Positions 1-64,000 of a stretch of 64,000 nt of DNA are shown one piece after another. The stretch is taken from NCBI RefSeq assembly GCF_904067545.1, contig NZ_LR881183.1, positions 1,616,277 through 1,680,276 of the forward strand, written 5' to 3'. The DNA comes from Thermococcus camini (GTDB lineage: Archaea; Methanobacteriota_B; Thermococci; Thermococcales; Thermococcaceae). Under the pieces are notes generated by a model. The model made no database searches. It worked only from the letters and a program-made list of their open reading frames with translations, and was not told the origin of the DNA. The position numbers and the translations under genes were made by a program. Every line of letters starts with the position of its first letter. The stretch's first letter is position 1.

Positions 1-61
1 ACTCAATAAAAACGTTTTGGAAAGATACAAAAACAAAACAGATTAGAACACCAACAGACCT

Positions 62-601
62 TCACTTCTTCTTCCTCTTTCTTACCCTTATGTTCGCTAT
101 GTCCCCAAGCGTCGGTTCGTAGTCCCTGGGTATTGAAGGCTTCTTCTCGATCTCGGTCTCGGCGCGCTCGATGAGGGTTATCTTGAAGTACTTCTCCAGC
201 TTTTTCGCTTCCTTTATCGTCGGCTCGCGGTGGCCGTGGGCGATGGCGCGGAGGTCGTTCATAGAGAGCCCGATCTCATGGGAGAGCTCCTCGTAGCTCT
301 TTCCCGAGCGCTGTATCGCCCTGTAAACCCTCTCGGCGTAATCCTCAACTATCTCCTCTGTGTACAGCGGCCTCTCCGTCCTCGGCTTCGGAGCGGGCCT
401 GGAGGCCGGCCGCGAGTACGTCCTTCTCACCGGCCGCCTTCCGGTGGGCATTATGCTGAAGGTTCCGGGCTTCTTTCCGCCGTATTTCTCATAACAGCGG
501 TCGCAGACGAGAACTTCCGCCCCCTCGATCCTTATCCTGTGACCGGGACCTCTTATCGGCGCCCCACATACCTCACAGTACCTTGGCTTGGCCTTCCCCA
601 T
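62..601 (-). CDS. MBF1-like transcription factor: zinc ribbon plus helix-turn-helix
   Basis: Encodes 179 residues. An N-terminal zinc ribbon has CxxC pairs at residues 9-12 and 33-36. A basic, Pro/Arg-rich linker follows, then a Cro/C1-type helix-turn-helix (about residues 90-145, with the SYEELSHEIGLS core) and a Lys/Arg-rich tail. This is the architecture of archaeal multiprotein bridging factor 1 homologues, cytoplasmic DNA- or ribosome-associated regulators. The open frame continues upstream to 703, but the ATG at 601 is preceded by GGTGGTTGAG and begins directly with the zinc ribbon, so it is preferred. It is transcribed divergently from the acetyltransferase gene. A TTTAAA core near 643-650 may serve both directions. 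Confidence 0.9.
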   Translation of the reverse strand: MGKAKPRYCEVCGAPIRGPGHRIRIEGAEVLVCDRCYEKYGGKKPGTFSIMPTGRRPVRRTYSRPASRPAPKPRTERPLYTEEIVEDYAERVYRAIQRSGKSYEELSHEIGLSMNDLRAIAHGHREPTIKEAKKLEKYFKITLIERAETEIEKKPSIPRDYEPTLGDIANIRVRKRKKK

Positions 602-671
602 CTCAACCACCTTCTTGCTCCACTTAAGGCTGGGAGTCATGCTTTTTAAACCCCACGATGAGCTTATATCG

Positions 672-1172
672 ATGGCGAAAGTTAAGATAGAGCGGCTCCC
701 CAAGCTTGATCAGGAAACGCTGGAAAGGCTCATCGAGATATACATGAGGGGTTACGAGGGCATGCGGGAGTACGGCGGCGAGGGGGAGAGCTACGCGAAG
801 CGCTACCTCCGATGGTGCTGGAACAAGGCTAAGGACGGCTTTTTCATTGCAAAGGTCGGCGACGAGATAGCGGGCTTCATAGTCTGCGACGCGGACTGGT
901 ACAGCAAGTACGAGGGGAGAACCGTCGGAGCTATTCACGAGTTCGTGCTCGACAAGAAGTTTCAGGGACACGGCATAGGACATAAGCTTATGGAGAGGTG
1001 CCTGGAGTACCTCGCGGAACGCACCGACAGGGTGGAGCTATGGGTCGGGGAGAAAAACGAGGGTGCCATCAGATTCTACGAGAACTACGGATTTAAGAAA
1101 GTCGGTCAGAGCGGAATATGGGTGCGAATGGTGAAAGACCTGAAGAGAAAAGAGGGAAACGCTTCCGAATGA
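672..1172 (+). CDS. GNAT-family N-acetyltransferase (RimI-like)
   Basis: Encodes 166 residues with a single GNAT fold. The acetyl-CoA loop (Q/RxxGxG/A) is seen as FQGHGIGHKLM, followed by the typical late strand and helix with EKNEGAIRFYENYGF. The family transfers acetyl from acetyl-CoA to an amine; RimI-like members act on protein N-termini or side chains, but the substrate here is not evident. The ATG at 672 is chosen because it lies about 25 bases after the TTTTTAAA element near 643, consistent with a nearly leaderless mRNA. An in-frame upstream start at 588 would overlap the divergent MBF1 gene. Confidence 0.85.
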   Translation: MAKVKIERLPKLDQETLERLIEIYMRGYEGMREYGGEGESYAKRYLRWCWNKAKDGFFIAKVGDEIAGFIVCDADWYSKYEGRTVGAIHEFVLDKKFQGHGIGHKLMERCLEYLAERTDRVELWVGEKNEGAIRFYENYGFKKVGQSGIWVRMVKDLKRKEGNASE

Positions 1173-1189
1173 AGTGTGGAGGGGTGTGG

Positions 1190-1483
1190 ATGCCCTGCAT
1201 AAGCCCCCCAAGTCCCGAGAAGGTGGTGAAGTTGAAAGAGGAGAGCTTCATACGTGAAGGTAAAGGCAAGCTGAAGGTCGTCATAGAGAGCGAGGGCGAA
1301 ACCCTGGAAACGACCGTTAAAGGCTCCCTGAAGAGCATTGAGGAAATAGCCGAGATGCTGGGCGTCGAGGTGCAGAACGGGAGAATAAAGACGGTCGTCG
1401 ATGGGGTGAAGATCAACGCCGAGCGCGGAAAGCTGGAGATGGAGTTCGAGAACGGGGACAGGATGAGGATCGAGAGGGCTTGA
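1190..1483 (+). CDS. Small conserved hypothetical protein
   Basis: Encodes 97 residues of unknown function. After a short MPCISPPSP start it is rich in Lys/Glu/Val beta-strand pattern and ends in a repeated-strand region (KLEMEFENGDRMRIERA). No catalytic motif or membrane segment is seen. A strong GGAGGGG Shine-Dalgarno five bases before the ATG at 1190 decides the start; an upstream ATG at 1169 would overlap the acetyltransferase stop as ATGA. It is probably cotranscribed with the acetyltransferase and ends two bases before the convergent transporter gene. Confidence 0.7.
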   Translation: MPCISPPSPEKVVKLKEESFIREGKGKLKVVIESEGETLETTVKGSLKSIEEIAEMLGVEVQNGRIKTVVDGVKINAERGKLEMEFENGDRMRIERA

Positions 1484-1484
1484 C

Positions 1485-2339
1485 TTAACCCGTTGAGATG
1501 AGGATTATCCCGACGCCCGTGAGAATTATGGCATAGAGGAGCCTCCTCGTGAGGGGTTCATTCAGGAAAAGCACGGCCAGAAGCGCCGCGAGTATTGGGC
1601 TCGACTCGGCCGCTGGAGTGGCGACGCTTGAGCCCGCCTCTTTTATCGCCGTCGTAAAGAAGCAGTGGCCCAGGAATGTCCCCAGGAACGCAACGAGGAA
1701 GACCGTCCCCCAGTTCCTGGGCCGCATCCCCCTGACGTCCGGCAGTATCTTCGGCACGAAGATAAGGGCACCGAGGGCGCCGAAGCTTATCCTGAGGCCG
1801 GCTATGACGAGGGGGTTGTTGCCCGTGACGAGCCAGTCGGTCATGACGATCGCGGCCGCCCAGAGAACCTGCGCGCCGGCACTGAAGAGAACTCCCCTGG
1901 GGTCGAGCCTCCCCTCCCTCGACTCGCCCATGAGTATCGTCACCGCAAGGATTATCAGAAAGGCCCCCACACCGATTCGGAGGGTCAAGGGCCTTCCAAG
2001 GAAGATGTGAGCCAGGAGCATCGTGAGTATAGGATACGGCGTCACGAGGAGGGCCGCCCTGGAGACGCCGAGTATCTTGATGGACTCGAAAAAGAGCCAG
2101 TCCCCAAGAGTGAAGCCGATCAGGGCCGAGATAACGAGGATCAAAAAACCCCGGGTTCCGAGGGGTGGAAGGCCATAGATAGCCAGAACCACGAAGTACA
2201 GAAGGGCACCCATGAAGAGCCTCAGAACGTTGAGGGAGAGCGAGCTGATGCCCCTCATGGAGACCCTGGCGAGCAGCGAGCTAACAGCCCACAGGAGGGC
2301 CGCGGAGAGTGCAAAGATTACGCCAAGGATGATGCTCAT
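1485..2339 (-). CDS. EamA/DMT-family transporter
   Basis: Encodes 284 residues with about ten hydrophobic segments arranged as two tandem five-helix EamA repeats, the layout of drug/metabolite exporters (RhaT/YdcZ type). The second half contains the usual Pro/Gly-rich helix (VATPAAESSPILAALLAVLFLNEPLT). It acts in the cytoplasmic membrane, and the substrate cannot be inferred. No Shine-Dalgarno is visible before the ATG at 2339, so the transcript may be leaderless. It is convergent with the preceding small gene. Confidence 0.85.
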   Translation of the reverse strand: MSIILGVIFALSAALLWAVSSLLARVSMRGISSLSLNVLRLFMGALLYFVVLAIYGLPPLGTRGFLILVISALIGFTLGDWLFFESIKILGVSRAALLVTPYPILTMLLAHIFLGRPLTLRIGVGAFLIILAVTILMGESREGRLDPRGVLFSAGAQVLWAAAIVMTDWLVTGNNPLVIAGLRISFGALGALIFVPKILPDVRGMRPRNWGTVFLVAFLGTFLGHCFFTTAIKEAGSSVATPAAESSPILAALLAVLFLNEPLTRRLLYAIILTGVGIILISTG

Positions 2340-2402
2340 GGTGGGAGATGGGACATCGGGGCTAATAAGGGTAACGATTGAAAAAGAAGCAGAAAAAAGA
2401 CC

Positions 2403-2807
2403 TCACCTCATAACGGGCCTGAACTTGTAGCCGTAGAGGATTATTCCGTCCTCCTCGAACTCCCTTATCTTCTTGGTGACGACCTCGACCTCCATTCCGA
2501 AGTCTATCTCCTCCGGGTCAACGTCGGTGAGCTGAGCCAGAACCACCGGCCCCTCCTCAAGCTCAACCAGAGCCAGCGGGAAGGGCTTGTAATACTCGAA
2601 GCCGCTCGGCGGGTTCCTGACTATCGTCCAGCTGATGACCTTCCCCCTTCCGCTCAGCTCGATTTCCTCGACGTTCCTTGAGCCGCAGACAGGGCAGACA
2701 GGCCTCTTAGGGAAGTGGACGTGACCGTTCTCGCACTTTCCACCTATGAGCCTGTACTTCTCACGGAAGTGCCTCCAGTAGCGGGAAACCTGCATCGGGC
2801 GCGCCAT
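2403..2807 (-). CDS. DUF35 OB-fold/zinc-ribbon protein of the thiolase-HMG-CoA synthase complex
   Basis: Encodes 134 residues: an N-terminal rubredoxin-like zinc ribbon (C25, C38, C41 and possibly H29, where other members often have a fourth Cys) followed by an OB-fold with the acyl-CoA-associated motif TIVRNPPSGFEYYKPFPLALVEL-like strands. DUF35 proteins bridge acetoacetyl-CoA thiolase and HMG-CoA synthase in an archaeal complex that channels acetoacetyl-CoA. The gene starts two bases after the thiolase stop, as the third gene of the operon. The chaperone or scaffold role is from knowledge of the family. Confidence 0.88.
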   Translation of the reverse strand: MARPMQVSRYWRHFREKYRLIGGKCENGHVHFPKRPVCPVCGSRNVEEIELSGRGKVISWTIVRNPPSGFEYYKPFPLALVELEEGPVVLAQLTDVDPEEIDFGMEVEVVTKKIREFEEDGIILYGYKFRPVMR

Positions 2808-2808
2808 T

Positions 2809-3969
2809 TCAGACCCTCCTAAAGACGTTGACCGTTATGTTCGAACCGGTTCCACCTATGTTCTGGGTGAGGCCGATCTCTGCATCCGGCACCTGGCTCG
2901 GCGCCTCGCCGCGGAGCTGGAGCACCGCCTCAACCGTCTGGTAAACGCCGGTGGCTCCGACCGGATGACCGCGAGCCTTGAGGCCTCCCATGGTCTGTAT
3001 CGGGTAGTCTGCGTCAATCGCTATCTGTCCCTCCTTTGCCAGCTTGGCCCCTTCTCCCTTCTTGGCGGCGCCGAGGGCTTCGAGGCTTAAAGCGGCCATG
3101 ACTGTGAACGCGTCGTGAACCTCGAAGAAGTCGATGTCCTTGGCCTCAACACCGGCCATCTTATAAGCTCTCTCGGCAGCGACCTTTGCCGCCTTGAGGG
3201 TGAGTAAATCCTCCCTGCTGGCGAGGCTTATGGTGTCTATGGCGCGCCCCATTCCAGCCACTTCAACCCACTTCTCCTTCGGAACGCCGAGCTCCTTGGC
3301 TTTCTCGGGCGTGGTGATTATCACCGATGCCGCACCATCGCATACCGGCGAGGCATCGAAGAGCTTGAGCGGGTCGGCCACGTAGGGGCTCTTGAGGACG
3401 GTCTCAACCTTAATCGGGCGCTTGAACATCGCATAGGGGTTCTTGGCACCGTTGGCGTGAGCATTTACCGCGAACAAAGCTAAGTCCTCCTCGGTGTAAC
3501 CGTAGGTCTTCATGTAGTAGCGCATCACGAGCGCGTTTAAGGCAACAAAGCTCGCCCCATGGAAGAGCTCCCACTCGGCGTCGGCCGCGTAGGCGAGGTA
3601 TCTGGTGGCGTCGCTCGGCCAGGCGTCGGTCATCTTCTCGACTCCAACTACCGCAACCACATCCTCCAGCCCGCTGAGTACGGCCTTGACTCCTTCCTGC
3701 ACAGCCGCACCACCGCTGGCACAGGCTGCCTCGATTTTAACGGCTGGAATGTTTCCAAGCCCGGCCCAGTCGGCTATGAGCGCACCGAGGTTCTCCTGCT
3801 CCACGAAGGGACCGGAAACCATGTTTCCGGCGTAGAGCGAATTCACCCTGTCTATTCCAGCGTCGTCCATCGCGCTGAGGAGAGCCTCAACGGCCAAATC
3901 CCTAAGGCTAAGCTTCCAGTGCTCGCCAACCGGGGTCATACCGGCACCTATTATGACTGCCTTCCTCAT
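2809..3969 (-). CDS. Acetyl-CoA C-acetyltransferase (SCP2-type thiolase)
   Basis: Encodes 386 residues of thiolase fold. The nucleophilic Cys sits in AACASGG (about residue 83); the catalytic His residues are in FFEVHDAF and in GHPVGATG. It condenses two acetyl-CoA to acetoacetyl-CoA, the first step of the mevalonate route to archaeal isoprenoid lipids. The ATG at 3969 follows GAGGTGGTCGAG, so it is preferred to the upstream GTG at 3978. It sits between HMG-CoA synthase and the DUF35 scaffold, a conserved archaeal arrangement in which the unfavourable thiolase product is passed directly to the synthase. Confidence 0.92.
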   Translation of the reverse strand: MRKAVIIGAGMTPVGEHWKLSLRDLAVEALLSAMDDAGIDRVNSLYAGNMVSGPFVEQENLGALIADWAGLGNIPAVKIEAACASGGAAVQEGVKAVLSGLEDVVAVVGVEKMTDAWPSDATRYLAYAADAEWELFHGASFVALNALVMRYYMKTYGYTEEDLALFAVNAHANGAKNPYAMFKRPIKVETVLKSPYVADPLKLFDASPVCDGAASVIITTPEKAKELGVPKEKWVEVAGMGRAIDTISLASREDLLTLKAAKVAAERAYKMAGVEAKDIDFFEVHDAFTVMAALSLEALGAAKKGEGAKLAKEGQIAIDADYPIQTMGGLKARGHPVGATGVYQTVEAVLQLRGEAPSQVPDAEIGLTQNIGGTGSNITVNVFRRV

Positions 3970-3979
3970 CTCGACCACC

Positions 3980-5032
3980 TCACACTATGTACTTTCTCCT
4001 CGCCTTCGCGTAGAGGGCGTAGTCGATGTACCTCTTCCTGTTCACGTAGTCCATGGTCTTCGGAGCCAGCTCGCGCTTCTCCTCTATTGCATCTTGAACG
4101 ACAACGCTGAAGGCGTCGCTTCCAGCGCCGGAACCGAAGGAAACCCACAGAATCCTGTCGCCGGGCTTGGCTATGTCGAGAACGGCAGAAACTCCGACCA
4201 TCGTGGCACCGCTGTAGGTGTTTCCGATGATTCCGGTGAGCAGGCCTGGGAGAACCTTCTCCTTCGGAATGCCGAGGATCTTGGCAACGGTGAGCGGGAA
4301 CTTGACGTTCGGCTGGTGGAAGACCGCGTAGTCGAAGTCGTCCACCGTTAAACCGAGCTCCTCCATAAGGGTGTTGGCCGCGTTGACTATGTGGTGGAAG
4401 TAGGCCGGCTCGCCGGTGAACCTGTTACCGTGCCTCGGGTAGTGCTCGTGTTGCCTTCTCCAGAAGTCCGGAGTGTCGGTGACGTAGGAGTAGCTGCCCT
4501 CGAAATAAGCGAGAGTCTCGGAGCTCTTTGGCCCGACTATGAATGCCGCTCCTCCGGCTCCTGCCGTGAACTCAAGGTGGTCGCCGGGTCTTCCCTGGGC
4601 TGTATCAGCACCAATGGCCATAGCGTAGTCGGCCATCTCCGAGCCGACGAAGCCGATAGCGGTTTGCAGAGCCTCGGTTCCCGCCTTACAGGCGAACTCA
4701 AAGTCAGCCGTGCTTACATCGGGAGTGACCCCTATTGCCTCGGCTATGACCGTCCCAGTCGGTTTGACCGCGTAGGGCTTGCTCTCGCTTCCGAACCAGA
4801 CGGCGCGGATAAGCTTCGGGTCTATCCCTGCCCTCCTGAGGGCGTTTCTCGCGGCTTCGATTCCTATCGTGAGCGCGTCCTCGTCGAGACCGGGAACGGC
4901 TTTCTCCTCAATGGGGAAGCTGGAAACCCCCCAGACCCTTCCTATCTCCTCGGCCTTGATTCTATACATTGGAACATAGGCACCGTAGCCGACGATGCCG
5001 ACTTCGCGCCTCGGCTTCAGGAGCTTTTTCAT
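3980..5032 (-). CDS. Hydroxymethylglutaryl-CoA synthase
   Basis: Encodes 350 residues, the usual archaeal length. The acyl-accepting Cys115 lies in FACKAGTE, catalytic His239 in VFHQPNVKF, and a conserved Glu in GSESKP (residue 83). It condenses acetoacetyl-CoA with acetyl-CoA to HMG-CoA for mevalonate and isoprenoid lipids. The ATG at 5032 is preceded by GGTGATG. A TATA element (CTTTTATAAC on the minus strand, about 5086-5096) lies roughly 55 bases upstream. It is the first gene of the HMGS-thiolase-DUF35 operon, with 10 bases to the next start. Confidence 0.93.
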
Positions 5033-5162
5033 GGGCATCACCTACAAAAGTTGAACGTAACTTCGGCTAAGGTTCATGGGCGAGTTATAAAAGTCTTTCG
5101 GTAAAAGTAAAAGGTTTTTTCGACGATTAGCGATAAAAAAGGACGGAAAACGAAAGACGCCT

Positions 5163-5843
5163 TTATGGTTTCCTCACGACAAACAGCGCGTGATCCTTCT
5201 CGTAGGGTTCGAGCGAAAGCCTCTCGACGACCTCAAAGTAGCTGGCTAACTCTTTCTCGACCTCCCTGAAGACCTGCTCGGGCTCTTTGGTGACGTCGAT
5301 GCTCCTGCTCTTAACGCTTATCATGGCGTAGCCGCCGCTCTTGAGGTAGATTCTAGCGTTGTCTATGAGTATCTTCGCCTGCGTCGGCTGGGCGACATCT
5401 TCGAAGATAACGTCGATCTTCGGCACGAGCGCGCGGTAGCCCTCCGGCTTGGTGGCGTCGCCGAGTATGGGGACGAGGTTCCTGCGTTCCTCCACAAGGG
5501 GCACCAGCTCCCTCAGGACGCGCGGGGAAAACTCCACACCGAATACCCTGCCCTCCCAGCCAACGACGTCGCTGACGTGGCTCGCGGTGGTTCCGCTGGC
5601 AACGCCGAGGTAGAGAACCTTTGAGCCAGGCTTTATCGGAAAGTTCTTGAGGCCGTTGAGTATGGCCGCGCCGAGCTTGGAGCGGCTGGGGTTCCACACC
5701 CTGTACTCCTCACCCTCGAACTTTATCAGCCTCTCGCCGTAGACCTTCTGGCCGGGAACGAGGTTCTTGGTGGCTATTCTCTCGCTACCGTCCTCATCAA
5801 CGAAGACGTAAACGCCCGGGAACCTGTGCTTCTTAATCTTCAT
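5163..5843 (-). CDS. flpA: Fibrillarin, C/D-box RNP 2'-O-methyltransferase
   Basis: Encodes 226 residues, typical for archaeal fibrillarin. A short N-terminal beta domain precedes a Rossmann methyltransferase with the SAM-binding loop [13 protein letters not shown] and conserved FEDVAQPTQ and ISVKSRS strands. It is the catalytic subunit of archaeal C/D-box small RNPs, methylating rRNA and tRNA ribose 2'-OH at sites chosen by guide RNAs with L7Ae and Nop5. It lies five bases downstream of the Nop5 gene in the same operon, the standard pairing. Confidence 0.95.
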
Positions 5844-5848
5844 CTACC

Positions 5849-7120
5849 TCACCTCTTGCCCTTCTTCTTTTTCTTTCCGCTCTTCTCGCCCTTCTTACCC
5901 TTTCCGGCCTTTTCCTTTTTCTTGCCGACGAAGCCCTTGCCCCGCTTTTCCTTCCCCTTGAACTTCTTCTTTTTCTTCTTTTCCGGCTTGGCCTTCCTCT
6001 TGGGCGGGTTCGGATACTTCTGCTTTATCTCCTGGATGCGCTGCTCTATCTCCTGCTTCAGCTCCTCGGCGATGTATTCACCGGAGAAGTAGTCAACCCT
6101 AGCGGCTATGGCGAGCTTTCCTGCCAAAGCCCTCGCGATCTTACCCCTCTGCCACCATGGTGAGCGGTTTATCGCCGGATACTGGAAGATGACTCCGTGC
6201 TTTGGAGGTTTGGCACCGCTCCTCAGGTGCCTGAAGAGGGCCTTCTCGGCACCGAGAACCTGTATCGTCGAGGCGGGCATTATGGCGAGCTCCTTGAGAC
6301 CTCCAGCGAGGCTCATAAGACGGGCGGCGAGCTTGGCACCGACCAAAGCTTTCAGGTTCGGTGCGACCTCGTCCATGGCCGTCTCAAGATAGTCCTCTAT
6401 CTCCTTCCTGAGCCTGTAGAGGTCGTTTATCTCGCTGGCCAGCTTCATTATGATGTCGCTGTCGAACTTACCGAGCGGAGCACCCATCGAGGTTTCCGCG
6501 GCCTTCAGTATCTTCTCCACCTTGGAATCAGGGAAACCAAGGCTCCTGAGCTTCTCCTCGCTGACGTCCTCCCTCGAGCCAACGGTCTTGACGAACGCCA
6601 CGTACTGCTCGTGCCTCGGGAGTATCTCATCGAGCTCGGGGAAGTGCAGACCGTACCACTCCCTCAGCCTGGAGACGAGGAGGTTAGTAACCTTGTCTAT
6701 GTCGTCAAGGGCCTCGATGGCCTGGATTATCATCTTGTCCCTGGCACCGCTCTGCTCCTGTATGCGGAGCCTGGTCAGGGCAACGCCGACGCTAAAGTAC
6801 TCATCAAACCAGTTCTCGCCGAGGAACTCCTCGGGGCTTGAGCGGAGCTTTTCGCCAGCCAGGTTCGGGAACTCGGCGGTGGCGTTGTAGCCAAGCTCCT
6901 TGAGCTTCCTGCTAAGCTCCGAGTCCTCAACAACGAACTCGTCGTAGCCCTCTTCACTCAGCTCGTCGAGGAAAGAAACCAGCTCGTCGCTTGGCTCGCC
7001 CTTTAAAAGCCTGTCAAGGCTCGCCTCCGGCCTTCCAGAGAAGACCCTCTGATCGATGAGATTACCGCTCTCGTCAAAGGCGTAGATGCCCCTGACGTTC
7101 TCCGCTATGTAAGCTTTCAT
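5849..7120 (-). CDS. Nop5 (Nop56/58) C/D-box RNP core protein
   Basis: Encodes 423 residues. An N-terminal fibrillarin-binding domain is followed by a central coiled coil (about residues 120-250), then the Nop RNA-binding domain containing the conserved ALVGAKLAARLMSLAGGLKELA and GAEKALFRHLRSGAKPPKHG regions. A very Lys-rich tail begins near residue 380. It scaffolds fibrillarin and L7Ae on guide RNAs. The run of Met codons at the start leaves ambiguity; the last ATG (7120), after GGTGATG, is chosen. A TATA-like TTTTATAC on the minus strand near 7150-7160 is the likely promoter. Confidence 0.95.
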   Translation of the reverse strand: MKAYIAENVRGIYAFDESGNLIDQRVFSGRPEASLDRLLKGEPSDELVSFLDELSEEGYDEFVVEDSELSRKLKELGYNATAEFPNLAGEKLRSSPEEFLGENWFDEYFSVGVALTRLRIQEQSGARDKMIIQAIEALDDIDKVTNLLVSRLREWYGLHFPELDEILPRHEQYVAFVKTVGSREDVSEEKLRSLGFPDSKVEKILKAAETSMGAPLGKFDSDIIMKLASEINDLYRLRKEIEDYLETAMDEVAPNLKALVGAKLAARLMSLAGGLKELAIMPASTIQVLGAEKALFRHLRSGAKPPKHGVIFQYPAINRSPWWQRGKIARALAGKLAIAARVDYFSGEYIAEELKQEIEQRIQEIKQKYPNPPKRKAKPEKKKKKKFKGKEKRGKGFVGKKKEKAGKGKKGEKSGKKKKKGKR

Positions 7121-7451
7121 CATCATCACCCTCTCAGTTTTTGTCTCCGAAGTATAAAAGGATTAGGCGTTTTAAATCCTTGCGTGTATTCGTTTTGCAT
7201 CAACTTCCATGGAGACCCCTGGCACTGACCTCCTCCCCGCCCTAAAGGCCGAGGCTTGTGAAAAGAGAAAAGTCAATGAGCATTGTTAGCCTGAGAGTTT
7301 TAAGAACCCCACGTAGGGTGCTGTATAAAATTGTATGTGGTTCGCCATAATATAACTTGGTTTTGACCATGATTTCACTTTTAGTGATAGAAAGGGTTAA
7401 ATAGTCCAACGGCATATTTTGTAATGCAATCTCCTATTGGAGGTGCAGGTC
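7121..7451 (+). other. Intergenic region with promoters and a repeat relic
   Basis: This 330-base stretch holds the minus-strand Nop5 promoter (near 7150), a dispersed hairpin-containing repeat (7207-7262), and a short open frame (7278-7352, starting MSIVSLRVL) with no recognisable product. An AT-rich segment follows (7340-7425), then the Shine-Dalgarno GGAGGTG at 7439-7445 for the next gene. A GGGTTAAATAG element near 7388-7398 is the best promoter candidate for the peptidase gene. No RNA gene was recognised. Confidence 0.4.
7207..7262 (+). repeat. Dispersed hairpin-containing repeat, copy A
   Basis: About 55 bases starting CCATGG and containing CCTCCCCGCCCTAAAGG followed by CCGAGGCT. It aligns with copy B at 14960-15016, which also starts CCATGG and contains CCCGCCCTGAAGGGCGAGG. 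The core folds as a short stem (GCCC/GGGC type) with a loop of A-rich bases. Similar CCCGCCCTRAAGG-GCGAGGCT hairpins are remembered near IS200/IS605 (tnpB) element ends in Thermococcales, so a decayed element end is a reasonable reading. That origin is inference; no transposase is present. Confidence 0.4.
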
Positions 7452-8628
7452 ATGAACTGGAAGGCCCCTGTAGTGTTACTCATTGGACTTTTCTTGTTAG
7501 GGGGGGGTCGTGACGGCGGCCCCGGTTGACAAGCCGGGGGCAGTGCCCTTAGCCACAGTTAAAGCACTGGCAGTCAGGGAACTTCACAAGTTCCCGGAAT
7601 TCAACGGGGCAATCCCAACCAGCCCAACACCCCTATACTTCCCCGACGGCAGGTTGGCAGCTTACGAATTCAGAATGGTCAAGAATGGAAAAACCATTGG
7701 TTACATCATAGTATCAGCCAACAGGAATTTGCCACCGGCAATTCTCGAAGCAGGCTTTGGAGAGAAGACTCCAAGCGACCTGATGAAAGAACTCGCGGTG
7801 AAGAAAGGCGTTAAGAACTACCGCCTCGCATACTTCAGCGGATTGAACTACGGCATCTTAGCCGGAGACAAGGTTGTGGACATGAAAGGCAAAGAATACA
7901 GAAAACCAGAAAAATATGTCTTGCAGACTGGAGCATATGCAAGTTCTTGGGACACTGCTGGACAGTATACGATTCAAGCTGCCACTTTGGTAGATCAGAA
8001 GGTGTTATGGAACATACCCAGATGGACAGAAAGTGACCCCTCTGGAGGATCTTGGGCTGGTTATGATTATATTGGGCCTAATGCCGATCCTTGGGACAAA
8101 TGGGATGGTTGTGCTCCAATTGCAGCATCAATGGTAATTGGCTACTATGAGACTCAGTACCAGACAGACTGGTATAAAGAGGCTGTTATAGACATTTTGC
8201 ATTACTTAATGGGAACCAGTGCCAGCGGCTGGACTCCCACTTCTAACATAGGGCCAGGAATTGAGAGATTTTATGACAGGGCTCTATATCTGTACAATGA
8301 AGGAGTATTATCTGATCCTCCTCATTACAAATATACGACCAGCACAATTGACAATCCCAGCAACTCACTGCTATTCACATATGTACAGCTGGAGATTAAA
8401 AGCAAAAGACCACTACTCCTAACAGCTAGTGCAGCGTGGGGCATAGGGTTTGAATGGTCTGGGTCGCTCCATACAACCACAGTAGTTGGCTATAGTGTAT
8501 ACGACAATGGTGAAAAATACTTATACATTCACACAACTTACGATGACCCATACTCAGCATGGGTACTTCTAGATAGCATCGGCAGCGTCAGAACACTTAC
8601 AATGATTAACCCAGTAAAAGTCTCATGA
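7452..8628 (+). CDS. Secreted C39-like cysteine peptidase, signal peptide out of frame at a G8 tract
   Basis: The ATG at 7452 has an ideal Shine-Dalgarno (GGAGGTG, 7439-7445) and opens a signal peptide (MNWKAPVVLLIGLFLLGG), but this frame stops soon after the eight-G run at 7500-7507. The rest of the protein is in the +1 frame, openly readable from a GTG at 7510 to 8628. With seven Gs the two join as ...LLGGVVTAAPVDKPG, a perfect signal-peptidase junction. The mature part has a propeptide-like region (about residues 30-150) and a papain/C39-like domain: Cys in WDGCAPIAASM, His in LHTTTVVGY, Asp in TYDDPYSAW. As written it is frameshifted: a phase-variable tract, early decay or a sequencing error. 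The substrate is unknown. The next gene is 11 bases downstream. Confidence 0.75.
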
Positions 8629-8639
8629 GGTGATTAGAA

Positions 8640-9506
8640 GTGGACAAAAATGTAAGGATTATAGTTCTCGTTTTCTCTTTTATTTTGGTTCTCGCGCTGG
8701 GTTACTACATATCCGGGAACCAGCTACCAAGTCAGGACTCCAGCGACGGAGTGGACTACTCCACCGTAACCTGCACGCTCGAGACGGAGCCCCAGTTCAC
8801 CCACGCAAACGCCTGGACCGGCTGGAGTATCAGGGAGCTCTTAGACAACCGCATGGTGGAGTTCACCGACTTCTTAGAGTTCGTCCCAAAAGTATCGCTG
8901 AGTGAAGGAAAGAGCAGCGGTTACCTGCACGCGGAGGACTGGCCGGCCGAGATGGAGTTAAGGCCGAAGTGCGTATTGGCTGGAAGTGCAGTCTTCTTCG
9001 AGAACAACGACACCGCGAGGGGAATGTACTACCCGGTAGTTGCCGGAAACAGGGGGGCGATAAAAAGGCAAGACATTGAACTACCCGCGGGGAACGTTTA
9101 CTTCGCCCACTACGCGATACCTGTGAAGAACGCCACCTGGGAGGTAACGGAGAACCTCGCGAACTCGAACGGGACTGACTTCCTGATGAGCGGCGGCATC
9201 TCGGAGAGAAGAAGAACAACGCTCACCGGGGCCTGCACCTGCCCCGTTGAAGCGGTAATTGCCCAGCTCGACGAGGCAATAAAGGCGAAGGGATTTGAAG
9301 AAGTCGCCCTGGAGGAAAACCCCGCCGAGAACGAGTATTTCAATCCGCTCAGTATCAAACTCTACCGCAGAGGCGACGAATACCTCTACGTGGAATTCGC
9401 CAAAGTCAATGGCATGGATCTGGTGAGAGTCCTCATGATAATGGGCGACGAGGAAGTCGTGAAAGCCTACGCGAAAGCCTTCACCGCGGGAAGCGTCGAA
9501 GGCTAA
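8640..9506 (+). CDS. Membrane-anchored/secreted hypothetical protein
   Basis: Encodes 288 residues from a GTG start with GAGGTGAT upstream. The N-terminus is a signal anchor (IIVLVFSFILVLALGYYISG), then an extracytoplasmic region with several Cys residues (VTCTLE, KCVLAG, ACTCPVEAV) that could pair in disulfides. No known domain was recognised. It follows the C39-like peptidase by 11 bases, so cotranscription is likely and a role as partner, substrate or inhibitor is possible but unproven. It has higher GC than the 3' half of the peptidase gene. Confidence 0.65.
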   Translation: MDKNVRIIVLVFSFILVLALGYYISGNQLPSQDSSDGVDYSTVTCTLETEPQFTHANAWTGWSIRELLDNRMVEFTDFLEFVPKVSLSEGKSSGYLHAEDWPAEMELRPKCVLAGSAVFFENNDTARGMYYPVVAGNRGAIKRQDIELPAGNVYFAHYAIPVKNATWEVTENLANSNGTDFLMSGGISERRRTTLTGACTCPVEAVIAQLDEAIKAKGFEEVALEENPAENEYFNPLSIKLYRRGDEYLYVEFAKVNGMDLVRVLMIMGDEEVVKAYAKAFTAGSVEG

Positions 9507-9573
9507 AGCCTTCCCTTTTTCACAATCGACAGGGCAGAGTAAAGGAGCAAATAAAGAGACAAGGAGAAAAGCC

Positions 9574-10554
<981 letters not shown>

Positions 10555-10699
10555 TTACTGGTAACCCCATATTATGTCGGGAGGGTTTATAGAGCTTTTT
10601 ATGTTCATCGGTGAAGATTTTAGTTCCTTGATGTAAGGAAAAATACCTGGAGACTACCCTTTACATTTGTAAACGGGCCTAACGACCATTGCAGAAAGA

Positions 10700-10706
10700 T
10701 TTATAA
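10700..10706 (+). promoter_or_regulatory. TATA box of the aminotransferase gene
   Basis: TTTATAA preceded by a purine-rich BRE-like AGAAAGA. Transcription would start near 10725-10730, so the in-frame GTG at 10727 is an unlikely translation start and the ATG at 10796 is favoured. Confidence 0.55.
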
Positions 10707-10795
10707 CCAATCGCCGCCATCGTTAAGTGTATAGAATTGGTGACGTGCTCAAAAGTGTGCATTTAATGGGGGGAACGGAAGTGGAGGAAAAACTC

Positions 10796-12037
10796 ATGCG
10801 CAAGCTGGGTTCAGGTTCACTGGACTTTGAAACGTACTTCTCTGATAAGGCCAAAGGGATGAAGGCTTCAGAAATCAGGGAGCTCCTCAAACTCGTCGAG
10901 AGCTCGGATGTTATCTCACTCGCCGGTGGCCTCCCCGCACCGGAGACCTTCCCGGTTGAGAAGATCAAGGAGATAGCCCAGGACGTTCTCACCCACCACG
11001 CCGACAAGGCGCTCCAGTACGGTACCACCAAGGGATTCACCCCGCTCCGCCTCACCCTCGCGGACTGGATGGAGAAGCGCTACGGCATTCCAACCAGCAA
11101 GGTTGAGATAATGATGGTCGCCGGCAGCCAGCAGGCTCTCGACCTCATCGGAAGGACTTTCATCAACCCCGGGGACCTGATCGTCGTCGAGGGGCCGACC
11201 TACCTCGCCGCCCTCAACGCGTTCAAGTACTACGACCCCGAGTTCATCAGCATCCCGATGGACGACAACGGAATGATGGTCGACCTCCTGGAGGAGAAGC
11301 TCAGGAAGCTCAACGCCGAGGGCAAGAAGATCAAATTCGTCTACACGGTCTCAACCTTCCAGAACCCGATGGGCGTCACGATGAGCCTGGACAGGAGGAA
11401 GAGGCTCATCGAGCTCGCGAGGGAATACGACTTCCTCATCGTTGAGGACAGCCCGTACAGTGAGCTTCGCTACTCCGGAGAGCCCATCCCGCCGATCAAG
11501 CACTTCGATGACGAAGGGCGCGTCATGTACCTCGGAACCTTCTCAAAGATACTCGCGCCAGGATTCAGGCTCGGATGGATAGCGGCACACCCCCACTTCA
11601 TAAGGAAGATGGAGATAGCCAAGCAGGCCGTTGACCTCTGCGCCAACACGCTCGCGCAGCTCATCGCCTGGAAGTACGTTGAGGAGGGCTACCTCGACGA
11701 GCAGATACCGAAGATAATCGAGTTCTACAAGCCGCGCAGGGACGCGATGCTCGAGGCCCTCGAGGAGTACATGCCAGAGGGCGTCAGGTGGACCAAGCCC
11801 GAGGGAGGAATGTTCATCTGGGTCACCCTCCCGGAGGGCATCGACACCAAACTCATGATGGAGAAGGCCGTCTCCAAGGGCGTCGCCTACGTCCCCGGTG
11901 AGGCGTTCTTCGCCCACCGCGACGTCAAGAACACGATGCGCCTGAACTTCACCTACGTGCCCGAGGAGAAGATACGCGAGGGTGTCAAGAGGCTCGCCGA
12001 GGTTATAGAGGAAGAAATGAAGGCCCTTAAAGGCTGA
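10796..12037 (+). CDS. Class I PLP aminotransferase (multi-substrate/2-aminoadipate type)
   Basis: Encodes 413 residues of fold-type I aminotransferase. The Schiff-base Lys lies in GTFSKILAPGFRLGW, the Arg that binds the substrate carboxylate in MRLNFT, and the cofactor Asp/Tyr in VEDSPYSEL. It resembles the archaeal LysN/ARO8-like group that transaminates aromatic amino acids, 2-aminoadipate or kynurenine using 2-oxoglutarate; the exact substrate is not decided. The ATG at 10796 follows GGAGG by eight bases. An in-frame extension reaches 10727 but starts at the predicted transcription start. It probably takes part in amino-acid fermentation. Confidence 0.88.
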   Translation: MRKLGSGSLDFETYFSDKAKGMKASEIRELLKLVESSDVISLAGGLPAPETFPVEKIKEIAQDVLTHHADKALQYGTTKGFTPLRLTLADWMEKRYGIPTSKVEIMMVAGSQQALDLIGRTFINPGDLIVVEGPTYLAALNAFKYYDPEFISIPMDDNGMMVDLLEEKLRKLNAEGKKIKFVYTVSTFQNPMGVTMSLDRRKRLIELAREYDFLIVEDSPYSELRYSGEPIPPIKHFDDEGRVMYLGTFSKILAPGFRLGWIAAHPHFIRKMEIAKQAVDLCANTLAQLIAWKYVEEGYLDEQIPKIIEFYKPRRDAMLEALEEYMPEGVRWTKPEGGMFIWVTLPEGIDTKLMMEKAVSKGVAYVPGEAFFAHRDVKNTMRLNFTYVPEEKIREGVKRLAEVIEEEMKALKG

Positions 12038-12103
12038 CCACTCTTCTTTTTCTTTCGCAAAGCTTTTTATCCCCCTCTTAGAACCCCAGTTAAGGTGATA
12101 GTC

Positions 12104-12991
12104 ATGAAACCGCTGATCGGTATAATCGGTCAGATTGACCACTCGAGGAACAGACTGTTTCTGGACAAAACTCACATCGAGAAGGTCGCGGCGGCCGGCG
12201 GAATCCCCGCGGTTTTCAACACCGCCGCCTCACCGGACGAGGTTCTGGAGCACGTCGATGGGGTACTCCTCATAGAGGGGCCCGACGTTCACCCACATTT
12301 CTACGGGGAGGACCCTTCCGGTGCCATCAAGTACGTCGATGTTGACAGGGACGAGTTTGAGATAAGCCTCGTGAGAAAGGCCGTTGAGAGGGGGGTTCCA
12401 ATACTCGGTATCTGCAGGGGCATGCAGGTCATAAACGTGGCCCTGGGCGGAACCCTCTACCAAGACCTCAACGAGATACCCAAGGCAATAAAGCACGACT
12501 GGGAGCTCAAACTCATAGGGCCGAGCCAGCGCGTCCACGGGGTCAGGATAAAGATGAGCTCAAAGCTCTACGGAATACTCAAGGACGAGCTGGACATAGA
12601 GGGCACCAACGAGGTCTATCTCCGGGTGAACAGCTTCCATCACCAGGCCATCAAAAGGGTGGGCGAGGGAATTCGACCGGTTGCGTACGCGGTCGATGGA
12701 CTGATCGAAGCGATAGAGGGTGCAGAGGGCGCCGAGGGTTTTATCATGGGGGTTCAGTGGCAGCCCGAATACCTGCCCGAGATGGAGAGACTGTACGAGG
12801 CCTTTGTAAGGGCCGCGGCCGAGTACCGGGCGAAGAAGCTCGAGCTTGAGAGGGTCGAGATAGAGGCGGAGCTCAAGGAAAAGCTCGGGAAGGCGGAAGC
12901 CGAGGAAGCCCCATCCATCACGGGGGAACAAGATGAGAGCCATCACAGCTCGGAAACGACCGATAGCCCTCCCGACACGAACCGAACGTGA
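12104..12991 (+). CDS. Class I glutamine amidotransferase-like (peptidase C26) protein with His-to-Gln change
   Basis: Encodes 295 residues of the gamma-glutamyl hydrolase/PuuD family. The nucleophile elbow is GICRGMQV (Cys104), and the family's closing motif is GVQWQPE (Gln220, Glu222) where relatives have GVQWHPE. The catalytic His is therefore replaced by Gln. Other family marks are present (EGPDVHPHFYGED, SFHHQAIK). The last 45 residues are a charged, Ser/Thr-rich tail that overlaps the convergent radical SAM gene by 74 bases. It may be a weak or altered hydrolase, or use another base such as His179/His180. The ATG at 12104 follows GGTGA. Confidence 0.8.
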   Translation: MKPLIGIIGQIDHSRNRLFLDKTHIEKVAAAGGIPAVFNTAASPDEVLEHVDGVLLIEGPDVHPHFYGEDPSGAIKYVDVDRDEFEISLVRKAVERGVPILGICRGMQVINVALGGTLYQDLNEIPKAIKHDWELKLIGPSQRVHGVRIKMSSKLYGILKDELDIEGTNEVYLRVNSFHHQAIKRVGEGIRPVAYAVDGLIEAIEGAEGAEGFIMGVQWQPEYLPEMERLYEAFVRAAAEYRAKKLELERVEIEAELKEKLGKAEAEEAPSITGEQDESHHSSETTDSPPDTNRT

Positions 12992-13760
12992 TTCCTTTCC
13001 CCAGAACCTTCCTCTCCGCCTCCCTCAGGATTTCAAACCTCAGCTCGCGGGGCAGGTAGTAATAACCCCCTATCCTCTCACCCTTCTCGTAAAGGGGCCA
13101 CAGCCTCTCCATCAGCTCCGGAAACTTGGCGAACATACGCCTCTTCGAATCCGGCCGGAGCTTGAGGGTTGAAACGGTTATATGGTCGACAAAATCCAGC
13201 GCGTCGAGCGTTTCATCGAAGTCCTCCCAGGTATAGAAGGGGATTATGGGGTCTATCCTTGCATAAACCGGAATCCCCGCTTTCTTGGCCTTCTTGAGGG
13301 CCCGTATCCTGGCCCTGGGCGAGGGCGCGTTGGGTTCCAAAAGCTTGGCCTTTCTCTCGTCCACTGTCGTGACGGTTACCCCGACGGCACACTTAAGCTC
13401 GCTAAGAACATCTAGGTCGCGCTCAAAAAGGCTTGACTTTGTGAGGATCAGACAGCGGACGTCGTAGCGCCTGAAGAGCTTGAGAACGCTCCTGGTTATG
13501 CCCAGTCCACGCTCGATCGTTGGATACGGGTCGGAGGAGTAGGAGAGCGCTATTATGTGGCGCCGGTCAAAACGCCTTAACTCACGCTCCAGTTTTGGAA
13601 GAAGCCCCTCCTTCGTTCTCACGCGGAAGGCGTTGGGGATGTAGCTCGTTATGTAGCAGTAAACGCACGCGTGGTCGCAGCCGGTGTACACATTGAGGGT
13701 GTACTTGAACGGACAGGTGCAGAGCTCAGCCTTCCAGGGGTCGAAGGGCCTGATGTACAT
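12918..13760 (-). CDS. Radical SAM protein (SPL-like family)
   Basis: Encodes 280 residues with the cluster motif CxxxCxxC at C28, C32 and C35 (GCDHACVYC) in the spore-photoproduct-lyase-like group of radical SAM proteins (Rv2578c type). Conserved SYSSDPYPTIE and RIDPIIPFYTWEDF segments are typical of this group. The cluster cleaves S-adenosylmethionine to a 5'-deoxyadenosyl radical; the substrate is unknown. The 3' end overlaps the C26 gene by 74 bases on the opposite strand. GAGGTG stands immediately upstream of the ATG. Confidence 0.85.
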   Translation of the reverse strand: MYIRPFDPWKAELCTCPFKYTLNVYTGCDHACVYCYITSYIPNAFRVRTKEGLLPKLERELRRFDRRHIIALSYSSDPYPTIERGLGITRSVLKLFRRYDVRCLILTKSSLFERDLDVLSELKCAVGVTVTTVDERKAKLLEPNAPSPRARIRALKKAKKAGIPVYARIDPIIPFYTWEDFDETLDALDFVDHITVSTLKLRPDSKRRMFAKFPELMERLWPLYEKGERIGGYYYLPRELRFEILREAERKVLGKGITFGSCREGYRSFPSCDGSHLVPP

Positions 13761-13819
13761 CACCTCAAGTTTCAGAAACCCCTTTAAAGGCCTTGCCCGA
13801 GGTGAAAGGGGTGATGCTC

Positions 13820-14227
13820 ATGACCGAACCCGTAAAAGGAAAGGTCGAGTGGTTCAAGGATTACCAGTTCATCGGCAGGATTGAAAGCGACAAATGCTCC
13901 GTCATACTTGGGGAGGGCGGCATAAGCCCCATGAAGCTCCTCCTTCTGAGTGTTGCCGGCTGCACCGCCTACGACGTCGTCATGATTCTCCAGAAGATGC
14001 GCGAACCGATTGAAGGTCTCGAAGTCGAGATTTCAGGCGAGAGGAGGGAGGAGCACCCGAAGATATACAGGAAAGTCCACCTACACTACAGGATATACGG
14101 GGACGTGAAGGAGGAGAAGGCGAAGAGGGCGATAGAGCTGAGCCAGGACAAGTACTGCTCGGCCTCGGCCCACGTGAAGCTAAGCGGCGCTGAAGTTACG
14201 TATTCATTCGAGGTAATCAGGGGTTAG
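13820..14227 (+). CDS. OsmC-family protein
   Basis: Encodes 135 residues of OsmC/Ohr fold. Two conserved Cys are present, in VAGCTAYDVV and DKYCSASAHV, as expected for the redox-active pair of the family (peroxide/hydroperoxide reduction). Other marks are the N-terminal KGKVEW strand and the GGxSPMKLLL helix. The start at 13820 (second of two ATGs, with GGGGTG upstream) gives the common family length. It may protect against peroxide, but archaeal members can have other thiol functions. Confidence 0.85.
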   Translation: MTEPVKGKVEWFKDYQFIGRIESDKCSVILGEGGISPMKLLLLSVAGCTAYDVVMILQKMREPIEGLEVEISGERREEHPKIYRKVHLHYRIYGDVKEEKAKRAIELSQDKYCSASAHVKLSGAEVTYSFEVIRG

Positions 14228-14266
14228 GTTTTTAACCTCCTCTTCTTCCCGCCTTCGGGTGGTGAC

Positions 14267-14908
14267 GTGATAGAGCTGGTCAAGCACTTCGTCATACTCT
14301 ACGGCGGCCTGTTCGCAATAACGAACCCGGTCGGAGCGGTTCCAGTCTTCCTCGGGGTTACCCACGACCTCTCCTGGGGCCAGAGACGGGAAATAGCACA
14401 AAAAACCGCCACCACTGTTATCGTGACCCTCGTCGTCTTCGCCCTCATAGGGGAGTGGATATTCAAGTTCTTCGGCTCGAGCATCGATGCCTTCGCGATA
14501 GCCGGAGGAATTTTGCTCTTCAAGATGGCAATGGACATGCTCTCGGGCCGACTCTCAACGGTCAAGATAAGCAAGGAGGAAACCGAAGAGTTCAGTGAGG
14601 AAGTGGTTACACTGGAGGAGGTTGCCATAATCCCGCTCGCCATACCCCTTATCTCGGGCCCGGGTGCGATAACCACGGTCATGCTCTACATGGCCAAAAG
14701 CACCTCCGTTCCGGAAAAGGCGACGGTGATAGCGAGCATTCTCGCGATAGGCCTGACCGTCTGGCTGATCCTCTGTTCCTCCAACAGGATACAGAGGAAG
14801 CTCGGCAGGGTGGGAATAAAGGTCATGACCAGGATGATGGGTCTGATACTGACGTCCATGGCGGTGCAGATGATAATAAACGGCATCAAGGGGGCGTTTG
14901 GAATTTAA
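14267..14908 (+). CDS. MarC-family integral membrane protein
   Basis: Encodes 213 residues with six predicted transmembrane segments. Family marks are the ITNPVGAVPVF motif near the N-terminus and the PLAIPLISGPGAITTVM motif in the centre. MarC (UPF0056) proteins are cytoplasmic-membrane proteins of uncertain transport function, possibly exporters of small metabolites. A GTG start follows GGTGGTGAC. It is separated from OsmC by 39 bases and may be expressed independently. Confidence 0.9.
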   Translation: MIELVKHFVILYGGLFAITNPVGAVPVFLGVTHDLSWGQRREIAQKTATTVIVTLVVFALIGEWIFKFFGSSIDAFAIAGGILLFKMAMDMLSGRLSTVKISKEETEEFSEEVVTLEEVAIIPLAIPLISGPGAITTVMLYMAKSTSVPEKATVIASILAIGLTVWLILCSSNRIQRKLGRVGIKVMTRMMGLILTSMAVQMIINGIKGAFGI

Positions 14909-14959
14909 CCCACTAAATCCCCTTCTTCATCATTTTTAACAACTCGAAAAAGTTAAACA

Positions 14960-15016
14960 CCATGGGCGTTCCAGGCTTACCCCTTTCCCGCCCTGAAGGG
15001 CGAGGCTCTCAGAAGG
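14960..15016 (+). repeat. Dispersed hairpin-containing repeat, copy B
   Basis: Second copy of the element at 7207-7262. It begins CCATGG and contains CGCCCTGAAGGGCG, a perfect five-base-pair stem with a four-base loop, followed by AGGCT. It lies between marC and the DUF1884 gene. The rest of the intergenic region (14909-15158) contains only the relic frame at 14962-15108 and the DUF1884 promoter. Confidence 0.45.
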
Positions 15017-15108
15017 TCAAGGGGACGAAGTTGCCCAGGATTATTATGATAACAGGGGACGAGGAAACCGTGGAAGTCTATGAGGCTGCATTCAGCAGTG
15101 CCCTCTGA
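14962..15108 (+). other. Short open frame, possible gene relic
   Basis: A 48-codon frame from ATG to TGA crosses the hairpin repeat and then reads KLPRIIMITGDEETVEVYEAA-like sequence, which has ordinary protein character. The first half is repeat-derived. There is no Shine-Dalgarno. It is best seen as the remnant of a larger gene truncated by the repeat; its identity is not recognised. Confidence 0.2.
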
Positions 15109-15158
15109 GCAATCACCCTTTTAAACTTCCCCCACCAATTCTCTAAATGGTGTTGAAA

Positions 15159-15440
15159 ATGCGTGGCGACCTGATCCGTGTTCTGAGCACAGCGGAGGAG
15201 AAGGCAAACGAGCTCAAGCTCGACGGATACGAGCCGGACGTGGTCCTTCTTGGAAAGGAGGCCTACGAGTTCATAAGGGCGCAGATAAACGAGGAGTTTG
15301 GCGACGAGGAGGAGGTTTTCGAGCTCTCCGGGCTCAAGATACGTGTGGTCGAAGAGCTCGATGGTGACGCCGTCGTCATTGACAGCAAGGCCATCGGTCT
15401 GGGCCTGGGAGGCGCAAAGCGCTTCAAGGTCGTCCTATAA
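15159..15440 (+). CDS. DUF1884 protein, HK97 A-domain-like (family 4 encapsulin)
   Basis: Encodes 93 residues (97 if the ATG at 15147 is used). The sequence (RGDLIRVL, DGYEPDVVLLGKEAYEF, GDAVVIDSK, GGAKRFKV) closely resembles Pyrococcus furiosus PF0899, the DUF1884 protein of known structure. That family has been classified as family 4 encapsulins: proteins reduced to the HK97 A-domain and found in hyperthermophile operons beside metabolic enzymes. A CTTTTAAA element at 15118-15125 predicts a very short leader, and GGTG precedes the second ATG. Whether it forms an assembly is unknown. Its 3' end overlaps the convergent CitG-like gene by 17 bases. Confidence 0.75.
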   Translation: MRGDLIRVLSTAEEKANELKLDGYEPDVVLLGKEAYEFIRAQINEEFGDEEEVFELSGLKIRVVEELDGDAVVIDSKAIGLGLGGAKRFKVVL

Positions 15441-16350
15441 CCCCCCAGACCCTCCCATTTCTCAGTTCTATCCTTAATCCCCTGAGAACGAGCAGGCTGA
15501 GAGAGACGGCCATAACGTCCGCCAGGCTTCCAGGGTTTCTCAGGTCGCCCCTTTCGCGCATGAAGGCATCGAACTCCTCAAGGCTCAGCTCCCCTGCGAG
15601 AACCTTTCCAGCTTTTTCCCGAACGAGCTTCGCCTCCTCAAGGCCAGCCTTTCTAACTATCAGCGTGTCGATGTTTGTCGAAAGCAGCTCAATGAAGGCC
15701 CTCACGACGGCGTCCTCCAGGGGGAGCTCCTTTATCAGCTCGTAGAGCCTGCCAAAGGTGGAGTAACTCAGCTCGTATCCGTCGAGCCACTCGCAGAAGA
15801 TGAGTTCCCTTTCACAGCTCATCTCGGCGAGTCTAGCCAAGTTTATCCCGTCCTGGAAAAGCTCCCTGAAGGAATCGTCACTGTAAACATCGTACTTTAC
15901 CCCGCTCGGGATTCCCTTGGGGTTGGCTATCCTTATCGCCCGGTAGAGCTCCATCGTGTCCCTGACGGTTGATTCCTCTATCAGCAGTTTCGCTTTTTTC
16001 CTCGCATCGAGCATGTTGCGGCCCATTGCTAGCCCCATGATGAGGGGAAGCGATAGGGCGATGATGCCAAAGTTTGGGTTGGCGTCCTGGGCCTCGCGCG
16101 ATGCCCCAACGGCACGCTTTATCAGCTCGCCCAGACCGGCTTCCTTTGGTTCCAGTATGCCCTTTCTCAGAAGTTCCGCCGTCTTCACGGCCTCGTAGTA
16201 AACCCCTGTAACGGCCGTGTCGGCGAAGAGGAAGTGGTAGAATGTCAAATCGCTGAAGTCCCGGTAGCGGTTCACGTTGCCCGGTTTTGGAACGGCCGCC
16301 TCAATGAGGGGGCCGAGGGTGAAGGCTCGGACTATTCTCCACCGCTCCAT
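15424..16350 (-). CDS. CitG/MdcB-like triphosphoribosyl-dephospho-CoA synthase family protein
   Basis: Encodes 308 residues, largely helical. The family marks PKPGNVNRYRD near the N-terminus and the later GASREAQDANPNFGI are visible. Bacterial CitG/MdcB make the prosthetic-group precursor of citrate or malonate lyase from ATP and dephospho-CoA. No lyase or CitX/acyl-carrier gene is nearby, so the archaeal substrate may differ. It is last in the minus-strand run with the two membrane genes upstream; its start abuts the 16351 stop. It is convergent with the DUF1884 gene. Confidence 0.8.
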   Translation of the reverse strand: MERWRIVRAFTLGPLIEAAVPKPGNVNRYRDFSDLTFYHFLFADTAVTGVYYEAVKTAELLRKGILEPKEAGLGELIKRAVGASREAQDANPNFGIIALSLPLIMGLAMGRNMLDARKKAKLLIEESTVRDTMELYRAIRIANPKGIPSGVKYDVYSDDSFRELFQDGINLARLAEMSCERELIFCEWLDGYELSYSTFGRLYELIKELPLEDAVVRAFIELLSTNIDTLIVRKAGLEEAKLVREKAGKVLAGELSLEEFDAFMRERGDLRNPGSLADVMAVSLSLLVLRGLRIELRNGRVWGVIGRP

Positions 16351-16587
16351 TCACACCACCAGGTACAGGAGCAGGTAGAGGAGGTAAAGAATTAACACGG
16401 CCCTCCTGAGGGCTCTTCTCGTCAGCATGTAGAGGCCAAAGGCTATGAGCGTAACGCCCCAGAAGGCGTCCCTTATATACGGCGCGTACGGCCTGAGCCA
16501 GTCCAGGAAAGAGGGGTGGAACTCCCTCATAAGGAGGAGAAGACCCAAAAACACGAATAGCCAGCCGAGGGTTCGCATCTCAATCAC
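16351..16587 (-). CDS. Small two-helix membrane protein
   Basis: Encodes 78 residues with hydrophobic segments at the N-terminus (LGWLFVFLGLLLLM), the middle (FWGVTLIAFGLYML) and a third at the C-terminus (LILYLLYLLLYLVV). It resembles the small membrane domain found in LiaF/PspC-type envelope-stress operons. It overlaps the PspC-like stop by eight bases and the CitG-like start follows directly, so all are probably cotranscribed. No enzymatic motif. Confidence 0.7.
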   Translation of the reverse strand: MIEMRTLGWLFVFLGLLLLMREFHPSFLDWLRPYAPYIRDAFWGVTLIAFGLYMLTRRALRRAVLILYLLYLLLYLVV

Positions 16588-17011
16588 CCCTCGTGAGGAG
16601 GATTATTCCGACTATCAGGAACGCAACCGCCAGCAGCGTTCTGAAGTCCATAGCAGGGACGAGGAACGGCATGAAGGGGCCAGCTAGGAGTATTGCACCC
16701 AGTACTATCAGCAGGAGGGCGATTGCCTTCGAGTTTTCGTTTCCGGAAAAGACCTCCCCCAGCCTTTCCCCGGTCTCGTCTACCAGGTTTTCCAGCTTGT
16801 CCGAGAGTGGTTCCTCAGTTTCTTCGCCCTCCTCGGGTATTATGAGCGCCGCAAGGAAGTAGAGCAGCGTCATGGCAACCGGGTTGAACACCAGAAGGAC
16901 CACGAAGATAAGCCTTACAAGGGTTGGGTCAACGTTAAGATGCCGGGCCATGCCCCCGAGCACGCCCAGAAAAATCCGCTCCGTTTTTGACCTCACGAGC
17001 TTCTCAGCCAT
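16580..17011 (-). CDS. PspC-domain membrane protein
   Basis: Encodes 143 residues. An N-terminal PspC domain (RSKTERIFLGVLGGMARHL, then DPTLVRLIFVVLLVF and a hydrophobic helix) is followed by an acidic linker and a C-terminal membrane region (about residues 95-143). PspC proteins sense or respond to membrane stress in bacteria. The ATG at 17011 is preceded by GGTGAG; an upstream GTG is part of that site. It lies between the DUF4097 protein and the small membrane protein in one operon. Confidence 0.85.
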   Translation of the reverse strand: MAEKLVRSKTERIFLGVLGGMARHLNVDPTLVRLIFVVLLVFNPVAMTLLYFLAALIIPEEGEETEEPLSDKLENLVDETGERLGEVFSGNENSKAIALLLIVLGAILLAGPFMPFLVPAMDFRTLLAVAFLIVGIILLTRGD

Positions 17012-17051
17012 GTCTCTCACCGGGTTAGAAAAGATTGGGGGGCTTTAAAAA

Positions 17052-17783
17052 TCATTGCCCTACGGAGACGTCGCCCACAACGTTGGAAATCCTGATTATG
17101 ATTGGCCTTCCCTCGCCGGAGTGGGCCTTCTCGACCTTTCCAAGAACGTCGTCCAGGGAGAGGCTGACGGTGTAGTTGGGGGGCACCCTTATCCCGATGT
17201 CGCCCACGACGTCGTTTATGGTGACATCCCCCTCGGCATGGATACTGACATCCCCGACCACATCGTCAACCCTGTATTCCGCTGGAGCGCTGCTCACAAC
17301 GTCTCCAACGGTGTTCTCGATGACCACCCTCGTGGCATTTGCCCCTATAAAAACGTCCCCAACGGTGTTCTGAACCCAGACGTCGCTCAATCCATTCCCA
17401 ACCTCTATGATAATCCTTCCGTTTTTGTAATCCTCGCAGAGGTTGTGAGTACTAATCCCAAACCCGCTTCTCTTCTTTTCAACGAGGCAGTAAACGGTCA
17501 GAAGGCCGTTCTGGTAGGTTGCATTTACAGGGAGGTTGCTTTTAACCACAACCCCGCTAACGTCGGAGGAAATCAGCTGAACCTTCCCGACCACGTTCTT
17601 AACAATTACAGCTCCGGCGTCAAAGCGGCCGAGCTCCCTTAGAGGGCCGGCGTCTTTTCTCGGAGTTATCCCCTCGATGTGGATGTCGCCGTGAAGGGCC
17701 AGGGCAGTTACAACTACACCAACGAGGAGCAGAACCATGACAGCGCCCACGACCGCACCCAAAAGCCCCGCCTTTCTGCGCAT
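17052..17783 (-). CDS. DUF4097-like beta-repeat surface protein
   Basis: Encodes 243 residues. One N-terminal transmembrane helix (LLGAVVGAVMVLLLVGVVV) anchors a beta-solenoid-like domain with about seven repeats built around VGDV or VGKV spaced by 14-20 residues (TVGDVFIG, TVGDVVSS, VVGDVSIH, VVGDIGIR, VVGDVSVG). DUF4097/putative adhesin domains occur in PspC/LiaF-type envelope operons, as here (41 bases upstream of the PspC gene). It probably faces outside the cell. The start is uncertain by nine codons; GGTGAG precedes the chosen ATG. Confidence 0.75.
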   Translation of the reverse strand: MRRKAGLLGAVVGAVMVLLLVGVVVTALALHGDIHIEGITPRKDAGPLRELGRFDAGAVIVKNVVGKVQLISSDVSGVVVKSNLPVNATYQNGLLTVYCLVEKKRSGFGISTHNLCEDYKNGRIIIEVGNGLSDVWVQNTVGDVFIGANATRVVIENTVGDVVSSAPAEYRVDDVVGDVSIHAEGDVTINDVVGDIGIRVPPNYTVSLSLDDVLGKVEKAHSGEGRPIIIRISNVVGDVSVGQ

Positions 17784-17916
17784 CATACTCACCGATGAAA
17801 ATTTCATCATTCACCGTATAAACTTTACGCCCCCGAGGGGTTATGCCCAGGGACAGTAACGCCCGAAAGTACGAGGAGAGTTAGAGGAGAGAAAACAAGG
17901 AAAAACGAAGAAGCAC

Positions 17917-18417
17917 TCACTTCAAAAGCCTAACGAACTCCCTCATCCAGGCGTAGAGGTCGCCGGGGTGCCTTGAGCTTACCCAGTTGCCGTCAACGAC
18001 GACCTCCTTGTCTATCCACTCTGCCCCCGCGTTCCTTACGTCGTCCCTGATGGTTACGGTGCTCGTTCCTTTTCTGCCCCTCAGCACGCCGGCTGAGATG
18101 AGTATCTGCGGCCCGTGGCAGATGCTCGCCACCGGCTTTCCAGCTTCAAACATTCTCCTGGTTATCTCAACTGCCTTCTCGTTGAGCCTGACTATTTCCG
18201 GAGCTTTTCCACCAGGGAGGACGAGAGCGTCGAACTCGTCCGGGTCAACCTCTTCAAATGCCAGCTGAACCTCGACGGAGTAGCCGTGCTTGCCCGTTAT
18301 CTTGCCCCTCTGGAAGCTCGCCACGTAGACCTCGTGGTTTTCTTCCTTGAGTCTGTGAAGGGGGTAAATAAGCTCCAGGTCTTCAAAACCATCGGCACTA
18401 AGAAACAGCACCTTCAT
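17917..18417 (-). CDS. DJ-1/PfpI family intracellular protease or deglycase
   Basis: Encodes 166 residues, the same length as Pyrococcus PfpI/PH1704. The nucleophile is Cys100 with His101 (ASICHGPQ), and Glu12 lies in the N-terminal FLSADGFEDLE motif. Members form hexamers with ATP-independent peptidase activity and have also been assigned glyoxalase/deglycase activity. The ATG at 18417 follows GGAGGTG by six bases. The upstream open frame to 18558 is not needed. Confidence 0.93.
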   Translation of the reverse strand: MKVLFLSADGFEDLELIYPLHRLKEENHEVYVASFQRGKITGKHGYSVEVQLAFEEVDPDEFDALVLPGGKAPEIVRLNEKAVEITRRMFEAGKPVASICHGPQILISAGVLRGRKGTSTVTIRDDVRNAGAEWIDKEVVVDGNWVSSRHPGDLYAWMREFVRLLK

Positions 18418-18490
18418 CTCAAACACCTCCGTCCAAACGCTTAGAGGGAAATAGAAAAGGACATTTATAATCCTTTCTGGACAAAAATGG

Positions 18491-18943
18491 TCAGAGAGGA
18501 AGCTCCGTAGTTTCCTTGTGTATCTTGAGGACGACCATGGTATGGGTGGCCTCAACACCGTTTATTTCCCCGATGGTGTCGAGGAACTCGTTGAGCTCGT
18601 CGCTCCCGCCGGTTCTTATTTTGACCAGCATGTCGTAGTCGCCAGTGGTCTCGTATATCTCGACTATCTGGGGGTGCCGCTTGAGCTCGTTGGCAACGTG
18701 AGCGTACATGCCGGCCTTGGATTTTATGAGGATGAACGCCAGAATCTGGAAACCGAGAGAGTCTGGGTCAAGTATGACCGTGAACTTCTTTATTATGCCC
18801 CTGTCCTTCAGTTTCTTAATCCTCTCATAGACCGTCGACTCCGCCAGCCCGACCTCCTTGGAAATCTCTCTCAGGGGCGTTCTGCTGTTTTTCTGGAGGA
18901 TGGCGAGGATTTTCCTGTCAGTATCGTCCAAACCCATTCGCAT
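18491..18943 (-). CDS. Lrp/AsnC-family regulator, FL11-like
   Basis: Encodes 150 residues: an N-terminal winged HTH (LDDTDRKILAIL, VGLAESTVYERIKKL) and a C-terminal RAM/ligand domain ending VVLKIHKETTELPL. Length and sequence match the feast/famine regulator FL11 of Pyrococcus, which binds promoters as dimers or octamers according to lysine or other amino-acid level. It is divergent from the DRG gene with TATA boxes 25 bases apart, so autoregulation could also touch that gene. The ATG at 18943 has GGTGATG upstream. Confidence 0.9.
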   Translation of the reverse strand: MRMGLDDTDRKILAILQKNSRTPLREISKEVGLAESTVYERIKKLKDRGIIKKFTVILDPDSLGFQILAFILIKSKAGMYAHVANELKRHPQIVEIYETTGDYDMLVKIRTGGSDELNEFLDTIGEINGVEATHTMVVLKIHKETTELPL

Positions 18944-18976
18944 GAGCATCACCGCCGGTAAAAAATTTTCGAAAGG

Positions 18977-18985
18977 TTATATAAA
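18977..18985 (-). promoter_or_regulatory. TATA box of the Lrp gene
   Basis: TTTATATAA on the minus strand, 34-42 bases upstream of the Lrp start. It is closely opposed to the DRG TATA box at 19010. Confidence 0.6.
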
Positions 18986-19009
18986 CTTGCCGATTCTGGA
19001 GAACCATAC

Positions 19010-19019
19010 TTTTATAAAA
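19010..19019 (+). promoter_or_regulatory. TATA box of the DRG GTPase gene
   Basis: TTTTATAAAA, palindromic, 44-53 bases upstream of the DRG start codon. Confidence 0.6.
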
Positions 19020-19062
19020 CGCTGCTCACCTTTTACCTCTAGAAGTTCTGGGAGGGTCAGCG

Positions 19063-20229
19063 ATGCCAACGAACGTCACAGCGGAGTATCTGGCGGCGGA
19101 GGAGGAGTACAGAAACGCCAAGACCATTCCAGAGAAGATTCGCGCCCTCGAAAAGATGTACGCCACCGTCCCCAAGCACAAGGGGACTGAAAAGCTCAGA
19201 CTCCAGATAAAGCGAAAGCTCGCCGAGCTGAGGAAGGAGCTTGAGAAGCAGCGCCAGATGAAGAAGGGCGGTGGTGGCCCATCGCTGAGCGTCAGGAAAG
19301 AGGGCGCGGCACAGATAGTCCTTGCTGGCCTCCCGAACGTTGGAAAGAGCTCCCTTATGAAGGCGCTCACAAACGTCGACGCCGACGTCGCGGACTACGC
19401 CTTCACCACCGTCGAGCCCATCCCTGGAATGATGCACCACAAAGACGTCCAGATACAGCTCGTTGAGGTTCCGGGCCTCGTTGAAGGAGCGGCCCTCGGA
19501 AAGGGCATGGGGCCGCAGCTTCTCAGCGTTATCCGAAACGCCGATGCGATAGCCATCGTGGTCGACCTCTCCCAGGATCCTGTAAAGCAGCTGGAAACCC
19601 TCCTCAAGGAGTTCGAGAGGGCGGGAATAAAGCTCAACAAGCGCCGCCCGAGGGTGGAGATAAAGAGGACAGCAATGGGCGGAATCGTCATCAACGGCCA
19701 GGAGAACATCAAGGGGGACATAAACGAAGTCATGAAGATGCTCAGGGAAGAGAGAATTCACTCAGCGGAGATAACGGTTAAGGAGCCCGTAACGCTGGAA
19801 GAATTTGCCGACGCACTCGACGAGAGCCTCGTCTGGAGGAGGGCAATAATCATAGCCAACAAGGGTGATGCCCCCGGGAGCAGGGAGAACTACGAGAAGC
19901 TCGTTGAGGCCTACGGGGACAGGTTCAAAATAATCCCCGTCTCTGCGAAGAGGAAGATACAGCTGGACAAGCTCAAGGACGAGCTCTATGAGCTGGCCGG
20001 GATTATTCGCGTCTTCACGAAGAGTCCTGGTGAGGAGCCGGCCTACCCGCCGGTGCCGCTGAAGAAGGGCTCGACCGTCATGGATTTAGCGGAAAGGATC
20101 CACAAGGACTTCGCCAAGAACTTCCGCTATGCTAGAGTCTGGGGCAAGAGCGTGAAGTTCCCTGGCCAGCGTGTTGGGGCCGACCACGTGCTTGAGGACG
20201 GGGACATAGTGGAGATTCACGCGAGGTAA
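19063..20229 (+). CDS. DRG/Obg-family GTP-binding protein with TGS domain
   Basis: Encodes 388 residues. An N-terminal coiled/HTH region (1-75) is followed by a GTPase domain with G1 GLPNVGKSS (89-97), a G3 region EVPGLVEGA (Gly in place of Gln, typical of DRG), G4 NKGD and G5 VSAK. A C-terminal TGS domain ends the protein (about 310-388). DRG proteins are cytoplasmic GTPases associated with ribosomes and translation. The ATG at 19063 has GGGAGGG upstream. Confidence 0.93.
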   Translation: MPTNVTAEYLAAEEEYRNAKTIPEKIRALEKMYATVPKHKGTEKLRLQIKRKLAELRKELEKQRQMKKGGGGPSLSVRKEGAAQIVLAGLPNVGKSSLMKALTNVDADVADYAFTTVEPIPGMMHHKDVQIQLVEVPGLVEGAALGKGMGPQLLSVIRNADAIAIVVDLSQDPVKQLETLLKEFERAGIKLNKRRPRVEIKRTAMGGIVINGQENIKGDINEVMKMLREERIHSAEITVKEPVTLEEFADALDESLVWRRAIIIANKGDAPGSRENYEKLVEAYGDRFKIIPVSAKRKIQLDKLKDELYELAGIIRVFTKSPGEEPAYPPVPLKKGSTVMDLAERIHKDFAKNFRYARVWGKSVKFPGQRVGADHVLEDGDIVEIHAR

Positions 20230-20489
20230 GGGTTTCTTTTCTCCCTAGGTCTCAGAGAGAAGCATACAAATAACGCTAAGAATACCAAAACCCAAAGGAT
20301 AAGACCGAACAACAGGGCCCCATGTAACACAGGGGGTCCGGACAGGGTTGTTCACCGATACTTCTTGCCTCAAATAAAGCCCAGATTCTGAAAGTGAACA
20401 TTTCCAGGGAGGCAACATGCCCAGAATCCAGGACAACAGGAAAGCGAAACCCCTAAATATCTCGCCGCGAACATAACTCAGGTTAGGTT
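20230..20489 (-). pseudogene. Possible relic of a small membrane protein
   Basis: No intact gene is visible. On the minus strand one frame reads a hydrophobic start (FRGFAFLLSWILGMLPPW) to about 20322. A different frame then gives a clean transmembrane segment (GALLFGLILWVLVFLALFV) and ends near 20229. Joining them requires an indel near 20320 (GGGGCCC). This looks like a decayed two-helix protein, but no relative was recognised. Low confidence. Confidence 0.25.
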
Positions 20490-20517
20490 ATGAAGAGCGT
20501 AACACCGGAGGCGTTTC

Positions 20518-20730
20518 GTGACTTCCTCGGCCCAAAGCCGGAGAGAACTGGTTCTGCTCGCGGCCATAGAACTCTACCGGGAGGGTAAGCTGAGCCTCGA
20601 AAAGGCCACCGAGTTCGCCGGCCTTAGCGTGAGGGAATTTCTCTATGAGCTGAGGAAACGGGACGTCCCGATAAACTACACATTGGAGGAGGCAAGGGAG
20701 GACATAAAGTTAATTCTGGATTCTTTTTAG
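20518..20730 (+). CDS. UPF0175 (antitoxin-like) protein, probably frameshifted at the N-terminus
   Basis: Encodes 70 residues from a GTG with GGAGG seven bases upstream. The core (LLAAIELYREGKLSLEKATEFAGLSVREFLYEL) is the UPF0175 helix-turn-helix, a family of antitoxins paired with PIN-domain toxins. A second frame from an ATG at 20490 reads MKSVTPEAFRDFLGPKPE, which is what a full UPF0175 N-terminus looks like. Restoring two bases (GA) in the GAGA run at about 20561-20564 fuses both frames into an 80-residue protein of family length. No toxin gene is adjacent; the stop abuts the convergent ATPase. Confidence 0.65.
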   Translation: MTSSAQSRRELVLLAAIELYREGKLSLEKATEFAGLSVREFLYELRKRDVPINYTLEEAREDIKLILDSF

Positions 20731-21834
20731 CTACGCCCTGATTCTCAAGGCCGCCTCCTGATAAAAGCCGTATTTGAACCGGTAGATGCTCACCACCTTG
20801 CTCTTGGATTCCTTTTCAACTATCCCCATTTCCAGAAGGGTCTCAAGCGTGTTAACGACGCTGACTTCCGTCAATCCAGACAGCCTCGCAAGTGACGATG
20901 GCCTGGAAACTCCCTCACCCATGGCGTTTAAGAGCGCTATCACTTTCCTTTGATACTCCCTTTGTGGGCGCAATCTGACAAAACTCCTGAGTTCACTCAT
21001 AGCCCTCTTAACGGCTTCTTCATGGGCGTTTTTAAGGGCCCTCCTGTGGGTCAGCCCATCAATCCTCCCTCTGCCGTAAGATGATAGGTAACCTGGAAAA
21101 CCACCCAGTTTAATAGACGCCTCCCGAAGCTCGTCAATGGAAAAATCCACGTTTCCCGCCGCAAGGAGGCCTCTTTTTAAAAACTCAACCCCAGTTTGAA
21201 CGTCCCAAGGCTCAACGTCCACCCTTACCGGAGCACGTCCATAGAGGTAATCGTCGTATTCGGGATTCAGAAGCTTCTTGAAGAGCCCCATGGCGGAGCC
21301 CGTGAAGATTATTATGGGCCTTTTCTCCGCCAGAACGTTATGAAGCCTCCACAGTGCTGCGAGGAGTTTGTTTCTTTCCCTCCGCATGTCCTGAATCTCA
21401 TCCCATACGAGCAGGCTCCCCTCGGGAAGAGCCCTCATGACTTCATCAAAGAGGGCCGCGGGATTCCTAGGGGCTATGGGAATGTTTTTCTCCCTTTCGA
21501 GAACCGCTTCGAAGAACTTAATACCTAAAGAGACCCTCCTGAGCTTGAGTTTATTCTCGTGCACCAAATTCATTACGTCCAGCCCGAACCTCTCAACAAA
21601 TTCGGTAAAGTTGTGAATGCCGGCAAAGTTTGAATAAACCGCGGGTTTACCCGTTGCGGAAGAATATTGGGTTGCGAACGCCCTTGCGAGGCTGGTCTTC
21701 CCAACGGCCCTTGGCCCTATGATCGCCACCCACCGTTTCTTTTCGAGGACGAGCCGACGCAACTGGGAAACTTCCCCCTCCCTGCCATACAGCTCCTCAA
21801 TTTTAATTATCGGGGTTTCTGGAAAGGGCTTCAT
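20731..21834 (-). CDS. Archaeal P-loop ATPase with winged helix
   Basis: Encodes 367 residues of the archaeal ATPase (PF01637-like) group. Walker A is GPRAVGKTS near the N-terminus, Walker B is LLVWDEIQ, and sensor-1-like FTGSAMG follows. The C-terminal 90 residues form a winged helix (LARLSGLTEVSVVNTLETLLEMG). These proteins are common in accessory regions of Thermococcales; their role is unproven (STAND-like or mobile-element-associated). The ATG at 21834 follows GGTGGAC. The gene ends base to base with UPF0175. Confidence 0.82.
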   Translation of the reverse strand: MKPFPETPIIKIEELYGREGEVSQLRRLVLEKKRWVAIIGPRAVGKTSLARAFATQYSSATGKPAVYSNFAGIHNFTEFVERFGLDVMNLVHENKLKLRRVSLGIKFFEAVLEREKNIPIAPRNPAALFDEVMRALPEGSLLVWDEIQDMRRERNKLLAALWRLHNVLAEKRPIIIFTGSAMGLFKKLLNPEYDDYLYGRAPVRVDVEPWDVQTGVEFLKRGLLAAGNVDFSIDELREASIKLGGFPGYLSSYGRGRIDGLTHRRALKNAHEEAVKRAMSELRSFVRLRPQREYQRKVIALLNAMGEGVSRPSSLARLSGLTEVSVVNTLETLLEMGIVEKESKSKVVSIYRFKYGFYQEAALRIRA

Positions 21835-22116
21835 GCCGTCCACCACATTTTTTAAGATTAAAAAATCCAGTATTTAAGTGTTTTGGAAGCTTTGAAATGG
21901 CCCAAGAGGAGATTAGAAAGCCCATTACAAGGGGCTTTTAACGTGCCCAAAAAATTGGGTAATAATGAACATTAAGATCCATACAAAGTCCAAAGGAGCG
22001 AGCGAAACCCCCAAATATTCTCACGTCATACTAAACCGGGTGGTGTCCGTTGCGGGCCAACGTCAACCTCGACGCTCTTTTGGAGAAGATGAGAGCGGAG
22101 CTCGTCCGTCTTTCGC
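21835..22116 (+). other. Intergenic region with a possible gene fragment
   Basis: Contains the ATPase promoter region (AT-rich, 21847-21880) and, on the plus strand at about 22046-22112, a fragment reading RANVNLDALLEKMRAELVRLS that has good protein character. It lacks a start and runs antisense into the next gene. Probably the stub of a lost gene. Nothing else was recognised. Confidence 0.25.
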
Positions 22117-22602
22117 TTACCTGCACCATGCTCCTTTACACTTCCTTCCGTCCTTCCCGACGATTGTCTCAAGGCTGAACTCCTTTCCGTCGAGGCTGTC
22201 CATGATGAGCTTTTCGCCATCTTTCTCGTAGATCCAGAAAACCTTGTAGGCCCTCTCGTCCCTCACCACCTCTATCCTCGGAAGCCACCACGAGACAACC
22301 CTTGAGTTGCCCCAGGTTATCGCGCTTTCAAAGGCTTTCATCCTCGCCTCCTCGTAATCAACGAGCGGCTCCATGACGCTCCTCTCCTCCACGTCCCACT
22401 CGTAGAGGTCTATGAATCCGTCCCCCCTCTCCGCCCCGAGACGGTAGAGGTCCACGTAGGCAAAGTAATCGAGAACGCGGTCGCTTCTGCCCAGGCGCTT
22501 GTAGAAGAGCTTCAGGTGGAAGATGTGGTACGGGTACAGCACAAAGCTGGGATTCGAGACGTCCTCAGGTCTGAATATAGGCCTCATTATGCTGACCTTC
22601 AT
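22117..22602 (-). CDS. Conserved hypothetical protein
   Basis: Encodes 161 residues with no recognised domain. It is rich in aromatic residues and alternating strand patterns (VLYPYHIFHLKLFYKRL, RVVSWWLPRIEVV), and ends KCKGAWCR with two Cys. It is probably soluble. A minus-strand AATAATATAT TATA box near 22630-22640 and the ATG at 22602 suggest a short leader. It sits in an accessory region between the ATPase and the proline operon. Confidence 0.6.
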   Translation of the reverse strand: MKVSIMRPIFRPEDVSNPSFVLYPYHIFHLKLFYKRLGRSDRVLDYFAYVDLYRLGAERGDGFIDLYEWDVEERSVMEPLVDYEEARMKAFESAITWGNSRVVSWWLPRIEVVRDERAYKVFWIYEKDGEKLIMDSLDGKEFSLETIVGKDGRKCKGAWCR

Positions 22603-22710
22603 ATTCCAGCACCGTTCAATATACATAAGGATATATTATTAACGATTGCGCATGTTTTGTCACAATTTTAGAACGCCACATCTAACATCCGGAATAATTA
22701 AACCAATAAA

Positions 22711-22718
22711 TTTATATT
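22711..22718 (+). promoter_or_regulatory. TATA box of the proline transport operon
   Basis: TTTATATT preceded by an A-rich element. The predicted leader (from about 22738) contains an inverted repeat GATGTC-8 bases-GACATC at 22741-22760, immediately before the Shine-Dalgarno GAGGTGG (22769-22775). Confidence 0.55.
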
Positions 22719-22781
22719 CGTCAACACATACTAGTGAGCTGATGTCCTTTAATCGACATCGGTGTATTGAGGTGGGTTAGA

Positions 22782-22961
22782 ATGGGATTGAGTGGTGAAG
22801 CCTGGGCAACACTGCTTGTGCCAACGTTTCTTGGAATTTTGACAATGCTGCTCTACGGCTACTGGGACAGAATAACAGGCAAGGAGTACTACGTGGACGA
22901 CGAGATTCTGGCCTACGACGAGGACCTTATAAAACAGCTCAAGGAGGAGGGTAAGGCATGA
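22782..22961 (+). CDS. Small membrane protein, putative partner of the proline symporter
   Basis: Encodes 59 residues: one transmembrane helix (WATLLVPTFLGILTMLLYGYW) followed by an acidic soluble tail. Its stop overlaps the symporter start as ATGA, indicating translational coupling. Small subunits of this kind accompany some SSS-family transporters. GAGGTGG lies six bases before the ATG. The function is inferred from position only. Confidence 0.75.
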   Translation: MGLSGEAWATLLVPTFLGILTMLLYGYWDRITGKEYYVDDEILAYDEDLIKQLKEEGKA

Positions 22962-24574
22962 ACAGCGGAATTCTCCTCGGATTCCTGGTGTACCTCGCCC
23001 TCCTGGCCTACATAGGCTGGTGGGCCAACCGCTACACCAAAACGGAGGACCAGTACTTCGTTGGCGGAAGAAAGGTCCACGTTTTGGCCGCAACCCTCTC
23101 CGACAAGGCGAGCGATTTCAGCGGCTGGTTGATGCTCGGTTACCCTGGTGCAGCGTTCTCCAGGGGCCTCGGTGCCTTCTGGGCAGGAATAGGCTGCCTC
23201 TTTGGTACCCTCGCCGATTACGTCCTTATTGGACCCAGATTGAGGATATACGCCGGTAAATTCAGGGCAATAACCGTCCCCGACTACCTCGAGGCAAGGC
23301 TCAAGGACGACACCAAGCTGATAAGAATTCTGAGCGCACTGATAATCGTCATCTTCATGACCGCCTACGTTGCAGCCCAGTTTACAGCGGGAGGAAAGAC
23401 CTTCGCAGAGGGCTTCGGCATAAGCGACAACACCGGAATCCTCATAACCGTCATCATCCTGACGGCCTACGTTATCACCGGTGGATTCTTCGCCGTCGTC
23501 TGGACCGACGTCGTTCAGGCCATGTTCATGCTGCTGACGCTCATTATAGTGCCGTTCCTTGCGCTCTCAAAGATAGGAGGCTTTGATAAGGCCACAGCGA
23601 TAATAGCCAGCGCGGATCCCGCCAAGCTCCACCCATTCGGCGGCGCCACAGGAATAGCGGCCATAGTCTTCGCCATAGGCTACGCCTCATGGATAGTCGG
23701 CTACCTCGGTCAGCCCCACATCGTCACCCGTTACATGAGCGTTGAGGACCCGAGGAAGCTCAGAAGGCCTGGTATCTTCATCAGCGGGACCTGGACAATC
23801 TTAGTGCTCTGGGGCGCGTTCTTCGCCGGATTCCTGGGCTTCGCGATGTACCACGCCGGAATGCTCCAGGTCAGCGACCCCGAGAAGATCATCCCGGCCA
23901 TGGCAGTTGAGCTCATGCCGAGCTGGCTTGCTGGATTCGTCATCGCGGGTATAATCTCAGCGGTCATGAGCACCGCCGATTCACAGCTACTCGTCGCGTC
24001 CTCGGCCATAGCCAGGGACTTCTACCACAAGGTCCTCGGAAGGGAACTCGGCAAGAAGCAGATGGTCAACATCTCAAGGCTCGTCGTCGCTGCGGTTGCC
24101 CTCGTCGGCCTCTGGTTCGCCATAAGCGGCCCGAAGGTCATCTACCAGATGGTTGCTACAGCATGGGGTGGTCTCGCAGTTGGCTTCGGCCCGATCCTTG
24201 TCCTGAGCCTCTGGTGGAAGAAGACGACCAAGGAGGGAGCGATAGTCGGAATGGCCTACGGTCTCATCAGCGAGGTCATCTTCGAGGCAAAGATATACGG
24301 CTGGGCTTTCAACCCGGACGCTCCGGGCTTCTTCGGAACGATAGGCGGCTGGTTCAACGGCATACCGGTGTTCTTCATCAACTTCTTCGTGACCCTGATA
24401 GTGATCGCGATAGTCAGCATGTTCACCAAGCCGCCGGAAGATGTCGTCAAGCTCCACGAGGAGATATTCAGGAAGGTTCCCGTTGAGACTGGAAGGAAGA
24501 GCATCACCGAGACCAGGGCCAAGAGCCAGGTCGAAAACGTTGTTGATTTCGTTCTCACCAAAGGGACCGCCTGA
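22958..24574 (+). CDS. Sodium/proline symporter (SSS family, PutP-like)
   Basis: Encodes 538 residues with about 13 transmembrane segments. SSS-family marks include KASDFSGWLMLGYPG in the early helices, GGFFAVVWTDVVQ, and IISAVMSTADSQLL, the Na+-site region. It imports proline (or a related solute) with Na+. It is translationally coupled to the 59-residue protein and followed 150 bases later by the proline dehydrogenase genes, which supports proline as substrate. Confidence 0.9.
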   Translation: MNSGILLGFLVYLALLAYIGWWANRYTKTEDQYFVGGRKVHVLAATLSDKASDFSGWLMLGYPGAAFSRGLGAFWAGIGCLFGTLADYVLIGPRLRIYAGKFRAITVPDYLEARLKDDTKLIRILSALIIVIFMTAYVAAQFTAGGKTFAEGFGISDNTGILITVIILTAYVITGGFFAVVWTDVVQAMFMLLTLIIVPFLALSKIGGFDKATAIIASADPAKLHPFGGATGIAAIVFAIGYASWIVGYLGQPHIVTRYMSVEDPRKLRRPGIFISGTWTILVLWGAFFAGFLGFAMYHAGMLQVSDPEKIIPAMAVELMPSWLAGFVIAGIISAVMSTADSQLLVASSAIARDFYHKVLGRELGKKQMVNISRLVVAAVALVGLWFAISGPKVIYQMVATAWGGLAVGFGPILVLSLWWKKTTKEGAIVGMAYGLISEVIFEAKIYGWAFNPDAPGFFGTIGGWFNGIPVFFINFFVTLIVIAIVSMFTKPPEDVVKLHEEIFRKVPVETGRKSITETRAKSQVENVVDFVLTKGTA

Positions 24575-24666
24575 GTTTCCCTTTTTCATTTTCTACATGT
24601 ACCCATCGTCCCAGTCCACCGGAGTATTTAACCAATGGTTTTACACCATTTTTGGCCAACCTAACG

Positions 24667-24674
24667 TTTATAAA
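24667..24674 (+). promoter_or_regulatory. TATA box of the PDH1 operon
   Basis: TTTATAAA, 51-58 bases before the ATG at 24725. It gives PDH1 its own promoter apart from the symporter. Confidence 0.55.
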
Positions 24675-24724
24675 CATCAATGTATAAAGAAGGGCGCCAA
24701 TTGTGAAATCCTAGAGGTGGGAGC

Positions 24725-26215
24725 ATGAGACCGCTCGACCTGACCGAAAAGGAGCCTTCCAGGAAGGTCGCAATCTATTTTGAAGGAAAGCCCTACGATG
24801 CCTACGAGGGGGAAAAGATCACCGTCGCACTCCTCGCCAATGGGGTGTACTGGCTCACCAGCAGTACCGAGGGAAGGAAGAGAGGAGCGTTCACCTTCGG
24901 CCCCGTTCCGATGGTAATTGATGGGGTAAAGAACGTGAACGCCCGCAAAACGAAGGTAAGGGACGGTATGAGGCTGGAGAGACAGAACTACGGGGACTTC
25001 CAGGAGACCGTGGAGATAGACGAGGACAAGCCCGTTGAAAGGCTGGTCGTTGATGTGGCCGTCATCGGAGGCGGCCCGGCTGGAATCGGAACCGTTCTCG
25101 AGGTCCAGGAGCACCTTACGGTTGCGCTTATAGAGGAAAAGGGCTGGCTCGGGGGAGACATGTGGCTCAAGGGCCTTCCCCAGGAAGGGTTTGGGCAGAA
25201 AAATCCCCAGGAAGCCGTTAGGGAGCTCACAGGAAAGTTCAACGAGAACGTCAAAGTTTTCAAGGGCACCATAGCCCTTGGTGTATTCGACAAGGGCGAG
25301 TACTTCCTCGTGCCGATAGTTACCGGGGAAAACCGGCTCATCGAGGTAATGGCCAAGCGCGTTGTTCTGGCCGTTGGGGCCGTTGACAACATCCACCTTT
25401 TCGAGAACAACGACATGCCCGGTGTCTTCAGGCGCTCCGACCTCCTGGAGGTTCTCAACGTCTGGGGAGTTGCCCCGGGAAGGAAGGTCGCCGTCGTCGG
25501 GGGCAAGCCGGGGGAGATAACTGCGGAGCTCGACCGCTGGGGTATCGAATACATCGTCGTCCCGAATCCCAAGCGTGTTGAAGGGGACGAAAAGGTCGAG
25601 AGGCTCATCGACGCGAACGGCAACGTCTACGAGGTTGATGCCGTCATCATGGCCGAGGGAAGGAGACCGGACATCAACCCGCCGACCCAGGCCGGAGGAA
25701 AGTTGATCTTCAAACACGGCTACTACACCCCGGTTCTCGACTCACATCACAGAATACGCGATGGAATCTACGTGGCAGGAAGCGCCGTCAGCATAAAGCC
25801 CCACTACGCGAACTACCTTGAGGGCAGGCTCGTCGGGGCATACATCCTCCGGGAGTTCGGCTTCGACGCCGAGCCGTGCATCTACGCGGAGAAACTGGAG
25901 GAGTACGAACCGGAGGCGGTGCAGATTCAGAGCATAGACTTCGGAAGCCTCAACCTTGAGGACGTCCAGATATGTGGCTGCGACGTCTCCCTGAGGAAGG
26001 TGGACGACGTGGTCAGGGCCGGAATAACGGACCTGCAGATAATCAAGCGCTTAACGCATCTCGCGATGGGCTTCTGTCAGGGAAGATTCTGTCTCTTCAA
26101 CGGGGCTCTGGTTGTTTCCCAGAGAACCGGAACTCCGATGGACAGGCTCGACATACCCGTCGCGAGACCACCGCTTAAGAACGTTAAGATGAAGGTCACC
26201 GCGGGGAGGGATTGA
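24725..26215 (+). CDS. Dye-linked L-proline dehydrogenase PDH1, alpha subunit
   Basis: Encodes 496 residues, matching the alpha subunit of the Pyrococcus horikoshii alpha4-beta4 enzyme. The N-terminal region (1-95) has the fold order of a 2Fe-2S ferredoxin domain, but the four Cys seen in the PDH2 homologue are absent (RGAFTFGPVPM here). A nucleotide-binding domain with GGGPAG follows (near residue 115) and a C-terminal BFD-like domain with C417, C419, C451 and C456. The subunit binds a nucleotide/flavin and passes electrons from the beta subunit. GAGGTGGGAGC precedes the ATG; the beta gene starts two bases after the stop. Confidence 0.88.
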   Translation: MRPLDLTEKEPSRKVAIYFEGKPYDAYEGEKITVALLANGVYWLTSSTEGRKRGAFTFGPVPMVIDGVKNVNARKTKVRDGMRLERQNYGDFQETVEIDEDKPVERLVVDVAVIGGGPAGIGTVLEVQEHLTVALIEEKGWLGGDMWLKGLPQEGFGQKNPQEAVRELTGKFNENVKVFKGTIALGVFDKGEYFLVPIVTGENRLIEVMAKRVVLAVGAVDNIHLFENNDMPGVFRRSDLLEVLNVWGVAPGRKVAVVGGKPGEITAELDRWGIEYIVVPNPKRVEGDEKVERLIDANGNVYEVDAVIMAEGRRPDINPPTQAGGKLIFKHGYYTPVLDSHHRIRDGIYVAGSAVSIKPHYANYLEGRLVGAYILREFGFDAEPCIYAEKLEEYEPEAVQIQSIDFGSLNLEDVQICGCDVSLRKVDDVVRAGITDLQIIKRLTHLAMGFCQGRFCLFNGALVVSQRTGTPMDRLDIPVARPPLKNVKMKVTAGRD

Positions 26216-26216
26216 A

Positions 26217-27377
26217 ATGCCGAGCAAAGAGCTTCCCGAGAGGAGTGAAATCGTCATCATTGGTGGAGGGATAATCGGAGTCACCATAGCTCACGAATTA
26301 GCCAAACGCGGAGAAGAGGTCACGGTAATAGAGAAGCGCTTCATAGGTTCCGGCTCCACCTTCCGCTGTGGAACGGGCATAAGACAGCAGTTCAACGATG
26401 AAGCGAACGTCAGGGTTATGAAGCGCTCCGTCGAGCTGTGGAAGAAATACAGCGAGGAATACGGCTTCTCCTTCGAGCAGACCGGTTACCTCTTCCTTCT
26501 CTACGACGACGATGAGGTCGAGGAGTTCAAGCGCAACATAGCGATACAGAACCGTTTCGGCGTCCCGACGAGGCTCATAACGCCCGAGGAGGCGAAGGAG
26601 ATAGTTCCCCTCCTCGATATCAGCGAGGTCATAGCTGCCTCCTGGAACCCGACAGACGGGAAAGCCGATCCGTTCCACTCGACTGCGAAGTTCGCCCTCC
26701 ACGCGGAGGAGTTCGGGGCAAAACTGGTGGAGTACACCGAGGTCAAGGATTTCATCATCGAGAACGGCGAGATAAAGGGACTGAAAACGAACAGGGGAAC
26801 CATCAAGACCGGCACCGTCATCAACGCCACCAACGCATGGGCCAAGCTCATCAACGCGATGGCCGGGATAAAGACCCAGATACCCATAGAGCCCTACAAG
26901 CACCAGGCTGTCATCACTCAACCGATAAAGAAGGGCTCGATAAACCCGATGGTCATATCATTCAAGTACGGCCACGCATACCTCACCCAGACTGCCCACG
27001 GCGGTGTCGTTGGCGGCGTCGGCTACGAACTGGGGCCAACCTATGACCTCAACCCGACCTACGAGTTCCTCCGCGAAGTAAGTTATTACTTCACCAAAAT
27101 CATCCCGGCACTGAGAGAGCTGCTCATACTGAGAACCTGGGCCGGCTACTACGCCAAAACCCCGGACAGCAACGCCGCCATAGGAAGGATAGAGGAGCTG
27201 AGCGACTACTACATAGCGGCCGGCTTCAGCGGGCACGGCTTCATGATGGCCCCGGCGGTTGCTGAAATGGTGGCAGACCTTGTGACGAAGGGAAGAACGG
27301 ACCTCCCAGTCGAGTGGTATGACCCGTACCGCTTCGAAAGGGGAGAACTGAGAACGACGGCGATTCAGATGGGCTGA
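26217..27377 (+). CDS. Dye-linked L-proline dehydrogenase PDH1, beta (catalytic) subunit
   Basis: Encodes 386 residues of the glycine/sarcosine oxidase-like FAD family (DAO). The Rossmann motif IIGGGIIGVTIAHELAK is near the N-terminus, GSTFRCGTGIRQQF next, and the C-terminal flavin motif is GFSGHGFMMAPAV. It oxidises L-proline to pyrroline-5-carboxylate and passes electrons to an acceptor; the exact physiological acceptor is unsettled. Length and neighbourhood match PDH1 beta. The PDH2 beta subunit at 44408 is a close paralogue. Confidence 0.9.
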   Translation: MPSKELPERSEIVIIGGGIIGVTIAHELAKRGEEVTVIEKRFIGSGSTFRCGTGIRQQFNDEANVRVMKRSVELWKKYSEEYGFSFEQTGYLFLLYDDDEVEEFKRNIAIQNRFGVPTRLITPEEAKEIVPLLDISEVIAASWNPTDGKADPFHSTAKFALHAEEFGAKLVEYTEVKDFIIENGEIKGLKTNRGTIKTGTVINATNAWAKLINAMAGIKTQIPIEPYKHQAVITQPIKKGSINPMVISFKYGHAYLTQTAHGGVVGGVGYELGPTYDLNPTYEFLREVSYYFTKIIPALRELLILRTWAGYYAKTPDSNAAIGRIEELSDYYIAAGFSGHGFMMAPAVAEMVADLVTKGRTDLPVEWYDPYRFERGELRTTAIQMG

Positions 27378-27440
27378 AGTTTTTCTTTTCTCTCTCGCTA
27401 CTCTTAAATATTTTTGAGTCTAACCCATTTGGGTGGGTTC

Positions 27441-28502
27441 ATGTACCGCGTTTATTCTCCAGGACGGGTCAATCTGATTGGAGAGCACACGGACTATACC
27501 CTCGGCTACGTGATGCCGATGGCAATAGACCTTTACACTGTCCTGCACGCCCAGAAGAACGAGAGGGTCAGGATTTACTCACAGGTTTTCCGGGAGGTCA
27601 AGGAGTTTGGCCTCGATGAAATCAGCAAAGAAAATGACTGGGTGGACTACATCAGGGGAATCTTCTGGGTTCTGAGGGAAGAAGGCTACACCATTGGCGG
27701 AATGAAGGGAATCCTCGGTGGAGACCTGCCAATAGGCTCCGGGCTGAGCTCTTCGGCGAGCCTTGAGCTGGCCGTCCTGGCCTTCCTCAACGAGACCTAT
27801 GGGCTGAATCTCCTTCCCATAGAGATGGCCCTTCTCGCCCAGAAGGCGGAGAACGAGTTCGTTGGCGTCCCCTGCGGCATACTCGACCAGTTCACGATCG
27901 TCCACGGGAGAAGAGACCACCTCATATTCCTAGACACCGACACGCTAAGGCACGAATACATAAGGCTCCCAAAGGATATGGGGGTTCTCGTGTTCTACAC
28001 TGGAGTTAAGAGGGAGCTGGCCGGCTCCGCCTACGCCGAGAGAAGGAAAGTCGCGGAGGAAACGCTGAGGCTCTTGGGAAGGAGAACCTCCAAGGAAGTT
28101 GAAGAGAAAGACCTAAGGGGTCTTCCCTCACTCTACCGGCGCTTCTTTGGGTACATAGTGAGGGAAAACAGGCGCGTCCTTGAGGCGAGGGACGCCCTGA
28201 AGAGCGGCGACATTGAAACTTTCGGAGAACTGATGACGGCCTCACACTGGGACTTGGCCAGGAACTACGAGGTCTCAAGCGAGGAGCTGGACTACTTCGT
28301 GAGGAAAGCGGTTGAATTCGGCGCCTATGGTGCCAAACTGACCGGTGCCGGCTTCGGCGGCTCCGCTGTGGCCATAGTCCCCGAGGAGCTCGCGGTGGAC
28401 ATCGCCATGAGGGTCACCGACGAGTACGTCAGGCACTTCAACTGGGAGCCCGATTACCACCTCGTCAGCCCGAGCGACGGGGTAAAGGTGAGGAGGGTCT
28501 GA
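27441..28502 (+). CDS. galK: Galactokinase
   Basis: Encodes 353 residues, GHMP kinase fold. Signature 1 GRVNLIGEHTDYT is near residues 8-20, the phosphate-binding loop is LPIGSGLSSSAS, and the C-terminal motif is GAGFGGSAVA. It phosphorylates galactose at C1. The ATG at 27441 follows GGGTGGG and gives the length of the Pyrococcus furiosus enzyme (about 352). It is the first gene of a five-gene operon. A TTAAATATTT TATA element (about 27404-27413) and an ACCC-N4-GGGT inverted repeat (27423-27434) lie upstream. Confidence 0.93.
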   Translation: MYRVYSPGRVNLIGEHTDYTLGYVMPMAIDLYTVLHAQKNERVRIYSQVFREVKEFGLDEISKENDWVDYIRGIFWVLREEGYTIGGMKGILGGDLPIGSGLSSSASLELAVLAFLNETYGLNLLPIEMALLAQKAENEFVGVPCGILDQFTIVHGRRDHLIFLDTDTLRHEYIRLPKDMGVLVFYTGVKRELAGSAYAERRKVAEETLRLLGRRTSKEVEEKDLRGLPSLYRRFFGYIVRENRRVLEARDALKSGDIETFGELMTASHWDLARNYEVSSEELDYFVRKAVEFGAYGAKLTGAGFGGSAVAIVPEELAVDIAMRVTDEYVRHFNWEPDYHLVSPSDGVKVRRV

Positions 28503-28503
28503 A

Positions 28504-29604
28504 TTGATCGCTCTCCTCCTCCACGGCAACCTGCAGTACGCTGAGATACCGAAGGGGGAGATAGGGAGGGTCATCGAGAAGGCCTACGTGCCGGTCCTCT
28601 CGGCTCTCCTCAAAAGGGAGATCCCCTTCGCCCTCAACATCACAGGTTTTACACTCGAAATCCTCCCCGGGGAAGTGCTGAGGCTCGTACGCGAGGGAAT
28701 CGAGTCGGGGCTGGTAGAGGTAACCGGGACAGCATACAGCCACGCGATACTGCCTCTTTTGAGCCTCGACAGGGTTGAGGCCCAGATAAGGAGGGACAGG
28801 GAGGCAAAGGAGAACCTGCTCGAAGTCTCTCCAAGGCTCTTCTTCCCGCCGGAGCTGGCCTACGACCCGATCCTGCCGGCCGTACTCAGGGACAACGGTT
28901 ATAGCGAAGTCTTCGTTGACGGCGAAGCCCTCGTACTCTCCAGCCACCTCAACAGGGCGATAAAGCCCGTGAAGCCCCTTTACCCCCACCTCATTAAAGC
29001 CCAGCGGGGTGAGGGCAACAGGTACCTCAACTACCTCTTCGGCCTGAGGGAGCTGAAGAAGTCGCTGAAACTCGTCTTCCAGGGCAAGGTGACCCTCGAA
29101 GCTGTCAGGGATATAGATGCGATACCGGTATGGGTGAACGTGAACACCGTTGTCATGCTCGGTGCCGGAAGGTTCCCGCTGATGAACCCGAGAAAGGCCG
29201 CGAAGTGGCTGAAGAACCTTGAGGATATAGTGCTCTACGGCACAGACATCGAGTTCATAGGCTACCGTGACCTGGCGGGCTATTCGATAACTGTGGAGTC
29301 TTTTCTCGAGGTCTTCGATGCCCTCGGCAGCGAGACACGGCTCCCCAGCGAGCTGCCGCACTCGGGCAGGAAGCTATACCTAAGAACCTCAAGCTGGGCG
29401 CCCGATAAAAGCCTTGACATATGGCGGCTCGACGAAGGCAACGCCAGGCTGAACACCCTCTCCCGGAACCTGTGGGGAGAGAAGGCCTTTCTGGCGGAGA
29501 ACAGCGATGCGAGGGGCTGGGAGCCCCTGCCCGAGAGGAGGCTTGACGCGTTTAGGGCAATCTATGAAGCCTGGAGGGGTGTAGATGGGAAACCTAAGGA
29601 ATAA
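28504..29604 (+). CDS. galA: Alpha-galactosidase, GH57 family
   Basis: Encodes 366 residues of GH57 fold closely resembling Pyrococcus furiosus GalA, which is also beside galK. GH57 motif 1 is LLHGNLQYAEIP (residues 5-16); the nucleophile region is FFPPELAYDP with Glu117, the same position as in the Pyrococcus enzyme. A VFVDGEAL strand follows. It hydrolyses alpha-galactosides to release galactose for GalK. The start is a TTG one base after the galK stop, with GGAGG eight bases before. The next gene starts inside its 3' end. Confidence 0.87.
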   Translation: MIALLLHGNLQYAEIPKGEIGRVIEKAYVPVLSALLKREIPFALNITGFTLEILPGEVLRLVREGIESGLVEVTGTAYSHAILPLLSLDRVEAQIRRDREAKENLLEVSPRLFFPPELAYDPILPAVLRDNGYSEVFVDGEALVLSSHLNRAIKPVKPLYPHLIKAQRGEGNRYLNYLFGLRELKKSLKLVFQGKVTLEAVRDIDAIPVWVNVNTVVMLGAGRFPLMNPRKAAKWLKNLEDIVLYGTDIEFIGYRDLAGYSITVESFLEVFDALGSETRLPSELPHSGRKLYLRTSSWAPDKSLDIWRLDEGNARLNTLSRNLWGEKAFLAENSDARGWEPLPERRLDAFRAIYEAWRGVDGKPKE

Positions 29605-30919
29605 GCTCTCCATACTCCTTCTCGTCCTGATGGCGGCCTTCCTGATGGCCGACCAGAACCTTTTACCACCAAACTACCAGCAGATAATGGCCGAGTTCGG
29701 GATAAGCGAGACCCAGATGGGACTCGTCTCAACGATATTCGTTGCAACGAGCGCGCTGATAACAATAGTCTGGGGTTTTCTCTCCGACATCAAGGGGAGG
29801 AAGAAGCTCCTCGTTGTGGGCGTTCTCCTCGGCGAGATACCCTGCTTCCTGACGGCCTTCGTCAGCAGCTACTACGAGCTCCTCCTCATGAGGCTCTTCA
29901 CCGGCATTGGAGTCGGTTCGATAATCCCGATAGGCTACTCCCTCATAGCGGACATGTTCCCGAGCGAGGAGCGCGGAAAGGGCTACGCCTTCATACAGAC
30001 CGCCTTCGGCTTCGGAACCCTCTTTGGCATGATAATGGCGGGCCTGATAGGGGGCTGGAGGCTCCCCTTCATCCTCGCCTCGGTTCCGAACTTCATTCTC
30101 GCGCCCCTCTTCTACGTTATAGCCGAGGAACCCAAGAGGGGTGCCGGAGAGGAGGAGGTCAGGAAGCTCATCGAACGCGGTGTGGAGTACACCTACCGGC
30201 TGAGCTGGGAGGCGGTTAGAAAGTCCTTTAGAACCAAAACGAACCTCCTCATCTTCCTCCAGGGCCTGGCCGGAACCGTCCCCTGGGGCGTCCTGATGTA
30301 CTGGCTCGTCTCGTTCCTCATAGTGACGAGGGGAATGGAGAAAGAGACGGCGACCTTCGTTCTGCTGATTCTGGGGATAGCGACGGTCATAGGAACCCTT
30401 GTCGGAGGCTACGTGGGAGACTACTTCGAGAGGAGAAGCCCCGGTGGCAGGGCGCTGATAACCGGGGCAGCTATCTTCATTGGAATGCTCGCCGCGATCG
30501 GGGTCATAGTCTATCCCCTTCCATCGGAGCTTTCACCACTACAGTGGGCCCTTCTGGCGCTCTATTCGATAGGACTCCTACAACTCGTCAGCTTTGCGGG
30601 GCCGAACGTTACGGCGATAATCTCCCAGGTGAACCTCCCCGAGGACAGGGGGACGGTCTTCGGGGTGTTCAACATCATAGATAACGTCGGAAAGGCCCTC
30701 GGCCCGCTCTTCGGCGGGTTCCTGATCGAGGCGCTCAGAAAAGCGGGCTACACCAACGCCCAGGCCTACGAGTACACACTCATAATAGGCTCGCTCTTCT
30801 GGACGCTCTGCGCCCTTGTATGGCTCTGGATAAGGCATCAGTATCCAAAGGACAGGGAGGAGGTCAGGGGGATACTCAGGAGCCGCGCTCAGGAATTGCT
30901 GGGAGGTGAGATAGCTTGA
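29585..30919 (+). CDS. MFS transporter, putative oligosaccharide importer
   Basis: Encodes 444 residues with 12 predicted helices. The MFS loop motif WGFLSDIKGRKKLL lies after helix 2, and RLFTGIGVGSIIPIGYSLIADMF is the sugar-porter-like helix 4 motif. It overlaps galA by 20 bases and the deacetylase start by four. Substrate inferred from neighbours: a galactose- or amino-sugar-containing saccharide. Export cannot be excluded. Confidence 0.85.
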   Translation: MGNLRNKLSILLLVLMAAFLMADQNLLPPNYQQIMAEFGISETQMGLVSTIFVATSALITIVWGFLSDIKGRKKLLVVGVLLGEIPCFLTAFVSSYYELLLMRLFTGIGVGSIIPIGYSLIADMFPSEERGKGYAFIQTAFGFGTLFGMIMAGLIGGWRLPFILASVPNFILAPLFYVIAEEPKRGAGEEEVRKLIERGVEYTYRLSWEAVRKSFRTKTNLLIFLQGLAGTVPWGVLMYWLVSFLIVTRGMEKETATFVLLILGIATVIGTLVGGYVGDYFERRSPGGRALITGAAIFIGMLAAIGVIVYPLPSELSPLQWALLALYSIGLLQLVSFAGPNVTAIISQVNLPEDRGTVFGVFNIIDNVGKALGPLFGGFLIEALRKAGYTNAQAYEYTLIIGSLFWTLCALVWLWIRHQYPKDREEVRGILRSRAQELLGGEIA

Positions 30920-31713
30920 AGCCTTTTCTCCTTGCCAGGGCCAAGCTAAGGGGAGTCTCTCCCGACGAGTTCAAGGAGCTTTTGAGGGAAACCCTGGGCT
31001 TCGACGTGGAGAGGCCCTTCGAGGGCGTTGAGAGGATCCTCTGCGTCCAGCCGCATCCTGACGACTGCGAGCTCGCCATCGGGGGAGCACTGGCCAAGCT
31101 CTCGCGGGGGAGAAGGGAGATAACCTACCTTACCCTCACGGACGGATCGGCCGGGAGCAGAGAGATTCCGCCAGAGAAGTTGAAGGAAGTCCGGAGGGAG
31201 GAGCAGGAGAGGGCGGCGGAGATAATAGGCGTCAAAAAGCTCATCTGGCTCGATTACCCCGATACAAAGCTCCCCCACAGCGAGGACCTCAGGGATGAAA
31301 TACTGCGAATAATCCGTTCGGAAAAGCCCGACCTCGTACTCACTCCAGATCCATGGCTCCCCTACGATGTCCATCCAGACCACAGGAACGCGGGGTTCTC
31401 AACGGGGGAGGCGGCCTTCTTCTCCGCCCTTCCAAGCGTCGGGGAGGGGGAGCCTTGGGAGGTGAGGCTCCTCGGCTTCTACTACACGGACAATCCAAAC
31501 TACATTGAGGACATAGGAGATTTCCTCAAGCTCAAGCTGAAGGCCTTGAAAGCCCACAAGAGCCAGTTCGGGAGCGAGTGGAGTTCGTGGGAGGTCTTCG
31601 TGAAAAGCGTTGCCAGGTTCTACGGGGAGACGGCGGGCTTCAAATACGGCGAGGGGATGAAGATTCTCCCCACGGTTCTCTTCCACGCAAACCCGCTTGC
31701 GGGGGTGCTGTGA
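30916..31713 (+). CDS. PIG-L/LmbE family deacetylase, Dac-like
   Basis: Encodes 265 residues. Zinc-binding motifs are VQPHPDDCEL (His, Asp) and VHPDHRNAG (His). Length and internal sequence (EEQERAAEIIGVK, LIWLDYP, PDPWLPY) resemble the 267-residue diacetylchitobiose deacetylase Dac of Thermococcus kodakarensis, which removes acetyl from the non-reducing GlcNAc of a disaccharide. A TTG start overlaps the MFS stop. Here it stands in a galactose cluster rather than a chitin cluster, so the true substrate may be another N-acetylhexosaminide. Confidence 0.85.
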   Translation: MKPFLLARAKLRGVSPDEFKELLRETLGFDVERPFEGVERILCVQPHPDDCELAIGGALAKLSRGRREITYLTLTDGSAGSREIPPEKLKEVRREEQERAAEIIGVKKLIWLDYPDTKLPHSEDLRDEILRIIRSEKPDLVLTPDPWLPYDVHPDHRNAGFSTGEAAFFSALPSVGEGEPWEVRLLGFYYTDNPNYIEDIGDFLKLKLKALKAHKSQFGSEWSSWEVFVKSVARFYGETAGFKYGEGMKILPTVLFHANPLAGVL

Positions 31714-33021
31714 ATGAGAGTAGCCTTCATCGGAGCCGGAAGCATATTCACCCCTCTGGGCCTCTACACGATAGCCACGAGCGAGGTTTTGAGGAACGCG
31801 GACGTTTATCTCGTCGAGATAGACGGCGAGCGGAGGAAGTTCATAACGGCCTTAGCGGAGAAGATAAAGAGGACCTTCAAGGCAGGCTTCACCGTCACTC
31901 CCCTTGAGAGCATCGAGGGGCTCGAAAACTACGGCCTCGATTACGCGGTCATCTCCGTCGAGAAGGAGCGGTACGAACGCTGGAGGCTGGACTTCGAGAT
32001 TCCCCATAGGTACGGCATCAGGCAGGTTCTCGGGGAGAACGGTGGTTTAGGTGGACTCTCCCACACCCTGCGCGTCGTCCCGCTGGTTCTGGAGATAGCG
32101 AAAAGGATAGAGGACGTTAACAGAGACGCACGGGTCTTCATTTACTCCAACCCGGAGCCGAGGGTGACCTACGCGGTTCTGAACTACACCGGGCTGAAGA
32201 ACGTCTACGGCCTCTGCACGGGCTACCTTGAGAGGAAGGAAATGCTGGCCCCCCTGCTGAAGGCCGACGAGAGGGAGATAAGCCTCATCGCCGGCGGCCT
32301 GAACCACTTCACCTGGATAAGGGAGCTCCGCATTAACGGCGAGGATGCATATCCACAGCTTGACGAGGCCTTAAAGGAAAGGCCGGACTTCGAGCCTTTG
32401 AGCCAGCTGCTCTACATGGCGTACGGCCTATTCCCCTCGCCGGACGACAACCACATAGGCGAGTACCTTAGCTTCGCCTGGCCGTTAATTCCGGAGGAGA
32501 AGAAGGGACTGAAATGGATAGAGCGGACGAGAAAGGAGGGGGAGGAGGTAAGGAGACTTTTGAGGCTGTTCCTCCGCGGTCTCGTCCCCAAGTTCGCCTT
32601 CAACCGATTCGTCAAGTTCCCGGACGTTGCCATGAACGTCGTTGAGGGGCTTGAGGGCAGGGAAAAGCTCCAGGAGGCCATAAACGTCCCCAACAGGGAC
32701 TACATCGACCTGCCGGAAGGCACGATAGTAGAGGTTCCGGCCGAGGTCTCGCCGAAGGGAGTGAAGCCGCTCCGCGTCGAGCTCCCGCAGGAGGCTTTAG
32801 CCCTCCTCAGGGTTCAGGCAGAGATACAGCGGTTATCGGCGGAGGCAGCGGTAGAAGGAAACGTTGAGAAGGTAATAAAAGCCGTGCTCCTCGACCCGGT
32901 CGTCCACAACGCCGAGGCTGGGCTGAGGGCCATGGCCGAGCTGATGAGGGCTCACCTCGACATGATGCCACAGTTCACTGAGGGTGATGTGGAAGAGATA
33001 AAGGGATTTATTCACCGGTGA
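31714..33021 (+). CDS. GH4-family NAD-dependent glycosidase
   Basis: Encodes 435 residues. An N-terminal Rossmann domain (AFIGAGSIFTPLG) is followed by the GH4 marks YSNPEPRVT, GLCTG (metal-binding Cys) and GGLNHFTWI (His). GH4 enzymes cleave glycosides by NAD+-assisted oxidation at C3 with a divalent metal; alpha- and beta-, phosphorylated and free sugars are known. The usual GLCHS is GLCTG here, which may alter specificity. It abuts the deacetylase stop, so a two-step deacetylate-then-cleave route is plausible. Its 3' end overlaps the convergent ATPase by 14 bases. Confidence 0.87.
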   Translation: MRVAFIGAGSIFTPLGLYTIATSEVLRNADVYLVEIDGERRKFITALAEKIKRTFKAGFTVTPLESIEGLENYGLDYAVISVEKERYERWRLDFEIPHRYGIRQVLGENGGLGGLSHTLRVVPLVLEIAKRIEDVNRDARVFIYSNPEPRVTYAVLNYTGLKNVYGLCTGYLERKEMLAPLLKADEREISLIAGGLNHFTWIRELRINGEDAYPQLDEALKERPDFEPLSQLLYMAYGLFPSPDDNHIGEYLSFAWPLIPEEKKGLKWIERTRKEGEEVRRLLRLFLRGLVPKFAFNRFVKFPDVAMNVVEGLEGREKLQEAINVPNRDYIDLPEGTIVEVPAEVSPKGVKPLRVELPQEALALLRVQAEIQRLSAEAAVEGNVEKVIKAVLLDPVVHNAEAGLRAMAELMRAHLDMMPQFTEGDVEEIKGFIHR

Positions 33022-34360
33022 TATCATGAATGTCCCAGAGCAGGGGAGCCGGCCGTTCCACGAACTCCCTGGCAACTATGCCAGTATGAACCTCCCATCC
33101 GTCAAGTCCCATCAGGGCGGCTTTCCTCTCCAGGTCTTTTCTTATTCCCCAGACCTCTCTGGGGCCCAGTTTCCTCCACTTGACCTCAACAAGGAGGGCC
33201 CTTTTCTCTTTCTCGTCCAAGGCTACCAGGTCGACTTCTTCCCCCTTCCACCACCATCTCCCTATACGGGTGAACCTGAAGGGAAGCTTTCCATTTCTGT
33301 TGATGAGCATGATGTGCTGAAGGGCCACCTTCTCGTAAACCCTCCCCAGGTATAGGTTAAACTTTCTCCTGAAGTTCTCAAGAGGGACATCGGGGAGGCC
33401 GAGCTCTATCTCCTCCTTGAAGGGATAGACGAAGGAGTAGTAAAAGGCAAAGTAGTTGTCCGATAGACCGTACCTCGCACCCTTCCTCCTCCTGGAAACC
33501 CCAGGAAGCACCGGGTATTCTCTCCTGACTATCTCCAGTTCCTCAAGGACAGAGAGATAACGGGAAAGTTTCGAGCCGTCTATTCCAGTTTTGGTTCTGA
33601 TCTCGTTGAAGGACGTGTACCCAGAGGCTATTGCCTCAAGGATTGTGTTGTAAGTGCTCAGGTCCCTGAGCTCATAGCGCAGGAGAAGTTCAGCTTCCTC
33701 GTAGAGGTATCCCTTCCCGAAGAATTCCCGAACCACATTCTCCTCCACCGATAAGGAGGGGTCAAAGCGAAGCAGGTACTCGGGAATACCGTCAAGAACG
33801 CCATATGCCCTAACCAGTTCCTCAGGAGAATAGCCCGGAAAGAACCCTCCAATGTGCCTGAACTCCAGGGGTTTAACCTTAATTGTCATGGTTCTTCTGC
33901 CATGGAGTGGACTTCCGTAGTCCGTGAGTCTCTTCATCATTGACACACTAGAACCGCACAGAATGATGCTCCCTCCCTCACCGAAGTCCCAGTACTCCTG
34001 AAGAAGACCCAGTATCCGGGGATAGTTCTTTACGAGTACCGGGAACTCGTCGAGAACCAGTACTGTTCCGCTAGCGCTCAGAAGATCAAAGAGTTCATCG
34101 AAGGAGGAAGGTGGGTACTCCAAGAATTTAATATCTCCCGTAACGCGGTGGAGCTTTTTAGAGAGGCTGACGAGCGTTTCTCTGGGCTCTTCCTCTTTGC
34201 ATAGGTGGTACACGTGGGGAGTGCCTTTCAGGGCCTCGATTATCAGTCTCGTCTTGCCTACCCTTCTCCGACCGTAAACTATGATGAGCGAGCGTTTTTT
34301 CAGGTACTCCCCCAGCTTCCGCAGCTCCTCAGAGCGGTTTACGAACTCTTGCATAATCAT
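33008..34360 (-). CDS. Archaeal ATPase with DUF234 C-terminal domain
   Basis: Encodes 450 residues from the ATG at 34360 (other ATGs at 34384 and 34354). Walker A is GRRRVGKTR, Walker B is TVLVLDEFPVL. After a winged helix (GIDGSKLSRYLSVLEELEIV) comes the DUF234 domain with nuclease-like DLVALDEKEKRALLVEVKWR, a PD-(D/E)xK-like pattern. This accessory family is abundant in Thermococcales and of unknown role. It lies on the opposite strand between GH4 and GH1, as if inserted in the sugar cluster. An inverted repeat overlaps its promoter and start. Confidence 0.87.
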   Translation of the reverse strand: MIMQEFVNRSEELRKLGEYLKKRSLIIVYGRRRVGKTRLIIEALKGTPHVYHLCKEEEPRETLVSLSKKLHRVTGDIKFLEYPPSSFDELFDLLSASGTVLVLDEFPVLVKNYPRILGLLQEYWDFGEGGSIILCGSSVSMMKRLTDYGSPLHGRRTMTIKVKPLEFRHIGGFFPGYSPEELVRAYGVLDGIPEYLLRFDPSLSVEENVVREFFGKGYLYEEAELLLRYELRDLSTYNTILEAIASGYTSFNEIRTKTGIDGSKLSRYLSVLEELEIVRREYPVLPGVSRRRKGARYGLSDNYFAFYYSFVYPFKEEIELGLPDVPLENFRRKFNLYLGRVYEKVALQHIMLINRNGKLPFRFTRIGRWWWKGEEVDLVALDEKEKRALLVEVKWRKLGPREVWGIRKDLERKAALMGLDGWEVHTGIVAREFVERPAPLLWDIHDITGE

Positions 34361-34382
34361 GGTTATATATCTGTGATTATGC
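34351..34382 (-). promoter_or_regulatory. Inverted repeat around the ATPase TATA box
   Basis: Perfect nine-base arms, GCATAATCA at 34351-34359 and TGATTATGC at 34374-34382, flank a TATATA core (minus-strand AGATATATAACC). The arms overlap the possible start codons of the DUF234 ATPase, so a protein bound here would block its own transcription start. Candidate autoregulatory operator, seen directly in sequence; the binding protein is unknown. Confidence 0.55.
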
Positions 34383-34384
34383 AT

Positions 34385-35647
34385 TTAAAGCTTTTCCCCA
34401 CGACCGTACTTCTCAAGCAGCCCATCGCTTATCTCTCCCCTCTTTGCGATTTCGCCGTAGATGTGGGCGCTCTTCCTTGGTTTTCTCCCAAAGGTATCGT
34501 AGTCCACCTCGATCAGCCCAAAGCGCGGCCTGAAGCCTTCGGCCCACTCGTAGTTGTCTATCAGCGACCAGTAGAAGTAGCCCCTCACGTCGATGCCCTC
34601 TTCAATGGCTTTGTGGACGTACCCCAGGTGCTGGATTATGAACTCCACCCTCCATTCATCGTCGAGCGTCGCTATGCCGTTCTCGGTGACGTAGAGCGGA
34701 AGGTTATACTCCGAAAAGGCCTTTAATCCTTCGTAGATGCCCATTGGATAAACGCTCCAGCCCATGTCAGTCTTTCTGCTCACGTTGGCATCCTCGACGG
34801 CGAAGCGTTTGAGCGGATTCCTCACTGCCTTGACCCTCATGATGTTGTAGTAGTTCATTCCGAGCCAGTCAAGGCCGCTCACGGGGACGTCAAAGGTCCT
34901 CATGAAACCTCTGAACTCTCCGCTCAGGATTCCGTCAAGGAGCGAGCGGTTGAAGGTGTAGTCTATCTCCCCGGCCGCCTTTTTATCCCTCTCAGAATCG
35001 GTCGCAGGTATGAAGTACGGGCGGTTCTTCACTATCCCGACCCTGAACTTGCCGTGAAGAATCTCGTAGGCGATGGCGTGGGCCCTGATCAGGTTTGCAG
35101 CGACCTTCTCAGCCTTCAGCGGGTTCCTTCTGAAGGGAGGCCACATCCCCTCGACGTATGAGGCCACGACGTAGACCATCGGCTCGTTGAAAGTGGCTAT
35201 TAGCTCAACGCCCTCTATGTTGTCGGCTATCAGCTCAACGTAGCTCCTCCAGTGCTCAAGGTTGTCTTCCCTCTCAAAGCCTCCCCTGAGGGCGAACCAA
35301 GTTGGAAGTGTGAAGTGGTGGAGCGTGAGCATCGGGGCAATTCCCTTCTCGTTGAGAAGGTCGATGATGCCCTGATAGCGCATTAATGCCTCCTCGTTCG
35401 GCTTTCCATCCTCGGGAAAGACTCGTCCCCACTCGATCGAGAAGCGGTAGGCCCTGTAGCCAAGGGTTGCCATCAGCCCGATGTCCTTCTCGTACAGTTC
35501 CCAGGAGTTGCAGGCCTTTCCTGCTGGCGGGAGCTTTCCTTTTTCGGCCCAGTACCACCAGTCGCTCCAGACGTTGTCACCCTCTATCTGGTAAGACGAG
35601 GTAGCAGTTCCGAAGAGAAATCCGTCCGGGAACCTGAGCATCTTCAA
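34385..35647 (-). CDS. GH1-family beta-glycosidase (BGPh-like)
   Basis: Encodes 420 residues, very similar to the 423-residue beta-glycosidase BGPh of Pyrococcus horikoshii. The acid/base is Glu155 in TFNEPMVY, the nucleophile Glu322 in YVTENG; the substrate motif LTLHHFTLP is present. It cleaves beta-glucosides, beta-galactosides or beta-mannosides of oligosaccharides; the known relative is membrane-associated and prefers alkyl glycosides. Its start overlaps the stop of the C69 peptidase gene by four bases (operon). Confidence 0.93.
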   Translation of the reverse strand: MKMLRFPDGFLFGTATSSYQIEGDNVWSDWWYWAEKGKLPPAGKACNSWELYEKDIGLMATLGYRAYRFSIEWGRVFPEDGKPNEEALMRYQGIIDLLNEKGIAPMLTLHHFTLPTWFALRGGFEREDNLEHWRSYVELIADNIEGVELIATFNEPMVYVVASYVEGMWPPFRRNPLKAEKVAANLIRAHAIAYEILHGKFRVGIVKNRPYFIPATDSERDKKAAGEIDYTFNRSLLDGILSGEFRGFMRTFDVPVSGLDWLGMNYYNIMRVKAVRNPLKRFAVEDANVSRKTDMGWSVYPMGIYEGLKAFSEYNLPLYVTENGIATLDDEWRVEFIIQHLGYVHKAIEEGIDVRGYFYWSLIDNYEWAEGFRPRFGLIEVDYDTFGRKPRKSAHIYGEIAKRGEISDGLLEKYGRGEKL

Positions 35648-36918
35648 CCCTCCAGCCCAAGTCCAGCCTCTTCGTTAACCTTTCTCCAGCTCCGCCCGAA
35701 GAGGAAGGGGAGCTTTCCAGGCTTTACAATCTTCTCCCACCTTTCGAGGAGCCTTGCCTCTTCCCTGAAGGCCCACTCCGTTAAAGCTTTCATATCCTCC
35801 GGTGTCCTCTCGATCTCCCTCGCCTTCTCAATTACCTCCCCCTGCAGCCTATCCCTCTCGCGGGCGAAGTCATCGATGTAGCCCCGGTAGTTCGTCAGAA
35901 ACTTCCTGTGGAAGGCCTCGAAGTGCCACCAGTAGGTCTCTGGATCGTATCTATCAGTGGGGGTTTTTCCGAGGTCCGGAAGGCCGCCCTCTAAGCTCAC
36001 CGGCTTGAAGATGCTCAGGCAGGGGTTTGAAGTTCCGGTGAACCAGTGGATACCCTTTCCAAGCTCGGAAACTTGAGATGAAGCCGTCTGGGAGGGCCTT
36101 GTCAGTCCACCGTAGTGCATGCATATGTCCCTCATCGAGCCCTTCTCCGGGCGGTAAGGTTCAAAGGAGTGGGAGCGCAGAAGGGACATCGTGTATTCGA
36201 GCGTTATCTCGCCTTCACGTTCCCTCAGCTTTTTCATCGTGAAGGCCCTCCGCTCCCTGCCCCTGGCGAAGTGGGTGTAAAATCTGTCCGAGAAGTACCT
36301 CGCAAAGCTAAAGGACCCCTTTCTTGCAAGCCTCTCGACGCCTTCAGATGCCATGTCCCAGTCGTTCTCAATGGTGAGGGCGTTGGAGATGGAGTAAACA
36401 CCCTCGATTTTCTTTGCCGCCCAGTCCTTTCCGACGGTCTCAAGAACCCAGGCCTCTTTGGGATCGGCTATTATGAAGGAGCTGAAGTAGTAGAGCCTGT
36501 GGCTTTTGCTCCCGTTCCCACCCTGTAAGCCATCCTCAACGATGCCGGTTATGAACTCCAAAGCCTCTTTCGCGCTCTTCGTTCTCTCAAGCGCCAAACG
36601 TATCATGTCCATTCCGGTTATCCCCTTCTCAGGCACCTTGACCTTCGTGAAAACCGCTGTGTTGCCTATCGCCAGCTCGAACTCGTTCACGCCCATCTCC
36701 GCCCCCCACATCCACCAGGGGCGGGAGAGTATCACCGCGTAGGTCTCCTTCACCTGCGGAAAGTCCACGTAGGTTAACCTGACCATCTCCTCCCTGTGCC
36801 TGATCCTCGGTATGAACTCAAGGATCTGAGCTTCGTTTGGCTCGCGGTCGCTGTTCTTGGCGAAGAGGGTTATTCCCTCCTTGGTGGCCTCGGGAGTGGC
36901 CACGAGAATGTCGCACAT
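35644..36918 (-). CDS. C69-family dipeptidase/secernin-like Ntn hydrolase
   Basis: Encodes 424 residues beginning MCDILVATPEATKEG, so Cys2 becomes the N-terminal nucleophile after Met removal, as in C69 peptidases. This decides the start at 36918 (GGGTGGAACC upstream) against the longer frame to 36972. Other marks are FAKNSDREPNE and MGVNEFELAIGNTAV. It probably hydrolyses dipeptides or other amides in the cytoplasm. Its stop overlaps the GH1 start; a link to the sugar cluster is not obvious. Confidence 0.85.
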   Translation of the reverse strand: MCDILVATPEATKEGITLFAKNSDREPNEAQILEFIPRIRHREEMVRLTYVDFPQVKETYAVILSRPWWMWGAEMGVNEFELAIGNTAVFTKVKVPEKGITGMDMIRLALERTKSAKEALEFITGIVEDGLQGGNGSKSHRLYYFSSFIIADPKEAWVLETVGKDWAAKKIEGVYSISNALTIENDWDMASEGVERLARKGSFSFARYFSDRFYTHFARGRERRAFTMKKLREREGEITLEYTMSLLRSHSFEPYRPEKGSMRDICMHYGGLTRPSQTASSQVSELGKGIHWFTGTSNPCLSIFKPVSLEGGLPDLGKTPTDRYDPETYWWHFEAFHRKFLTNYRGYIDDFARERDRLQGEVIEKAREIERTPEDMKALTEWAFREEARLLERWEKIVKPGKLPFLFGRSWRKVNEEAGLGLEG

Positions 36919-36968
36919 GGTTCCACCCGTAAACCATTGGGCTGCTGGATATAATAGGCTTTCCTCCA

Positions 36969-37508
36969 TCACGCTTCAAGAATTATGCACTCCGGCGGAA
37001 CGCGCTTGGCTATCCTAACGTTCCTCCCGGCCTTGTAGACTTTCAGGCCATTTCTCCGCAGGCACTCAGCGTCAATTATCAGAAGAACCACATCCTTCCC
37101 GTGCCTCCTGCCCGTTTCCAGGGCCTCGATTTTGCTTGTTGTTAGATGGACGAACTGCCTTTTCATAGGCTTGAGCCCTTCCCTCAGAATCCGCTCAAGG
37201 TTCCTCCTCGGCGTCCCGTGGTAGAGGATTTTTGTTTCCGTGTCTTCCCCGTGGTTGAGCTTGACTTCAAAGCTGTGGCCGTAGCGGGCGCGGATTTTAT
37301 CTCCCTTGATTTCGTAGCGGCCCTTTGCATCATTCTCAACGATCTCCCTCACAAAATCCCCGGTAACGTCCGGATAAATCCTTTGGAGCGCCCTGACTAA
37401 ATCGTCAAGCGGGACGAAGCCCTCCATGTCCGGCTTCAGCCCGAACTCCTCTGGAGAATGCCGCAGAATGTAGGCCATCAGCTTGCTGACCTTAACCCTC
37501 GACGGCAT
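36969..37508 (-). CDS. kptA: RNA 2'-phosphotransferase (Tpt1/KptA)
   Basis: Encodes 179 residues. Tpt1 marks are [14 protein letters not shown] at the N-terminus, LYHGTPRRN, and RQFVHLTTS. The enzyme transfers a 2'-phosphate from spliced tRNA to NAD+, giving ADP-ribose 1'',2''-cyclic phosphate. The ATG at 37508 gives the usual archaeal length (about 177); the longer frame overlaps the EEP gene. The archaeal role is uncertain because archaeal tRNA ligation does not leave a 2'-phosphate in the same way. Confidence 0.9.
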
Positions 37509-37540
37509 GGAGAAAAGTTGGGAATGAAAAATAAAAAACC

Positions 37541-39286
37541 TCACGGCAGTTCTATTACCGCCCACACCGGTCTGTGGTCTGACACCACGACGTCGCAGAG
37601 GCAGCCGTAATCTTTGACTTTTGCCGGCCAGTCCTTCTTGAGCAGTATGTAGTCTATGTTCTCCTTGTCAACCACCCCGTTGCGCTCCCAGAGGAAGGTA
37701 TAAGGCGGCCTCTCGGAGAAAGCATCTCTGTAGTCGCGGGTGAGTATCTCTATCGCCCTCTCGTCTGGCTCGGCGTTGGTGTCGCCGGCTATTATTTGGG
37801 CAACTGGCGAAGCTTCAGCGAACTTTAGCAGTTCCCCTGCCTGCATCGCCCTTTCCTCCTCGCTGAGCCCCATGTGGACGTTTACCACGGTTATGCCCAG
37901 CTCCTCGATGGAGACCTTCTGAGCCGGTCTCGCCTGGCCGACGCTCTCCAGGTTGAGCTCACCTTCGGTCTTCATGTGCCAGTGGGAGAAGACCGCTATT
38001 CCGTAGGTCCCCTCAACGGCGGGCTTGTACTCGTAAGCATAGCCGAGGTGGGCGGAGATGAAGAGGGGAACGTCTTGGTAAGCGTTGCCTATCATTCCGC
38101 CAACGACCTCCTGGGCGAGCCACACGTCGGGCTTCTGCTCGGCCAAAAGGTTCACAAGCTCGTAGCCGTTGAACGTTCCGTCGTACGGCCCGAACCCCTG
38201 GTGGACGTTGTAGGTCCAGAGGAGGACGTCCTTTTTCCCCTCGCTGTAGGTTGGCCCGACGTAGAAGAGCGCCAGTACTATGACCGATGCCAGGACGAGA
38301 CCAATGAGCGGGCCGATGATCTCCTTCACGCTTGGACGGCTTACCTCTGCGCTCTTCCCGTAGGCACTGAGGGCATAAACCACCGAGGCGGCGAGGATAA
38401 GGGCCTCAAGCCTGTCCTCCATGAAGGGCAGGCCGATGTCCCTGCCGACGTAGGCCCCGAGGGCGAGCGTTGCGATTAGGAACATGTAGAAAGCCCCGAT
38501 GACTCCTCCTCTGCTGCCCTTCGCGCTCTCAACGAGGGCGATGGTTGAGGCCAAGGCTATAGGCAGGCCGACCAGAGAGAGGGGCTTAAGGAATAGCGTC
38601 GCCGAGCCGATTATCAGGAGCGCCATCGCGGCTTCTGGCTTCCCCGCGAGGTGGGGGCCGAGCAGTATCGCCAGGGCGAGGAGCAGGGAGAAGCCGACGA
38701 ACTCCGGGAGATAATAGACGGTCATTCCGGAGTAGCGCATCACCGCGTTGGGGTAGATGAGACCAAGCTCGATGAGAGCGGCGAAAGCGTAGAGGCCGAA
38801 GCCCGGCTTCTTGAGCGTTCCCGGTTCCTTCCAGAGGGCGTAGGAACCGAGGAGCACGAAGAGCGCCAGGATAACCCTCGTGTACAGGAAGTCAGCCGGC
38901 TCGGCTCCGACAGCCAGGACGCGGAGGCTCAGGTCAGCGACGAGCCCCATAGCCAGGTACTTCACGTCCAGCTCCTTGACGAGCGCAAGGGCCACCGGCA
39001 GGGCGAAAGCCGCCACGAGGTGTGTGTATTCCGTCGCATCGGTTATCAGAACCGCTATGGCATAGGCCGCTGTTAGGGCTGCTCCAGCCTTTCTGCTCAT
39101 CCTTCCGACGAGGAATGCAGCGAAAAGGAGCAGGAGGATTCCCAGCCCGGATGGAAAGTTCATTCCGTAGAAGAACGTCTTCTCAAGGCTTGAGTACGCT
39201 CCGGCCACAAAGATCCTGAGGGACGAGGCCAGCAGCACCCCCGTTCCAAGACCGAGCAGTATTTTATCCCTCTCGTCTACGTTCAT
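37541..39286 (-). CDS. Multi-spanning membrane protein with C-terminal endonuclease/exonuclease/phosphatase domain
   Basis: Encodes 581 residues. The first 345 carry about ten transmembrane helices; the C-terminal 230 form an EEP (DNase I-like) domain with YNVHQG, LAQEV (metal Glu), GDTNAEP (Asp-x-Asn) and SDHRPV (catalytic Asp-His). This resembles a membrane-tethered phosphodiesterase, possibly acting on a lipid headgroup, nucleotide or glycan outside the cell. The ATG at 39286 follows GGTGATG. It lies 32 bases upstream of kptA. Confidence 0.85.
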
Positions 39287-39339
39287 ACCCATCACCTAAA
39301 ACCCAAGTTGTTGGGAGGGCACTTAAACTTTGTTGATGT

Positions 39340-39533
39340 TCCAACGGCTCAGAGGAAGAAGGGTAGTGGCTGGTGGAGAGAAGAACGAGAAACACCCCGA
39401 GCATCGCCATGAGGAATCCAGAGTGAAGAAAACGCCGTAGTGGTAGCGCGCTATGGTAAAGGCCACTAACCCGGGAACGATTGAAGGGAGGGCGAACTTG
39501 GGGCGAAGAAGGGAGAAAAAGTCTGGAGCCCCA
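39340..39533 (-). pseudogene. Relic of a small two-helix membrane protein
   Basis: No intact gene lies between 39296 and 39534. On the minus strand one frame reads RPKFALPSIVPGLVAFTIAR then HYGVFFTL to about 39420. The next frame continues GFLMAMLGVFLVLLST. Adding one G in the CTGGATTCC site (39415-39423) joins them into a normal two-helix protein. It is therefore probably a frameshifted small membrane protein located just after the oxidoreductase gene. Confidence 0.4.
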
Positions 39534-39534
39534 C

Positions 39535-40854
39535 TCAGCGGAATCTCCTGAGGGCCATCTCTCCAGCCACGCTTATCGGGTCTATCGTCGGGCTTATCGG
39601 AGGGGCGTAGGCGGTCTCAAGGTAAACGACGTCCTCGACGGTTGCCTCTTTCTGTGCTAGGGCGGAGAGCGTCATTATCCTGCCCCACACCCTTTCCCCG
39701 CCGACTATCTGGGCGCCGATGAGCTTTCTATCGGACTTCCTGAAAATCAGCTTGACGGTTATAGGCTTTCCACCGGGGTAGTATTCCGGCTTCGTCGAGC
39801 CTTTAAACTTTCCGACCGCTATTTCTATTCCAGATTTCTTCGCCCTCTCCTCCGTTATTCCGAAGGTGCCTATCTCAAGGCCGAAGAGCTCTGTTATGGC
39901 CGTGTTGAAGACCGGCCTAAAGGAGACGTCTTTACCTGCTATGTGCTCGGCGGCGACCTTCGCCATTCTGACGGCGGAGGTTCCGAGCTGGCTGAGCGTC
40001 CTCTCGCCGGTTACGGCATCTATCACCTCGGCGCAGTCGCCTATCGCATAAATATCTGGATCGCTCGTCTGGAGGTGCTCGTTAACTACTATCCCGCGGT
40101 TCACCTCCAGTCCGGCTTCCTTGGCGAGGTCAACGTTGGCCCTTACGCCGGTGGCGACGAGGACGAGGTCGGCCTCGACTTCCTCGTCGCCTATCTTGAC
40201 GGCCTCGACCGGACTGCCGACTATCTCGCTGACCCCAACGCCGAAGCGGAAGGAAACTCCGTTGGCTTCCATCTCCTTCTGAACGAGCTTGGCGGTATCT
40301 TTGTCAAGCATCGTCGGCATTAATCTGTCCATCAGCTCAACGACCAGAACCTCCATGCCGAGCTTCGCGAAGGCCTCGGCCCCTTCGAGTCCGATTAGAC
40401 CGGCGCCGATTACAACGGCCTTCTTTGGCTTCCTCTCGGTTATATAGGCCTTTATCCTCCGCACGTCGTCGAGGCTCTTGAGCGTAAACACTCCCTCGTT
40501 CTCGATGCCCTTTATCGGGGGGACGAAGGCCTTCGAACCCACAGCCAGAACAAGCTTGTCGTAGGGGATTTCCCCCTTATCCGTGACCACAACTTTCCTC
40601 TCGCGATCTATGGATTTGACCTCCGTTCCGAGCATGAGCTGGATTTTCTGCCTCTCGTAGAACTCGTTCGGGAAGACGATAACGTCCTCGGGCTTCTCGA
40701 TGGTTCCGCTGATGACGTGAGGCAGGGCGCAGGGGGAGTATTGCATCGTTGGTTCCTTTCCGATGACTACTATTTCCGCCTTCCTGTCGAGCTTGCGCAT
40801 GAATAAGGCAAAGTTGCTTCCGGCCGTACCAGAACCGACAACGACAACTTTCAT
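39535..40854 (-). CDS. Pyridine nucleotide-disulfide oxidoreductase (CoA-disulfide reductase/NADH oxidase type)
   Basis: Encodes 439 residues. An FAD-binding N-terminus (VVVVGSGTAGSNFAL) carries a single redox Cys42 in YSPCALPHV, the class III arrangement of CoA-disulfide reductases and NAD(P)H sulfur reductases. A second Rossmann (VVIGAGLIGLEGAEAF), FAD strand YAIGDCAE and a dimerisation domain complete it. Likely reactions: NAD(P)H-dependent reduction of CoA disulfide, polysulfide or O2. The ATG at 40854 is chosen over the extended frame to 40923; GGTGCTC precedes it. A minus-strand TTTTTATAC TATA lies near 40885. Confidence 0.9.
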   Translation of the reverse strand: MKVVVVGSGTAGSNFALFMRKLDRKAEIVVIGKEPTMQYSPCALPHVISGTIEKPEDVIVFPNEFYERQKIQLMLGTEVKSIDRERKVVVTDKGEIPYDKLVLAVGSKAFVPPIKGIENEGVFTLKSLDDVRRIKAYITERKPKKAVVIGAGLIGLEGAEAFAKLGMEVLVVELMDRLMPTMLDKDTAKLVQKEMEANGVSFRFGVGVSEIVGSPVEAVKIGDEEVEADLVLVATGVRANVDLAKEAGLEVNRGIVVNEHLQTSDPDIYAIGDCAEVIDAVTGERTLSQLGTSAVRMAKVAAEHIAGKDVSFRPVFNTAITELFGLEIGTFGITEERAKKSGIEIAVGKFKGSTKPEYYPGGKPITVKLIFRKSDRKLIGAQIVGGERVWGRIMTLSALAQKEATVEDVVYLETAYAPPISPTIDPISVAGEMALRRFR

Positions 40855-40912
40855 GAGCACCACCGGAGGGAGAAGGGCGAAGAGGTATAAAAAGTTGGCC
40901 TTAACCTTAGGT

Positions 40913-41056
40913 TCACAGGCCAAGCTCCTTCTTTAGTTCTTCCCAGTCTTTTCCGCTCTCAAGTGCTTCCCTTTCGAGTGCCTCGATTTCCTCAGGGCTT
41001 TCGCCCTCTTCCTCCTCAATGAGCCTCGCCTTGAGCATGAGGAGGGCTTTTTCCAT
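40913..41056 (-). CDS. Small acidic helical protein (47 residues)
   Basis: An ATG at 41056 with GAGGAGGAAT upstream opens a 47-codon frame ending TGA at 40913. The product (MEKALLMLKARLIEEEEG start, KDWEELKKELGL end) is one long charged amphipathic helix, with codon use like its neighbours. It starts 14 bases after the stop of the channel gene, so it is probably in the same transcript. It resembles small regulatory or antitoxin-like proteins, but no family was recognised. Confidence 0.55.
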   Translation of the reverse strand: MEKALLMLKARLIEEEEGESPEEIEALEREALESGKDWEELKKELGL

Positions 41057-41069
41057 TCGCCATTCCTCC

Positions 41070-43286
41070 TCAGCGCATCCACTTCCTCGCTATCACAGCG
41101 ACGATGAGCGCCATGAAGACGGCTCCAGTTAGGGCTTCGATTGCACTCAAGGCTTTGAGCCAGCCCGTTGGGTGCATATCGCCGTAGCCAAGGGTGGTGA
41201 AGGTGACCATGCTATAATACAGAACGTTGAAAATACCCTCAATTCCGGACATTCCAATTGGAGTACACACTGAGTCCGCAGTGGAAATACATATTGAACC
41301 TTTGGGATTTAGAGTAGTACCAAGGGCGAATATAGTCCACAAAATACCAAAGATCCCGGTTGAGTGTATAGCCAATTTGACTTTGGCTTTTGTTTTAAGT
41401 TCTATATCGAAGAATTGGGAGGTAAACGCTCCAATCAAGCTGGAAATTACTGCTAGAGTAAGTATAAAACCGAGGTTTATTCCAAACGCGGAATACTGGC
41501 TGAAGATATAGACAATAGGGAACAACAGGAGGGGAATTCCCAATCCTGTGTACAAAAGCCTCGCCCAACCAGTACCATAGTTTGAAAATAAGTCTCCCAT
41601 CAGCCACTCTAGGAAATTGTATAGCATCGCTCTAAAAACAGGCCATTTTTTTCCACTACTAAGAGCATCTATCGCATCTATCATTCGTATTTTTCTCCGA
41701 GCACGCATTTCTGCAACAAACATTTGATCAGCTTCCTCTCGCTTTCCTTCATTTTCAAAGCTTAAACGTTGAACTCTTGCGGCTTCTTGGAGAGCGTATG
41801 CGTAACTTGGTGAACTAGAATCAAATAGCTCCTCCAACTGACTTTCAATCTCCCTAACGGCATTTTCTGTGTTAGATGCTGGTAGTATTACAAAGCTAAC
41901 TCCTTGCCGAAAATCGCAATTTGAAAGTTCGAGTTTTCCATGGAACTTGGGTTTAGGTTCCTTGGAGGTGTCTTTCTCCACAAAAATTAGGCGTTTTTCG
42001 AAAGTTGATCCGTTGAAGATAGCATCTCCTTCAAATTTTGCTGATTGAAATTCCACTGTTTTTTTGAATTCGACATCCTCAAAGTGAACATTGCCATGGA
42101 ACTCGGCATTCTTAAAGCTCGCTCCCTTCTCAAATGTGGCGAAGTTAAAGGTTACTTTTTCCTTGAAACTAGCAAAGTCAAAGGTAGCTGTATCTTTAAA
42201 TACAGAGTGCTCAAAAAAGGCAGGGTTATAAAATTCAGCCTGATCAAATTGTGCACTTCCCAAAAATTCTGAATTGACGTAATTGATAGTGGAATCTCCA
42301 TGTAATTTAGCTTTTGTAAACGCAACCCTCTTGCCGAAATGAGCATTATAAAAATTAATTCCTCCCCTAAACTCAACATTAGTAAAAGATACTTCATCAC
42401 TAAATCGGGCTCCTTCAAACGAGCAATATTTCTTAAAACTAGCATTTTCGGGAGTGGACGACCACTCTGGAAACCATGCAAAATATGTCCTTTTCTTAAA
42501 AGTTGAATAGTTAAATACCGTCTTTCCTTCAAACACTACGTTTAAAAAATCTGTTTCACTTTCAAATGTTACTTGTATAAATTCAACATCATTCTCAAAT
42601 CGGGCATTTTTAAAATCTGCAAATCCTCTAAAAGTTGAGTAACTAAACTTAGTCTGGCCTTTAAATACTGCCTTTCTAAAGGTCTTTTCAATGTCTCCCC
42701 CCAAAGTCATTTCGTATTCGACTTCATGCGGATGTATAAATGGTGGGCCATGATTATCATTTTGAATATCCTTGCGAATGTCCCTAAGACCTAAGAAGAT
42801 TCTTTCAACGTCTTCATTTTGGTACTTTGGAATGATCCACTCCGAACCAGAGGTAAAGTCGAATTTAACATGTTTAAAATTCGCATCTTTTTCAAAAGTT
42901 GCACCGAAAAAAAGTGTGTATTTCTTAAAAACAGCACCCTCAAAACTAACATTATCACGGAATTTTACTTTATAAAAGTCTGATTCTCCTGAAAACTCAC
43001 ACCTATTAAAGCCGAATATTACCGGCCCCTTCATTCCCTGACCTCTCCCATCGAACTCCGCCATACAAAAACTGACATTTTTAAACTTTGCTTCAAAGAA
43101 ACTATATCTTTTTTCAAAATGTGCCTTATCAAAGTACACATCTCCCTCAAAGTGAGAGTAGGAGAAGAATACATCACCCCTAAACTTCGCATATGCAAAG
43201 ATAACATCTTTTTTGAAAGTAGAATTTATAAAGAGCACATCACCCTTAAAGATTGCCTCTTTGAAGTTCACTTTGTCCAAGAACAC
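41070..43286 (-). CDS. Pentapeptide-like repeat protein with C-terminal K+-channel pore (main part of a frameshifted gene)
   Basis: Encodes 738 residues. About 20 tandem repeats of roughly 20 residues with an F-x-G/K-D/A-x-F pattern (FKGDVLFINSTF, FRGDVFFSYSHF) span residues 1-460: a pentapeptide-type beta-helix. A helical segment follows, then membrane helices and a pore loop with the K+ filter VTFTTLGYGDMHPTG and a final helix (about 690-738). A channel gated or tethered by a beta-helix is inferred. The ATG at 43286 is weak; the upstream gene (43268-43570) continues into it if one G is added in the G5 run at 43301-43305 (CCCCC on the plus strand). The region is clearly AT-richer than its surroundings, suggesting transfer. 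Confidence 0.8.
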   Translation of the reverse strand: MFLDKVNFKEAIFKGDVLFINSTFKKDVIFAYAKFRGDVFFSYSHFEGDVYFDKAHFEKRYSFFEAKFKNVSFCMAEFDGRGQGMKGPVIFGFNRCEFSGESDFYKVKFRDNVSFEGAVFKKYTLFFGATFEKDANFKHVKFDFTSGSEWIIPKYQNEDVERIFLGLRDIRKDIQNDNHGPPFIHPHEVEYEMTLGGDIEKTFRKAVFKGQTKFSYSTFRGFADFKNARFENDVEFIQVTFESETDFLNVVFEGKTVFNYSTFKKRTYFAWFPEWSSTPENASFKKYCSFEGARFSDEVSFTNVEFRGGINFYNAHFGKRVAFTKAKLHGDSTINYVNSEFLGSAQFDQAEFYNPAFFEHSVFKDTATFDFASFKEKVTFNFATFEKGASFKNAEFHGNVHFEDVEFKKTVEFQSAKFEGDAIFNGSTFEKRLIFVEKDTSKEPKPKFHGKLELSNCDFRQGVSFVILPASNTENAVREIESQLEELFDSSSPSYAYALQEAARVQRLSFENEGKREEADQMFVAEMRARRKIRMIDAIDALSSGKKWPVFRAMLYNFLEWLMGDLFSNYGTGWARLLYTGLGIPLLLFPIVYIFSQYSAFGINLGFILTLAVISSLIGAFTSQFFDIELKTKAKVKLAIHSTGIFGILWTIFALGTTLNPKGSICISTADSVCTPIGMSGIEGIFNVLYYSMVTFTTLGYGDMHPTGWLKALSAIEALTGAVFMALIVAVIARKWMR

Positions 43287-43570
43287 AATTTCCTCAATAT
43301 CCCCCTAACCAACAAAAACAAAAATAGAGGGAACGGAGGGTCTATTCTCGGAAACACATACCCCCTCGCATCAATAGGCTCCTTAAAAACCAGCCTCTTT
43401 TTCTTCTCTCCATCAACCTCGATCTCCTCAATCTTTGGCTTGAACCTCTTCAAGAACTTTCTGTAGAATTCAATGACCTCTTCCTCGGTCTTGTCCGGCT
43501 TGTGAAAAATACAGTACTCCTGGTCAGCTGTCTCGGGGTCGCAGTTCCCGAAGTGCGCCATCCTGCACAT
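43268..43570 (-). CDS. N-terminal zinc-finger part of the frameshifted channel gene
   Basis: Encodes 100 residues. A Cys-rich finger (MCRMAHFGNC, then EYCIFH: three Cys and one His) is followed by a helical linker. The last nine codons (LRKLCSWTK) look out of frame. Restoring one base before them continues RGDIEEIVFLDKVNFKEA, directly into the repeat protein, so both reading frames are probably one gene of about 830 residues. A minus-strand CTTTTATTG promoter element lies just upstream (43593-43602). Zinc-finger heads of this kind occur on archaeal pentapeptide proteins. Confidence 0.6.
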   Translation of the reverse strand: MCRMAHFGNCDPETADQEYCIFHKPDKTEEEVIEFYRKFLKRFKPKIEEIEVDGEKKKRLVFKEPIDARGYVFPRIDPPFPLFLFLLVRGILRKLCSWTK

Positions 43571-43649
43571 GGTTGCATGTTACGTGGCTTAGCAATAAAA
43601 GCATTTTGGTCATCATATGGAAGTACAATCAACATTGAAATAAAAATGT

Positions 43650-44357
<708 letters not shown>

Positions 44358-44407
44358 TTATAACCTTTTTCTTGCCGTGGGGATGTCGAAAGAATAGGAG
44401 AAGGGAC

Positions 44408-45574
44408 TCAACCTATCTGGAACGCCGAACTCCTCAGCTCGCCGCGCTCGAACCTGTACGGGTCGTACCACTCCCAGTCAAGCGGAACCTTGGAACGGCC
44501 TTTCGATATCAGCCCGGCCATCGCCTCCCCAACGGCCGGCGCCATCATGAAACCGTGGCCGCTGAAGCCTGCGGCAATGTAAAAGTTGTCGAGGAGCCTT
44601 CCGATGGCGGGATTGCTGTCCGGCGTCTTTGCGTAGAAGCCCGCCCACTGGCGGACAACGTGAGCGTAGCGGAGCGGCGGGGCGATTCTGACGGCATACT
44701 CCAGAACGCCGCGCAGGAAGTCGTAGGTCGGCTCGTAGTCGTCTAAGCCTTTAGCCTTGTGCTCTATCCCGGCACCGCAGATTATTCCGCCGTCCTCCCC
44801 ATCCTGGATTATGTAGGCGTCGTTCCAGCTCGGCGGGCACACCAACGGTTCGGCCTGGCCGGGTTCGAGCGGTTCGGTCTTGACGAGCTGGTGCTTGTAG
44901 GCCGTGATGGGTATGAGGTCTCTGCTGAGGCCGGCCATCTCGTTGATGAGGGGCGCCCATGCGTTGGCCGCGTTCAGAACGGCATCTACCCTAACGCTCC
45001 CGACCTTCCCGTTGCTCCTGAACCTCACGGCGGTTATGGCATCTCCCTCCCGCTCGAAGCCTATAACCTCCGTGTGCTCGCGCGCATCAACGCCGAGCTC
45101 CCTAGCACGGAATAGATAGGCAAAGAGCGTCTTGAAGGGGTTCGCCTTGCCGTCCTCCGGGTTCCATGCGCCGGCAAGGAAGGGCTCGGTGTTAAGGATG
45201 GGCACTATCTCCTTCGCCTCGTCCATGCCGATGAGCCTGGCCGGAACGCCGAATCTGTTCTGGAGCCTTATGTTGGCCTTAAACGCCTCAACCTCCTCCT
45301 CGCTCGTGGCAAGGAAAAGGTAACCGGTCTGCCTGAAGCTTATATCAAAGCCGAGCTCTTCCTCAAGCTTTTCCCAGCGCTCAACGGAGTACTTCATGAG
45401 CCTGATGTTGGCCTCGTCCGTGAACTGCGCCCTTATTCCTGTGGCACAGCGGAAGGTCGAGCCGGAGCCGAAGTAGTTCTTCTCGAAGAGGATTACCTCT
45501 TCCCCGAGCTTGGCCAGCTCGTAGGCAGTTGCGACGCCTATTATTCCGCCGCCGATAATCGCTATCTTACTCAT
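44408..45574 (-). CDS. Dye-linked L-proline dehydrogenase PDH2-type, beta (catalytic) subunit
   Basis: Encodes 388 residues of the DAO-type FAD family: IAIIGGGIIGVATAYELAK at the N-terminus, GSGSTFRCATGIRAQF, and GFSGHGFMMAPAVG near the end. It is a close paralogue of the PDH1 beta subunit (26217). It is the last gene of a four-gene cluster of the heterotetrameric PDH2 layout; oxidation of proline is the expected reaction, though other amino acids (for example hydroxyproline) are possible. The ATG at 45574 lies inside the preceding gene's 3' end and has GGTGGTGGCG upstream. Confidence 0.85.
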   Translation of the reverse strand: MSKIAIIGGGIIGVATAYELAKLGEEVILFEKNYFGSGSTFRCATGIRAQFTDEANIRLMKYSVERWEKLEEELGFDISFRQTGYLFLATSEEEVEAFKANIRLQNRFGVPARLIGMDEAKEIVPILNTEPFLAGAWNPEDGKANPFKTLFAYLFRARELGVDAREHTEVIGFEREGDAITAVRFRSNGKVGSVRVDAVLNAANAWAPLINEMAGLSRDLIPITAYKHQLVKTEPLEPGQAEPLVCPPSWNDAYIIQDGEDGGIICGAGIEHKAKGLDDYEPTYDFLRGVLEYAVRIAPPLRYAHVVRQWAGFYAKTPDSNPAIGRLLDNFYIAAGFSGHGFMMAPAVGEAMAGLISKGRSKVPLDWEWYDPYRFERGELRSSAFQIG

Positions 45575-45839
45575 CGCCACCACCCACGAGAACCTCAACG
45601 CGGACGGGCCGAATCGGAACCCTCGCCCTCGGAAGCGGTATCTCCTCCTGCCTCCTTCCGGTCTTTCTGGCTAGTATGCCGAGGACCATGGGAATGCAGG
45701 TTCTCCCCTGGCAGGGGCCCATCCCTATGCGGAGGAGCCGTTTCAGCTCCTCGATGTCGGTGACGCCAGAATCTATGAGCGCCTCGACTTCCTCAACGGT
45801 GACGTCGTTACACCGGCAGACTATTTTCTTCCCGGCCAT
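45567..45839 (-). CDS. BFD-like 2Fe-2S subunit of the PDH2-type complex
   Basis: Encodes 90 residues with four cluster Cys: VCRCNDVT (C8, C10) and GPCQGRTC. The same domain is fused to the C-terminus of the PDH1 alpha subunit (GFCQGRFC), so here it is a separate small electron-transfer subunit. GAGGTGAT precedes the ATG at 45839. It overlaps the beta subunit start by eight bases; the ferredoxin gene ends five bases upstream. Confidence 0.85.
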   Translation of the reverse strand: MAGKKIVCRCNDVTVEEVEALIDSGVTDIEELKRLLRIGMGPCQGRTCIPMVLGILARKTGRRQEEIPLPRARVPIRPVRVEVLVGGGDE

Positions 45840-45844
45840 TTTTA

Positions 45845-46348
45845 TCACCTCTCGACCCTCACGGCGCGGACGTCCCACGCCAGCTCCACCGGCACCTCGA
45901 CGATGATTATTGGCGTGTCTCCTTTGCTCTTCTCCCTCGGTACGACGGTGAGAACCTTTCCCCTTCCAACCGGCTCTCCAATGTGGTTGAGGAGAACGAC
46001 CTCTTCCCCTTTTTTTGGAACCGGAAGGAGCTCATGGGGCATAGTTATCCTCGCCCTGTCACCGACGTAGTGCACCATGAAGAAAGCGAGACCTGGACAG
46101 ATCTGCACGCAGAGGGAGCACCCGATGCACTTGTCGTAATCGACTATCGGCAGGTCGTTCGGGGTGGGCATGCTTATCGCCCCGGTAGGACATATCTCCC
46201 TGCACGGGGCGCAGGGTATCTCCTGCGGGCACTCGGGAATCGCAACCGGCCGTTTCCTCAGCCTCTCCTCGCTCGGCAGGGGGATGAACTTTTCAAGCTC
46301 CTCCGGTGTTATGTAACCGTTTCTGAGGTAGGAGGGAATTTCACTCAT
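45845..46348 (-). CDS. Ferredoxin-like subunit (two 4Fe-4S) of the PDH2-type complex
   Basis: Encodes 167 residues. Two clusters are indicated: CPQEIPCAPCREICP and CIGCSLCVQICPG. The N-terminal 40 residues and the C-terminal beta region (HIGEPVGRGKVLTVV) are characteristic of this subunit in amino-acid dehydrogenase complexes. It relays electrons from the flavin subunits. Its start overlaps the alpha subunit stop (ATGA), consistent with coupled translation. Confidence 0.87.
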   Translation of the reverse strand: MSEIPSYLRNGYITPEELEKFIPLPSEERLRKRPVAIPECPQEIPCAPCREICPTGAISMPTPNDLPIVDYDKCIGCSLCVQICPGLAFFMVHYVGDRARITMPHELLPVPKKGEEVVLLNHIGEPVGRGKVLTVVPREKSKGDTPIIIVEVPVELAWDVRAVRVER

Positions 46349-47781
46349 TCTCTCACCACCAAGGCCTTCTTTATACCATCAAGCACGTGCCTGCCGAAGG
46401 GCCCGGAGCGGAACTCCAGGAGGTCTTTCTGGGCCCTCTCCATCTCTTTCAGCCAGCTTTCGTCTGCTATGCCGAGCCTCAGGGCGGCGGCGATGCCAGC
46501 TATCTTTCCTTCGAGCATTGCAGTTGTGGCTTCCTCTATTCCAGCAGAATCGCCGGCGACGAATATTCCCCTGACTGTGGTCTCCATCCACTCGTCGCGA
46601 ACTGCCACGTGCCCGCTGAGCTCTCTAACATACTTTATCTGACAGCCGGCCTGGTGGAGGAGCTCTATGCTGGGCCTCAGGCCAACCGCTAAAGCTATGA
46701 CGTCCACCTCGAAGACCTTCTCCGTTCCGGGAACAACGTTCCAGTTCTCGTCGAGTTGTGCCACTACTGCCCTCTCGACCTTTTCTTTCCCCTCGGCGCG
46801 CAGGATGGTGTGCCTCGTGAGTATCGGAACTCCTAACCGTCTGACCTTCGCCGCGTGCACGAAGTAGCCGCCGACCTTCGGCATGGCCTCGACTATCGCC
46901 TTCACCTCGACGCCGGCCTGGATGAGCTGGTACGCCAGTATAAGCCCCACGTTTCCGGCCCCAACGATTAGAACCTTGTCGCCAGGCTTCACACCGTAGG
47001 TGTTCATGAGGGTCTGAATGGCTCCGGCGCCGTAGATTCCCGGTAAATCGTTGTTCTCGAAGGGTATCATCTTCTCCATCGCGCCGGTTGCTACGATAAC
47101 CGCCCTTCCGCGGAATTCAATCAGCTCGCGGTTGTTCCTGACGGCCAAGACGAGTTTTTCTTCACCCTCCTGGAAGATGCCGACGGCGGAGGTTTCAAGG
47201 AAGACCTTAACGTTCTCCCTCTTCCTGACCTCGTCCTCAAGGATTTTCGCTATCTCCACTCCCCTGACTCCCGCGAACTGCTCGCGCTTGCCGAAGAACT
47301 TGTGGGTCTGTTTGACGAGCTGGCCGCCGAGCATCGGGTTCTCATCTAGGAGAACGACGCTTGCTCCGGCATCGGCGGCATGGATGGCCGCCATCAGTCC
47401 TGCAGGACCGCCGCCCACTATAACAACGTCCGCCCTTACGACCTTCGCCTCCTTGAACTCCGGGGGCTTTGCTTCCCCCGGCAGTCTGGCCTTTCCGTGC
47501 TGGGGCTCGATCCTCATTCCGTCCTCGACGAGGGTTATGCACGTTCTGACGTTGGGGATTCCGTTCACGATCATCAAGCAGGAGGAGCACTTGCCGATTG
47601 CGCAGAAGAGCCCTCTGGGGCGCTTTTCGTTGGCTGAATAATTGAGAACCCGGATTCCAGAGGCATGTAGGGCAGTCGCTATCGTCTCCCCCTCGTAGGC
47701 TTTGATAGGTTTCCCTTCAAAATATATAGTGACCTCCCTGCCACGCTCAAAACGCAGAAGGGGATGCTCAGTTAAGCGCAC
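46345..47781 (-). CDS. PDH2-type complex, alpha subunit (NAD/FAD and 2Fe-2S domains)
   Basis: Encodes 478 residues. The N-terminal 2Fe-2S domain has intact Cys (FCAIGKCSSCLMIVNG, then VRTC), unlike the PDH1 homologue. Next come an FAD/NAD domain (VVIVGGGPAGLMAAIHA), a second nucleotide motif (VLIVGAGNVGLILAYQL) and FVAGDSAG. It corresponds to the NADH-dehydrogenase-active alpha subunit of the Thermococcus PDH2 heterotetramer. It is the first gene of the cluster, with order alpha, ferredoxin, BFD, beta. Confidence 0.86.
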   Translation of the reverse strand: MRLTEHPLLRFERGREVTIYFEGKPIKAYEGETIATALHASGIRVLNYSANEKRPRGLFCAIGKCSSCLMIVNGIPNVRTCITLVEDGMRIEPQHGKARLPGEAKPPEFKEAKVVRADVVIVGGGPAGLMAAIHAADAGASVVLLDENPMLGGQLVKQTHKFFGKREQFAGVRGVEIAKILEDEVRKRENVKVFLETSAVGIFQEGEEKLVLAVRNNRELIEFRGRAVIVATGAMEKMIPFENNDLPGIYGAGAIQTLMNTYGVKPGDKVLIVGAGNVGLILAYQLIQAGVEVKAIVEAMPKVGGYFVHAAKVRRLGVPILTRHTILRAEGKEKVERAVVAQLDENWNVVPGTEKVFEVDVIALAVGLRPSIELLHQAGCQIKYVRELSGHVAVRDEWMETTVRGIFVAGDSAGIEEATTAMLEGKIAGIAAALRLGIADESWLKEMERAQKDLLEFRSGPFGRHVLDGIKKALVVRE

Positions 47782-47872
47782 GGTGTATCACCCATGCACC
47801 TATTCGTTCATGCATTTATGAAAATTTTTCAATCCAATGGTGGGCAACCTTTGGTTTTCGAGCCTACCAAAG

Positions 47873-47882
47873 CTTTATATAT
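47873..47882 (+). promoter_or_regulatory. TATA box of the SRP RNA gene
   Basis: CTTTATATAT preceded by a purine-rich BRE (CCAAAG). It sits 20-28 bases before the predicted RNA 5' end, as expected for a strong archaeal promoter. Confidence 0.75.
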
Positions 47883-47900
47883 CTGCCCAAGGATAAGTTA

Positions 47901-48226
47901 GCTGGCGGCGGGCTAGGCCGGGGGGTTCGGCGTCCCCTGCAACCGGAAACCGTCGATATGCCGGGGCCGAAGCCCGGGGGGCGGTTCCCAAAGCCGTCCC
48001 CGGAAGCCGGGGCACAACGGTGATCCCTCGTCCCACGGGGCCGGCGGTGGGAGGGGCGGAGCTGGAGGGCTCCGCTAACTCCCTTTGCCCGCCGAACCCC
48101 GCCAGGCCCGGAAGGGAGCAGCGGTAGGCGGGACGTTCGGCGCTCGTGGGGTAGCGGGGGTGAGCGAGCCCCGGTGGAAGGGGACGGTGGAGGGTTCCCA
48201 CCCCCGGGCGCGCCCGCCGCCGCTAG
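47901..48226 (+). ncRNA. ffs: 7S signal recognition particle RNA
   Basis: About 320 bases, very GC-rich. The helix 8/SRP54-binding signature (CCAGGCCCGGAAGGGAGCAG) is at about 48101-48120. The ends pair strongly: GGCGGCGGGC at 47904-47913 with GCCCGCCGCC at 48212-48221. It forms the RNA scaffold of the signal recognition particle with SRP19 and SRP54, targeting membrane and secreted proteins. The length matches other Thermococcales 7S RNAs. Exact ends are estimated. Confidence 0.95.
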
Positions 48227-48315
48227 CAGCCCTTCTGGATTCGTGGTGTTCTGTATGCGTGGAGAATGCAAAACCTTAATAGTCCAGCGACATCTTTTGC
48301 CTTTGAGGTGTCAAG

Positions 48316-49218
48316 ATGGCGAGCCTTGAAGTGAAGCTTTTCGGGATAAGGTTCGAGAACCCGCTCATTCTTGCGTCCGGAATAAACGACAAGACTCCGG
48401 AGCAGTGGATAAGGGCCCATGAAGAGGGAGCAGGTGGAGTAGTTACCAAGTCCATTGGAATTGAACCGAGGGCGGGTTACGATAACCCAACCGTTGTCGA
48501 GCTTCCCTACGGGCTGATAAACGCGATGGGCCTGCCGAACCCCGGCTGGAAGGACTTCATTGAGATGGTCGAAGGCTACACCTTCGACTTCCCGCTGATC
48601 GTCTCGATTTTCGGAGGAACGCCGGATGAGTTCGCCTTTCTCGCCGAAAAACTGAGCGATGTGGCGGATGCCTTCGAGCTCAACCTCAGCTGTCCCCATG
48701 CGAAGGGCTACGGCATGGAGATAGGCCAGAGGCCGGAGAACGTCTATGAAATCGTTAAAGCCGTCAAGGACGCGACCGACAAGCAGGTGATAGCGAAGCT
48801 GACGCCGAACATAGACGACATAACGAAGCTCGGCTTAGCCGCTGAAAAGGCTGGCGCTGACGCCGTTTCGGCAATAAATACGCTGAAAGCCATCGCCATA
48901 GACGTCTACGCGAGGAGGCCAGTCCTCATCAACCGCGTCGGCGGCTACTCTGGTCCGGGGGTCAAGCCCGTTGCCTTGAGGGCGGTCTACGACCTCGCAA
49001 GGACACTTGAGATCCCCGTTATCGGAATAGGGGGCATAACCACGTGGCAGGACGCGGTCGAGTTTCTCCTTGCCGGAGCCTCCGCACTCCAGATTGGAAC
49101 TGCCGTCTCGCTCCGCGGGTGGAAAGTCTTTAGGGAAATTAGCGAGGGGATAGCAAGGTATCTTGAGGAAGAGGGCTTTTCGGACGTGGGTGATATAGTG
49201 GGACTGGCGCTGGAGTAA
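48316..49218 (+). CDS. pyrD: Dihydroorotate dehydrogenase (class 1B-like)
   Basis: Encodes 300 residues, TIM-barrel FMN enzyme. Marks: NPLILASGINDKT, FELNLSCPHAKGYG (catalytic Cys), KLTPNIDD, NRVGGYSGPGVKPVALR and GIGGITTWQDAVEFLLAGA (FMN phosphate loop). It oxidises dihydroorotate to orotate in UMP synthesis. Class 1B enzymes need a PyrK-type partner, which is not in this window. GAGGTG precedes the ATG. The gene follows the SRP RNA by 90 bases. Confidence 0.92.
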   Translation: MASLEVKLFGIRFENPLILASGINDKTPEQWIRAHEEGAGGVVTKSIGIEPRAGYDNPTVVELPYGLINAMGLPNPGWKDFIEMVEGYTFDFPLIVSIFGGTPDEFAFLAEKLSDVADAFELNLSCPHAKGYGMEIGQRPENVYEIVKAVKDATDKQVIAKLTPNIDDITKLGLAAEKAGADAVSAINTLKAIAIDVYARRPVLINRVGGYSGPGVKPVALRAVYDLARTLEIPVIGIGGITTWQDAVEFLLAGASALQIGTAVSLRGWKVFREISEGIARYLEEEGFSDVGDIVGLALE

Positions 49219-49221
49219 GAC

Positions 49222-49892
<671 letters not shown>

Positions 49893-49896
<4 letters not shown>

Positions 49897-50612
49897 AGCG
49901 CGCGGTGGTTTTGTTCTCGGGGGGGCTTGACTCGACGGCCTGCCTCTACTGGGCCAAGAGGAACTACGACGAAGTTATAATGCTTGTCATCAACTACGGG
50001 AGCAACGAGGAGAGAGTAACAAACAGAGTAGCAGAGTTCTTCTCGAAGGAGCTGGACGTTCCGCTGAAGATAGTCCGTCTTGACTTCCTTGAGGAGTTCT
50101 CAAAGCTAAGGGGGACGACCCTCGTTGGAGGCGAGACGCCGAGGGTTACAGCTCAAGAGCTTGAGGACATGAACATCGCTCAGGAAACTGCAAAAAGCGT
50201 CTGGGTTCCAGCAAGAAACGTCGTGCTGATAAGCGTCGCGGCTTCACTCCTCGATTCCCTCGGAGGGGGCGATATAATAGTCGGCTTCAACGCAGAGGAA
50301 GGGGTAACGTTCCCGGACAACACGCCCGAATTCGTCGAGAAAATGAACGAGATGCTGAAGTACGGCACCATGGCTGAAGTGAAGGTCGTCGCTCCGCTCA
50401 TAGACCTCGACAAGAAGGGTATAGCGAGGCTTTTGAAGGAGCTTGGCGCTAAATACGAATACTCCAACTCCTGCTACATGCCGAAGGGCTTCACAGAGGA
50501 CGGGAAGCCTGTACACTGCGGAGAGTGCGAGAGCTGTGTGCGGCGCCACCTCGGTCTGATTGAGGCCATCGGGGAGGACAGGACCGTTTACGCGGTTGAG
50601 CCCAGGATATGA
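49893..50612 (+). CDS. queC: 7-cyano-7-deazaguanine synthase QueC
   Basis: Encodes 239 residues. The PP-loop is [11 protein letters not shown] near the N-terminus. Zinc Cys are in NSCYMPKG and [12 protein letters not shown]. It converts 7-carboxy-7-deazaguanine and ammonia with ATP to preQ0, the precursor inserted into tRNA position 15 on the way to archaeosine. It is translationally coupled to vapC. tRNA-Phe lies 90 bases downstream. Confidence 0.93.
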
Positions 50613-50665
50613 TGTCCGCTCAAAATCCCCACAGCAGTGCAGTGTCGCCCCAGCCCACCGCAAGA

Positions 50666-50674
50666 TTTATAAAT
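50666..50674 (+). promoter_or_regulatory. TATA box of the tRNA pair
   Basis: TTTATAAAT preceded by CAAGA, 28-36 bases before tRNA-Phe. Confidence 0.65.
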
Positions 50675-50701
50675 CTCTGCCTGCCCCTTATCTTTGGGCG
50701 T

Positions 50702-50778
50702 GGGGCGGTAGCTCAGCCTGGGAGAGCGCCGGACTGAAGATCCGGGTGTCGGGGGTTCAAATCCCCCTCGCCCCACCA
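50702..50778 (+). tRNA. tRNA-Phe (GAA)
   Basis: Cloverleaf with acceptor GGGGCGG/TCGCCCC (last pair G-T), anticodon loop CTGAAGA giving anticodon GAA, T arm GGGGGTTCAAATCCCCC, discriminator A and encoded CCA. No intron. Confidence 0.95.
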
Positions 50779-50788
50779 CTTCTCGCGT

Positions 50789-50866
50789 GCGGTGGTAGTC
50801 TAGCCTGGTCTAGGACACCGGCCTTCCAAGCCGGTGACCCGGGTTCAAATCCCGGCCACCGCACCA
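50789..50866 (+). tRNA. tRNA-Gly (TCC)
   Basis: Acceptor GCGGTGG/CCACCGC, anticodon stem CCGGC/GCCGG with loop CTTCCAA, anticodon TCC. T arm CCGGGTTCAAATCCCGG, encoded CCA. It lies 10 bases after tRNA-Phe, probably cotranscribed. No intron. Confidence 0.95.
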
Positions 50867-51244
50867 CAATCGTTTCTTGAACTTTCAAGGACCGCCTACA
50901 GCACATAGCCGGTACTGAGTACCGACGTTCGGGGACTGTTCTCAGCGAGCATAACCTTTTGTAAAATTTTCAACAAATTGGTGATTTTACAGAACCCCGT
51001 GCGTGCTGTATCATCGTTCCCATTTTTCTGTATCGATTGTTAGATTCTGCCAAGTTCAACTTACATTCTGGTGTGTCGTTATTTTACATATAGCAACTAA
51101 AAGTGATGATGATGCTGCCAACACCGAAATAATACTTTTTAAAATCGAAAGATTTATATGCTAGTGCTCAAATCAGTGCTCTGATGAAGGGTATGATACC
51201 CGGATGGCCAGTATAAACACATCGTAGAAAAGAGGTGTCTAGAA
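50867..51244 (+). promoter_or_regulatory. Long intergenic/upstream region of the subtilisin gene
   Basis: No gene is seen in these 378 bases. A perfect GGTAC-TGA-GTACC hairpin at 50910-50922 may end or border the tRNA transcript. AT-rich DNA follows (50950-51160), then the subtilisin TATA box TTTATATG (51153-51160). A direct repeat AGTGCTC (about 51163-51181) and a perfect inverted repeat GGGTAT-G-ATACCC (51189-51201) lie in the predicted leader, and the Shine-Dalgarno GAGGTG is at about 51231-51236. The length suggests a regulated promoter. Confidence 0.5.
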
Positions 51245-53221
51245 ATGAAAGGTTGGAAGGCGTTGGTAGTTGCCCTGTTACTCGTTGGAATGATGGCAGG
51301 CGCTGTTGCGGCCGTGCCCGCCAAGCCAGCGGTCGCTCCGCAGGTCCAGAAGAACTACGGTTTACTGACCCCAGGATTATTCAAGAAGGTTCAGAGAATG
51401 AACTGGAACCAGGAGATAAGCACCGTCATGATGTTCAACAGCCCGGCAGACAGGGACAGGGCCATCAGGATACTCAAAGTTATGGGTGCTGAAATTAAGT
51501 ACACCTACAAGGTTATCCCGGCGGTTGCCGTCAAGATGAAGGTCAAGGACCTGCTCATGATAGCAGGTATGATTGACACCGGCTTCTTTGGAAACACCCA
51601 GGTCTCAGGAATAAGGTTCATTCAGGAGGACTACAAGGTTCAAATCAATGTTGAAACCGAGGGCCTCGACGAGTCCGCCGCACAGGTTATGGCCACCAAC
51701 ATGTGGAACCTCGGCTACGATGGCTCGGGAATAACCATCGCCATCATCGACACCGGTATCGACGCCTCCCACCCGGACCTTCAGGGCAAGGTCATCGGCT
51801 GGGTGGACTACGTGAACGGAAAGACGACTCCCTACGATGACCAGGGCCACGGAACCCACGTCGCTTCCATTGCCGCCGGAACCGGGGCGGCCAGCAACGG
51901 CAAGTACAAGGGCATGGCCCCCGGTGCCAAGCTCGTGGGCATTAAGGTCCTCGGTGCAGACGGTTCGGGAAGCATATCCGACATCATAGCCGGTGTGGAC
52001 TGGGCGGTTCAGAACAAGGACAAGTACGGAATAAGGGTCATCAACCTCTCCCTCGGCTCGAGCCAGAGCTCCGACGGTACCGACTCCCTCAGCCAGGCCG
52101 TGAACAACGCCTGGGACGCTGGAATAGTCGTCTGTGTCGCCGCTGGAAACAGCGGGCCTGACAAGTACACCGTCGGTTCCCCGGCCGCGGCCAGCAAGGT
52201 CATCACCGTCGGCGCCGTCGATAAGTACGACGTCATAACCGACTTCTCAAGCAGAGGACCAACCGCCGACAACAGGCTCAAGCCCGAGGTCGTCGCTCCG
52301 GGCAACTGGATCATAGCGGCGAGGGCCAGCGGAACCCAGCTCACCGACGTTACCATCGGTGACTACTACGTCGCTGCCCCAGGAACTTCGATGGCCACCC
52401 CGCACGTCGCCGGAATCTCCGCCCTCATACTCCAGGCCCACCCGAGCTGGAGTCCAGACATGGTCAAGACCGCCCTGATTGAAACAGCCGACATAGTCAA
52501 GCCAGACGAGATAGCCGACATCGCCTACGGTGCCGGTAGAGTGAACGCCTACAAGGCTGCCCACTACGACAGCTACGCCAAGCTCGTCTTCACAGGTTCC
52601 GTCGCCGACAAGGGAAGTGCCACCCACGCCTTCGACATCAGCGGCGCTTCATTCGTTACGGCCACCCTCTACTGGGACAACAGCGGAAGCGACCTTGACC
52701 TCTACCTCTACGACCCGAACGGCAACCAGGTCGACTACTCATACACCGCCTACTACGGCTTCGAAAAGGTCGGCTACTACAACCCGACCGCCGGAACCTG
52801 GACCATAAAGGTCGTCAGCTACTCGGGCAGTGCTAACTACCAGGTCGACGTGGTCAGCGACGGTTCACTCAGCGAATCCAGCGGTGGTGGAACTCAGCCC
52901 CCGCAGCCGACCGTCGATGAGCAGACCTTCACCGGCTACGTCCACGACTACTACGACAGGAGCGACAGCTTCACCATGACCGTGAACAGCGGGGCCACCA
53001 AGATAACCGGCGACCTCGTCTTCGACACCAGCGCCCACGACCTTGACCTCTACCTCTACGACCCGAACGGCAACCTTGTGGACCGCTCCGAGAGCTACAA
53101 CAGCAACGAGCACGTAGAGTACAGCAACCCGGCTCCGGGCGACTGGAAGTTCCTCGTCTACGCCTACAACACCTACGGCTGGGCCTCCTACACCCTCTAC
53201 GGAAAGGTCTACTACGGGTGA
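51245..53221 (+). CDS. Secreted subtilisin-like serine protease (stetterlysin/Tk-SP-like)
   Basis: Encodes 658 residues: signal peptide (1-23), inhibitor I9-type propeptide (about 24-135), subtilisin domain with Asp169 (IIDTGID), His202 (GHGTHVAS), oxyanion Asn302 (AAGNSGPD) and Ser382 ([11 protein letters not shown]). Two C-terminal beta-jelly-roll (PPC-like) domains each contain [12 protein letters not shown], separated by a Ser/Gly/Pro linker. This is the layout of stetterlysin and Tk-SP, proteases that mature at high temperature and digest extracellular protein. The promoter region is unusually long. The next gene starts 41 bases later. Confidence 0.94.
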
Positions 53222-53262
53222 ATCCTTTTAACCCCTTTTCTTTCCTTTCTGGGGTGGTCGAA

Positions 53263-55032
53263 GTGAGAAAGTCACTTGCAATAATCCTGCTCACGCTCAT
53301 GCTTTTATCCGCCGTGCCGGTTCGCGCTGGGGAAGCTCAAATCAGGCCTTACGTCTACGAGCCGACCGTTCCGGACACAGCCTTTGCAGTTCTGGCCCTT
53401 TATCGGGCCGGGGACTACGGAAAGGTTCTGGAGGGCTGCGAATGGCTGATGGCAATAAGGACGCCCTTCGACTCATGGGGTTTCGCCAACGGGGAGGAGC
53501 ACGAGGCTAAGTACACGGCCATGGCGATGCTCGCCCTTATGCGCGGTGAAAACATCGCCCGCGGGCGTTACCACGATGTCCTGAACAGCGCCGCCTACTG
53601 GCTGATATACAGGCAGAACCCGGACGGCTCTTGGAACGACTACACCGACACGGCACTGGCGTTAATCGCGCTCAGGGAGTTCGTCAATGGGGGCTACATC
53701 AACGAGAGCTTCACTGGCTTCAGGAAGGGGGTGGAAGAAGCTATAAACCGCGCCCAGGGCTGGCTGATGGGAACCGAACCGAAGACTGATACGGAGCGGA
53801 TATTTGGCTACATGGCGCTCGGTGAAAAGGAGAAGCTCAGGGAGATGGAAGTGGAAGGCGAGATGAAAGCCTACCGTGTCTTTGCCCTCGCCTACCTTGG
53901 GGAAGAGGTTGAGCTTAGCGGGGACTTTGACTCCACCGTCGCGGTAGCAATGGCCCTCTACGCGACGGGAGATGAGAAATACAAGCAAGAACTGCTCAAA
54001 AGGGAGCACTTCGGCTTCTGGGGCGTTCTCCACTACCGCGTCCTCGATCTGTTGAGCGTTTCCAAAATCAGGGGCTTTGAGAACCTCCGCCCCATAGCCT
54101 GCCCATACCTCTCCAAGATACGCCCCACCGACGACTGGGAGAGGATAATCCTCGCCGACTACAGCATTCTCTGCAACGAAACCCCTGAACTGCCCTCCAA
54201 CCTCTCAAGTCTCCTTCCCTGGCAGGTGGCTGAACTGGCGAGGGTTAAAGCCCTGATGGGTGAGGACTACAGGGGGGAGGTGAGCTACCTCCTTTCGACT
54301 GGAAAGAACGGCGTTTGGAGAGACTTCTACAACACCGAGTACGTTGTTGAAACCTTCAGGTTCCTCAACGTGAGCTACAACTACAGTTCCTCGCTCGACT
54401 ACCTCAGCAAGAACCTGACGTGGATGCTCGAAACTACGGACCCGAAAACCGGAAACCCTGCCTACTACAACGTCCCCACCTACTACCTCGCCCACGCGGC
54501 CATAGTTTTCAGCGAGTTTGGAATGGAGAACGAGCTTAATGAGACCCTGGGCCTGCTTGTGGAGAGGCAGTACGACAACGGAGCCTTTCCATACACCCAG
54601 GGCTCGACAGCCGGAATCACCTCGACTGCCAGAGTCGCCTGGGCCCTCCAGAGGGCCGGGCTTGAGGACTCAAAGATTTACGGTAAGGCGGTCTCTTTCC
54701 TCAGGGATCTGCTCTATGCAGAGATACCCGGCCCGGAGGTAGAGGGTGAAACGGCCAGCCTGGCCAACGCCACCTTCCTGCTCGTGAGGGACGGTTCTTA
54801 CATCGGCAACGCAACGGGGAAGGCGGTGGTTACAGGTTTGGACGGCTACGTCGTCATCTACCCCTCGAAAAACCCTCTGGCAATAGCTGCCTACGAGGTC
54901 AATGGCTTCCGCGCCGCCGAGCCTGAGACTGAGGAAGGAAAAACGGCCTACCCATACATTGGGGCAGGAGTATTGCTAATAAGCCTGGCCGGGATCGTGG
55001 TCCTGAGAAACAGGAGAAAAGAGAAGAAGTGA
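53263..55032 (+). CDS. Membrane-anchored alpha/alpha-toroid repeat protein
   Basis: Encodes 589 residues from a GTG with GGGGTGG upstream. A signal peptide (KSLAIILLTLMLLSAVPVRAG) leads into repeats of the prenyltransferase/terpenoid-cyclase toroid type: repeated NPDGSW, DSWGFAN, DTALALIAL and TARVAWAL motifs spaced by about 45-55 residues. A C-terminal transmembrane helix (YIGAGVLLISLAGIVVL) with a basic tail anchors it. Such extracytoplasmic toroids can be cyclase-like or macroglobulin/complement-like binding proteins. It is placed between the secreted subtilisin and bpsA; cotranscription with the protease is likely and suggests a protease-linked role, not shown. Confidence 0.75.
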   Translation: MRKSLAIILLTLMLLSAVPVRAGEAQIRPYVYEPTVPDTAFAVLALYRAGDYGKVLEGCEWLMAIRTPFDSWGFANGEEHEAKYTAMAMLALMRGENIARGRYHDVLNSAAYWLIYRQNPDGSWNDYTDTALALIALREFVNGGYINESFTGFRKGVEEAINRAQGWLMGTEPKTDTERIFGYMALGEKEKLREMEVEGEMKAYRVFALAYLGEEVELSGDFDSTVAVAMALYATGDEKYKQELLKREHFGFWGVLHYRVLDLLSVSKIRGFENLRPIACPYLSKIRPTDDWERIILADYSILCNETPELPSNLSSLLPWQVAELARVKALMGEDYRGEVSYLLSTGKNGVWRDFYNTEYVVETFRFLNVSYNYSSSLDYLSKNLTWMLETTDPKTGNPAYYNVPTYYLAHAAIVFSEFGMENELNETLGLLVERQYDNGAFPYTQGSTAGITSTARVAWALQRAGLEDSKIYGKAVSFLRDLLYAEIPGPEVEGETASLANATFLLVRDGSYIGNATGKAVVTGLDGYVVIYPSKNPLAIAAYEVNGFRAAEPETEEGKTAYPYIGAGVLLISLAGIVVLRNRRKEKK

Positions 55033-55051
55033 TTCCCTTCTTTTTTGGTTT

Positions 55052-56107
55052 TCAGGTGGTTGAAGCCTCCTCGTCGTTGTAGAGCTCATCTCCAACCGTA
55101 ATCCTGTCCTCGAAGCCCTTTGAGCCTTCGAGCGTCTGGATCCTGAACATGTAGCTCTTGTACCAGTTGTAGGACGGCTTGACCTTGACCGGCAGGAGCT
55201 TCCAGGCCCTGGTTTCCTCTTCATAACCCCAGTTGACGTACTCGTTGAAGTTCCTGATGATGTCGGTTATGACAACGCCAAACTCGTTGAGGAGAACCCT
55301 CTGGATTTCCCTCCACTTGTCGAGAGAGCTTTCCCTCCTCGTTATGCCGAAGTAGCCGGCGCAGCCGGGCCCCTTCAGGGTCGCTATTCCCCTGCCGACA
55401 AATGCCCTTATCGCATCGACCGTCTCGGGCGGGTCGGTTATGAAGGTGTCGAACTTGTGGAGCGCGTATTCTGGCAGGGGTTCCCTCAAATCGAAGGTGA
55501 ACATCTCGATGTTCTCGTAGCCGAGCTCTTCAGCGGTTTTCTCGATGAACTTTACGAGCCTCTCGTCAATGTCGAGGACGGCAATCCTCTTTGGGAGACC
55601 AGAGAGCATGAGGGCTATGCTCGTGAGGTCGTCGTCTCCGAGGACGAAGACTTCCTTGTTCTCAAGGTCCCCGCGGGTGTGCATGAGGGCTATCCTGGCA
55701 ACGGTTGTTTCCGGGGTAACGTACGCTTGATCAAAGTCGTGCTTCGGCTGCGGGCGGTCTTTGACTATTTCCTTGAACTGCTCAAGGAGGTCGCTGAAGG
55801 CATCGAGTTCGACCGTCTTGCCCTCGCAGTGGGAGCAGGTGTAGTCCTTCCTCGCGCCGATCCCGTACTTCTCCACCAGCTTCCTGCCGCTCTGAGTGAG
55901 GATAATCCTTGGTCCGTCAAAGGTCACGTAATTCATCTCGTGGAGGGCAGTAATGACAGCCACCACGAGCGGAAGCGGCTCCTCGCTGAGGTCAACAATG
56001 CGCCAGACGTCTCCGCTGGCCTGAATCGCCGAAAGAACGTTCTCGACTGTTCTCTCGTAAACCGGGATGCTCGTCTTGGTCTTAACCTTCTCCAATATCT
56101 CCCTCAT
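55052..56107 (-). CDS. bpsA: N4-bis(aminopropyl)spermidine synthase (branched-chain polyamine synthase BpsA)
   Basis: Encodes 351 residues, the same length as Thermococcus kodakarensis BpsA. An N-terminal winged-helix region (1-85) and a CSHC zinc-like motif (YTCSHCEGK) lead into a Rossmann aminopropyltransferase domain with LGDDDLTS and ITDPPETVDA. It adds two aminopropyl groups from decarboxylated SAM to the secondary amine of spermidine, making the branched polyamine that protects nucleic acids at high temperature. The ATG at 56107 follows GGAGGTG. The extended frame to 56185 has no support. Confidence 0.94.
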   Translation of the reverse strand: MREILEKVKTKTSIPVYERTVENVLSAIQASGDVWRIVDLSEEPLPLVVAVITALHEMNYVTFDGPRIILTQSGRKLVEKYGIGARKDYTCSHCEGKTVELDAFSDLLEQFKEIVKDRPQPKHDFDQAYVTPETTVARIALMHTRGDLENKEVFVLGDDDLTSIALMLSGLPKRIAVLDIDERLVKFIEKTAEELGYENIEMFTFDLREPLPEYALHKFDTFITDPPETVDAIRAFVGRGIATLKGPGCAGYFGITRRESSLDKWREIQRVLLNEFGVVITDIIRNFNEYVNWGYEEETRAWKLLPVKVKPSYNWYKSYMFRIQTLEGSKGFEDRITVGDELYNDEEASTT

Positions 56108-56216
56108 CGCAAGCACCTCCAGAAGGATTTTTAGTTCGTGAACGGGGTTAGGGTGGGCCTCTTTTAAGGTTTTTCCCGGCGGCAAGTTTAATAAGTGGGG
56201 CGTTTAGTAGGCTTCG

Positions 56217-56957
56217 ATGATAAATCCAGTGGGAGAGGATTTCGTCAAGCGCTACCGCCTCGAGTACAACCTTGAAGCCCTTGAAAGGGTTAGGGGAGAA
56301 ATCGGGGAGGAAGCATATTCTCGTCTGAAGGCCCTGATAGAATACAGACTGAGCGGAAAGGACTTCGACCGCTCGCCGATTGGAGTTAAGGTAGCCCTGG
56401 CCTTCTCCGGCGGTTCCGACAGTACCGCAACGCTCAAAATACTCCGCTGGGCGGGCTTTGACGTGGTTCCAATAACGGCCAAACTGCCCCAGATGAGCGA
56501 AGAAACCCTCATCAAAGCTCGCTCTGAAGGGGCGATTTTCGTTGAGATACCCGGCTACCTCGAAGTGATAACCGAGCAGATGAACAAGGGCGCTCCCATA
56601 TGCGGCAAATGCCACTCCATGGTTATGAAGGCCGTTGAGCGCTACGCCTTGGAGAACGGGATAAAAATCCTCGCCAGCGGCGACCTGCTCAGCTCCGGGC
56701 TGATATCGATTTATGAAACCGGCGAACTCGTAACCCTCAACCTTCCCGCCTTCCTGGCCCTGGACAAAGCAGAGATAATAGAGCTGATAGGGGGAAAGTA
56801 CGACCTCAAGTTCGGCTGTCCGTTGCTCTGGGAGACCTTCAGGAAGGCCCCGAGCGTAAAGCGCTTCGCCATTCAAAGGATTCTCCGTGAGCTGAGGGCC
56901 AGGGCGATAACGCCGGAGATAGCCGAGGCTCTGATACTCGACGTTCTCTCCCGCTGA
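56217..56957 (+). CDS. PP-loop (adenine nucleotide alpha-hydrolase-like) ATPase
   Basis: Encodes 246 residues. The PP-loop is FSGGSDSTATL (residues 63-73), and ICGKCHSM holds a CxxC that could bind metal or carry sulfur. Other marks are ASGDLLSSGL and FGCPLLWET (another Cys). These resemble the ATP-PPase domain of tRNA-thiolation enzymes, but the usual RNA-binding domains are missing. The substrate is unknown: possibly tRNA thiolation or a cofactor. It is divergent from bpsA. Confidence 0.8.
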   Translation: MINPVGEDFVKRYRLEYNLEALERVRGEIGEEAYSRLKALIEYRLSGKDFDRSPIGVKVALAFSGGSDSTATLKILRWAGFDVVPITAKLPQMSEETLIKARSEGAIFVEIPGYLEVITEQMNKGAPICGKCHSMVMKAVERYALENGIKILASGDLLSSGLISIYETGELVTLNLPAFLALDKAEIIELIGGKYDLKFGCPLLWETFRKAPSVKRFAIQRILRELRARAITPEIAEALILDVLSR

Positions 56958-57020
56958 TTCCACAATTCTGACCCAAAAGGTTTAAATCTGTCATTCTGAA
57001 TCCCACCCAGGTGGTGAGTA

Positions 57021-57554
57021 ATGGTCACGAAAGAGGAAGTCGAAAAGGTCGTTAATGAGATAGTCGATGAGAAGTTCGTCAAATCCATCGAGGTGAACGA
57101 GAAGGGGGACGTCACCGTTACACTCGCGAAGGACACTCCGGACATAGATAACGTCCTCATAAAGCTCCACTCGGAGCTTGGGAAGCTCGAGGGAATCGGC
57201 TTGATAACCATCAACCGCGAGCGCGAAGTTCAGGTAGGAGGTGAAAGCACCGAGCTGACGGAGGAACTTATACTCGAGAAGCTCAAGGAGGTCATAGACC
57301 CCGAGATCGGAATCGACGTGGTGAACCTCGGCCTCATCTATGAGCTGAAGCTCAACCCCGACAACACGGTCTACGTCAAGATGACGATGACGACCCCGGG
57401 CTGTCCGCTTACCATGTGGATTCTAAGAGCGGTAGAGGACAAGATACTGGAGATCCCCGGCGTTAAGGACGCGGAGATAGAGCTAACCTTCGACCCGCCC
57501 TGGACACCCGACAGGATCAGTCCGGAGTACAAGAAGAGACTTGGACTCTACTGA
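57021..57554 (+). CDS. MIP18/DUF59-family Fe-S assembly protein with an extra N-terminal domain
   Basis: Encodes 177 residues. The C-terminal half (about 80-170) is DUF59 with VIDPEIGIDVVNLGLIYEL and TTPGCPLTMW, whose conserved Cys is expected in Fe-S maturation (SufT/PaaD type). The N-terminal 75 residues form a second small alpha/beta domain (VNEIVDEKFVKSIEVNEKG) that may be a diverged duplicate. It probably helps insert Fe-S clusters. GGTGGTGAG precedes the ATG. Confidence 0.85.
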   Translation: MVTKEEVEKVVNEIVDEKFVKSIEVNEKGDVTVTLAKDTPDIDNVLIKLHSELGKLEGIGLITINREREVQVGGESTELTEELILEKLKEVIDPEIGIDVVNLGLIYELKLNPDNTVYVKMTMTTPGCPLTMWILRAVEDKILEIPGVKDAEIELTFDPPWTPDRISPEYKKRLGLY

Positions 57555-57890
<336 letters not shown>

Positions 57891-58001
57891 AGCCTCTTCT
57901 TTTTCCTTACCCTTAGTCCAGACCCACTTGTCTCTGTTCTGGGGCGTTGATATCCGCCTGCAGTTTCTGGCAGAAGAAGAAAAAGAAGCAGACAGCACAT
58001 T

Positions 58002-59174
58002 TCACTCCAGACTTAACTTGAACTTCTCGGCCTGCTCAAGAACATACTCCCTTATCTCCCTAGCCTTCGGCAGCTCCGCCACTATCTCCCCGTTCTCGAT
58101 GAGCGGCTTGAGGAGCGGCTCGACCTTTGCACCGCAGACCGGGCAGCGTTCAAGCTTCTTCTCAGCTGGAACGCGGTGGTAGTGGCCCTTCTCACAACGA
58201 TAAATCTGCTTTCTCCCGCTGAGCTTTCCGCGCTTGGTTATCGGCTTCTCCTCGATCTCCACTATGTCGAGGGAGAAGTCAACGGGTTTGGCGCTGGCTA
58301 TTGAACCCCCGACGCCGAAGGCATCGGCAACGTCAACTATCTCCCTTATGCTCTCCTCGTTTAGGCCCCCGCTGACGAATATTTTAACGTGTTCGTAGCC
58401 CCTCAGGTCGAGCTCCCAGCGGACCTCTTCAATTATTCTCCTGAAGTTACCGCGCCTTGAGCTTGGCGTGTCAAGTCTTACAGCAGTTAGCCTCTCGCCG
58501 AGAGCTTCAGCCGCCATCAGAGCCTCGAACTTCTCGTCGCAGAGCGTATCAACCAAAGCGGTTCTCGGAACCCCTGGCTCAACGACCTCGTCGAAGTACT
58601 TCCAGGCCTTCACCTGGTCGCCTACTGTAAGAATCAGCGCGTGGGGCATCGTTCCGACGGGCTTCTCTCCAATCATCTCCGCCCCCAAGACACCGGAAAC
58701 GCCGTCGCAACCGCCTATGAATGCAGAGCGGTCTATCATAGGTGCTATTGCCGGGTGCATGTGCCTTATGCCGAAGGAGTAAACTGGCTTGAAGTTGGCC
58801 GCTATCTTCGTCCTGAGGGCGGCGGTGGCTATACCGCTCGCCTGGCTGAGCATTCCAAGTAAAGCGGTCTCGTAGACCCCAAACTCCTCGTAAAAGCCCT
58901 CTATCTGGAGGACAGGCTCGTAGGGGTGGAATATAGTGCCTTCAGGCATCGCGTAGACGTTTACCGGAAGGCCCTCAAGGAGCTTTGCCACTTCTTCGAT
59001 TCCAGCTAAGACCCCCCACTTCCAGCCATGGGGCAAAGAAGTCGTCGTTACATCGGCGAAAACCTTCCTGTGAATGCCCTTCTCGACGAGTATCTTCCGG
59101 GTTCTGATGAAGTAAACGTCAGTGGTCTTTCCGGCCTTGATATCGTCCTCGTGGGCGATGTAGAAGTCCCTCAT
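58002..59174 (-). CDS. pncB: Nicotinate phosphoribosyltransferase
   Basis: Encodes 390 residues of the type II PRTase fold. Marks: HEDDIKAGKTTDVYF N-terminus, FGIRHMHPAIAP with the phosphorylated-His region, LDTPSSRRG and FVSGGLNEESI (PRPP phosphate site). A C-terminal zinc ribbon (RCEKGHYHRV, ERCPVCGAK) is present. It makes nicotinate mononucleotide from nicotinate and PRPP in NAD salvage. Several ATGs lie at the start; 59174 has GGTGATG at a reasonable distance. Confidence 0.9.
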   Translation of the reverse strand: MRDFYIAHEDDIKAGKTTDVYFIRTRKILVEKGIHRKVFADVTTTSLPHGWKWGVLAGIEEVAKLLEGLPVNVYAMPEGTIFHPYEPVLQIEGFYEEFGVYETALLGMLSQASGIATAALRTKIAANFKPVYSFGIRHMHPAIAPMIDRSAFIGGCDGVSGVLGAEMIGEKPVGTMPHALILTVGDQVKAWKYFDEVVEPGVPRTALVDTLCDEKFEALMAAEALGERLTAVRLDTPSSRRGNFRRIIEEVRWELDLRGYEHVKIFVSGGLNEESIREIVDVADAFGVGGSIASAKPVDFSLDIVEIEEKPITKRGKLSGRKQIYRCEKGHYHRVPAEKKLERCPVCGAKVEPLLKPLIENGEIVAELPKAREIREYVLEQAEKFKLSLE

Positions 59175-59260
59175 TTCCATCACCTGATGGAAAATTCTTT
59201 CGGGAGGATTTAAGGGTTTCCCGGGAAAAGTATATCAACGTTAAAGTACTACACCGGAAC

Positions 59261-60058
59261 ATGGCGGGGCAAAAAAGTCTCTCCGAGCTGATCTCACTTA
59301 AGGGAAAGCGGGCACTTATTACCGGTGCTGCCTCTGGAATAGGCCGCGCCACCGCCATAAGGTTTGCCGAAGCTGGAGCAGACCTTGAGCTCGTTGACCT
59401 CAACGAGTCAGGTCTGGAAGAAACTAAAGCCCTTGTGGAAGAGTTTGGAGTAGACGTGAACCTTCACCGCGTCGACCTCTCCCGGAAGGTGGAGGTCGAT
59501 GCCCTCTGGGAGGTCCTGAGGGGCAGGGAGCCTACTGTGCTGGTCAACAACGCCGGCGTCTACTGGTTCAAGGACTTCACGGAGGTCGATGAAGGGTTCT
59601 ATGAAAAAGTCATGGCGATAAACCTCCACTCCGTTTTCTGGATGTGCCAGAACTTCGTGAGGCTTAGAAAGGAGCGGGGAGGCGTAATAATCAACGTGAG
59701 CTCCATAGAGGCGTTTCTGCCCTTTGCCAAAGGCCTTGCCCACTACGATGCCGCAAAGCTCGGCGTGGTCGCTTTAACGAGGGCGATAGCGAGGGAATAC
59801 GGAAAGAGAATCAGGGCCAATGTAGTCGTTCCGGGAGGAATAGAGACCGAAGGGGTAAGGAGGCTCAAGAAGGAGGCGATAATGAAGCTCGACATGGAGA
59901 AGATAGGCATGTCCTTCAACTTCAACGCGCGCCTTCCTGTGGGCCGCTTTGGGGAGCCCGATGAGGTCGCGAGGGTGGTACTCTTCCTCGCGAGCGATTT
60001 AGCCAGCTACGTGAACGGTGCAATAATCCCGGTTGATGGGGGATTTCTATCAACGTAA
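59261..60058 (+). CDS. Short-chain dehydrogenase/reductase (SDR)
   Basis: Encodes 265 residues. The NAD(P) motif is ITGAASGIGRAT (residues 20-31), an acidic residue after beta-2 (ELVDLNES) suggests NAD preference, NNAG is present, and the catalytic Ser/Tyr/Lys are in NVSSIEA and HYDAAKLG. It ends with the classic NGAIIPVDGGFLST. It oxidises or reduces an alcohol/ketone; the substrate is unknown. The C-terminus overlaps the convergent UPF0282 gene by nine bases. A weak AAAGTATAT promoter lies near 59226. Confidence 0.9.
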   Translation: MAGQKSLSELISLKGKRALITGAASGIGRATAIRFAEAGADLELVDLNESGLEETKALVEEFGVDVNLHRVDLSRKVEVDALWEVLRGREPTVLVNNAGVYWFKDFTEVDEGFYEKVMAINLHSVFWMCQNFVRLRKERGGVIINVSSIEAFLPFAKGLAHYDAAKLGVVALTRAIAREYGKRIRANVVVPGGIETEGVRRLKKEAIMKLDMEKIGMSFNFNARLPVGRFGEPDEVARVVLFLASDLASYVNGAIIPVDGGFLST

Positions 60059-60949
60059 CTTGAACGGTACCTCTACCTCCTCACCCCTTTCTCTTCCGTG
60101 AAGCTCCCTCCTGTATGCTTCGAGCGGTCGGTCTTCAACATTCAGGAAACCCGCGAACGTTTTGGGGCTTTTCTCCAGCTCGTCAAAGAACTTCGGATAG
60201 CGTTTATCCCTGACGATGTGGTGGTCGAGAACCACTTCCGCGTTGGTCTCGCGGATTATCTCGTTGAGGTTTTTGATTCCGGCTTCCCAGCTTCCCTCCG
60301 CTCTTTTTCCCAGGTACGTCGGCGGTCCACCTGTTATGAGCAAATCTGGAACCTTCTCGATTATCCACTCCACAGCCTTTCTGTTAAGAAGCTGGATGTC
60401 GCTCGCGTGGATTAAGCGGAAACCATCGTCGATGAGCGTCATCACAACGAAGCCGAGCTTTGAGCCTTCGCTTCCATGGGGGACAGCTGGAGAAAACTCC
60501 AGCGTAACTCCGCCGAGGTCGAAGCTCCTGCCGTCCGCGAACTCAACCTTTTTCGCTATCGGCTCCGCTTTCTTGAGGAAGGCCCACGCCCTCTTTTTCT
60601 GGCTGAAGTTTATGTTTTCCCGTGGGTGCTTTATGAAAAGGAGCTTTCCCTCGTATATCTCCCTCGCGTATTCCTCGCTGGAGCTCTCGTAGAGACCTTC
60701 GAAGAAAGGGGTATGGTGGTCGTAGTGGTAGTGGGAGATCGTCACTACGTCCGCTTTCCCCGCGTAGCCCTGGAGCTTGCGGCGCATCCTGTGGAGTGTC
60801 TCTATCTCAACCTTTGCCGGTGGAAGGCCGTAGCGCTTAGGCCCGAGGGCGACACCGGGGTCGATAAGGATTTTCCTCCCTCCAGCGTCAACGAAGACCG
60901 CCAGGCTCCTCACGCCGAGGCTTTCTGAGGCGAGTGGAATTACCCTCAT
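60050..60949 (-). CDS. UPF0282 metallo-beta-lactamase-fold hydrolase
   Basis: Encodes 299 residues. The MBL metal motif is SHYHYDHH (HxHxDH), with further ligands in VPHGSEGSK, HASDIQLL and LDHHIVRD. The start (MRVIPLASESLGVRSLAVFVD) is typical of UPF0282, a conserved archaeal group without assigned substrate. GAGGGACGGGG precedes the ATG at 60949. It overlaps the transglutaminase-like gene by four bases, so both are probably cotranscribed. Confidence 0.88.
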   Translation of the reverse strand: MRVIPLASESLGVRSLAVFVDAGGRKILIDPGVALGPKRYGLPPAKVEIETLHRMRRKLQGYAGKADVVTISHYHYDHHTPFFEGLYESSSEEYAREIYEGKLLFIKHPRENINFSQKKRAWAFLKKAEPIAKKVEFADGRSFDLGGVTLEFSPAVPHGSEGSKLGFVVMTLIDDGFRLIHASDIQLLNRKAVEWIIEKVPDLLITGGPPTYLGKRAEGSWEAGIKNLNEIIRETNAEVVLDHHIVRDKRYPKFFDELEKSPKTFAGFLNVEDRPLEAYRRELHGRERGEEVEVPFKLR

Positions 60950-62289
60950 CCCCGTCCCTCCCACAGCAGTACCGTTACCCCGTCTTTTCCTATGTACTCT
61001 CTAAAGGTGACCCTCCAGGGAAATTCCCTGAAGTAGTACATGGGGTTTCTGTACGGTATGCCTATCTTTATCTCGGACACATCGCCAGTGAGCAGGAGGT
61101 AATCGTAAGCGGGATACCTGCCAAAGTACCTGACTCCCCTCCACTTCTCTATAACCGCATTTTCTCTGTCCACCAGAACCGCCGTGCTTCTTTCTCCCGG
61201 AATCACTTCAATAGGGGCCGAGACGTTGTACAGCTTTATGTGAAGCACCACGAGATCGTCCTTGAACTCCGCATCGATTAGCTCGCCTGTTCCCTTCCCG
61301 ATGCCCCTCACCTTGACGGTGTAGCTGTTGTACCTTAGTTCCCCCTCGATGCCGGCCATCATCTCAGCTTTTATCCTATCGATTTTAGCCCTTGCCTCCT
61401 CGGAGGCCTGGAAGGGGCGTATGTCGTAGGTGGCATTGAAAGAGGGGAGTTCGTACAGGGTGACGTGATAGCCATAATCGAGGTAACCTCCCTCCATACT
61501 GTAAACGCTCAGCATCTCCTCCAGCGAGGAGAAGCGGACGGCTTTCGCGGTGTCGGCCGGGAACCAGCCTATCACCCACTCGTCCCTATCGACCCTCAGA
61601 ACCTTGAACCTGTACCTCCCGTAGGAAACGTGGAGATATGTGGTGGCAAACCAGTCATAGGCTTCCCAGTGGCCGTCGGGGTAGTGGACCGCAAGGAATG
61701 CGTGGCCAACGTCGAAGGGTGCACGGGTATGGACGAAGAAGTACTTAGCCGTGATGTTGTACCTGAGGTTAATGCGCCTTATCAGCGCGTAGTCCACGAG
61801 AGTCCAGTCCGAGCACACTCCGCCGTGTGTTACAGTATAGGAGGGCAGATCAAGTCTGGAGTCGTAGACGTAGTTCACCCTGTCAAGGAGGAGCATATAA
61901 GCCGTTCCCCTGACGAGAGGAGGTGTCGGCTTTTCTCCCATCCCCCTTATCAGGGCCACGCTTCTGTTGATGATGTCATCGAGGTACCTTGAAAGGGTTC
62001 GGTTGTTGAGATCGCGCTCCAGTTCCTCCGGTGAAAACCGCACCCAAGGAGGTCTCTGCGGAGATTCCTCCCGCTTCTTGAATGGGTTAGGAAGCGACGG
62101 CGTGGTGACGTTGCCCTCGTTGCTCCTCCTGTACTCCACCAGCTTGATCGGCGCCAGGAAGACCCTCTCGAGCCCTTCTCCCTTGTCCTTTATGGGGAGG
62201 AATGTAACGGCTACGTTGCTCAGGAGAAGAAAGAGCAGGAGCACTCCCGCAACTGGCCTCAGCACGAGCCTGAGTTCCCTCCGCACCAT
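60946..62289 (-). CDS. Membrane-anchored transglutaminase-like protein
   Basis: Encodes 447 residues. An N-terminal transmembrane segment (LVLRPVAGVLLLFLLLSNVAVTF) is followed by a Pro-rich linker and a transglutaminase-like domain: Cys in HGGVCSDWTLVD, His in VGHAFLAVHYP, Asp in WEAYDWF. The C-terminal 150 residues are beta-rich. Such archaeal proteins are likely extracytoplasmic cysteine proteases or cross-linkers; the substrate is unknown. The ATG at 62289 is preceded by TTGGCC without an evident Shine-Dalgarno, so the mRNA may be leaderless. Confidence 0.8.
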   Translation of the reverse strand: MVRRELRLVLRPVAGVLLLFLLLSNVAVTFLPIKDKGEGLERVFLAPIKLVEYRRSNEGNVTTPSLPNPFKKREESPQRPPWVRFSPEELERDLNNRTLSRYLDDIINRSVALIRGMGEKPTPPLVRGTAYMLLLDRVNYVYDSRLDLPSYTVTHGGVCSDWTLVDYALIRRINLRYNITAKYFFVHTRAPFDVGHAFLAVHYPDGHWEAYDWFATTYLHVSYGRYRFKVLRVDRDEWVIGWFPADTAKAVRFSSLEEMLSVYSMEGGYLDYGYHVTLYELPSFNATYDIRPFQASEEARAKIDRIKAEMMAGIEGELRYNSYTVKVRGIGKGTGELIDAEFKDDLVVLHIKLYNVSAPIEVIPGERSTAVLVDRENAVIEKWRGVRYFGRYPAYDYLLLTGDVSEIKIGIPYRNPMYYFREFPWRVTFREYIGKDGVTVLLWEGRG

Positions 62290-62399
62290 GGCCAATTTTT
62301 ATCTTCCGATGCAAACTTCTTAATCGTTGTGCTGGGGGTGGTTTCTACGGGAATCTTGAGGAGAACTTTTTAAGGCTCCGTGTCGAGGTCGATTTGGTG

Positions 62400-62461
62400 C
62401 ACCGATGAAGAGTGTCATCCCTCCTGACGCCAAGATGATGACATTATCCCCACCTGAGGTG
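62400..62461 (+). ncRNA. Candidate C/D-box guide RNA in the leader of the next gene
   Basis: A GATGA C-like box (62404-62408), D' CTGA (62424-62427), perfect C' ATGATGA (62435-62441) and D CTGA (62454-62457) are spaced 15, 7 and 12 bases apart, as in archaeal C/D RNAs. CACC and GGTG flank the outer boxes and could pair. The C box deviates from RTGATGA in its first two bases, and the 3' end overlaps the Shine-Dalgarno of the gene at 62467. A TATA-like CTTTTTAAG at about 62364-62372 fits a start near 62395. Tentative. Confidence 0.35.
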
Positions 62462-62466
62462 GTTCC

Positions 62467-62931
62467 ATGCTTGGATTCCTCAAGAAAAAGAAGCGCGAAA
62501 CCTACGGCCCGCTCGTCTACCTGAGCGAGCCCACGATACTTTACCACACCCACACAGAGCGGGCTATCCTGGAGATACTCGAGGAAAAGTTCGGCTCCAA
62601 CAACTTTGTAATCCCCTCCGACTACGGCCTCAGAACAACCGACCACCTGATTCCAGAGGCGGAGATATTCGTGGCGATAGCCATAGTCGGCAAGTTCACC
62701 TCCCTGGTCGTCAGGGAGATCGAGCTGGCCAGAAAGCACGAGAAAAAAATCTACACCCTCGACGTGGCCAGAAAGGGCGACGAGATACTCTACCTCCTTG
62801 AGGAGGGAATTCCAGAGAGAATCGAGTGGCTCACTCCAGAGGAAACTCAGAGCCTCTACGCGGCCTTCCGCGGCGAGGACTTCTCGGGCTTCATGAAGTT
62901 CTTCGTCGGGGATAGAAAAAGGCAGTGGTAG
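62467..62931 (+). CDS. Conserved hypothetical protein
   Basis: Encodes 154 residues, soluble, with a basic start (LGFLKKKKRE). A Rossmann-like alpha/beta pattern is suggested (FVIPSDYGLR, EIFVAIAIVGKFTSLVVREIELARKHEKKIYTL-type strands), reminiscent of small nucleotide- or sugar-binding domains, but no catalytic motif was recognised. GAGGTGG precedes the ATG. The leader contains a possible C/D-box RNA. Convergent with the oxidoreductase at the window end. Confidence 0.7.
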   Translation: MLGFLKKKKRETYGPLVYLSEPTILYHTHTERAILEILEEKFGSNNFVIPSDYGLRTTDHLIPEAEIFVAIAIVGKFTSLVVREIELARKHEKKIYTLDVARKGDEILYLLEEGIPERIEWLTPEETQSLYAAFRGEDFSGFMKFFVGDRKRQW

Positions 62932-62950
62932 GGGGCGAGAAAAAGAAAGA

Positions 62951-64000
<1,050 letters not shown>

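Follow-up and report, generated by a model that had tools for sequence, protein, structure and literature searches.

Contingency loci and the closest described systems

Most descriptions of simple-sequence contingency loci come from host-associated bacteria. In pilC of Neisseria and in similar loci, a poly-G run in the signal peptide or the 5' part of the coding sequence acts as a contingency switch. A locus in Thermococcus camini shares with the Neisseria pilC type a G-run within signal-peptide codons, a predicted +1/−1 switching of an exported protein, and an intact body in the OFF state. Unlike the pilC type, it is archaeal, its run is of 8 to 9 nucleotides only, and its length variation is known between species. 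For contingency loci of this kind in Thermococcales, no report was found in the open-licence literature searched.

Three further systems invite comparison. According to the available portion of PMC11551767, mycobacterial homopolymer phase variation occurs under NucS-type repair that is blind to small indels, a feature that Thermococcus may share; in contrast to the mycobacterial homopolymers described there, the Thermococcus tracts are concentrated at the signal peptides of exported proteins. The VARTIG system of Thermococcales, as presented in the accessible part of PMC8416519, resembles the present locus in its exported protein with constant N-terminal and variable C-terminal parts, its interspecies exchange and its downstream membrane proteins. 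It differs in that the present system consists of a papain-like peptidase in a two-gene cassette; the words peptidase, papain and C39 are absent from the main text of PMC8416519. None of the 12 family members has an Ig-domain Pfam match at E ≤0.1, the published VARTIG module having been found by more sensitive methods. Finally, staphopain/streptopain-type proteases likewise combine a signal peptide, a pro-domain and a papain-like domain, with a weak structural match between the pro-domains, but the present protein has no sequence relative among solved structures and its catalytic half is modelled at low confidence.

The locus in Thermococcus camini

The window, i.e. the whole stretch of 64,000 nucleotides that was analysed, contains the following features, all on the + strand.

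7373..7389, +, TGM-like palindrome TATCAC-N5-GTGATA with 1 mismatch, a predicted TrmBL1/TGR site upstream of the promoter
7390..7403, +, BRE/TATA-like element GAAAGGGTTAAATA, predicted promoter (from sequence and the equivalent position in relatives)
7439..7445, +, Shine-Dalgarno GGAGGTG (sequence)
7452..7529, +, signal-peptide ORF as sequenced, 25 aa, the OFF product (stop TGA 7527-7529)
7500..7507, +, G8 tract, +1 relative to the in-frame length in relatives (sequence, shuffles, relatives)
7510..7908, +, conserved, pro-domain-like N-terminal domain, residues 1-133 (identity, dN/dS, model)
7909..8628, +, variable papain-like (C39-like) catalytic half (Pfam, alignment, conserved residues)
8110-8112, +, Cys201, invariant in 12 homologues
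8470-8472, +, His321, invariant in 12 homologues
8640..9506, +, partner gene downstream of the peptidase, 288 aa, with an N-terminal hydrophobic segment
9363..9487, +, 3' end of the partner gene, conserved in relatives and bounding the exchangeable segment on its far side

The ATG at 7452-7454 opens a signal peptide, and its frame, translated as MNWKAPVVLLIGLFLLGGGRDGGPG, ends at TGA 7527-7529. In the frame next to that of the ATG, the peptidase body runs open from GTG 7510 to 8628 (372 aa). Removal of one G joins signal peptide and body as ..FLLGGVVTAAPVDKP.., and the relative G011a is built in exactly this way. Thus, the initial annotation was right in starting a signal peptide at ATG 7452 behind a Shine-Dalgarno, in having the G8 shift the body into the next frame, and in expecting seven Gs to fuse the two parts. 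The tract is the sole G8 run of the 64-kb window, against 6.3 expected from shuffles, and only five such runs occur in the whole 2.02 Mb genome, so G8 runs are avoided. When the window was scanned for frameshifts by a Viterbi method, dozens of false jumps appeared, and the result was discarded.

We lean, if only slightly, towards reading the peptidase locus as a slipped-strand contingency locus caught in its OFF state.

The tract in relatives of the peptidase gene

The family comparison covered 14 copies with a readable tract in 11 genomes, one genome being taken per species. Neither of the two results that would have spoken against the initial annotation was found: instead of seven Gs in all relatives, the G-run ranges from 3 to 9 in length, and the upstream signal peptide is kept. 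Ten copies are in frame (ON): G011a and G062 read TTA+G7, G067 reads TTA+G6 followed by A, G077 and G004 read TTG+G7 (a run of 8), and G068 and G012 have a run of 6. In the remaining three, G026 and both G024 copies, the run is interrupted by A, thus a long G-run is not kept everywhere. The OFF copies comprise the window copy (TTA+G8), two copies in G084 (TTG+G8, nine consecutive Gs), whose bodies are open over 405 and 388 aa, and G011b, in which the run is of 5 and the body has lost 939 bp. A fifteenth copy, in G008, retains an OFF G9 signal peptide, the body being gone.

The 54 nt before the tract, from CAGGTC through TTA, are identical in the window and in G011a, which has G7 and is in frame. 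Gly-Gly is written GGGGGG in 8 of 12 family members, as against 2 of 116 in window genes. Despite unlike catalytic halves, the two G084 copies share their 5' segment (94.6% over 560 bp), which suggests that an OFF tract may spread by gene conversion. A homopolymer in the 5' coding part sets the frame, and homologous alleles with intact bodies include both in-frame and out-of-frame ones, in comparisons between species only. Besides the window copy, OFF alleles whose bodies stay open were found in a second species of the peptidase family (the two G084 copies) and in three unrelated exported families.

The peptidase and its exchangeable cassette

The C39-like identity given by the initial annotation is confirmed by a match to Peptidase_C39_2 (PF13529) at 24.5 bits, just above the cut-off of 24; 10 of 12 homologues match as well, and profile match and conserved Cys and His are both present. 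The N-terminal domain shows 83-95% identity among the copies of the co-variation set (G004 and G077 left out) and a dN/dS of 0.05-0.10 between the window copy and relatives with measurable dS. Its single-sequence model has mostly pLDDT 65-91 and is weakly matched by YpmB (Z 7.0) and prostaphopain B residues 48-193 (Z 4.8). Past residue 131 the model is poor, and the catalytic half is of low confidence. A Pfam search with the N-terminal domain alone gave no match, a profile search against solved structures no relative (best E 0.34), Foldseek with the single-sequence model nothing at E 0.001, and a scan of named genomes no relative. The product is probably an exported protease of papain-like type that carries an inhibitory pro-domain and is paired with a membrane-anchored partner. 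Judging from its sequence, the OFF gene is maintained rather than decaying.

About 7908-9363 is replaced between species and both edges are conserved, as is also seen at L093-L098 and L182-L187. The identity of the catalytic half is correlated with that of the variable part of the partner (Mantel r 0.95, p 0.0001, n=10 copies), and the catalytic halves of G084a and G011a, from different species, are 16 nucleotide changes apart. Catalytic half and partner co-vary as exchangeable cassettes in a manner that resembles effector/immunity pairs, and the two gene products would be paired. The layout of polymorphic toxins is present, with a constant N-terminal part, a swapped C-terminal part and a cognate downstream gene. 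Furthermore, the partner gene persists where the peptidase body is deleted (L094 in G011b and L165 in G008); these two orphans are suggestive of a protective partner.

A wider reading, possible but doubtful, is that Thermococcus switches a number of exported proteins at random through poly-G runs in their signal peptides, and that the run here would drive a polymorphic effector-immunity cassette, in a phase-variable archaeal warfare or self-recognition system operating without MutL. The protease catalytic half would be swapped between species together with a matching membrane partner, and the partner would be retained where the protease is switched off or has been deleted.

Upstream signals

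The TGM consensus was taken from the accessible text of PMC4706686. Within the 220 nt upstream, 13 of 15 family copies have a best match with ≤2 mismatches, compared with 14 of 5000 random window stretches. In the window and in most relatives, the palindrome precedes the TATA box; in G068 the best match sits elsewhere than in the other copies. As described in that part of PMC4706686, TrmBL1 bound upstream is an activator under gluconeogenic growth. Given a TGM-like site and a frame-setting tract, the peptidase gene may be under double control, answering to both sugar supply and tract length.

Poly-G runs elsewhere in Thermococcus

The genus survey covered runs of G≥8 in fetched stretches of Thermococcus genomes, not every G8 of the 61 genomes. 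By codon scores, 187 distinct runs were divided into 56 in-frame, 14 same-strand shifts, 8 strand changes and 109 edge or non-coding cases; the same-strand shifts were judged by eye to be 8 true breaks and 6 gene boundaries (L072 being uncertain). The signal-peptide count leaves out runs less than 150-160 nt from a locus end, repeated 25-nt contexts, runs with a best frame score ≤0.10, and starts failing a Shine-Dalgarno/charge/hydropathy filter. The focal copy of G004 (ON) and the G008 relic (OFF) are consequently outside the 11 signal-peptide runs, and G084b and, on our reading, the G082 CARDB/TSP3 copy are outside the 7 broken ones (repeated contexts).

With p-values that overstate independence, as homologues and gene conversion link the counted runs, the frame is broken in 7 of 11 signal-peptide runs of G≥8 versus 8 of 64 mid-gene runs (p=0.0007), and signal peptides hold 11 of 187 runs of G≥8 versus 15 of 1382 runs of G5-6 (p=8e-5), or 8 of 184 versus 14 of 1381 with the focal family removed (p=0.002). 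Tracts of G≥8 are thus over-represented in the signal peptides of exported proteins. At G7 inside signal peptides no frame is broken (0/4), and three OFF calls were made at G5-6, G011b among them, two of which look spurious. Every OFF allele at G≥8 is +1, in part because the search took only runs of at least 8.

The broken signal-peptide runs belong to four families: the C39-like peptidase, an LTD-domain family of large proteins with a Lamin Tail Domain match below the Pfam cut-off, a CARDB/TSP3 family, and one DUF4350-like protein, also matched below the Pfam cut-off. In the LTD-domain family, G000 is ON at G8 and G077 at G7, and G066 is OFF at G8 and G078 at G9; the alleles of G077 and G066 are similar. 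In the CARDB/TSP3 family, G004 is ON at G8, and G029, G082 and G027 are OFF at G8. The DUF4350-like protein of G020 is OFF at G8. Two of the three other exported families, LTD and CARDB/TSP3, therefore have both ON and OFF members. The OFF bodies measure 372, 405, 388, about 1300 (two), 845-850 (two) and 334 aa. Among the LTD and CARDB/TSP3 copies, some lack a long tract and are nevertheless out of frame (G070, G027b and G073; G014 with G5).

G-runs also occur in leaders. A near-identical leader, CAAAACCCCGTT followed by G8/G9 and CGAT(G), abuts the start codons of mostly exported proteins at L032, L066, L067, L158, L170 and L222 (G000, G024, G017, G007, G009 and G084, respectively), the run being 8 or 9 and differing between species. 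Runs of G12 and G13 lie ahead of starts in G010 (L154) and G006 (L136). From their position directly before start codons, such G-runs of 8 or longer may themselves be the apparent Shine-Dalgarno of other exported proteins. An Rfam search of six loci with G-run leaders returned one unrelated tRNA only.

Alternative explanations

The initial annotation likened the locus to a phase-variable one, with programmed slippage, decay or sequencing error as alternatives. Between-species variation in length and frame and the intact bodies support the phase-variable reading in part; against it, mid-gene runs of G≥8 break too, three peptidase copies have a run interrupted by A, the three close CARDB/TSP3 copies are uniformly OFF at G8, and some copies of other families are out of frame though they lack a long tract. 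An error of consensus or assembly, by which the true tract would be G7 and the gene ON, is unlikely yet stays a real rival, as one-base errors at G≥8 would mimic breaks and ordinary genes break there as well. To the mid-gene breaks counted above, ordinary genes included, comes one weaker case; named by eye, the broken genes comprise a permease and TauE/SafE-like, amylase-like, ABC ATPase, aldehyde:ferredoxin oxidoreductase-like, CbiM-like and uracil-DNA glycosylase-like genes, and each break may be an error or a real mutation. The sole other G8 frame break seen in the window genome, a +1 break in a glycosyltransferase-like gene (L030, G000:C1:201608-201615), has 18 intact close relatives, and those whose tract region was inspected lack the run. 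However, errors should show no preference for signal peptides, G9 is read in both chromosomal G084 copies, and some OFF alleles have other lengths (G011b G5, G029b G7, G014 G5). Moreover, about 44.7 kb of window ORF aligned to 8 syntenic loci holds no further, uncompensated frame break: all indels of a non-multiple of 3 are paired within about 20 nt, as summed by eye. As a side observation, the mid-gene G8/G9 breaks lie at L228 (G084), L224 (G083), L242 and L282 (G021), L243 (G027), L135 (G006), L166 (G008) and L070 (G036), in genes that by eye resemble permeases, DNA repair, transport and metabolic enzymes.

One-way decay, in which a recent frameshift at a mutable run killed the gene and more damage is to come, seems quite improbable. 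It would suit G011b, where frame and most of the body are lost, G008, which has lost its body, and the out-of-frame copies of other families that lack a long tract (G070, G027b, G073), but the OFF bodies are otherwise open, from 334 to about 1300 aa, the dN/dS of the window N-terminal domain is low, and the break recurs at the same tract in several species. We give hardly more credence, if as much, to programmed slippage, by which RNA polymerase or ribosome would slip on the G-run so that part of the product is exported at any length, or a restart at GTG 7510 would yield a cytoplasmic form. That GTG is close downstream of the tract, and each of the CARDB/TSP3 copies L363-L365, which come from different species, is OFF at G8 and retains its body. 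Yet many peptidase homologues are plainly in frame, three of them with an interrupted run, and with 10 of 14 readable copies in frame no shift is conserved, which argues against this explanation; the OFF genes of G020 and G066 have no start codon immediately after the tract.

Proposed mechanism and significance

If the locus is a contingency locus, the G-run in the signal-peptide codons would gain or lose one G during replication. In-frame lengths would give an exported pro-peptidase, and the present +1 length a 25-aa peptide and no exported enzyme. Slippage at this tract would be reversible and take place at a high rate. MutL (PF01119) was detected in none of 61 genomes, the control search being positive in 11 of 14. 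As reported in the accessible part of PMC11551767, mycobacterial NucS leaves 1-2 nt indels unrepaired, which is tied to phase variation there. By analogy, Thermococcus NucS would act on small indels as its mycobacterial counterpart does, and slips would persist, since MutL is undetected in the genus and indels of 1-2 nt are skipped by NucS-type repair. The peptidase would be one among several exported Thermococcus families with poly-G at the signal peptide.

If genus-wide in free-living hyperthermophilic archaea, such switching would mean that slipped tracts can serve bet-hedging independently of hosts and of immune evasion, and it would also offer a readable test in organisms that rely on NucS rather than MutSL, some of which are genetically tractable.

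Follow-up and report, generated by a model that had tools for sequence, protein, structure and literature searches.

The channel gene and its neighbours in the window

The window, a 64,000-nucleotide stretch of the 2.02 Mb, single-contig genome of Thermococcus camini (genome G000; hereafter G numbers denote genomes and L numbers loci), carries on its reverse strand a gene with a Cys3His head, a long beta-helix, a charged linker and the pore of a K+ channel, lying between an AA_kinase-family gene and a reductase-like gene (Table 1). In the body ORF, Pfam recognizes Pentapeptide_3 (PF13576) in nine stretches (E 5e-59, 196.7 bits against a gathering score of 27) and Ion_trans_2 (PF07885) with a TxGYG filter (E 1e-11, 44.9 bits against a gathering score of 22.5). 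The head ORF has no credible domain in Pfam; a match to FtsQ_DivIB_C (E 0.0014) lies under the gathering score and was set aside as chance. The Cys3His head itself, proposed in the original prediction from the window sequence, is borne out by its conservation in intact relatives.

Table 1. Positions in the window of the channel gene, its parts and the bordering genes
Feature	Position	Strand	Basis or remark
Left border, AA_kinase-family gene (UMP-kinase-like)	43650..44339	-	Pfam, relatives
Head ORF, Cys3His head and helical/FxFP segment, 100 aa	43268..43570	-	ORF list, relatives
Cys3His residues C2, C10, C20, H23 (C-x7-C-x9-C-x2-H)	43502..43567	-	Invariant in the 7 intact relatives aligned
G5 run, reading-frame break at or near it, head vs body	43301..43305	-	One frame in relatives
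Body ORF, beta-helix and channel, 738 aa	41070..43286	-	Earliest possible start is GTG
Repeat region, beta-helix of 5+6-residue (11) period	41922..43286	-	Pfam, F-F lag, model, allele comparison
Charged helical linker (AARVQRLSFENEGKREEADQMFVAEMRARRK...)	41652..41870	-	Kept in all alleles; helices in model
Membrane region preceding pore	41247..41645	-	Allele comparison, low-confidence model
Pore helix, selectivity filter and last helix	41073..41243	-	GC3 0.67 (host-like codon use); near-invariant across genus
Selectivity filter TTLGYGD	41178..41198	-	Pfam domain, allele alignment
Antitoxin remnant, 47 aa (RelB-like, residues 23-69 of 69)	40913..41056	-	Relatives
Right border, CoA-disulfide-reductase/NADH-oxidase-like gene	39535..40923	-	Likely start near 40851

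The body had been described as about 20 pentapeptide-type repeats. The repetition is indeed far beyond chance, with 54 F-F pairs at a lag of 11 compared with a maximum of 23 among 2000 shuffles, but the phenylalanines are spaced alternately by 5 and 6 residues. The repeat is therefore a pair of 11 residues (5+6), not a plain pentapeptide, and the number of units clearly exceeds 20. The F-rich repeats are shared with Pentapeptide_3 proteins, from which the body differs by its 5+6-residue period and by being joined to a membrane channel. In the AlphaFold model of the body (a monomer, as are all of our models), a regular beta-helix of 11-residue period (pLDDT mostly 75–97 over residues 211–430) is followed by helices and by a membrane part of low confidence.

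No aligned allele departs from the TTLGYGD filter, which argues against a family lacking it, and channel activity is to be expected from it. The pore helix, the TxGYGD filter and the last helix are those of the two-helix K+ channels (Ion_trans_2; KcsA/NaK/Kir-type pores), whereas the putative sensor is here an N-terminal beta-helix. The pore with TTLGYGDMHP originally described as two-helix is therefore well founded as a pore, while extra membrane helices probably precede it in the window allele, as judged from the low-confidence model and from length, the region ahead of the pore having 140 residues compared with 61–87 in most alleles.

The gene is split in the window copy. The head and body ORFs, which share 19 nt, are not in the same frame; the body is preceded in its own frame by a TAG stop; and only about the first 77 residues of the head ORF align with relatives, the remainder being an out-of-frame reading. 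The one-base break lies at or near the G5 run, and the slip can be placed in the stretch from the last conserved head residues to this run. Among the relatives read at the same locus, head, repeats and channel form a single frame in 16 intact alleles of 360–889 aa, a count that takes in G079 (505 aa) and G114 (831 aa), so that near the G5 run the window copy has either a genuine break or a sequencing error. Frame breaks also occur elsewhere, at other positions (G026, G019, G028, G029, G087, G091 and G093; G028 is counted as a long, multiply broken gene and not as a remnant). Because the breaks differ in place and the frame is single in 16 relatives, we dropped the reading in which head and body are separate genes by design; the intact relatives equally speak against a misannotated fusion of separate genes. 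The single gene of the original prediction is therefore found in the relatives, but in the window its parts stand in different frames. The best explanation is that the window copy is a decaying, frame-broken allele, with a sequencing error as the alternative. Its body could be translated alone from the GTG start, which has a GAGG 5 bases upstream.

Exchange of the middle of the gene

We compared the parts of the gene and its neighbours at the protein level over 28 genome pairs. Mean identities are high for the neighbouring kinase (95%) and the pore end (91%), intermediate for the head (73%) and the linker (67%), and lowest for the membrane part (41%) and for the repeats (33%), which vary from 222 to 578 aa. 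A paralogue located elsewhere (paralogue A, see below) has a mean identity of 80% in the genomes where it was read. Between G033 and G035, for instance, identity reaches 98% (kinase) and 97% (paralogue A), compared with 27% for the repeats. The distances between pore ends track those between kinases (Mantel rho 0.48, p 0.01); those of the head, the membrane part and the repeats do not (Mantel p 0.19 to 0.80).

Two pairs of genomes delimit what is exchanged. G079 and G078 are mostly 94–99% identical across the kinase, RHH and PIN genes and into the head, cannot be aligned in the repeats, and beyond them are about 80–85% identical, with values from 77 to 91% over the tail and the start of the right flank. 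G098 and G101 are 98–100% identical over the head, repeats, linker and membrane part, with 80–95% upstream and 94% in the tail, and their dS is about 0.01–0.06 over the exchanged parts (0.014 in the repeats) compared with 0.29 in the tail. From these steps in identity, the exchanged unit consists of the head, the beta-helix and the first membrane part, with the pore end as its anchor. At the level of the sequences, the allele comparisons thus demonstrate that this stretch passes by recombination from one species to another, whereas the pore end remains in place.

The AT-rich composition of the gene had been read as the mark of a recent arrival. Its G+C is indeed low (35–46% compared with about 56%), but in all eight alleles tested GC3 is mostly 0.28–0.38 in the middle and 0.67–0.81 in the tail, host genes being at about 0.71, so that the exchanged middle is AT-rich as a rule and its composition does not mark a newcomer. 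Recent arrival of the whole gene therefore gives way to an exchange of its middle, at a locus that is resident together with the pore end and its host-like GC3. As regards a viral donor pool, no relative was found in IMG/VR contigs, and a phage collection gave a single match, pentapeptide-only, with the Aeromonas protein as query. The wholesale swapping of the beta-helix among close species suggests a fast-evolving sensor, as in anti-virus defence.

A separate observation concerns the head. The allele of G090 (L097:3395-5080) has an open frame in which the head Cys residues are lost, so that the Cys3His part may be dispensable.

A hot spot in Thermococcus and relatives elsewhere

In the Thermococcus loci examined, the kinase/reductase pair flanks the channel gene, and across genomes the locus is found intact, broken, reduced to a remnant or empty. 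The channel gene is missing from it in 15 of the 43 resolved genomes: the interval is empty (65–162 nt) in 12 and holds toxin–antitoxin genes or remnants only in the other three. The other contents of the interval are an RHH and PIN module, a gene for a 69-aa RelB-like antitoxin overlapping that for an 88-aa ParE-family toxin (ParE_toxin, Pfam E 3.5e-8 in relatives) and, as we infer from sequence, a HEPN-like gene. Channel and toxin–antitoxin genes tend to occur together at the site (20/8 compared with 3/12; Fisher p 0.003, with shared ancestry ignored). The small charged protein that had been assigned to the same transcript as the channel belongs to this set: it is the C-terminal 47 residues of the antitoxin, 100% identical to that of G035. 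No ParE/RelE-type toxin gene lies beside it in the window; the pair is complete in relatives.

In remnants, the part of the channel gene that almost always survives is its 3′ end (G024, G020, G027, G023, G031, G103 and G113), which is partly a matter of ascertainment, since the tail is the most recognizable part; the retained end is possibly a recombination anchor. In the decayed loci L044, L045, L046, L052 and L110, the last 14–44 channel codons are almost unchanged. An RNA gene as the cause of this conserved 3′ end found no support in an Rfam search of positions 40500–44500, which gave nothing near any gathering score. In a second genus of the family (G098, G100, G101 and G103), the gene occupies a different fixed site, adjoining an ABC transporter, with differing alleles or a remnant.

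The architecture had been considered unusual, which holds in part: the layout of head, repeats, charged linker and channel recurs in two further Thermococcus families (paralogues A and B), in Aeromonas caviae (L091), in haloarchaeal plasmids (L089, L090 and L092) and in class relatives, some of them with a degenerate filter. Paralogues A (481 aa) and B (374 aa) both share with the window gene the Cys3His head, a beta-helix or pentapeptides, the linker and the channel, and both lie away from the hot spot; unlike the window gene, the first is conserved at a fixed metabolic locus and the second follows a Ser/Thr protein kinase gene. Paralogue A (L063:2711-4156), nearly ubiquitous in Thermococcaceae, is found between radical-SAM-like and ATP-NAD-kinase-like genes. 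Paralogue B (L077:846-1970, L078:1130-2254, L079:491-1603 and L080:725-1864) combines classical A(D/N)LxX pentapeptides with the channel, and its position beside a protein-kinase-like gene makes a regulated channel possible. In two class relatives the K+ filter is lost (L081:1227-2609, TTFSHLAQPT; L082:538-2337, TSFSTLGAKY), and another selectivity or role of the pore is therefore possible. The Aeromonas record (NZ_AP026896.1), labelled as a plasmid, is 4.9 Mb long and hence chromosome-sized.

A survey of the neighbours of homologues for defence genes, as had been proposed, gave a divided answer. On a plasmid of Haladaptatus sp. QDMS2, a pentapeptide-channel gene (L120:4996-6999) overlaps drmC, which belongs to a drmA-B-C run, by 4 nt (PADLOC: DrmB E 1.7e-158, DrmC E 7e-54; drmA by annotation). 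It shares with the window gene the pentapeptides, linker and C-terminal channel, but has a different N-terminus, the filter TGLGYGQ and a place within the drm operon; it is possibly an extra DISARM effector. The homologue of H. salinisoli has as neighbours genes for a ThsB-like TIR protein, for PDC-M50A and for a DNA methyltransferase. By annotation, the remaining haloarchaeal plasmid loci examined have no defence genes, and most homologues adjoin ordinary genes; a Nostoc copy adjoins recombinases.

Resemblance to HalA and a proposed function

Among 350,542 PDB chains searched with Foldseek, HalA with oligodeoxyadenylate (9nyi) ranks first both for the model of an orthologue (E 6.8e-3, probability 0.98) and for that of the window body (E 1.1e-3, next match 0.55; probability 0.98). 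The E values are borderline, the membrane parts are of low confidence and the TM-scores are low (0.13–0.25), so that these matches do not establish the domain arrangement. HalA, the effector of the Hailong system, is built, as the Thermococcus protein appears to be, of an N-terminal soluble domain and a C-terminal K+-type channel, whereas the beta-helix of the Thermococcus protein, which follows a Cys3His head, is exchangeable and much longer. The DNA-binding part of HalA reportedly forms a crown above the pore. Oligodeoxyadenylate is described as a negative regulator of immune activation (PMC12265719).

With the HalA sequence model (NCBIfam NF051894, curated cut-off 250 bits), nothing in 41 genomes scored over the cut-off, and the window genome gave nothing at E 0.01. 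Matches under the cut-off were obtained with a haloarchaeal member, over positions 61–337 of 338, that is repeats and channel (E 2.4e-10), and weakly with intact relatives (G003, E 1.2e-4; G011, E 5.4e-4), the Aeromonas protein and Thermococcus paralogue B; most members of the clade of the window gene matched weakly if at all. The nucleotidyltransferase partner HalB was not found over its cut-off in 37 genomes, which gave short motif matches only, and neither it nor any other obvious partner lies beside the gene at the locus, where the neighbours are the kinase and the reductase. The gene is probably HalA-like in its layout; on the two features tested, partner and score, it is not a member of the Hailong system. 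Nor was it assigned to a known defence family: no model of PADLOC-DB 2.0.0 matches the channel protein.

The architecture and the recombination are, in terms of sequence, demonstrated. As to function, we propose, with a probability of roughly one half, that the protein is a membrane channel effector with a hypervariable sensor, belonging to a conflict locus that is most likely anti-virus or anti-plasmid. Four subunits would assemble a closed channel, with the beta-helices as a cytoplasmic crown holding it shut. This crown would sense a cue of infection, either a ligand or, as in HalA, the loss of one; once triggered, ion flow would depolarize the cell and growth would stop. The sensor would be under pressure to change and would be renewed by homologous recombination with the conserved ends as anchors, while alleles losing their use would decay. 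The effector or defence-type channel of the original prediction thereby gains indirect support from the HalA fold match, the co-location with toxin–antitoxin genes and the two haloarchaeal homologues beside defence genes, although frequent replacement at a locus does not by itself prove a role in defence. More tentatively, the family could be an archaeal immune-type system in which a conserved K+ pore at a fixed locus is combined with interchangeable, recombining beta-helix sensors, many alleles of which would circulate in Thermococcaceae, comparable to allele-swapping recognition genes and with HalA as a distant single-ligand relative.

To our knowledge, the layout of pentapeptide beta-helix and K+ channel is widespread and functionally unstudied, and the defences of hyperthermophilic archaea other than CRISPR and toxin–antitoxin modules have received little study. 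If our proposal is true, this layout would be tied to a demonstrated anti-phage channel, HalA, and the alleles would represent a natural set of sensors on a constant pore.

It is possible, though rather unlikely, that the protein is a K+ or osmotic-stress channel of the ordinary kind, in which the beta-helix serves to sense a metabolite and variability follows from niche adaptation and not from conflict. The canonical filter and the Ion_trans_2 match would fit, as would paralogue A, which shares the layout and whose conservation across the family is that of a housekeeping channel, and the presence of some haloarchaeal homologues near ion-transport genes. However, such a channel would hardly be absent from the locus in so many genomes and broken or reduced to a remnant in many others, carry unrelated sensors in close species, or share a hot spot with toxin–antitoxin modules. 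A role in antagonism between strains, or as a selfish module akin to an addiction system, in place of anti-virus defence seems to us distinctly improbable: allele swapping, the two co-located toxin–antitoxin systems and frequent decay are consistent with it, but no immunity partner travels with the gene, several intact alleles (those of G004, G012, G033 and G082) stand alone between the flanking genes, and no sign of secretion was noticed. Least probable is relaxed constraint, in which only the pore would matter and the repeats would diverge fast by neutral drift, since, despite the frequency of broken and remnant alleles, the identity steps are sharp in both directions and hence indicate recombination and not drift, the repeat anchors are retained, and dN/dS is about 0.1, from few changes, in one recent pair.
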